NCBI GenBank assembly: GCA_023256835.1
Contig: JALREE010000308.1
Location: 1 to 32,672, forward strand
Length of the DNA stretch: 32,672 nt
Direction of reading: 5' to 3'
Origin: Pseudomonadales bacterium
Lineage (GTDB): Bacteria > Pseudomonadota > Gammaproteobacteria > Pseudomonadales > Pseudohongiellaceae
Positions within the stretch are counted from its first letter, which is position 1. The number at the start of each line of letters is the position of its first letter. The notes beneath the pieces were generated by a model that saw only the letters and a list, made by a program, of their open reading frames with translations, ran no database searches and was not told the DNA's origin. Both the position numbers and the translations under genes were made by a program. Shown one piece after another: positions 1-32,672 of this stretch.

Positions 1-604
1 GAGTGCGAACTACGAGGAAGAGCTGGAGTTCTTCAGCATCAAGGTGCCCGATGGCCCGCTGACCTCGCGCCTGCAGAACATACGTGTCGGCGACGAACTG
101 CTGATCAGCAGCAAGCCCACCGGCACCCTGGTGGCGGATCACCTGCTGCCCGGGCGTCATCTGTACCTGCTGGGCACCGGCACCGGGCTGGCCCCGTTCA
201 TGAGCATCATCCGGGACCCGGAAGTGTACGAACGCTTCGAGAAAGTGATTCTGGTGCACGGCGTCCGGCGCATCATTGACCTGGCCTACCGCGACTACAT
301 CAGCCAGGAACTGCCGCAGAACGAATTCTTCGGCGAGCAGGTACGCGAGCAGTTGATCTATTACCCCACTGTCACCCGCGAAGCCTTCGTCAATACCGGC
401 CGCATCACCGACTTGATGCTCAGCGGCAAGCTGTTCTCGGACATCGGCCTGCCCCATGCCTGCAAGGAAGACGATCGCTTCATGCTGTGCGGCAGCTCGG
501 CCATGCTCAAGGACATCAGCCGCATCCTCAACGACTGGGGTTTTGGCGAGTCCCGCCAGGGCATCAAGGCCGAGTACGTGATCGAGCGCGCCTTCGTCGA
601 CTGA
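1..604 (+). CDS. fpr: Ferredoxin--NADP(+) reductase, 5'-truncated by window edge
   Basis: Frame is open from base 2 (SANYEEELEFFSIKVPDGPLTSRLQ...) to the stop at 604; contains the FNR motifs GTGTGLAPFMSIIRD and FMLCGSSAMLKD and a C-terminal YVIERAFVD. Confidence 0.93.
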   Translation, partial: SANYEEELEFFSIKVPDGPLTSRLQNIRVGDELLISSKPTGTLVADHLLPGRHLYLLGTGTGLAPFMSIIRDPEVYERFEKVILVHGVRRIIDLAYRDYISQELPQNEFFGEQVREQLIYYPTVTREAFVNTGRITDLMLSGKLFSDIGLPHACKEDDRFMLCGSSAMLKDISRILNDWGFGESRQGIKAEYVIERAFVD

Positions 605-648
605 GACACGGCCGCACGCGCGGTCCGCGCCGCCACGAGCGCAAAACA

Positions 649-680
649 AAAGGGCCTTGCGTCTGCACGCAAGGCCCTTT
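649..680. terminator. Intrinsic, probably bidirectional terminator between convergent fpr and redoxin genes
   Basis: Perfect 14-bp inverted repeat AAAGGGCCTTGCGT-CTGC-ACGCAAGGCCCTTT, A-rich on the left and T-rich on the right. Confidence 0.9.
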
Positions 681-725
681 GTGTTTGTGGCGCCGCCCGG
701 ATGGCTCCAGGCCTGCCGTCCGGAC

Positions 726-1340
726 TTACAGGCCGGTCACGGCCGGGTGGAAGAAGCCCACCAGACAGCCCTTGGAGTCGGGAATGTCGTCCATGTTCAC
801 CACGCCGCCGGCCAGGATGGTTTCCAGGGCATCGGTCAAGTAGTGGTTGTCCGCTTCATTGCGCTGGCTTTCGTAGCCCAGGGCGTCATTGATCGGGCCG
901 CGGAAGTGCACTTCACGGGTGCGCGGGTCGATCACGAACACTTCAGCCGTGCGCTCCACGCCCAAGGACTTGGCCACGGTCTGATCTTCATCCTTGAGAA
1001 TCGGGAACTCGATATTGAATTCCTCGGCTTCCTTCTGGATGCGTGCCATGTCGTCCTGGATGAACGAGTTGAGCATCAGGAACTCGATGTTCTTGTCCTT
1101 GTAGGTCTGGGTGATCTGCTGGTACTCGGGTACGGACAGGCGGGCAATCGGGCAACCCGAGCCGTGGATGTACATCACGATGTAGTCCTTGTCTGCGTAC
1201 TCGGCCAGCGAATGCGTCACGCCCAGATGATCCACCAGGGTGAAGTCCTTGATCGGCTTGAGGAAATCGTCCGCCATTGCGCCAAGGGACAGCATTGCTG
1301 ACAGCAGGGTTCCTGCAACCAGTCCGGCAATCTTGTTCAT
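726..1340 (-). CDS. Exported redoxin/thioredoxin-like protein
   Basis: Start MNKIAGLVAGTLLSAMLSLGAMA (signal peptide); thioredoxin-fold pattern with SGCPIARLSVPEYQQ and FVIDPRTREVHFRGPIND. Confidence 0.82.
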   Translation of the reverse strand: MNKIAGLVAGTLLSAMLSLGAMADDFLKPIKDFTLVDHLGVTHSLAEYADKDYIVMYIHGSGCPIARLSVPEYQQITQTYKDKNIEFLMLNSFIQDDMARIQKEAEEFNIEFPILKDEDQTVAKSLGVERTAEVFVIDPRTREVHFRGPINDALGYESQRNEADNHYLTDALETILAGGVVNMDDIPDSKGCLVGFFHPAVTGL

Positions 1341-1693
1341 CACTGCACACTCCTCTTCTTCACGACCACTGTGTTCCCTTGTCCTGCCCGGCGGCGCCCC
1401 CGGCACTCGCTTCGTCTTCGGGCTGTACGCGTCAGGGACGGGAACATACCCTGACCGACGCTACAGTGCCACTTTAATCAAGCATCCGGCATTGCCGCAA
1501 GCCGCACATTGTGACTAATTGTGAGTCCAAGTCACCCGAAAACTCTTTGATTTAAAACAATTTTCATGCACATGGAACACCGCTGCGCAAAGTCGCGCAA
1601 AGGGGCTGGTGGCCGCTCGCCACGTGGCTTTGCGGGGTGCAAGCCCCTGGCCAACAAGGTATAGTTGGCCGCTGCTCATTTTCAGGGAATACC

Positions 1694-4156
1694 ATGCGCT
1701 CCACTTTTTCCGGTCTTTACACCAGGCTTGTCTTCGGGCGTCCCGTGCTGGTGATTTTCCTGCTGTTGCTGGTCACGGCGCTTTTCGGCTGGTACGCACA
1801 GTACTTCCGGCTGGATGCCTCCGCCGACTCCCTGTTGATGGAAGGCGACGAGGAGCTGGAGTACTCGCGGCAGGTCAACAATCGCTATGGCACCCGCGAT
1901 GCCGTCACCATTGCCTTTACCCCCACGGCCGATCTGTTCAGCCCCGAGTCCTTCCAGGTGCTCGCAGACCTGCGCGAGGAACTGCTCACCATCGAGCGCG
2001 TGGAATCGGTGGACAGCCTGCTGAACGTGCCCATCTTCGGTGACACCGAGCTGATGAGCATTTCCGAGAATTACGCCACGGTGCTGACCCCTGGCATCGA
2101 TCTGGCCGCTGCCCGGGAAGAGCTGATCACCAGCCCGGTGTTCAGCAATGCCATCATCAGCCCCGATGGTCAGACGGCCGCCCTGCTGGTGAGCTTCGCC
2201 CGCGACGAGCGTTACCACTCCCTGATCCAGGCGCGCGAGGACCTGCGTCGCAAGCGCGACGCGGAAGGGCTCGGCGCAGAAGAAGCGGCGGAGCTTGAGC
2301 GGGTGACCGCCGAATTCGACGCCTACAGCACCCTGACTGCCGAGCAGCGGCATGAGGACATCAGCCGCATTCGCAGCATCCTGAACGGTTACCAGCAGAG
2401 CGGGACGCTCTACCTTGGCGGGGCGCCCATGATCGCCGATGACCTGGTCACCTTCGTGCAGAACGACCTGGCCACCTTCAGTCTGGGAGTGTTCGCCTTC
2501 ATCGTCTTCGCGCTCGGGCTGATCTTCCGCCGCCTGCGCTGGGTCTTCCTGCCGCTGGCCTGCTGCGCCGTGGCGAGCGTCATCGTGGTGGGCATCCTCG
2601 GATTGATGGACTGGCGGGTCACGGTGGTCTCGTCCAACTTCATGTCGCTGCTGCTGATCACCACCATCTCCCTGACCGTGCACCTGATCGTGCGCTATCG
2701 CCAGCTGCGTGCAACCCGGCGCCACACCGAGCACGGCAAGCTGCTGCGCCACGCCGTGATCTCCATGTGGAAGCCCTGCCTCTACACCGCGCTGACGACG
2801 ATCGTGGCTTTTGCTTCGCTGCTGGTCAGCGGCATATCCCCCATCATTTCCTTTGGCTGGATCATGGTCATCGGCGTGCTGACGGCACTGCTGGTGGTGT
2901 TCACACTGTTCCCGGCGCTGATGTCCCTGTTCAGCAAGGATGACACCGTCTACCAGCATCAGAGCAGCCTCGCGCTGACCTCGGCACTGGCGCGCGTGAC
3001 CGACCGACTCGGCAACAAGGTGTTGTGGATTTCAGGCGCGGTCTTCGTCTTCAGCGTGGTCGGCCTCACTCAGTTGAGGGTGGAGAACAGCTTCATCGAA
3101 TACTTCAGCGAAGACACCGAGATACATCAGGGCATGAAACTCTTCGACGAAAAACTGGGCGGAACACTCTCGCTGGATGTGGTCGTCAACCTGCCGGTGA
3201 TCGAGGACGAGTTCGACGATGGTTTCGACGACGGTTTCGAGGAAGAACCGAATGACGCCTACTGGTTCACTGGGGCCAGGATGGACGAGATCAAGCGGAT
3301 TCACGACTATCTGGACAATAATCCACAAACCGGCAAGGTGCTGTCCTTCGGTTCCGTGATTCATCTGGCGGAGAAGTTGAACAATGATACACCCGTGGAC
3401 AGCTTCGTCTGGGCCCTGCTGTATTCGCGCATTCCGGAAACCTTGAAAAGCTCGGTGCTGACCCCCTTCGTGTCAGTGGCCGACAACCAGGTGCGCTTCA
3501 ATGTGCGTGTGATCGAGTCGGACGAGAACCTCAATCGCAACGCCTTGATCAATGGTATCCAGCAGGGGCTGCAGCAGGAATTCGGCTATGCCGCCGAGCA
3601 GGTGCATGTCACCGGCATTCTGGTGCTTTACAACAATGTGCTGCAGAGCCTGTACCAGTCCCAGATCCTGACGCTGGGCGTGGTGCTGTTCGCCATCATG
3701 ATCATGTTCCTGTTCCTGTTCCGCTCACTGCCGATTGCCGTGCTCTGCATCATCCCCAACATCATCGCTGCGCTGCTGGTGCTGGGTCTGATGGGCTGGC
3801 TGGGCATTCCGCTGGACATCATGACCATCACCATTGCGGCCATCGCCGTGGGCATCGGCGTCGACAACACCATTCACTACATGCATCGCTTCCAGCACGA
3901 GTTCCACCGACTCGGCAGCTACCGCGCCACCATGTTCCATTGTCATGACAGCATCGCGCGTGCGATGTACTTCACCACCATGACGGTGGTGGCCGGTTTC
4001 TCGATCCTGGTGCTGTCGAATTTCATCCCCACCATTGTCTTCGGCCTGCTCACCAGCATCGCCATGATGGTCGCCCTTCTGGGCGCGCTGACTCTTCTGC
4101 CCCAGCTGCTGATCGCCTTCAAGCCGCTGGGCAGGGAAACGCACGCCGGTTCCTGA
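1694..4156 (+). CDS. MMPL/RND superfamily transporter
   Basis: About 820 aa with two similar hydrophobic halves (NFMSLLLITTISLTVHLIVRYRQ and IMTITIAAIAVGIGVDNTIHYMHRF); start chosen at MRSTFSGLYTRLV after cagggaatacc. Confidence 0.9.
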   Translation: MRSTFSGLYTRLVFGRPVLVIFLLLLVTALFGWYAQYFRLDASADSLLMEGDEELEYSRQVNNRYGTRDAVTIAFTPTADLFSPESFQVLADLREELLTIERVESVDSLLNVPIFGDTELMSISENYATVLTPGIDLAAAREELITSPVFSNAIISPDGQTAALLVSFARDERYHSLIQAREDLRRKRDAEGLGAEEAAELERVTAEFDAYSTLTAEQRHEDISRIRSILNGYQQSGTLYLGGAPMIADDLVTFVQNDLATFSLGVFAFIVFALGLIFRRLRWVFLPLACCAVASVIVVGILGLMDWRVTVVSSNFMSLLLITTISLTVHLIVRYRQLRATRRHTEHGKLLRHAVISMWKPCLYTALTTIVAFASLLVSGISPIISFGWIMVIGVLTALLVVFTLFPALMSLFSKDDTVYQHQSSLALTSALARVTDRLGNKVLWISGAVFVFSVVGLTQLRVENSFIEYFSEDTEIHQGMKLFDEKLGGTLSLDVVVNLPVIEDEFDDGFDDGFEEEPNDAYWFTGARMDEIKRIHDYLDNNPQTGKVLSFGSVIHLAEKLNNDTPVDSFVWALLYSRIPETLKSSVLTPFVSVADNQVRFNVRVIESDENLNRNALINGIQQGLQQEFGYAAEQVHVTGILVLYNNVLQSLYQSQILTLGVVLFAIMIMFLFLFRSLPIAVLCIIPNIIAALLVLGLMGWLGIPLDIMTITIAAIAVGIGVDNTIHYMHRFQHEFHRLGSYRATMFHCHDSIARAMYFTTMTVVAGFSILVLSNFIPTIVFGLLTSIAMMVALLGALTLLPQLLIAFKPLGRETHAGS

Positions 4157-4173
4157 AACTTCTGGAGTAGTCT

Positions 4174-4764
4174 ATGCACGCAAATGAATCCCCCGAGCAG
4201 TCCAACATCGAGGCGCCCACGAGTCGCTTCATCGATGAGAAGCTCTTCAAGTCGCGCTCCATCACGATCTTCGGCGAGATCGACGAGAGGCTCGCGCGCT
4301 CTGTCACGGAAAAACTGCTGGCCCTGGCCGCTGCCGGCGATGAGCCCATCACCATTTACATCAGCTCGCCAGGCGGGCACGTGGAGTCGGGCGATGTGGT
4401 TTACGACATGATCAAGTTCATCAAGCCCGAAGTGCGCGTGGTGGGTACCGGCTGGGTTGCCAGTGCCGCCACCACCATCTATCTGGCGGCGAAGAAAGAG
4501 AACCGCTTCAGTCTTCCCAACACGCGCTTTCTTGTGCATCAGCCTTCGGGCGGTTCGCGCGGTCGCGCCTCGGACATCAAGATTCAGGCGGAGCAGATCA
4601 TCAAGATGCGCGAGCGCATCAATCAGCTGATTGCCGCCGAGACAGGGCAGCCTCTGGAGCGAGTCGCGCGGGATACGGATCGGGACTACTGGATGACGGT
4701 GGAAGAGGCGATCGATTATGGGATCGTCGGCCGCAAGATCACGAGCATGGCCGAGCTGGGTTGA
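4174..4764 (+). CDS. ClpP-like ATP-dependent protease proteolytic subunit paralog
   Basis: ClpP-type ISSPGGHVESGDVVYDMI, Ser region VASAAT, His region FLVHQPSGG, Asp region RDTDRDYWMTVEEAIDYGIVGRKI. Confidence 0.88.
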   Translation: MHANESPEQSNIEAPTSRFIDEKLFKSRSITIFGEIDERLARSVTEKLLALAAAGDEPITIYISSPGGHVESGDVVYDMIKFIKPEVRVVGTGWVASAATTIYLAAKKENRFSLPNTRFLVHQPSGGSRGRASDIKIQAEQIIKMRERINQLIAAETGQPLERVARDTDRDYWMTVEEAIDYGIVGRKITSMAELG

Positions 4765-4772
4765 GGCTTCAC

Positions 4773-4794
4773 GGCCTGAGGCAAGTGTCAGGCC
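4773..4794. terminator. Hairpin between convergent genes (weak terminator candidate)
   Basis: GGCCTGA-N8-TCAGGCC; no clear U tract. Confidence 0.4.
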
Positions 4795-4797
4795 ACG

Positions 4798-5262
4798 TCA
4801 GTTGGCGGTGGAACCGGCGGCGCTGGTCTGGGCATTCGCCGCGCCAGTTCGGCGGAAGAGCGCCTGCTGATTCTGTACCAGTGCGCATACAACATGGTAG
4901 TCCGGCTGACAGCTGAGTGCGCGTACCATGGCGGTGTTGTCATCGCCCAGCTGCACCAGCACCCGTGCCACAACCCCCTGGTATTCGACATCGAGCGTGG
5001 CGCTGTTGCCCCTGATCTCCCCGATGCTGTTGCGCCATTCGTAGCCCATGGTCACGAGGGGCTCAACATTCAACTGATCGTTCTGATGGGTGACTCTGAG
5101 AGTGATGAGACTCCCTTCCGCGTTCCAGATGCCTGACCACTGAGGGGACGGCTGGGCACTGCCGGGCTGGGCGAGGAGCTGCGCCGGCAAGCCCAGCGCC
5201 ACGGCCATGACTCCGGTCGTCCGCGTCAACAGACGCGTGAACTTCTCCACCTGAATTTGCAT
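4798..5262 (-). CDS. Hypothetical exported protein
   Basis: 154-aa ORF with an N-terminal hydrophobic stretch ending LPAQLLAQ (signal-like), compatible with the gene layout. Confidence 0.65.
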   Translation of the reverse strand: MQIQVEKFTRLLTRTTGVMAVALGLPAQLLAQPGSAQPSPQWSGIWNAEGSLITLRVTHQNDQLNVEPLVTMGYEWRNSIGEIRGNSATLDVEYQGVVARVLVQLGDDNTAMVRALSCQPDYHVVCALVQNQQALFRRTGAANAQTSAAGSTAN

Positions 5263-5289
5263 GATCTGGCATCCCCCTCCGGCCCAATC

Positions 5290-5850
5290 CTAGAACGGCC
5301 CTGTCAGCGCAAACCCGAACAGGGGCCCATGAAACACCAAAAGTGCGCTGTAGGCAATCATGCCCAGCAGGATGGCGGCGGCGTCCCATTGCAGCGCCGG
5401 TGCCACCGGCGTCATGGGGTGCTTGCGTTCGCGCACGACCACCTGCAGCAGCGCCCATGCGCTGGGCACTCCGAACAGCAGGATTGACGCCAGATCCCCA
5501 TTCGACAGCAGATGCGCGATGCCCGCGAGCGCCAGACCGACGAGCAAGGGATGACGAACAAGTGCGCGGGTGTGGGAATCCGGCAGCAGTCCGGCAACGA
5601 ACACGAGACACGCGGAAATCATCAGCAGATGGGTGCCGTCACGCAACGGAAACGGCGGTACCCAGATCTGGATGAAAGCGGCGGTGCTCTTGCCGGCAAT
5701 CACCAGTGCGACGCCGACCACCACTGCGGCCGATACCAGGGCGAGCAGGCGAGGACGACCCAGTGCATGCGCGAGAGTCCGACCACGCTCGCCCGAGCAC
5801 GCCGCATGTGCACCGATGCACAGTGCCAGTCCAAGTATCAAGAGGATCAC
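5290..5850 (-). CDS. NnrU family membrane protein (GTG start)
   Basis: Multi-TM protein with LILGLALCIGAHA, RHPLLVGLALAGIAHLLSNGDLASILLFG, typical of NnrU proteins. Confidence 0.8.
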   Translation of the reverse strand: MILLILGLALCIGAHAACSGERGRTLAHALGRPRLLALVSAAVVVGVALVIAGKSTAAFIQIWVPPFPLRDGTHLLMISACLVFVAGLLPDSHTRALVRHPLLVGLALAGIAHLLSNGDLASILLFGVPSAWALLQVVVRERKHPMTPVAPALQWDAAAILLGMIAYSALLVFHGPLFGFALTGPF

Positions 5851-5937
5851 GAGTTTGTCCGTATCCAGCCGGCATCACCGGCTCCCGAGTGTGGCGGGCG
5901 AAGATACTATGGCGTGAAATCGATGTATATCGGAGGC

Positions 5938-5976
5938 AAAAAAAACCGGAGCACTCCATGGGGTAGCGTGCTCCGG
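5938..5976 (-). terminator. Strong intrinsic terminator on the minus strand between nnrU and oxyR
   Basis: Minus strand: CCGGAGCAC-GCTACCCCATGGA-GTGCTCCGG followed by eight T residues; the plus strand has no T tract. Confidence 0.88.
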
Positions 5977-6019
5977 CAAGGGCCTGTCACTCGTATTGCG
6001 GCGGTGTCTCTCAATACAT
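5938..6019 (-). ncRNA. Candidate OxyR-dependent small RNA (~80 nt), OxyS-like in position
   Basis: -10 TATGAT at 6031..6026 (minus); 5' stem GTATTG/CAATAC; 3' intrinsic terminator; no meaningful ORF; OxyR-like site immediately upstream. Confidence 0.6.
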
Positions 6020-6055
6020 GGCGCGATCATAGGCCTGCCGTTGTGGATACATGAA

Positions 6056-6092
6056 ATGGATTAAAGCTATTGCGACGATATCAAAAGTCGAT
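6056..6092. promoter_or_regulatory. OxyR-type operator in the oxyR upstream region
   Basis: ATGGATTAAAGCTAT-tgcgacg-ATATCAAAAGTCGAT fits ATAGnTnnnAnCTAT-N7-ATAGnTnnnAnCTAT at 15 of 20 fixed positions with exact spacing. Confidence 0.65.
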
Positions 6093-6127
6093 TAGCCTGC
6101 GGAAAAACCATCGCACAGGAGCCTGTC

Positions 6128-7048
6128 ATGCATCATCTGCCCACCACCAAGCAGCTGCGTTACTTCGTTGCCCTGGACCAGATCGGGCACTTCGGCAAGG
6201 CGGCAGAGGCCTGCTTCGTGTCCCAGCCGGCTTTCAGCGTAGCCATCCGTGAGCTGGAGAGCACGCTGAACATTCAGCTGGTGGATCGCACGAACAAGAA
6301 CGTCACGGTCACGAATCTGGGGCGGCAGATCGCCGTGCGGGCGCGCCAGGTGCTGCGGGATCTTGAAGAGCTGGTCGACATCGCTCAGGGAAATCAGCAG
6401 CCGCTGACCGGGCAGCTGAAGCTGGGGGTTATCCCGACGATTGCCCCGTTCCTGCTGCCGCGCCTGCTGCCCGCTCTGCGCAAGGCCTATCCCGATCTCA
6501 AGCTCTATCTGAAGGAAGATCTCACCGAGCGAGTCTACGCCCATTTGATGGATGGCGAGCTCGACATCATCCTGATCGCGCTGCCCTACGATCTGCGCAA
6601 TGTGACCGAGCTGTCTCTGTTCAAGGATCGTTTCTACCTGGCGCATCAGGCGAAGAGCGCGCTGGTGCCCAAGGATGCCCGTCAGGTCAGTGATCTGCCC
6701 GAGGACAGCATCCTGTTGCTCGAGGACGGCCACTGCCTGCGCGATCACGCGCTGACTGCCTGCAGCATCAACAATGCCGACAAGGTCAGCGACATCGCGG
6801 CCACCAGTCTGCTGACCCTGGTGCAGATGGTCGACGCAGACCTGGGGGTGACTTATCTCCCGGAAATGGCCATCGGCTCTTCCTTGCTGAAGAACACCCG
6901 CATCAAGACCACGCCGCTGGACAAGGACAGCTTCCGGGAGATCGGCCTGGTCTGGCGCCGCGCCAGCACGAGGGGGCAGGAGTTCGAGTTGCTCGGGGAC
7001 TTCATCAAGCAGAACTACCTTTCGAGCAAGGCAGCCGACGCTTCCTAG
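6128..7048 (+). CDS. oxyR: Hydrogen peroxide-responsive LysR regulator OxyR
   Basis: LysR HTH at N-terminus (QLRYFVALDQIGHFGKAAEACFVSQPAFSVAI); redox segment LLEDGHCLRDHALTAC with the C-x8-C spacing of OxyR. Confidence 0.93.
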   Translation: MHHLPTTKQLRYFVALDQIGHFGKAAEACFVSQPAFSVAIRELESTLNIQLVDRTNKNVTVTNLGRQIAVRARQVLRDLEELVDIAQGNQQPLTGQLKLGVIPTIAPFLLPRLLPALRKAYPDLKLYLKEDLTERVYAHLMDGELDIILIALPYDLRNVTELSLFKDRFYLAHQAKSALVPKDARQVSDLPEDSILLLEDGHCLRDHALTACSINNADKVSDIAATSLLTLVQMVDADLGVTYLPEMAIGSSLLKNTRIKTTPLDKDSFREIGLVWRRASTRGQEFELLGDFIKQNYLSSKAADAS

Positions 7049-7178
7049 ATGTGCAAAAACTGCAATCTGTACGCAGATTCTGCAAAAGCGGTGTCGTGCA
7101 GGTTGTGGGCATTCATTGCGCCGATGCAAAGCCTTACCATGCCGGCAATCTGTCCATGTCCGATCATCGGAGGCTTTC

Positions 7179-9167
7179 ATGTCCCTGCCTTGTGTTGTGC
7201 TGCGTCGACTGCGTGTCGCGCTGCTTCTCGCCGTTTCTGCCACTGCGACGCTGCCCGCGGTGGCCGCCGAAGCCCCGGACTTCCTGTTGCTGGACGACCG
7301 CGGTCAGGCCGTGAAACTGCATTACCACCGCGATGCCGATGCGGTGGTCCTGATGAGTCATCGCCGCGACTCCGCTGCCGTGGCGACGGCGGCCGCGCGT
7401 GTGGAACAGGAGATCGCGCGCCATGCGCAGCAGCAGGTCCCCTTCTTCCTGATCAATGCCGAAGCCGGCCTCACGCGCGAGGACGCCGCCGCCGACAGGA
7501 AGACGCATGGCATCACCGCACCGCTGCTGCTGGACGACACCGGCCTTGTCACGACGACCCTCGACCTGCAGCATGCCGGTGAAGTCCTGGTGATCGACCC
7601 GGCGCGCTGGGAGATCGTCTATCAGGGCCCTGCGACCGCACAGGCCGACGGCTCGGGGGATAACTATCTCGCGCAGGCGCTGGAGGCCGCGCTCCAGGGC
7701 AAGTCCCTCGCGCAGGCCCGTCGCACGCCCGCCGCTGATGCCGGCTTCGAGCTCCTGACGCTGGCCTCGGCGGCCAGCGTGCCAGCATATGCCACCGACA
7801 TTGCCCCCTTGCTGGTGGAAAAGTGCGCCAGCTGCCACCGCCCCGGCGGCATCGGACCCTGGGCCATGAACAGTCATCAAATGGTGCAGGGCTTCTCGCC
7901 CATGATCCGCGAAGTGATCCTGACCCGGCGCATGCCGCCCTGGCACGCCGACCCGCAGGTCAATCGGTTCAAGCACGACATGAGCCTGAGCATCGAGCAG
8001 GCACAGACTCTGGTGCGCTGGATCGATGCGGGAGCCCCGCGTGGCGCGGGCGAGGACCCGCTGCTGGCGGTGGTCGAACCGGACAATGCCTGGGAGCTGG
8101 GCGAGCCCGATCTGATCGTCGATCTGCCTTCGTTCTCCGTGCCGGCCACTGGCACGCTGGACTACCAGATCCTGAGCGTCGACAACCCGCTCGATCACGA
8201 TGTCTGGGTGCGTGCCGTGCAGATCGTGCCCAGCGATCGTCAGGTGCTGCATCACGCCATCGCCACCTTCGGCCTGCGCGACGAGCCTATGGACATCGAC
8301 CTGGGCACGCCGATCGGCGACGCCTTGCTGCAGTCCCAGTTGATGACCTTCGTGCCGGGCAACGAGATCTACGAGTATCCCGAGGGCACGGGCATCCTGG
8401 TGCCGGCCGGTGCCACCTTCTTCAGCCAGATGCACTACACCACCTATGGCCGCGAAACCGTGGATCAGACCCGCATCGGGCTGTACTTCGCCGAGGAGCC
8501 GCCGGAGTACACCCTCCAGCACTATGCCATCCTCAATGTCGACATCGAGATCCCGCCGGGCGAGAGTCAGGACGAGGAGCGGGCCTATTACCAGTTCCAG
8601 AAGGACGCGGTGATCTACAGCCTCTTCCCTCATGCGCATTATCGGGGCCGAAGTGCCAGCTTCAGTGTGATCTACCCCGACGGTCGCGAGGAACTGCTGC
8701 TGTCCGTGCCGCACTACGATTTCAACTGGCAGCGTTACTTCCAGCTGGAGGAGCCGCTCCAGGTGCCGGCGGGCACGCGACTGATCCACAGCATGGTGTA
8801 TGACAACTCTGACAACAATCCGAGCAATCCGGACGCGACGGCGCAAGTGAGCTTCGGCGAGCAGACCTGGGAGGAAATGCTCTATGGCGGGGTGTCTTTC
8901 CGCTATGCCAGCAAGGCGGACGACGTGCAGCAGATCAATCGGCAGGAGTATGTGACGAGTCTCAGCATGGGTTTCATGGACACCAACCAGGATGGCAGGA
9001 TCGTGCTGGACGAGATGCCGGAGCGCGCGCGCCAGCGCCTTGCCATGGCCTTCGTCGTGCTCGACAAGGACAAGTCAGGCGGGCTGGAATTCGCCGAGTT
9101 CCATCAGTTGATGACCACCCAGCGACAGGCTCAGGCGCGTTCGGACGGCGCCGCAGTGAACCGATAG
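7179..9167 (+). CDS. Exported multidomain protein: degenerate redoxin + c-type heme domain + PHM-like copper type II monooxygenase + EF-hands
   Basis: Signal peptide; redoxin-like N-terminus without CxxC; CASCH heme motif; VLHHAIA, QMHY, FPHAHYRG histidine motifs; EF-hand loops DTNQDGRIVLDE and DKDKSGGLEFAE. SD ggagg before the ATG at 7179. Confidence 0.82.
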   Translation: MSLPCVVLRRLRVALLLAVSATATLPAVAAEAPDFLLLDDRGQAVKLHYHRDADAVVLMSHRRDSAAVATAAARVEQEIARHAQQQVPFFLINAEAGLTREDAAADRKTHGITAPLLLDDTGLVTTTLDLQHAGEVLVIDPARWEIVYQGPATAQADGSGDNYLAQALEAALQGKSLAQARRTPAADAGFELLTLASAASVPAYATDIAPLLVEKCASCHRPGGIGPWAMNSHQMVQGFSPMIREVILTRRMPPWHADPQVNRFKHDMSLSIEQAQTLVRWIDAGAPRGAGEDPLLAVVEPDNAWELGEPDLIVDLPSFSVPATGTLDYQILSVDNPLDHDVWVRAVQIVPSDRQVLHHAIATFGLRDEPMDIDLGTPIGDALLQSQLMTFVPGNEIYEYPEGTGILVPAGATFFSQMHYTTYGRETVDQTRIGLYFAEEPPEYTLQHYAILNVDIEIPPGESQDEERAYYQFQKDAVIYSLFPHAHYRGRSASFSVIYPDGREELLLSVPHYDFNWQRYFQLEEPLQVPAGTRLIHSMVYDNSDNNPSNPDATAQVSFGEQTWEEMLYGGVSFRYASKADDVQQINRQEYVTSLSMGFMDTNQDGRIVLDEMPERARQRLAMAFVVLDKDKSGGLEFAEFHQLMTTQRQAQARSDGAAVNR

Positions 9168-11347
9168 TTCTTCAGGGGCAGTTCGCGCACGCGCTGCCCC
9201 GTCAGGATGTACAGCGCATTGGCCACCGCCGCCGCGATGGGCGGCGTGGCCGGCTCTCCCAGACCGCCCAGGGCGGCCCCGGATTCAATCGTCACCACAT
9301 CGATGTCAGGTGATTCGCGCAGGCGCAGCATCTCGTAATCGTTGAAGTTGCGCTGGACCACGGCGCCCTTGTCGATGCTGATCTCGCCGTAAAGAGCCGC
9401 CGTGAGACCGAAGATCACGCCGCTTTCCGCCTGTGAACGTACGGTGTCCGGATTCACTGCACGGCCACAGTCGATGGCGCAGGTCACGCGATGAACCCGC
9501 ACCTCGCCCGCCTCTCCGATGGATACTTCCGCCACCTGGGCCACGATGCTGCCGAAGCTTTCCTGCAGGGCGATGCCCCGCGCACGCCCGGCCGGCAGAT
9601 TGCGATCCCATCCGGCCTGTTCGGCCGCCGCCTTCAGCACGGCCGCGTGGCGTGGCTTGTCCGCCAGCAGGTTCAGACGGAACTGATAGGGATTCTGTCC
9701 GGCGTGGTGCGCCAGTTCGTCCACGAAGGATTCCAGGAAGAAGGTGTGCTGCGAATGCGCCACGCTGCGCCAGGCGCCGAAGGGGATATGCGTCGGGCTG
9801 TCGGCGTAGGCAATGGACTGGTTGGGAATGTCATAGGGCGTGTGCGCAGCTTCGGCCGGTTCGTTCTTGCCGATGTAGTGATTCTCCCAGGCCGTCAGCC
9901 GACCGGCGGCATCGAAGCCGGCGCGGAAACGGCTGGTGACGGCAGGACGGTAGTAGTCCTGCTGCATGTCGTCCTCGCGGCTCCAGATCGTCTTCACCGG
10001 CACATCGAACTGCATGGCGATGCGGGTGGCCTGGTCGATGGTGTTCGTCGCATTCGGCAGGCGTCGGCCGAAGCCTCCGCCCAGGTAGTGCGCGTGCACC
10101 GTCACGGCATTCTCGTCCAGGCCGGACACACTCGCGACGCGGCCGCGGATGCCGAGGTTGTCCTGAGTGCCGGTCCACACGTCGCAGCGACCGTCGTGGA
10201 AATGCACGGTGCAGTTCATCGGTTCCATGGCGGCATGGGCCAGGTAAGGTACGCGGTAGGTGGCTTCCACCACGCTGCTGGCGGTGGCGAGTGCTGCCGG
10301 CGTATCGCCTTTCTCGACGTCTTCACTGAGCTCGCCCTGCAGGGCCTGATCATACTGCGCGAAGATCGACTGCGTGGTCACGCCGTCGTTGGGCGTGGCT
10401 TCGAAGCTCACGGCCATGGCATCCAGTGCCTGACGTGCGCGCCAGTAATTGTCGGCCACCACGGCCACGGCATCGTCCAGCTCGACCACGCGCACCACGC
10501 CGCGGCGCTGCAGGGCACTGGCGCTGTCCACGGAGGCGAGTCGACTGCCGAACACCGGCGCCGTCTTCACGGCGGCGTAGAGCATGCCCGCAGGTCGGGC
10601 ATCGATGCCGAATGCCGCCGTGCCATCCACCTTGGCCGGGATGTCGATGCGGGGGATGGGCCGTCCCATCAGCGTGTATTGCTCCGGTCGCTTCAGCACA
10701 GGACTGGCCGGGGGCTCGAACCGTGCTGCCGCGCCGGCCAGCTCGCCATAGCTCAGCGAGCGGCCACTTGCCTCGTGATGTACATGGCTCAAGCGTGTGC
10801 TCAGTTCGGATTGGGGCACCTGCAGTTGCTGCGCGGCCGCCTGGAGCAGCATTTGCCTTGCGGCAGCACCGGCGACCCGCATGCCCTGTTCGCCGGTGAA
10901 GCGCACAGAACTGCTGCCCCCGGTGATCTGCATATTCATGATCTCGGCGACCTTCATGGTGGCGGCAGAGGCGAGGCCATCGAGGAAGCCGGGAATGCTG
11001 ACGCCGAGCGAGGTGGCAAAACCCTTGATCAGCACACCATTGGCGAACAGGTCCGTGGCCGGTGCCTGCTCGACACGCACCAGATTCCAGTCAGCATCCA
11101 GTTCGTCGGCGGCCATCATCGGCAGTGCCGTGAGCACGCCCTGGCCCATCTCGGAATGCGGCACGAGCACGGTGACGCTATTGTCCGGCGAGATTCGCAA
11201 CCAGGTGGTCAGGAACGGGGCGTCATTGCCGCTGCGCGTGGCATTGGCCAAGTGGTGCTTGCTTGGGCGAGTGGTGGCATAACCGAGCAGCAGTCCGCCG
11301 CCTGCAATGGCGGTGCCCAGCAGAAAACGACGTCGATTCATGGGCAT
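9131..11347 (-). CDS. iorB: Molybdopterin-binding aldehyde/isoquinoline oxidoreductase large subunit (IorB-like), Tat-type leader
   Basis: MNRRRFLLGTAIAGGGLLLGYA; PHSEMGQGVLTALPMMAADELDADW; HYLGGGFGRRLP; IDCGRAVNPDTVRSQAESGVIFGLTAAL. Confidence 0.88.
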   Translation of the reverse strand: MPMNRRRFLLGTAIAGGGLLLGYATTRPSKHHLANATRSGNDAPFLTTWLRISPDNSVTVLVPHSEMGQGVLTALPMMAADELDADWNLVRVEQAPATDLFANGVLIKGFATSLGVSIPGFLDGLASAATMKVAEIMNMQITGGSSSVRFTGEQGMRVAGAAARQMLLQAAAQQLQVPQSELSTRLSHVHHEASGRSLSYGELAGAAARFEPPASPVLKRPEQYTLMGRPIPRIDIPAKVDGTAAFGIDARPAGMLYAAVKTAPVFGSRLASVDSASALQRRGVVRVVELDDAVAVVADNYWRARQALDAMAVSFEATPNDGVTTQSIFAQYDQALQGELSEDVEKGDTPAALATASSVVEATYRVPYLAHAAMEPMNCTVHFHDGRCDVWTGTQDNLGIRGRVASVSGLDENAVTVHAHYLGGGFGRRLPNATNTIDQATRIAMQFDVPVKTIWSREDDMQQDYYRPAVTSRFRAGFDAAGRLTAWENHYIGKNEPAEAAHTPYDIPNQSIAYADSPTHIPFGAWRSVAHSQHTFFLESFVDELAHHAGQNPYQFRLNLLADKPRHAAVLKAAAEQAGWDRNLPAGRARGIALQESFGSIVAQVAEVSIGEAGEVRVHRVTCAIDCGRAVNPDTVRSQAESGVIFGLTAALYGEISIDKGAVVQRNFNDYEMLRLRESPDIDVVTIESGAALGGLGEPATPPIAAAVANALYILTGQRVRELPLKNYRFTAAPSERA

Positions 11348-11364
11348 GGCGGGCTCCTTGGCGT

Positions 11365-11826
11365 TCAGGCGGTAGCGCCGGTAAGGGAACGGATGGCAGT
11401 GCGGATGCGCGGGTAGGTGCCGCAGCGGCAGACATTGGGGATGGCGCCGTCGATCTCGGCATCGCTGGGCGCTGGATTCGTCGCCAGCAGGGCGGACACG
11501 GCCATGATCATGCCGGACTGACAGTAGCCGCACTGCGGCACCTGATGCTCGATCCAGGCTTGCTGCACCGGCGTGAGGCCGCCGGCCGCGTTCACGGCGA
11601 GACCTTCGATGGTGGTGATCTCGGCGCCTTCGACAGCGCTGATCGGAGTCACGCAACTGCGCACCGGATTGCCGTTCACCACGACGGTGCAGGCGCCGCA
11701 GGCCGCGATGCCGCAGCCGAACTTGGTGCCGGTCAGGCCCAGTTCATCCCGCAGCGCCCAGAGCAGCGGCATCTCCGGCTCGATATCCAGTTCCTGTGCT
11801 GTGCCATTGACGCGAAAGCGAGCCAT
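11365..11826 (-). CDS. iorA: (2Fe-2S)-binding small subunit (IorA-like)
   Basis: Start [52 protein letters not shown]; second cluster [11 protein letters not shown]...[10 protein letters not shown]. Confidence 0.9.
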
Positions 11827-12128
11827 GACCTTTCCCCCGTGCTGTTTGTGATGAACCCTGTGATGAGCGGCCAGCATAGCCGAGTCCCGACCTGTGCGGC
11901 AATTTCGCTTCACCGCGTCTGTCCCGGATGTCTGGCGGAAATCTGAAATTGCAGAATTCAGGCATACGTGCGTCGCGCAATACAGGCGGAGTGTCCAGAT
12001 TGTCGTTGACTCGCCAGACCAGCCGGCGAAAATAGCCCGACGTTGCGCGTGGCCACAGGGTCGCGACCAGGCAGCGAGAACGACACCACATCGAAGATAC
12101 TTTGCCGAACGGACCAATCGAGGAAAAC

Positions 12129-12494
12129 ATGAAAAGACTTTACAAGGGCTTGATGATTGCAGTGGCCACCTTGTTCCTGGCTGCCTGCGCGACCACACCA
12201 CCGAATCCCTTCGTGGGAGGCTGGGATGTAACGATTGACACTCCCGTAGGCGTATTGTCTGCGGCTCTCGACATCACGCCCGAACTGACAGGCACCATGT
12301 CCTCCGCGGAAATGGGTTCTGCCACGCTGAGCGGCGTGACAGTTCAGGACAATGCCGTGAGCTTCCAGACCACGGTCAGTGCTCAAGGCCAGTCCCTCAC
12401 ACTGCGTTTCGCCGGCACCATCGACGGTGATTCACTGGCTGGCAACTTCGACACCGACTTCGGCGCGATCCCTGTCACCGGCGTGCGTCGCTGA
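12129..12494 (+). CDS. Small putative lipoprotein
   Basis: [27 protein letters not shown] lipobox (LAAC); SD aggaaa; followed by a terminator. Confidence 0.75.
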
Positions 12495-12509
12495 GACCTG
12501 CTGCCGCTG

Positions 12510-12565
12510 ATCCCTGCGGCGTCGCGCTGCCTGCGCAGAGCACGCCGCCAGGGATACTCCTTTTT
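12510..12565 (+). terminator. Intrinsic terminator after the lipoprotein gene
   Basis: ATCCCTGCGGCGT ... ACGCCGCCAGGGAT stem (one bulged base) followed by ACTCCTTTTTC. Confidence 0.75.
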
Positions 12566-12566
12566 C

Positions 12567-14186
12567 TCAGAACCGCTCCGCACTCGCGCGTGCCCAGTCC
12601 TCGGCATATTCCTCGGGAATGCTGCCGGTAAGCAATTGCCCGTCCGCCAGTGGCGTGTGGATCTGGTCGAAGTGCTTCAAGTCCTTGCCCACCCGCTGGA
12701 ACAGGTCTGAGGGCCGGATTTGATCCGGATCCTCGTAGCCCAGCACCCCGCACAACTCCAGGAAGGCCTCCACAGTGCCGTGGTGGTAATTCGCCGCCCG
12801 GCGCGACTTGTCCTCGATGTCCACGGCCTTGCCACGCACCGGGTCCTGCGTCGCGATGCCCGTGGGGCACTTGTTGGTGTTGCAGGACTTGGACTGGATG
12901 CAGCCGATGGCGAGCATCATGGAGCGCGCCGCGTTCACAGTGTCGGCACCCACGGCAATCTTGCTCAGCATGTCGAAGCCTGAGGCCGTCTTGCCCGCAC
13001 TGATGATGCGGATGTGCTGACGCAGGCCGGCGCCCCGCAGTACCTGGTCGACGAAGTACGTGGCTTCCAGGCAGGGCATGCCGATGCGATCGGAAAACTC
13101 CACGGGTGCCGCGCCCGTGCCGCCCTCGGCACCGTCCACCGTGATGAAATCGGGCAGGATTCCCGTGGCCAGCATCGCCTTCACGATGCTCATGAACTCG
13201 CTCTTGCGGCCCACGCAGAGCTTGAAGCCAGTGGGTTTGCCGCCGCACAGATCGCGCAGGCGCTGCACGAACTGCAGCAATCCCTGCGGTGAATCGAACT
13301 CCGGATGATTGGCCGGGGAGGCCACCGTCTTGCCCACTTCCACCAGCCGGATTCGGGCGATCTCCTCGGTCACCTTGGCACCGGGCAGCACGCCGCCGTG
13401 CGAAGGCTTGGCGCCCTGCGAGAGCTTGATCTCGATCATCTTCACCACGTCCGGTGTGGCATTGCGCGCAAAGGCCTCGTCATTGAACGAGCCATCCAGA
13501 TTGCGGCAGCCGAAATAGCCGGTGCCTATCTGCCAGATCAGGTCGCCACCATGTTGCAGGTGATAGGCGCTGATGCTGCCCTCGCCCGTGTTGTGCGCGA
13601 AGCCGCCCATGGCGGCCGCCTTGTTGAGCGCGGCAATGGCATTGCCGCTCAGGGCACCGAAGCTCATGCCCGAGATATTGAGCAGGGAGGCGCTGTAGGG
13701 CTTGCGGCACTGCGGTCCGCCAAACATCACGCGGGCCTTGTCCTTCGTCACCACCCGCGCCTGAATGGAGTGGAACACAGTGAGATAGCCTTCGGCCATG
13801 AGGTCCTGCTCGGTGCCGAAGGGCAGCGTGTCATTCAGCCCCTTGGCGCGACGATAGATCAGATCGCGCGCCTCGCGATTGAACGGTGCTTCCTCGAGAT
13901 TGCTCGCGATGAAGTACTGGCGAATCTCCGGACGAATGCTCTCCAGCAGGTAGCGCAGATTGGCGAACACCGGATAGTTGCGGCGCAGATTGCTGTCGCT
14001 GAAATACATGTCGTGCACGCCGATGCCAAAGAACACCAGGGCGCAGACAAAGAAGGTGACCGGGCCCGTGTGCTCGGCCAGAGCAACCGGTGCGAGCGTG
14101 CCGTCGGTCGCTGCCCACACCGTGTAGAAGGCCACGGGAATCCAGAGCAGACTGGTGATCCAGAAGAAGCGAACAGTGGGCGTCAT
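12567..14186 (-). CDS. FMN-binding glutamate synthase family protein, membrane-anchored
   Basis: Two N-terminal TM segments; ISGMSFGALSGNAIAALNKAA; GAKPSHGGVLPGAKVTEEIARIR; 3Fe-4S motif CIQSKSCNTNKCPTGIATQ. Confidence 0.9.
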   Translation of the reverse strand: MTPTVRFFWITSLLWIPVAFYTVWAATDGTLAPVALAEHTGPVTFFVCALVFFGIGVHDMYFSDSNLRRNYPVFANLRYLLESIRPEIRQYFIASNLEEAPFNREARDLIYRRAKGLNDTLPFGTEQDLMAEGYLTVFHSIQARVVTKDKARVMFGGPQCRKPYSASLLNISGMSFGALSGNAIAALNKAAAMGGFAHNTGEGSISAYHLQHGGDLIWQIGTGYFGCRNLDGSFNDEAFARNATPDVVKMIEIKLSQGAKPSHGGVLPGAKVTEEIARIRLVEVGKTVASPANHPEFDSPQGLLQFVQRLRDLCGGKPTGFKLCVGRKSEFMSIVKAMLATGILPDFITVDGAEGGTGAAPVEFSDRIGMPCLEATYFVDQVLRGAGLRQHIRIISAGKTASGFDMLSKIAVGADTVNAARSMMLAIGCIQSKSCNTNKCPTGIATQDPVRGKAVDIEDKSRRAANYHHGTVEAFLELCGVLGYEDPDQIRPSDLFQRVGKDLKHFDQIHTPLADGQLLTGSIPEEYAEDWARASAERF

Positions 14187-14199
14187 GGCGGCCGCTTCC

Positions 14200-14931
14200 T
14201 CAGAGTTTCAGCAACAGGGTGACGGAGGCCTCGCTGTCAGTCTTCTCGCGCCCGAAGGGCACTTCTGTCTGATGCTTGAGCTTGATGGAGAACTTCATGG
14301 ACATGCTGTTGGAGATGTCCGACTGGATGGCGCTTTCGGAACGGCCGATGCTGGACTCGTCGCCGGCTTCGACGCTGAGTGTCTGGCTGAACATGGCGTT
14401 CTCGGAGATGTTCCACTGGTATTCCGTGGCGACACGCAGGATGGCTTCCTCGAAGTCCTCGGTGGGAGTGCGCGAGGTGCGCGCACCGGCACCGATACTG
14501 TAGTTCCAGTCCATCGTGGCGTGCTCACGCAAGAGGTTCTGACCATAGTTCACGGACAGGTCGGACTGACTGTCATAACCACTGAAACGGTCATCCTCGT
14601 GTGCAGCGCGGGTCTGGATGAAGGTGTCTGCCGTCATGTTGTAGGTGGCAGAGCCCACAGTGTAGAGGCGCTGGGCCGCGAGCTCATCCTCCTTGGACGA
14701 GCGGAAACCATCCACGGACAGCCCGTACTCCCAGGCTTCCTGCAGCCATACCACGGTGCCCTTGAACTTGATGTTCTCGTCCTTGGTGTTGCCGCCGGTG
14801 AAGATGGCACCGAGCTCCAGCTCCGTGGACAGATTGTCTTCTGTCTCCTGAGCCAGTGCTTCGGAGCCGGTTCCCGCCAGCAGCAGGCAGAGCAATGATG
14901 TAGGCAGAGCGATCCGTGAAAGCGTGCACAT
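14200..14931 (-). CDS. DUF481 (YdiY-like) outer-membrane/exported protein
   Basis: Signal peptide, then LELGAIFTGGNTKDENIKFKG and alternating beta-strand-like sequence ending in LLLKL. Confidence 0.75.
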   Translation of the reverse strand: MCTLSRIALPTSLLCLLLAGTGSEALAQETEDNLSTELELGAIFTGGNTKDENIKFKGTVVWLQEAWEYGLSVDGFRSSKEDELAAQRLYTVGSATYNMTADTFIQTRAAHEDDRFSGYDSQSDLSVNYGQNLLREHATMDWNYSIGAGARTSRTPTEDFEEAILRVATEYQWNISENAMFSQTLSVEAGDESSIGRSESAIQSDISNSMSMKFSIKLKHQTEVPFGREKTDSEASVTLLLKL

Positions 14932-14940
14932 GGTAGGTAT

Positions 14941-14976
14941 CCTTTGTTGTTGATTTCTCGGAAATTTGAACAAAGG
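14941..14976 (-). promoter_or_regulatory. Hairpin that would occlude the Shine-Dalgarno of the DUF481 gene
   Basis: CCTTTGTT ... ATTTC-CGA-GAAAT ... AACAAAGG on the minus strand; AAAGG lies 9 nt before the ATG. Confidence 0.5.
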
Positions 14977-15020
14977 CATTCTACTCGGCGGCAGACGGAA
15001 TGGCGAACGCGCCGCGCCTG

Positions 15021-15497
15021 CTACTGCGGCATGCGTGCCGCGCGAATCTCGATCTCCACCAGCCAGTTCTCGTTCACCAGATCGGCCACCACCACTGTGG
15101 TGCGCACGGGCTTGGTGGGGTTCTCTTCGGTGCCGAAGAACTGCAGATAGCCGTTGTTGATGCCGGCGAAGTCGAACTCGCCGTCCGGTCCGGCCACGCC
15201 GAAGATGCGCACCTGCACGATGTCGGACATCGACCAGCCCTGTTCCTCCAGGGTGGCCTTGAATTTCTCGAAGATGTTGACCGTCTGCTGTTCCATGTTG
15301 CCCCAGCTGCCGTCTTCCGCCGGTGAGGCCCCGGCGCCGCTCAGGTAGAGCGTCTCGGCGCCGGCGGGAATGTAGATGTTGTTGAACAGCACGCGGCTCT
15401 CGCCAGTGCGCACGATCTCCTGGGCACTGGCACTGGCGACGGGCAGCAGGGCAGAAAGGGCAAGGCTCAGGCAGGCAGTCTTGAACAGGGCTTTCAT
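15021..15497 (-). CDS. Exported RidA/YjgF family protein (copy 1)
   Basis: Signal peptide MKALFKTACLSLALSALLPVASASA; RidA fold with KPVRTTVVVADLV...WLVEIEIRAARMP. Confidence 0.85.
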   Translation of the reverse strand: MKALFKTACLSLALSALLPVASASAQEIVRTGESRVLFNNIYIPAGAETLYLSGAGASPAEDGSWGNMEQQTVNIFEKFKATLEEQGWSMSDIVQVRIFGVAGPDGEFDFAGINNGYLQFFGTEENPTKPVRTTVVVADLVNENWLVEIEIRAARMPQ

Positions 15498-15624
15498 CGG
15501 GGTTTCCTCGCGAGGTGGTTGGTCGAATTCAGCGCGATTATGGCGCGTGCCAAGGCTGAAATTCCTGCCAACAATCTGCCGGAGAAAAAGGAGGTGGGGA
15601 GCGATGGCCCGGAGCGGGCGAGAA

Positions 15625-15657
15625 ACCGGTGCTGGGGCCTTGGCCCCGACCACCGGT
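15625..15657 (-). terminator. Hairpin between the two ridA-like genes (terminator/attenuator candidate)
   Basis: Minus: ACCGGTG-gtc-GGGGCC-aa-GGCCCC-ag-CACCGGT followed by TTCTC. Confidence 0.5.
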
Positions 15658-15667
15658 GAGGGAGGAA

Positions 15668-16144
15668 TTATTTCGGCATTCTGACAGCGCGGATCTCGAT
15701 CTCGACCAGCCAGCCATCGACCACCAGGTCGGCAATCTCGACGACTGAACGCACGGGCTTCAGCGGGTTCTCCTCGGTGCCGAAGAACTGCTGGTAGCCG
15801 CGGTTGAAGCCGGCGAAGTCGAATTCGCCATCTTCACCAGCCACGCCGAAGACGCGCACCTGGACGATGTCACCCATGGACCAGCCCTTCTCTTCCAGCG
15901 TGGCCTTGAACTTGTTGAAGGTGTCGACCGTCTGCTGCTCCATGTCGCCGTAGCTGCCATCGGGCAGGGGGTCAGCGCCCGCACCGCTGAGGTACAGCGT
16001 CTCGGCGCCCGGCGGAATGTAGATGTTGTTGAAGAAGTTGCGGCCTTCGCCGGTACGGATGATCTCCTGCGCGCTGCTGGTCACCGCGAAGGCGGCGGCG
16101 AACAGGGCTGCGGAAAGGGAAACTGCCTTGGTGAATCGTGTCAT
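15668..16144 (-). CDS. Exported RidA/YjgF family protein (copy 2)
   Basis: Signal peptide; strongly similar along its length to copy 1 (NNIYIPxGAETLYLSGAGA, FGTEENPxKPVR, WLVEIEIRAxRMP). Confidence 0.85.
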   Translation of the reverse strand: MTRFTKAVSLSAALFAAAFAVTSSAQEIIRTGEGRNFFNNIYIPPGAETLYLSGAGADPLPDGSYGDMEQQTVDTFNKFKATLEEKGWSMGDIVQVRVFGVAGEDGEFDFAGFNRGYQQFFGTEENPLKPVRSVVEIADLVVDGWLVEIEIRAVRMPK

Positions 16145-16185
16145 GAGTCTGGCCTCCGGAGGTCAGGGTCTGTTGGAGGGGCGCC

Positions 16186-16815
16186 TCAGCGCCCCAGCGT
16201 ATTGATGTAGCTGACGACATCCACGATGGCCTGGTCATCGGTCAACCCGGACGTCATGGTGCGCATCATCGCGCCGTACTGATCCAGCGGATCAACACCG
16301 CGGTACCCGGCCTTGAAGTTCTTCAGCTGGGTGACGAGGTACCAGTCATTCTGGCCGGCCAGTTGCGGGGCGTTCATGGCCTCGCTGCCTTCGGCATTGG
16401 CACCGTGACAGCTGGCGCAGGCCTGATACAGCTGCTGGCCGCGCTGGACATTGCCGCCGGTGAGGGTCGGGGTTGCCGGCACGTATTCCCAGGTGGCTGC
16501 CCACTCCAGGATGTCTGCGATGTTCTCGTCGGTCAGGATGACCGCCATCGGCTGCATTTCCATGCCGTGATAGTCATCCGGATGCTTGCCACGCCCCCCG
16601 GCGCGGAACAGCTCCAGCTGACGCTTGAGATACCAGGGCTCCATGCCGGCCAGGCGCGGGCCGTTGATGCCCTCGCTGCCCATGCCGTCGGTGCCGTGGC
16701 AGGTGAAACAGAATCGGTGATTGACTGGCTCGTGAGGTTCGGCCGCCCAGCTGCCCGCACTGACGGTGGCCATGGCGATGATGGCAAGCAGAGGGAATAA
16801 AGCTTTGCGTAACAT
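16186..16815 (-). CDS. Exported di-heme cytochrome c
   Basis: Signal peptide and two CxxCH motifs (CFTCH, CASCH) in tandem class I-like domains (GPRLAGMEPWYLKRQLELFRAG / APQLAGQNDWYLVTQLKNFKAG). Confidence 0.9.
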   Translation of the reverse strand: MLRKALFPLLAIIAMATVSAGSWAAEPHEPVNHRFCFTCHGTDGMGSEGINGPRLAGMEPWYLKRQLELFRAGGRGKHPDDYHGMEMQPMAVILTDENIADILEWAATWEYVPATPTLTGGNVQRGQQLYQACASCHGANAEGSEAMNAPQLAGQNDWYLVTQLKNFKAGYRGVDPLDQYGAMMRTMTSGLTDDQAIVDVVSYINTLGR

Positions 16816-16837
16816 ACGGTTATGTCTCCATTTGAGA

Positions 16838-16865
16838 AAAGGGTGCCACCGCGGTGGCACCCTTT
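16838..16865. terminator. Perfect 28-nt palindrome between TonB receptor and cytochrome c genes
   Basis: AAAGGGTGCCACCG/CGGTGGCACCCTTT; minus-strand reading continues TTTTCTC. Confidence 0.7.
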
Positions 16866-16901
16866 CGAGGACTAACTCATCCGGTTCATCTCACGACGAA
16901 C

Positions 16902-19445
16902 TCAGATGTCCATCTTGAAGCGCGCGTACCAGAAGGCGCCGTTCGGGCTGAACGCACCACCGGTGACGTACCGGTTGCTGGTGGTGGCGTTGAAGTCCAC
17001 AGGACGCACTTTCTCGGGCGCGGTGTTCAGGATGTTGTCGGCGCCGACGATGAACGTGTAACGGTCACGCAGGGTGTAGGCCACTTCACCGCCGTAGATC
17101 ACCTTGTCACCCACCCAGTAGTCGCGCTTCGGGTCGGCATTGGCGGGTACAGAGAAGTACTCGTCGTAGTAGTTGGCCTGCAGCGTGAATCTCCAGTCAC
17201 CCAGAGTGTGATTCGCGCGGAAGTTGCCGCGGTTGGCGGGAATCCCGTCTTCCAGGTCGGCAATGTTGGCGCGGGTCAGCAAGCCAGGAGTCAGCTTGGT
17301 CAGCTCCTGCTTGGTCCAGGCCCAGGAAGCCGCGAACTCGGTGTTGCCCCAGTCCTCGAAATCCATTCCCCACGAACCGACGATCTCCACACCCTCGTTG
17401 GTGGTGGACATGTCGTTGGTGTAGTAGTTGAAGGACACGATGCTGCGGGCGCCGGAGATGCCGGAAGCTTCCAGCTGCTCGGCGATCGCCGGGGTGATGT
17501 CGAAGGTCGCAGAGTTCAGGATGCGGTCATCCAGATCGATGCGGTAGTAGTCGATGGTCAGATCCACACCGGCAAACTCCGTCGCCAGACCGATGCTGTA
17601 GTTGGTGGACTCTTCCGGTGTCAGCTCCTTGCCCCCGAAAAGCTGGGAGATCGGGTTGGTCGGAGGAATCTGGCCCTGAGTCACAGGAATGCTGTCAACC
17701 ACACCGGTGCTGATGTTGGAGATGTTCGCCTGACCCGGAGACGGTGCACGGAAGCCTGTGCTGACCGTCGTGCGGATGTTCGTGGTCTCTGTCAGCGCAT
17801 AACGGGCAGTCAGCTTGCCATTGGTAGTATTGCCGAAGGTGTTGTAGAAGTCTTCGTAACGGATGGCGGCGCCCAGCAGCAGACGTTCAGTCACGTCCAC
17901 TTCCAGGTCAGCGTAGATGCTCCAGTTCTTGCGGTCCCAGGTGCCCTGCTGGTCCGGGCCGAAACCCTGGAAGCCGTCGGAGCCCACGCCTGCGCCCAGG
18001 CTGGAGTATGGTCCGATGCGGTAGGAGTCCTGATCCTGTGAGCTCACCTTGAAGATTTCACGACGCCACTCGACACCGTAGGCGACGTTCAGGGGGGAGT
18101 ACAGACCCACGTCGAAAGGCTTGGACAGGTCGAGGTTGATGTTGTTCTCGATTGTCGTGTAGATACCCGGCTCGAAGCTGGTGGGTGAATCCGGACCCAT
18201 GGACGGGTTGGTGGTGTTCGAGATGATGTAGGTCATCTCGGAGAAACCATTGCCCAGGCTCAGATCGTAGCTGGTGCCGTCATTCAGCTCGCCACGCAGA
18301 CCGGTCACGTTGGACATGTCGGTGTTCTTGCCACCGAAGTCCGGCGTGTAGCCACCGGGGAACCACTCGAGGAACGTGAAGCACTGCGGGTCGGCCAGGC
18401 CGGCATTGCGGGCTGCCACGGAGCTGGTCACTTTGGTGGTCGCATTCAAGCCGCGCGGAATGGTCGGGCAGGTGGTGCCGGTGCCGGGTGTCAGATCGAA
18501 GAATAGCTGGTTTGAACCACGGGTGAACACACCGGAGCGGTTTTCCGGGTTGCGGAAGAAGAAGCCGAGTTCCACTTCCTTCTCACTGTAACCGGAGAAG
18601 GAGTACAGCTCCTGGTCACCGCCCAGATCCAGACCGGCGTTGAGGAACAGGTTGACGATTTCGGTGTCCGGCAGACCTTGATGCTGGGCGTTCACTCGCA
18701 CGGCGTTGTTGCCATTGTTGATCAGCGTCTGCGCGTCGCCGCGCTGGATGCTGCGGTCGCTGCGCTTCTGGTTGGTCATGTCCATGCTGATGTTGGCGAA
18801 GCCGTTCTGGCCCAGGGGCAGACCCAGGTTGGCGGCGACATAGTTCAGCTGGCCGTCGTTGGTCTCGGTCAGAATACCGGTCTTGGTCTCGATGGACAGG
18901 CCTTCGCTGTTTTCCTTCAGCTGGAAGTTGATCACGCCGGCGATCGCATCAGAGCCGTACTGGGCGGCAGCGCCGTCACGCAGCACTTCTACCTGACGCA
19001 GGGCGATCGGCGGAATCTGGGAGACGTCGGGGAAGTGGGTGCCCTGACGACCGAACTGCACCGCAGCGGAACGGTGACGACGCTTGCCGTTCACCAGTAC
19101 GAGCGTGTCATCGGCTGGCAGGCCGCGCAGGGTGGCGGGACGCACCAGTGAGCTGGAGTCGTTGATGTCCTGCACGTCAACGTTGAAGGTCGGTACCAGG
19201 TTGCGCAGCAGATCGTTCATGTCTGCAGTGCCCTGATCCTGGAAGTCGGACGCTGAGAAGACGTCGACGGGGGCAGCGGAGTCCAGCGCCGTACGCGGAG
19301 CGCGACGGGAGCCGATGATTACCACTTCTTCGATTTCTTCAGCCGCCGGCGCCTGAGCCATGGCGACTGGTGCGGTGGCTGCCACGGAGCCCAGCAGGGC
19401 GGCAACAGACGACAGCGTCAGCAGGTTCGATATTTTCATAGTCAT
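16902..19445 (-). CDS. TonB-dependent outer-membrane receptor
   Basis: Signal peptide, TonB-box-like EEVVIIGSR, plug motifs LRGLPADDTLVLVNGKRRH and VEVLRDGAAAQYGSDAIAGVINF, beta-barrel ending in YARFKMDI. Confidence 0.92.
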   Translation of the reverse strand: MTMKISNLLTLSSVAALLGSVAATAPVAMAQAPAAEEIEEVVIIGSRRAPRTALDSAAPVDVFSASDFQDQGTADMNDLLRNLVPTFNVDVQDINDSSSLVRPATLRGLPADDTLVLVNGKRRHRSAAVQFGRQGTHFPDVSQIPPIALRQVEVLRDGAAAQYGSDAIAGVINFQLKENSEGLSIETKTGILTETNDGQLNYVAANLGLPLGQNGFANISMDMTNQKRSDRSIQRGDAQTLINNGNNAVRVNAQHQGLPDTEIVNLFLNAGLDLGGDQELYSFSGYSEKEVELGFFFRNPENRSGVFTRGSNQLFFDLTPGTGTTCPTIPRGLNATTKVTSSVAARNAGLADPQCFTFLEWFPGGYTPDFGGKNTDMSNVTGLRGELNDGTSYDLSLGNGFSEMTYIISNTTNPSMGPDSPTSFEPGIYTTIENNINLDLSKPFDVGLYSPLNVAYGVEWRREIFKVSSQDQDSYRIGPYSSLGAGVGSDGFQGFGPDQQGTWDRKNWSIYADLEVDVTERLLLGAAIRYEDFYNTFGNTTNGKLTARYALTETTNIRTTVSTGFRAPSPGQANISNISTGVVDSIPVTQGQIPPTNPISQLFGGKELTPEESTNYSIGLATEFAGVDLTIDYYRIDLDDRILNSATFDITPAIAEQLEASGISGARSIVSFNYYTNDMSTTNEGVEIVGSWGMDFEDWGNTEFAASWAWTKQELTKLTPGLLTRANIADLEDGIPANRGNFRANHTLGDWRFTLQANYYDEYFSVPANADPKRDYWVGDKVIYGGEVAYTLRDRYTFIVGADNILNTAPEKVRPVDFNATTSNRYVTGGAFSPNGAFWYARFKMDI

Positions 19446-19535
19446 TTATCCCTTTTCATTCGTTTCTTGAGTTGCGAAAGAGAGACCGTGCGCCCGCTAC
19501 TGTGGGTATGGGGGCTCGACCTTGATAGCGTCTCG

Positions 19536-19591
19536 ATTATCTGCACAGGGCTGGGTGCAAAGTCCTCCTAAAAACCTTCTGAATACCTCCC
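19536..19591 (-). promoter_or_regulatory. Putative promoter with conserved 33-nt element, copy A (upstream of TonB receptor)
   Basis: Minus: GGGAGGTATTCAGAAGGTTTTTAGGAGGACTTT (19591..19559), 17 nt, then GATAAT (19541..19536). Confidence 0.6.
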
Positions 19592-19683
19592 ATAACTGTT
19601 CGAGGATTGAATTCATTAGGTTTTCGGTCAATTTTCGGGCGCGGTGGTGATGCGAGGGCAGGGCGCGAAGGGCGGCCCGGGGA

Positions 19684-21852
19684 TCAGTCGAGGATGTTCT
19701 GCGCCTGCATGCCGGCAAGCTTGCGGGACTCCAGTTCCGCCCAGTCCTCGTCGCTCCAGAGGTTGTTGCGGGACATGAAGGTGCCTGCTTCGTAGGCTGC
19801 ACGGGCGCGTTCGCTGAGGGCGACGCCGGTCATCGGCTGCATGGCCATGACCCCTTCCATGAGCCGGCGCTGCCAGGAGATGCCGAAATCCAGCTCTTCC
19901 AGGACAGCAAGGTAGCGCGGGTCTTCCAGCACGGCAGAAGGAAAGTACTTCTCGGCGCTGTGGGTGACATTGAAGAGACGACGTTTCTGCAACGGGGGAA
20001 TGTGCCGCCACTGTTCCACGCCGGATTCCACGTCGCCCAGCATGAAACTGAGCGCACCCTTGGTGAAGTTGTGGTCTTCGCCCAGATTCATGATGGCGCG
20101 ATAGGCCTCATTGCCCAGCGCCATCTCGCCGCTGAGAAAGCCGATGACTGCTTCACTGTAGTGCGCCAGCAGGCCGTCCTTGTCGACATCGCGTTGCCGG
20201 TTAAAGAACATCTCGGCCTGTCGGAAGTCTCCCGCCAGCGCCAGATTGGTGGCGACCGTGCCCAGGAAGCCCACGTGATAGGGACGCTCCTGCAGCTGTC
20301 CCTTGGCCGAGAGCAGCATGGCGCGGGGTGCCTGGATATTGCTGCGGTAGCTCCACACTTCATCGGGCGAGATCTCGAACGGGCCCACATCGCTGGCGCG
20401 ATCCAGGAACTGGGAGGCTTCCTCATACATGCGTGCGCCAATGAGGAACAGAGCATAGTGGGCCATGGCATAACCCGGCGGGTTGCCGGACAGGATCTGC
20501 TCGCGCAGCTGCATTTCCTGCTGGATCTGGCTGGTGCCGCTCATGCGCAGCTTCATTTCATTGATGGACTGCAGGGCGGCGCTGTCCGGCGCCAGGCGGG
20601 CCACTTCTCGATGGATGCTGCTGATCAGCTCGGTCAGCTCCGCGATTCGTTCACTGCCGCTGTACACCGCCATGTTGTTGGCGGCCGTGGCAGCCCCCTG
20701 GTAGGCGTTGATGAAGTCCGGGTCGGCCTCCAGGGCAGACAGGTAGTAGTCGATGGCGCGCTGGAAATCGTCCGGGCTGAACTGGTTGTAGTAGAACTCG
20801 GCGCGCAGGAAGCGCTCGTAGGCAATGGCATCGGTGGTGCCCCAGTCCAGCATCTGGCGTCGCTCTTCTTCATCCAGGTGCACGCTCAGGGCGCTGACGA
20901 CATTCGACACGATCTGATCCTGCAGGCCGAACAGATCCTCGATGGGCAGGTCGAACTGCTCGGAGTACTGGTGCACGCCGTCGCTGGCGCGCGTCAACTG
21001 CACCGTCACGCGCATGCGCCCTTCGGCGGTCTGCACGCTGCCGTGCAGGACGTGGTCGGCATTCAGATCACGCCCGCGGTCGACGATGCGCTCCGAGCGG
21101 CGGTTCTCCTCGCTGTCTGCCAGCCCGCGCGCCGGCGAGAGGACCTCCATGTGACTGAGCTTGGACAGCCCGTCCACCAGAGATTCGCGCAGTCCATCGG
21201 TGAGAAACTGATTCTCGGTGTTGAGGCCGCGATTGACGAAGGGCAGCACGGCAAGGCGCACCACTTCGTCCTTGTCGCTGACGACATTGCTGCCCGGCCA
21301 GATCAGCAGGACGGCCGCCAGCGCGGCGGCGCCAAGACCGGCGAGCACCCGGTTGTCCTGCAGCGGGTGCCACGTCGGACTTCGGCTGTCGGCTGTCGGG
21401 TCGGCTGCGGTCTCGGCGACTGTGTCGGCGGAGGATGGCGGTCGCACCACGTCGGCGATCAGGGAATAGCCCCGCTTTGGAATGGTGCGGATGTAGCGCG
21501 GCTGGTGCGCATCGTCGCCCAGGGCGCTGCGCAGCTCGGCAATGGCCTTGTGGACGGCATGGTCAGAAGGAAAGGTGCCCTGCCAGAAGCGCCCCAGCAA
21601 CTCTTCGTGGCTGATGACATCCCCGGGTTGCTGCGCGAGGCAGTCAAGCACGTCCATGCTGCGCGGGGTGACTTTCACCTCGACGTCGCCCTGGGTCAGG
21701 GTGCAGGAGGTCAGCGACACGTCCCAGTCGCCGATCCTGTATTTAGTGATCTTTTCGGATGCCACGGTGGAACCGTATTTGAGTGTGCGACCCGGCAAGG
21801 TGCACTCGTTGTCTGCAGGCTGTGTGCTCCGAAGTAGAGCGCAGAAAGCCAC
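19684..21852 (-). CDS. ToxR/CadC-like membrane regulator: winged-helix DNA-binding domain, TM, TolB-like and TPR-like region (true start possibly GTG at 21765)
   Basis: OmpR-type wHTH (VTPRSMDVLDCLAQQPGDVISHEELLGRFWQGTFPSDHAVHKAIAELRSALGDDAHQPRYIRTIPKRGYSL); TM VLAGLGAAALAAVLLIW; VRLAVLPFVNRG...LRESLVDGLSKL; repeat-rich C-terminus. Confidence 0.85.
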   Translation of the reverse strand: MAFCALLRSTQPADNECTLPGRTLKYGSTVASEKITKYRIGDWDVSLTSCTLTQGDVEVKVTPRSMDVLDCLAQQPGDVISHEELLGRFWQGTFPSDHAVHKAIAELRSALGDDAHQPRYIRTIPKRGYSLIADVVRPPSSADTVAETAADPTADSRSPTWHPLQDNRVLAGLGAAALAAVLLIWPGSNVVSDKDEVVRLAVLPFVNRGLNTENQFLTDGLRESLVDGLSKLSHMEVLSPARGLADSEENRRSERIVDRGRDLNADHVLHGSVQTAEGRMRVTVQLTRASDGVHQYSEQFDLPIEDLFGLQDQIVSNVVSALSVHLDEEERRQMLDWGTTDAIAYERFLRAEFYYNQFSPDDFQRAIDYYLSALEADPDFINAYQGAATAANNMAVYSGSERIAELTELISSIHREVARLAPDSAALQSINEMKLRMSGTSQIQQEMQLREQILSGNPPGYAMAHYALFLIGARMYEEASQFLDRASDVGPFEISPDEVWSYRSNIQAPRAMLLSAKGQLQERPYHVGFLGTVATNLALAGDFRQAEMFFNRQRDVDKDGLLAHYSEAVIGFLSGEMALGNEAYRAIMNLGEDHNFTKGALSFMLGDVESGVEQWRHIPPLQKRRLFNVTHSAEKYFPSAVLEDPRYLAVLEELDFGISWQRRLMEGVMAMQPMTGVALSERARAAYEAGTFMSRNNLWSDEDWAELESRKLAGMQAQNILD

Positions 21853-21912
21853 CTAGGTCAAGTTGGGTGCACGAGGCCGCGGGCAGCGCAAAGCCACGAA
21901 AACGGGGGATTT

Positions 21913-21966
21913 AGGAGGTTTTCAGAAGCTTTTTGGGAGGACTTTTGCCAGCGTGCCCGATTTAAT
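21913..21966 (+). promoter_or_regulatory. Putative promoter with conserved 33-nt element, copy B (upstream of amine oxidase)
   Basis: AGGAGGTTTTCAGAAGCTTTTTGGGAGGACTTT (21913-21945), 15 nt, then TTTAAT (21961-21966). Confidence 0.6.
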
Positions 21967-22078
21967 CCCAAGCTGTGGAATACCCGCTTGCAGACTTGGG
22001 CACGTCGGTCTGCAGCGTCATCAGATTGTCGCGTCACACCCAATAGACAGAAGCACTGAATCACAAGAGGACCAGTCC

Positions 22079-23647
22079 GTGAACAAGCCCGTCAGCCGTC
22101 GAGAATTCCTGAACCTGATCGCCGCCACCGGTGGCACCGCCGCCATCCTCGGCATCACCGGGGCGCTGGGCATGATCCCCGCGAGCGCCACGGCATCGGT
22201 ACCCAATCTGCTGCGCCTGGCCAATCAGAACAAGAAGGTGGTGATCCTGGGCGCCGGCATCTCCGGTCTGACCGTGGCCTACGAACTGGGCAAGGCCGGT
22301 TATGACTGTACAGTGCTGGAGGGCTCCCATCGCCCCGGTGGTCGCATCTTCACCATTCGTGCCGGCACCCTGATCGACGAGATCGGCAATCCCCAGTACT
22401 GCGAATGGGACGATGAACCTCACCTGTTCTTCAATGGCGGTGCGGCTCGCATTCCGAGCACTCACAGCAACACGCTGCACTACTGCAAGGAACTGGGCGT
22501 CAATCTCGAGATGTTCATCAACGAGAACAAGATGGCCTGGATCCAGGACGACAACATCATGGGCGGCAAGCCCATCCGCAATGCGGAATTCACCACCAAT
22601 GTGCGCGGCTTCATGGCGGAGCTGATGTCCAAGGCGATGACCGAGCTGGAGCTGGATCAGCCCTTCAGCGACGAAGAGGCCGGTCAGGTCATGAGCATGA
22701 TCCGAGCCTTCGGCGATCTGGGGCCCGACAACCGCTTCACCGGCAGCAGCCGCGCCGGCTACGCCTCCGGCAACTATGTGACCCACACCGTGCAGAAGGA
22801 CATCATCGACGTGCGCAATCTGCTGCGTGCCAACGCCGCGCGCAACGTGCTCAGCGACAACGAAGGTGAAACCGGCCCGATGCTGATGCAGCCCACGGGC
22901 GGCATGGATCGCATTCCTTACGGCTTCGCCCGTGTGCTGGACGGCAAGATCAAGTACCGCGCCTTCGTGCTGGGCGTGAACCTGACCGACAAGGGCGTTG
23001 CGGTGGAATACCGTCAGGATGGCCAGACGCACGCCATCGAGGCGGATTACTGCTTCAACTGCATCCCCAGCCATTTCATGAGCGGCATCACCAACAACCT
23101 GCCAGCCGATTACCTCCAGGCGCTCAAGTACATCCGTCGCGGCACCGCGTACAAGGGTGCTTTCCAGGCGAAGGAGCGCTTCTGGGAGAAGCAGGGAATC
23201 TACGGTGGCATCAGCTGGACCAACCAGCCCATCCGCCAGATCTGGTATCCGCCGCACGGCATTCACAAGCAGAAGGGCGTTGTTCTGGCCGCCTACGATT
23301 ACGGCAATGGCATGCCCTTCACCCGCATGACCCAGGAGCAGCGCATCGAGGCCATGATCTCCCAGGGCGAGAAAGTGCACGCCGATTACCGTCAACAGGT
23401 CGAGAAGGGCGTCACCATCGCCTGGCACCGCATGAACTACATGCTGGGCTGTTCCGCCCGCTGGAATGTCGAGACTCCGGAAGAGGAGGCGATCTTCGCG
23501 AAGCTGCAGGCTTCGGTTGACGGCCGCTACTGGTGCATCGGGGATCAGGTCAGCAAGCACACCGCCTGGATGGAGAGTGCCATTCAGTCCGCCCATGTGG
23601 CGCTGGCCGATCTGGACGCCCGCGTGCGTGCCAAGGCGAGCGCCTGA
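22079..23647 (+). CDS. Tat-type flavin monoamine / L-amino-acid oxidase family protein (GTG start)
   Basis: SRREFLNLIAATGG Tat motif; Rossmann motif VVILGAGISGLTVAYELGKAGYDCTVLEGSHRPGGRIFT; C-terminal WCIGDQVSKHTAWMESAIQSAHVAL. Confidence 0.88.
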   Translation: MNKPVSRREFLNLIAATGGTAAILGITGALGMIPASATASVPNLLRLANQNKKVVILGAGISGLTVAYELGKAGYDCTVLEGSHRPGGRIFTIRAGTLIDEIGNPQYCEWDDEPHLFFNGGAARIPSTHSNTLHYCKELGVNLEMFINENKMAWIQDDNIMGGKPIRNAEFTTNVRGFMAELMSKAMTELELDQPFSDEEAGQVMSMIRAFGDLGPDNRFTGSSRAGYASGNYVTHTVQKDIIDVRNLLRANAARNVLSDNEGETGPMLMQPTGGMDRIPYGFARVLDGKIKYRAFVLGVNLTDKGVAVEYRQDGQTHAIEADYCFNCIPSHFMSGITNNLPADYLQALKYIRRGTAYKGAFQAKERFWEKQGIYGGISWTNQPIRQIWYPPHGIHKQKGVVLAAYDYGNGMPFTRMTQEQRIEAMISQGEKVHADYRQQVEKGVTIAWHRMNYMLGCSARWNVETPEEEAIFAKLQASVDGRYWCIGDQVSKHTAWMESAIQSAHVALADLDARVRAKASA

Positions 23648-23676
23648 TCCGGCTGTCACAGCCAGAGGAGAACGCC

Positions 23677-25398
23677 ATGTCATCCCACTCTTTGCTCACT
23701 CTGCGCGGCCGTCGCCCGGTCTTCCGACTGCTGGCGGCATTGCTCCTGGTGGTGCAGTGTGTCACGGGCAGCGCGCTGGCCAACACGGTCACTGGCGCCA
23801 ACGGGGCAGTCAGCTCACGTTCGGCCCTGGCTTCCGAGGTCGGTGTCGAGATCCTGCGTCAGGGCGGCAACGCCATCGATGCAGCGGTCGCGGTCGGGTT
23901 TGCTCTGGCCGTCACCTACCCGTCAGCAGGCAATATCGGGGGCGGTGGTTTCATCGTCATGCGCCTGGCCAACGGCGATGTGCTGACTCAGGATCACCGG
24001 GAAAAGGCGCCGCTGGCAGCCAGCACCGACATGTTCCTGGATGCCAATGGGGACGTGGATCGTGAGATGTCCCTCTTCAGCCTGCAGGCCTCCGGGGTGC
24101 CGGGGTCCGTGGCCGGCATGCTCGATGCGCTGGAGAAGCACGGCACCATGACTCGGGAACAGGTGCTTGCTCCCGCCATCGCGCTGGCGGAGGAAGGTTT
24201 CATCCTCAACGAGGATCTGGCCGGCGACTTCAACGACACCATGCCCTACTTCGAGCGTCACGTCGCCTCCCTGGCCGTGTTCACTCGCGACGGCACGCCC
24301 TACCGCGCCGGCGATCGCTTCGTGCAGCGTGATCTGGCCGAGGCGCTCAAGCGCATCTCTGCGCAAGGGCGTGACGGTTTCTACAAGGGCCCGACAGCCG
24401 ACATGATCGTGGCCGAGATGCAGCGCAACGGCGGCCTGATCAGCCACGAGGACCTGCAGACCTATGACGTGGTCTGGCGCGAGCCGATCCGGGGCGACTA
24501 CCGCGGCTACGAGATCTGGTCCATGCCGCCTCCCTCCTCCGGCGGTGTGGTGCTGATGCAGATACTCAACATGCTGGAGCCCTACGACATTGGCACGCTG
24601 GGCTGGGGCAGCTCGCAGACGGTGCATCTGATGGTGGAAGCATTGCGACGCGCCTATGCCGATCGCGCCGAGCATCTGGGTGATCCGGATTTCTATCCCG
24701 TGCCCATCGACAAGCTGATCAACAAGGACTACGCCGTGGAGCGCTTCGCGGACATGAATCCGGCCGCTGCCAGCGACAGCGAGTCGATCTTCGCCGGCAA
24801 CTGGGTCGGCGAGAGCCAGGACACCACGCATTATTCCGTGGTGGACAGCCAGGGCAATGCGGTGGCCGTGACCACCACGCTCAACGGCAGCTACGGCAAT
24901 CGCATCGTGGTTCCCGGCGCCGGCTTCCTGCTCAACAATGAAATGGACGACTTTTCGGCCAAGCCGGGCAGCCCGAACATGTACGGCCTGCTGGGCGGCG
25001 AAGCCAACAAGATTGAACCGGGCAAGCGCATGCTCAGCTCCATGACGCCCACCATCGTGGTCAAGGACGGTGCCACGGTATTGGTCACCGGTTCGCCCGG
25101 CGGCTCCACCATCATCAACACGGTGCTCCATATTGTCATGAACGTGATCGATCATGGCATGGGCGTGGAAGAGGCTGTCGCCAGCCCGCGCTTCTATCAC
25201 CAGTGGAAGCCGGATCAGATTCGTTTCGAGCGCGACTCCATCAGTGCGGAGACCCGCGCCACCCTCGAAGCGATGGGGCATCGCGGATTCCAGGAGGCGG
25301 GCTTCGCCTTCGGTGACGCCAACTCCATCGTCATTCGCGAAGGCGTGATCGAAGCCACATCGGACCCCCGCAGTGTTGGCGGCGCAGCCGCCTGGTAG
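23677..25398 (+). CDS. ggt: Gamma-glutamyltransferase
   Basis: Signal peptide; GNAIDAAVAVGFALAVTYPSAGNIGGGGF; nucleophile region SQDTTHYSVVDSQGNAVAVTTTLNGSYG; TVVKDG...TGSPGGSTI. Confidence 0.93.
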   Translation: MSSHSLLTLRGRRPVFRLLAALLLVVQCVTGSALANTVTGANGAVSSRSALASEVGVEILRQGGNAIDAAVAVGFALAVTYPSAGNIGGGGFIVMRLANGDVLTQDHREKAPLAASTDMFLDANGDVDREMSLFSLQASGVPGSVAGMLDALEKHGTMTREQVLAPAIALAEEGFILNEDLAGDFNDTMPYFERHVASLAVFTRDGTPYRAGDRFVQRDLAEALKRISAQGRDGFYKGPTADMIVAEMQRNGGLISHEDLQTYDVVWREPIRGDYRGYEIWSMPPPSSGGVVLMQILNMLEPYDIGTLGWGSSQTVHLMVEALRRAYADRAEHLGDPDFYPVPIDKLINKDYAVERFADMNPAAASDSESIFAGNWVGESQDTTHYSVVDSQGNAVAVTTTLNGSYGNRIVVPGAGFLLNNEMDDFSAKPGSPNMYGLLGGEANKIEPGKRMLSSMTPTIVVKDGATVLVTGSPGGSTIINTVLHIVMNVIDHGMGVEEAVASPRFYHQWKPDQIRFERDSISAETRATLEAMGHRGFQEAGFAFGDANSIVIREGVIEATSDPRSVGGAAAW

Positions 25399-25444
25399 AC
25401 CGCAGTATCTGATTACTCTCACAGACGTTGTAGTGACGTTTCTT

Positions 25445-25478
25445 GGGGAGGGCTCGCGAGGGCCTTCCCATTTTTTTT
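25445..25478 (+). terminator. Intrinsic terminator after ggt
   Basis: GGGGAGGgctcgcgagggCCTTCCC followed by A and eight T residues. Confidence 0.75.
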
Positions 25479-25587
25479 GCCGCTTTTTCTGGCCAGCACC
25501 GGCCATTCGCGTAGAATGCCGGGCAATTCGTTTTCCTCTGCCTGTGCCGGTCACGGGCGCCAGTCTCTCGAGGACAGTCTCCCCTTC

Positions 25588-26082
25588 ATGAAGACGCTGT
25601 ATCTGCTGCGGCACGCCAAATCGAGCTGGGCTGCGCCCGAGCAAAAGGATTACGACAGACCCCTCGATGAGCGCGGTCTCGCGGAAGCGCCGGAAATGGC
25701 AGCCCGCCTGATTGCGCGCGGCGAGATTCCGGACTTGGTGGTCAGCAGCCCTGCGCTGCGTGCGCTCAGCACTGCGCGCATCGTCTGCGAGAAACTGGGC
25801 AAACCCGTTGCGGGCATCATCGAGAATCGCCAGATCTATCTCGCTGGCAGCCCGAAGCTGCAGCAGCTGGTCAGTCTGTTCGACGAAGCGGCCGCCAGTG
25901 CCATGCTCGTTGCACACAACCCTGCGCTTACGGATCTCGCCAATGATCTGGCCCACGCAGGCATCGACAATATCCCCACCTGCGGGCTGGTCACTCTGGA
26001 GTTGCCCATCGAGCACTGGGCCGAGTTGCTGCCCGGCATCGGCCGCTTGCGCAGTTTCGAGTATCCGAACACGACCGATTGA
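25588..26082 (+). CDS. sixA: Phosphohistidine phosphatase SixA family
   Basis: MKTLYLLRHAKSSWA RHG motif; DERGLAEAPEMAARL; LVAHNPALTDLANDL. Confidence 0.88.
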   Translation: MKTLYLLRHAKSSWAAPEQKDYDRPLDERGLAEAPEMAARLIARGEIPDLVVSSPALRALSTARIVCEKLGKPVAGIIENRQIYLAGSPKLQQLVSLFDEAAASAMLVAHNPALTDLANDLAHAGIDNIPTCGLVTLELPIEHWAELLPGIGRLRSFEYPNTTD

Positions 26083-26098
26083 CTGGAGCAGGACTGCC

Positions 26099-27070
26099 AT
26101 GAAGACACTGTGCGCCGCGCTTGTTTCACTGTTCGTTCTGACAACCTGCACGTCGGGGGTGTCGATGTCTGCCCCCGGCCCGCGCTGGCAATCGCCCTTG
26201 CTGACCGAGCATCCGCTGGTCGGTCGTGTCTGGGATGTGCAGGCGCAAGCGTTCATCAGCGAGGACGCGCTGCTGCAGGCCCTGCGCGCGGCGGACATCG
26301 CGATCCTGGGCGAGAAGCATGACAACCCCGATCACCACACCATACAGCGCCGCCTCCTCGCGTCGCTGACCGCCACCCAATCGCTTGCCTCCGTCAGCTT
26401 CGAGATGCTGGACTCTAGCCAGCAGCCTGCGCTGGACAGTCTTGGCGACGTCGACCTGCATTCGGACGAGACGGTACGCACACATCTGCGCTGGGATGAC
26501 GATGGCTGGGACTGGTCGCTTTACGGTGCGCTCGTGCTGGATGTCGCTCGCACAAGCATTGCGCTGCGAGCGGCCAACATCAGCATGGACGAGATGCGGG
26601 CGGTGTACGCCGAACCGTTGGAGTCTGCCATCGAAGAGGCCCTCGGAGAGGCACAACGGGAGCGACTGCACGTCGAGATCGACGAGAGCCATTGCGGCAT
26701 GCTGCCGCAGAGCCAGTTCCCCGCCATGGTGCGGGTGCAGCAGGCGCGTGATGCCGCCATGGCCGCCAGCCTCGGCAGCGAGGCAGACGGCGTGAAGGTG
26801 CTCATCGCCGGCAATTTCCACGCGCGCCACGATCTCGGTGTCAGCAATTATCTTCCGGACACGGCTGGTCCCGTGCTGAGTCTGGGAATACTGGAAGTCA
26901 ATGCCGAGTGGACCGATCCCCGGCAGTACGTACAGGAATTCGTCGAGGTGCTGCCCCATGATTTCCTGTGGTTCACCCCTGCCGTGTCTGCCGAGGATTA
27001 TTGCGCATCGCTGCGCGAAGGGCGGGAGCAGACGGCCTTCAATGCGTCAGGGAATAGATCAGGTAATTGA
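26099..27070 (+). CDS. ChaN-like lipoprotein (haem-binding uptake/Tiki-type fold)
   Basis: Lipoprotein-like leader (VLTTCTSG); IAILGEKHDNPDHHTIQRRLL; VLIAGNFHARHDLGVSNYL. Confidence 0.8.
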   Translation: MKTLCAALVSLFVLTTCTSGVSMSAPGPRWQSPLLTEHPLVGRVWDVQAQAFISEDALLQALRAADIAILGEKHDNPDHHTIQRRLLASLTATQSLASVSFEMLDSSQQPALDSLGDVDLHSDETVRTHLRWDDDGWDWSLYGALVLDVARTSIALRAANISMDEMRAVYAEPLESAIEEALGEAQRERLHVEIDESHCGMLPQSQFPAMVRVQQARDAAMAASLGSEADGVKVLIAGNFHARHDLGVSNYLPDTAGPVLSLGILEVNAEWTDPRQYVQEFVEVLPHDFLWFTPAVSAEDYCASLREGREQTAFNASGNRSGN

Positions 27071-27836
27071 TGCCCAGCTGATAGGCGAGGTTGGCATAGC
27101 GCGTCGGATAGCTCGGATCATAGGTGTGCTCCCAGCCGTCCCCCATGTCTGAATTCCAGTTGATCAGCACCATCACCCGGCCTGCATCGTCCAAGATGGC
27201 GTGGTTGGTGGCCCGGTCGACATCCTGTTCCGGGTAGTTGTCGGGGTTGCCGATCACCGGAATCATCTGCGGGCCGTCGATGTCGTAATAGCTGCGGAAG
27301 ATCTCGTGATCCGGCGGCAGTTCGACGATCGGTCTGTCCGGAAACACCTCGGCGAAGGCGCGGTGAAAATTGTCCCACTGCCGTGTGCCCCAGAAATCAT
27401 CGATCAACAGAAAACCACCGCGCAGCAGGTATTCGCGCATGTTCTCCTGCTCTGCCGGCGAGAAGAACGGCCCGCCGTTGCGGCCCATCTCCAGCGCATA
27501 CAGGAACGGGTAGTCGAAAATCTCCTCATCCTCGAAGCGCAGCACGATCGGTTCGCTCATGACGCGCACGTTCGTCAGGCGCGAGACACCCCGCAGGAAA
27601 TTGGCATCGGCGCTGGGGAAATCGGTGCGCCATGTGCCGGAACGAAAACCATCGGCGTAGAAGTTCTCGTACTGCAGACGCACGAAGGCGAATTCGCCTG
27701 CCGTGTCATGGGTTTCGAGCACGAAGGGGTCGATGAGCGGCTGAGCCTGGGACGCCGCAGCGCCCAGGCTCAGGGCCAGGCTTGTCAGCGTAGCCAGCAC
27801 GCGAAAAGGGGAATGGCGGGGGCCGATGACTGACAT
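27039..27836 (-). CDS. DUF4159 domain exported protein
   Basis: Signal peptide; FAFVRLQYEN, WRTDFPSADANFLRGVSRLTN, LRGGFLLIDDFWGTRQWDNF, RPIVELPPDHEIFRSYYDI. Confidence 0.82.
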   Translation of the reverse strand: MSVIGPRHSPFRVLATLTSLALSLGAAASQAQPLIDPFVLETHDTAGEFAFVRLQYENFYADGFRSGTWRTDFPSADANFLRGVSRLTNVRVMSEPIVLRFEDEEIFDYPFLYALEMGRNGGPFFSPAEQENMREYLLRGGFLLIDDFWGTRQWDNFHRAFAEVFPDRPIVELPPDHEIFRSYYDIDGPQMIPVIGNPDNYPEQDVDRATNHAILDDAGRVMVLINWNSDMGDGWEHTYDPSYPTRYANLAYQLGINYLIYSLTH

Positions 27837-28046
27837 GGGGAACTCCGCGGGCATTGCTCGATGCCCGTAAGCTACCGTGCAGGCAGGGGCTTGGCAAGGC
27901 GATCCGGCCTCGCGCGTGGGCGAGGCTCTGCTCGCTGGACCTGTCAGGCAATCGTCTGGCCGGACCTGCTCTCGCGCAAGATTGACAACACTGCGGCATG
28001 ACGACAACATGCTGCTCTGCCGCCCGGACAGGGCAAGGAGGCTACC

Positions 28047-28490
28047 GTGGCACATTCCCCGAAACGCAAGCTCTTCCTCGATCTCGTGCTCTCTCTTTTC
28101 CGCCTGAACGGCTTGCTCGTCTCTGAAGGCGATCGCATGGCCGAAGCGCTGGGCCTGACCAGTGCGCGCTGGAAAGTCATCGGCGTGGTCGCCCTCGCGC
28201 ATTCCGGCATGACGGTACCGGGCATCGCGCGCGTGCTGGGGCAGTCCCGGCAGGCTGTCCAGCGCATCTGTGATGTCATGGAACGCGACGGACTGCTGCG
28301 CTATCAAGCGAATCCCGATCACAAGCGCTCGGTACTGGTCTGTCTGACCGATGCGGGTCAGGAGGCCTACACGGCCCTGCGCAGTGTGCAGGACCCGTGG
28401 GCCATCGAGAATACCGACGACGTCCCAGTGGAGGAGCTGGAAACCTCCCTGCAACTGGTGCGCCGGCTGATCCACAAGTTTGAACACTGA
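28047..28490 (+). CDS. MarR family transcriptional regulator (GTG start)
   Basis: wHTH: LTSARWKVIGVVALAHSGMTVPGIARVLGQSRQAVQRICDVMERDGLLRYQANPDHKRSVLVCLTDAG. Confidence 0.85.
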   Translation: MAHSPKRKLFLDLVLSLFRLNGLLVSEGDRMAEALGLTSARWKVIGVVALAHSGMTVPGIARVLGQSRQAVQRICDVMERDGLLRYQANPDHKRSVLVCLTDAGQEAYTALRSVQDPWAIENTDDVPVEELETSLQLVRRLIHKFEH

Positions 28491-28535
28491 GTGTCATCGC
28501 AATTCCCCTGCACGCGACCTCCTGGAGGCTACCCC

Positions 28536-30143
28536 GTGGAACGATCAGAATGGCTCGCCCGCCTGCCTCGCCAGCTCTACACCGCGGCTCAGGTACGGGC
28601 GCTCGATCAACAGGCCATCACGGAATTCGGCATTCCTGGCTTAGAACTGATGTCGCGTGCGGCGGCATCAGTGCTTGGCCATGTGCGGCAACGCTGGCCG
28701 CAGGTGCGCCGGCTCCTGGTGTTTGCCGGCACTGGCAACAACGCGGGTGATGGCTATCTGCTGGCTGCTCTGGCGCATGAGCAGGGCTTGCGTGTCCAGG
28801 TGCTGGAGGCAGGCGACCCGGCGCGGCTGAGGGCGGATGCAGGCCGGGCGCGGACGCGGGCGCTGGATGCCGAGGTTCCCCTGTTGCCACTGGATTCCCC
28901 GGAGGGACGGCAGGCCTGCGAGCCAGTGGCGCAGACCGTGGTGATCGATGCCTTGCTGGGCATGGGACTGACGGGCCCGGTGCGACCGGCACTGCGGCAG
29001 GCGATCGCCGTGCTCAATGCGCTGGACGCCCCCGTGGTGGCTGTCGATATCCCGTCCGGGCTGTGTGCGGACACCGGTGTCGTGCAGGGTGTCGCAGTGC
29101 GGGCCACGCTGACCGTGTGTTGCATCGCGCTCAAGCAGGGCTTGTTGACAGCACAGGGGCCCGATCATGCGGGCGAACTCGTCGTTGACGACCTGGGTCT
29201 GCCCCAGGCCCTGTGGCGCGGAGCCGTCGGCTCGACGCCTGCAGTGCGCCGGGTCGACATTCACTCGGTGGCCGGCCTTCTCGAGGCGCGGCCATTGAAT
29301 GCCCACAAGGGGCAGGCCGGCCAGGTGCTGGTGATCGGTGGCGAAACAGGCATGGGCGGCGCGGCCTTGCTGGCAGCCGAGGCGGCGGGACGCGCGGGAG
29401 CTGGCCTTGTTCGCCTGCTGACGCGTCAGGCGCATGTGCCGGCCGTGCTGGCCCGGCGTCCGGAAATCATGGTGCAGGCGATGGAGTCGGTGGAGGCTGG
29501 CGATGGCCCGGCCTTGCACGCCCTGGTGCGCGATGCGACGGTGATCGTCATCGGTCCGGGACTGGGCCGTGGGCCGCGTGCCCGCCAGCTCTTGCGTGAT
29601 GTGCTGGGCATGGCGAGTCCCGAGCAGGCCATGGTGCTCGATGCCGATGCTCTCAACCTGCTGGCCGAAGCCTGGCAGGAGCGCGCAGACACAGCGCCGG
29701 CCGGCGTGCCGCCGCATGGAGTGCGCCGGCGCGAGTGGGTGCTCACGCCGCACCCCGGGGAGGCGGCGCGCCTGCTGGGATGCACAAGCGCCGACATCCA
29801 GGCAGATCGCTTCGCGGCCGTGCGACAACTGCAGTCCCGCTGGGGCGGGGTGGTGCTGCTCAAGGGCCTGGGCAGTCTTATTTGTCACGAGGCAGAGGGG
29901 GTGCAGCAGGTCTCTCTGTGCACTGAAGGCAATCCCGGCATGGCCTCCGGGGGCATGGGCGATGTGCTGGCAGGCCTCACTGGCGCGCTGCTGGCACAGG
30001 GCCTGCCAGCAGCGCGCGCCCTGACCCTGGCCGTCTGCGTGCACGGCGAAGCTGCTGATCTCGCGGCCCGCGCCGATGGTGAGCGCGGTCTGCTCGCCAG
30101 CGACCTGCTGCCGCATGTCCGGCACTTGCTCAATCGACACTGA
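28536..30143 (+). CDS. nnr: Bifunctional NAD(P)H-hydrate epimerase / ADP-dependent dehydratase
   Basis: Epimerase domain FAGTGNNAGDGYLLAALA; kinase-like domain HKGQAGQVLVIGGETGMGGAALLAAEAA, LTPHPGEAARLLG, GNPGMASGGMGDVLAG. Start chosen at GTG 28536 after ctggaggc. Confidence 0.92.
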   Translation: MERSEWLARLPRQLYTAAQVRALDQQAITEFGIPGLELMSRAAASVLGHVRQRWPQVRRLLVFAGTGNNAGDGYLLAALAHEQGLRVQVLEAGDPARLRADAGRARTRALDAEVPLLPLDSPEGRQACEPVAQTVVIDALLGMGLTGPVRPALRQAIAVLNALDAPVVAVDIPSGLCADTGVVQGVAVRATLTVCCIALKQGLLTAQGPDHAGELVVDDLGLPQALWRGAVGSTPAVRRVDIHSVAGLLEARPLNAHKGQAGQVLVIGGETGMGGAALLAAEAAGRAGAGLVRLLTRQAHVPAVLARRPEIMVQAMESVEAGDGPALHALVRDATVIVIGPGLGRGPRARQLLRDVLGMASPEQAMVLDADALNLLAEAWQERADTAPAGVPPHGVRRREWVLTPHPGEAARLLGCTSADIQADRFAAVRQLQSRWGGVVLLKGLGSLICHEAEGVQQVSLCTEGNPGMASGGMGDVLAGLTGALLAQGLPAARALTLAVCVHGEAADLAARADGERGLLASDLLPHVRHLLNRH

Positions 30144-30152
30144 GGAGGCGCC

Positions 30153-30692
30153 ATGAACTCATCGACATGCTATCTGCCTGACGACGACGCCACCGTGGCG
30201 ATGGGGCAGTTGCTTGCCAGAGTCACGAGCGACGGGGAGTCGGACCCTGCCAGAAGACGCTGTCTGGGCGGTCGCCTGTTTCTTTGCGGCGACCTTGGCG
30301 CGGGCAAGACGACCCTCACGCGGGGTTTGCTGCGCGGCTACGGGCACAAGGGAAGCGTGAAGAGCCCGACCTATACACTGGTGGAACCCTATGAAGACAC
30401 AAGGTATTCCATCTATCACTTCGACCTTTATCGCATGAATACTCCGGAAGAAGTTGAATTTCTTGGTGTTTCAGAATATTTTGAAGAGACTAATCTCTGC
30501 GTGGTGGAGTGGGCCGAGAAAGGCAAGGGGTTCTTGCCCCCGCCAGACCTTGAAATCACGCTGGAAAACGAGGGTTCGGGCCGTCGCATTCACTGGCAGG
30601 CTTGCTCCCCCAGGGGGCTCGCCATGGCGACGAGACTCGATGAATTGACTGCAGACTGGAACACGCACGCAGATGCCCAAGACTACCACTGA
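30153..30692 (+). CDS. tsaE: tRNA t6A biosynthesis ATPase TsaE
   Basis: Walker A GDLGAGKTTLTRGLL; VKSPTYTLVEPYE; IYHFDLYRMNTPEEVEFLG; VVEWAEKG. Confidence 0.93.
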   Translation: MNSSTCYLPDDDATVAMGQLLARVTSDGESDPARRRCLGGRLFLCGDLGAGKTTLTRGLLRGYGHKGSVKSPTYTLVEPYEDTRYSIYHFDLYRMNTPEEVEFLGVSEYFEETNLCVVEWAEKGKGFLPPPDLEITLENEGSGRRIHWQACSPRGLAMATRLDELTADWNTHADAQDYH

Positions 30693-32262
30693 CACTTTCC
30701 TGCTCGCTCTCAAGCGCTCTGTCGCGGCTCGCCTGCTGATCGTTCTTGCGGCGCTTTGCAGTCTGCCTGGGTCTGCCTTGGCGGGCGATGTGCAGGATGT
30801 CCGGTTGTGGAGTGCGCCCGACCACACCCGCGTGGTGCTGGACATGGACAAGCTGGCGCAGTACAGCGTTTTTGCCCTAGAGAATCCCGACCGTATCGTG
30901 ATCGACATTCGCGATGCCAGCCTGAGTGCCAGCCTGAGCGCCGTGGACTTCAAGGACAGCCCTGTCACCGGTATTCGCAGTGCGGTGCGCAATGACACCG
31001 ATATCCGAATCGTGCTGGACCTGGCGCGCACGGTGAACCCGACCAGCTTCACGCTGGAGGCCAATGCCGAGCACAAGAACCGCCTGGTGGTCGACCTCTA
31101 CGAGGCTGGACAGACGCCGGCTGTGGCGCAGACGGTTGAGGCGCCGGTAGAGCGTCCGGCGCAGCGCGACATCATCGTTGCCATCGACGCCGGGCATGGG
31201 GGAGAGGATCCGGGTGCGCTGGCCCATGACCGCAAGATTCGTGAGAAGGATGTGGCGCTGGCCATTTCCCGCGCGCTGTTCGAACGACTGCAGACCGTGC
31301 CGGGCTTCGAGCCGGTCATGGTGCGTGACGGTGATTATTCCGTGCAGTTGCAGAGGCGGCCCCAGATTGCCCGGCAGCAGCGTGCCGACATCTTCCTGTC
31401 GATCCATGCCGACTCCTACAGCACCTCCCGTGCCGAAGGCGTCACCATCTATGCCTTGTCCGAGAAGATTGCCGTGGACGAGAACTCCAGGCGTGTCGCG
31501 GAAAAGGAGAACAGCGCTGATCTGCTGGGCGGCGTGGCGGGCGATACCAGTCTGCGCAACATCGAGGATGATCTGGCCCGCACCCTGCTGGATCTGTCCA
31601 TGGCCTGGAGCATCGAACAGAGCATCACGGCCGGCGATCACATCCTGAACTCGCTCAAGGGCGTGGCGACGCTGCGACGGGACAGGACGCAGCAGGGCAA
31701 TCTCTGGGTTCTGCGTTCCCCCGACATTCCTTCGCTGCTGATCGAGACAGGCTATCTCTCCAATCCTGAGGAGGCGCGCAAGCTCAATTCCGCCAGCTAT
31801 CAGCGGCGGCTTGCTGACGGCATCGTTCAGGGCGTGGTGCGCTACTTTGCCTCCAATCCGCCGGAAGACACCTTGCTTGCGTATCAAAAGGCCAACAACA
31901 TTCAGCCCGACTTCGGTCGCAGTGTGGCCTCGGGCAGCAGCGGCAGCCTCGGCGGCACCCATGTCGTGGCCCGTGGTGACAGTCTTTCCGTCATTGCGCA
32001 GCGCAACGGCATCAGCACGCGGGAGCTGCGCGAGTACAACAATCTGCGCAACGATGTCATCCATGTCGGGCAGGAATTGCGCATTCCCGGCGGCTTCAGC
32101 CTGCCGGACATCGTCGAGGTGCAGCACAAGGCCGAGCGGGGTGATACGCTGTCGGGCATTGCGGCGCGCTACCGAGTCAGTCTGTCCAGCCTGCGCGCCG
32201 CCAACGATCTGCGCAACGATGTCATTCACGTGGGGCAGGTTCTGACCATTCCCGCTCCCTGA
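30673..32262 (+). CDS. amiB: N-acetylmuramoyl-L-alanine amidase (AMIN + Amidase_3 + two LysM)
   Basis: AMIN domain (VRLWSAPDHTRVVLDMD), IVAIDAGHGGEDPGA, FLSIHADSYS, LLIETGYLSNPEEA, two LysM repeats (ARGDSLSVIAQRNGIS.. and ERGDTLSGIAARYRVS..). Confidence 0.93.
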   Translation: MPKTTTDTFLLALKRSVAARLLIVLAALCSLPGSALAGDVQDVRLWSAPDHTRVVLDMDKLAQYSVFALENPDRIVIDIRDASLSASLSAVDFKDSPVTGIRSAVRNDTDIRIVLDLARTVNPTSFTLEANAEHKNRLVVDLYEAGQTPAVAQTVEAPVERPAQRDIIVAIDAGHGGEDPGALAHDRKIREKDVALAISRALFERLQTVPGFEPVMVRDGDYSVQLQRRPQIARQQRADIFLSIHADSYSTSRAEGVTIYALSEKIAVDENSRRVAEKENSADLLGGVAGDTSLRNIEDDLARTLLDLSMAWSIEQSITAGDHILNSLKGVATLRRDRTQQGNLWVLRSPDIPSLLIETGYLSNPEEARKLNSASYQRRLADGIVQGVVRYFASNPPEDTLLAYQKANNIQPDFGRSVASGSSGSLGGTHVVARGDSLSVIAQRNGISTRELREYNNLRNDVIHVGQELRIPGGFSLPDIVEVQHKAERGDTLSGIAARYRVSLSSLRAANDLRNDVIHVGQVLTIPAP

Positions 32263-32286
32263 GCGGACACTGTATCTGCGTGCCCC

Positions 32287-32672
32287 ATGAAACGAATCGC
32301 CCTTCTCAGCCAGCGCCTGGCCAATCAGATCGCCGCCGGCGAAGTCGTCGAACGCCCCGCCTCCGTGGTCAAGGAATTGCTGGAGAACTGCCTGGATGCC
32401 GGCGCGGATCGCGTCGAGATCGATCTGGAGCAAGGCGGCATGCGTCTGATCCGCATCCGCGACAATGGTTCGGGCATCGACAAGGAGGACCTCGGGCTGG
32501 CGCTCAGCCGCCACGCCACCAGCAAGATCGCGAATCTGGACGATCTGGAGAACATCGCCAGTCTTGGATTTCGTGGCGAGGCCCTGGCCAGCATCTGTTC
32601 TGTCTCGCGCCTGGAACTGGTCTCCCGGGCCCGCGATGCACAGGACGATAACGCCTGGCGCGTCGAGGCGCA
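32287..32672 (+). CDS. mutL: DNA mismatch repair protein MutL, 3'-truncated by window edge
   Basis: Not in the ORF list because it runs off the window: [45 protein letters not shown]...[13 protein letters not shown]...[12 protein letters not shown]. Confidence 0.96.

Follow-up and report, generated by a model that had tools for sequence, protein, structure and literature searches.

OxyS is the classic stress sRNA, and targets such as fhlA and nusG are repressed by its pairing at the ribosome-binding site. Pairing over ribosome-binding sites is documented for OxyS, whose homologs have been reported from enterobacteria only (PMC5793797). The OxyR motif of E. coli consists of ATAGnTnnnAnCTAT twice, 7 nt apart, with four ATAGnt repeats (PMC5002191). 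Among other sRNAs, sX13 uses CCCC loops to act on G-rich motifs close to start codons (PMC3771888), and conservation of Xoo2 has been reported in X. oryzae only (PMC3039613). No report of an oxyR-divergent sRNA outside the enterobacteria was found in the open-licence literature.

The window analyzed here, a stretch of 32,672 nucleotides from a Pseudomonadales bacterium, carries on the minus strand at 6031..5938, divergent from oxyR, a -10 box followed by a predicted transcription unit of about 82 nt, whose core is C-rich and which ends in an intrinsic terminator (Table 1). We interpret this unit as a stand-alone sRNA gene that is activated by oxidized OxyR, acts in trans and replaced a peroxiredoxin-glutaredoxin gene independently of OxyS, a reading to which we give a probability of about 0.78. 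The gene, its conservation, the OxyR motif, the spacing, the covariation of the terminator and the pattern of gene replacement were computed. The predicted sRNA gene beside oxyR is conserved and previously undescribed in a mostly uncultured gammaproteobacterial group.

The predicted transcription unit in the window

The minus-strand letters and coordinates read in the earlier note were correct, namely TATGAT at 6031..6026, GTATTG and CAATAC at 6017..6012 and 5998..5993, the GC stem, and the T8 run ending at 5938. The arms of the terminator stem read CCGGAGCAC/GTGCTCCGG on the minus strand and enclose a C-rich loop. The predicted 82-nt RNA has a folding energy of -25.9 kcal/mol, compared with -18.6 +/- 2.7 for shuffled sequences (z -2.7), and is more stable than every one of 200 shuffles. 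A simple promoter and terminator scan of the window called neither a sigma-70 promoter at the sRNA, because there is no good -35, nor a terminator, because the stem contains an internal mismatch. Since the scan was blind to both elements, conservation had to decide.

A short peptide gene under OxyR control could be proposed from the sequence AGGAAGG, which is similar to a ribosome-binding site, but no conserved ORF, start codon or reading frame was found across the homologs compared; a peptide gene is extremely improbable and was rejected for want of a conserved frame. With a putative promoter and an intrinsic terminator of its own, a conserved core and no ORF, the unit has the attributes of a stand-alone sRNA gene, as judged from sequence.

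Table 1. Features of the predicted sRNA gene and its neighbours (window coordinates)
Feature	Position	Strand	Basis or remark
Small RNA	5938..6019	-	About 82 nt; start deduced from the -10 box
-10 box TATGAT	6031..6026	-	Direct reading and spacing from the OxyR-box motif
OxyR-box-like element ATCGACTTTTGATATCGTCGCAATAGCTTTAATCCAT	6056..6092	-	Scores highest for the 37-bp OxyR motif of E. coli
C-rich core ACAGGCCCTT, presumed mRNA-pairing site	5978..5987	-	Near invariance within the genus
Terminator hairpin with CCCC loop	5945..5977	-	Fold and covariation
T8 tract, transcript end	5938..5945	-	Direct reading
nnrU, neighbour	5290..5850	-	Pfam PF07298 NnrU, E 2.7e-31
TATCTT, likely -10 of nnrU's own promoter	5901..5906	-	Downstream of the sRNA terminator
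oxyR, presumed regulator	6128..7048	+	NCBIfam, E. coli alignment, PDB matches

Conservation of the predicted RNA among relatives

The oxyR ortholog is present in three genera of one family at 74-97% identity, and below it there is a gap in identity down to about 47%, where a paralog beside rubrerythrin is found; a rubrerythrin-like gene adjoins this paralog at loci L021-L030. The named records of the ortholog loci are metagenome assemblies, mostly labelled Gammaproteobacteria and in one case Pseudomonadales. The sRNA unit was found at 26 of the 30 ortholog loci, corresponding to 25 of 29 genomes with two copies in one assembly, always on the strand opposite oxyR and with the box first, then the -10, a variable 5' part, the C-rich core and the terminator. 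The two oxyR-sRNA loci of that assembly (L003 and L038, both in G009) each resemble a different relative, and the duplication is probably due to a mixed metagenome bin.

Three blocks stand out in identity among the five closest genomes, namely 6051-6070 (0.98), 5971-5990 (0.97) and 5891-5910 (0.91). The first of these, at the OxyR box, is the most conserved intergenic block. A covariance model (R1) built from 12 sequences matched the window at 5938-6007 and detected the sRNA at oxyR in 12 of 14 genomes of the same genus with E <= 5e-15, the next-best matches elsewhere having E values of 6e-5 or weaker. Within the genus there is one strong copy per oxyR locus and no second strong site. The model also detected copies of the sister genus at the equivalent position, the best three having E values from 6e-6 to 4e-5.

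The RNA is deleted or degraded in four of 29 genomes and is therefore dispensable in some lineages. Loci L006 and L007 show a clean deletion of the sRNA with the OxyR box retained, L051 has lost core and terminator, and in L052 the sRNA is degenerate and its stem eroded; the -10 is absent in three of these four (L006, L007 and L052). L051 and L052, with their decaying sRNA, belong to smaller sister-genus genomes.

The C-rich core, with an identity of 0.97, is near invariant as ACAGGCCCUU in the genus and takes the form UCCCUCUU in the sister genus, both forms being complementary to a G-rich sequence of Shine-Dalgarno type. The unpaired probability of its CCCTT is 0.78 in the window copy and ranges from 0.10 to 1.0 across loci, and the accessibility of the CCC(C) terminator loop is about 1.0 in most homologs. 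In the genus, three of eight pairs of the terminator stem are changed on both sides; in the sister-genus set seven of 12 are, more than in any of 500 shuffles or any slid version. There the stem varies around a constant CCC-AA loop, which is what a loop used for pairing should show. In intact loci the U tract is at least T6.

Conservation in relatives, with compensatory changes in both stems, had been named in the earlier note as one check of the proposed gene. The main claim survived it, since the -10, the C-rich core, the terminator and the U tract are kept in 25 genomes and the terminator covaries, but the 5' stem did not survive this comparison. The GTATTG/CAATAC pairing is private to the window genome and is already broken in the nearest relative (L002, OxyR 97% identical), which has instead another small hairpin, GUGUU-GAGG-AACAC.

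Ahead of the core, between the -10 and the terminator, nearly all homologs contain GGAA, placed in a hairpin loop at L002-L005. An RNA acting mainly by binding a protein through this conserved GGAA, for example as a CsrA decoy, rather than by base pairing, is very unlikely, as there are just one or two GGA sites per sRNA, whereas known CsrA sponges have many. Moreover, the window copy is altered at 6006-6012 on the minus strand (GAGAGAC in place of GAGGAAC), yet its C-rich core is intact.

Regulation, neighbouring genes and possible targets

The best NCBIfam model for the window oxyR product is OxyR, although below the cut-off (227 vs 329 bits), and its best PDB matches are also OxyR. Alignment to E. 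coli OxyR gives 36% identity and shows that the protein has the EDGHCLRDxAxxxC redox motif, the two cysteines of which correspond. Next to oxyR, the gene at 7182-9167 (plus strand) encodes an unusual combination of an AhpC/TSA domain, a Cu-monooxygenase C-terminal domain and an EF hand.

The box upstream of the sRNA agrees with the E. coli OxyR motif at 15 of 20 fixed letters, a score reached by none of 100 shuffles, and in 30 of 30 loci the motif scored best at one conserved element. Across loci the box agrees at 12-16 of the 20 letters, where shuffles average about 11 and the E. coli oxyR-oxyS region reaches 16; at L009, L017 and L045 the box score alone is not above shuffles. A TA...T hexamer lies 23-24 nt past the box in 25 of the 26 loci with an intact unit, whereas chance would place one there in about 4% of loci. 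The distance from box to GATAAT in E. coli oxyS, counted on the sequence, is 23 nt, as is the box-to--10 distance of 11 divergent promoters at peroxiredoxin loci of other lineages. From the box match, the fixed spacing and the OxyR redox motif we therefore infer, with good support, that OxyR activates the gene, and the sRNA looks switched on by OxyR. The proposal that an sRNA gene missing from the annotation lies divergent from oxyR is supported by the box match and fixed spacing, together with the conserved core, the covarying terminator and the lack of a conserved ORF.

On this strand nnrU follows, 88 nt past the terminator, and the earlier note had offered as an alternative that the RNA is an attenuated leader of nnrU. 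Transcription would then start near 6019 and mostly end at the terminator, with read-through into nnrU being regulated. A conserved -10-like block belonging to nnrU lies after the terminator, however: the 5891-5910 block stands above its flanks in identity, and GTATCTT or a variant of it recurs upstream of nnrU across the genus. The sister genus keeps the RNA, but there another gene comes next, a homolog of window 4798-5262 (51% identity over 105 aa), so that a constant downstream gene sharing the sRNA promoter was not found across the two genera. In addition, two genomes devoid of the RNA still have nnrU, and no alternative antiterminator pairing was seen conserved. Because nnrU has a -10-like block of its own and the sister genus has a different gene in its place, a leader of nnrU is improbable. 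Window 4798-5262 (minus strand) encodes a conserved small protein with no Pfam family and lies behind nnrU here; in the sister genus its homolog comes directly after the sRNA.

For the stand-alone sRNA gene the following course of events is proposed, in which OxyR activation, peroxide induction, pairing targets and use of Hfq are inferred. Peroxide would oxidize OxyR at two conserved cysteines, and oxidized OxyR on the box would recruit RNA polymerase to the -10, giving an RNA of about 82 nt that terminates at the T8 tract. The core (GGCCCUU in the window copy) and the CCCC terminator loop could then pair in trans with G-rich Shine-Dalgarno regions and block translation of the target mRNAs, probably with Hfq, the gene for which was present in 14 of 14 genomes tested. 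By analogy with OxyS and sX13, the sRNA may thus repress translation of mRNAs with G-rich Shine-Dalgarno regions under peroxide stress. Exact complements of the core ahead of ATG were counted in two genera, and the counts had no clear excess over a reversed-pattern control. Ribosome-binding sites with the complement recurred in two or three sister-genus species ahead of genes for a PurB-like protein, an efflux-type membrane protein and a small membrane protein; this search revealed no target common to most species, and none is therefore claimed. Against the proposed reading weigh the uneven accessibility of the core, the incomplete box matches, the loss of the gene in four genomes and the want of a shared target in this search. 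The locus supplies about 26 natural sRNA variants for target prediction.

Origin and comparison with known systems

When the closest OxyRs from outside the family (mostly 53-64% identity) have a recognisable divergent neighbour, it is most often a peroxiredoxin-glutaredoxin gene. In the OxyR tree the sRNA-linked clade (support 0.997) is nested among peroxiredoxin-linked OxyRs, the next nodes having support of 0.91 and 0.87, and E. coli OxyR lies far from it; deeper nodes are weakly supported (0.22-0.74). The full peroxiredoxin-glutaredoxin fusion was missing from 17 of 17 clade genomes tested, which contain elsewhere just a match of about 160 residues. In other gammaproteobacterial lineages, divergent peroxiredoxin(-glutaredoxin) genes with equal box-to--10 spacing were seen at L149, L150, L155, L157, L160, L161, L164 and L168, and a Dps-like gene occupies the divergent position at L084 and L085.

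Given the shared promoter geometry and the nesting among peroxiredoxin-linked OxyRs, the sRNA probably took the place of a peroxiredoxin-glutaredoxin gene whose older divergent promoter was already activated by OxyR. Takeover of that existing promoter, independently of OxyS, is the most likely origin; it is probable and not proven, because the deeper nodes of the OxyR tree are weakly supported. Tentatively, and with somewhat less than even confidence, we suggest that OxyR-controlled sRNAs beside oxyR evolved at least twice, and that here the RNA, having replaced the gene of a peroxide-scavenging enzyme at one and the same OxyR promoter, may descend from the 5' UTR of that gene, its conserved AGGAAGG being a relic ribosome-binding site. 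The locus would then be a rare case in which the gene replaced by an sRNA can be named, and an OxyR-linked sRNA that apparently arose a second time, independently and in another order, would make the coupling of a peroxide sensor to a regulatory RNA a recurrent solution.

Searches of Rfam at curated and loose thresholds gave just chance-level matches to Xoo2 (RF02241; 15.2 bits vs a cut-off of 45, E 0.45-1.1), sX13 (RF02232; 21.4 bits vs 50 for one homolog, the window being unmatched) and Pseudomon-1/ErsA (RF01719; 24.9 bits vs 50, one homolog only). OxyS (RF00035) matched neither the window nor five homologous loci and was absent among matches up to E 10, and R1 scored 10.3 bits on E. coli oxyS, at the oxyS terminator end.

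The earlier note had found no evident sequence similarity to E. coli OxyS, in agreement with the lack of an Rfam match and of recognisable homology, and had left the choice between an independent and a highly diverged sRNA. A true OxyS homolog, inherited at this locus from a shared ancestor, would account for the shared position, orientation, OxyR box and box-to--10 spacing, and for the CCCUUG stretch and C-containing terminator loop present in both RNAs. Such descent is nevertheless highly unlikely, for besides the Rfam result and the low R1 score, the OxyRs nearest this clade adjoin peroxiredoxin genes, E. coli OxyR is remote, and enterobacteria are the sole reported range of OxyS homologs (PMC5793797). 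Of the two origins, the OxyR tree and the peroxiredoxin neighbours favour the independent one.

Compared with known systems, the predicted sRNA shares C-rich (CCCC) loops with sX13 of Xanthomonas, which is not oxyR-linked, has three C-rich loops and is Hfq-independent. Pseudomon-1/ErsA of Pseudomonas is similar in its C-rich linker and C-rich terminator loop, and its locus and regulator are other than those of the oxyR-linked sRNA. The OxyR-linked divergent peroxiredoxin-glutaredoxin genes match the sRNA in position and promoter geometry, but are protein genes, and those genomes with the sRNA that were tested lack the fusion. Like OxyS, the predicted sRNA points away from oxyR across an OxyR box, with a 23-nt distance from box to -10, and it is of similar size and ends in an intrinsic terminator with a C-containing loop. 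It differs from OxyS in having no sequence or covariance-model homology to it, in belonging to another OxyR lineage, and in occupying the place of the relatives' peroxiredoxin gene.
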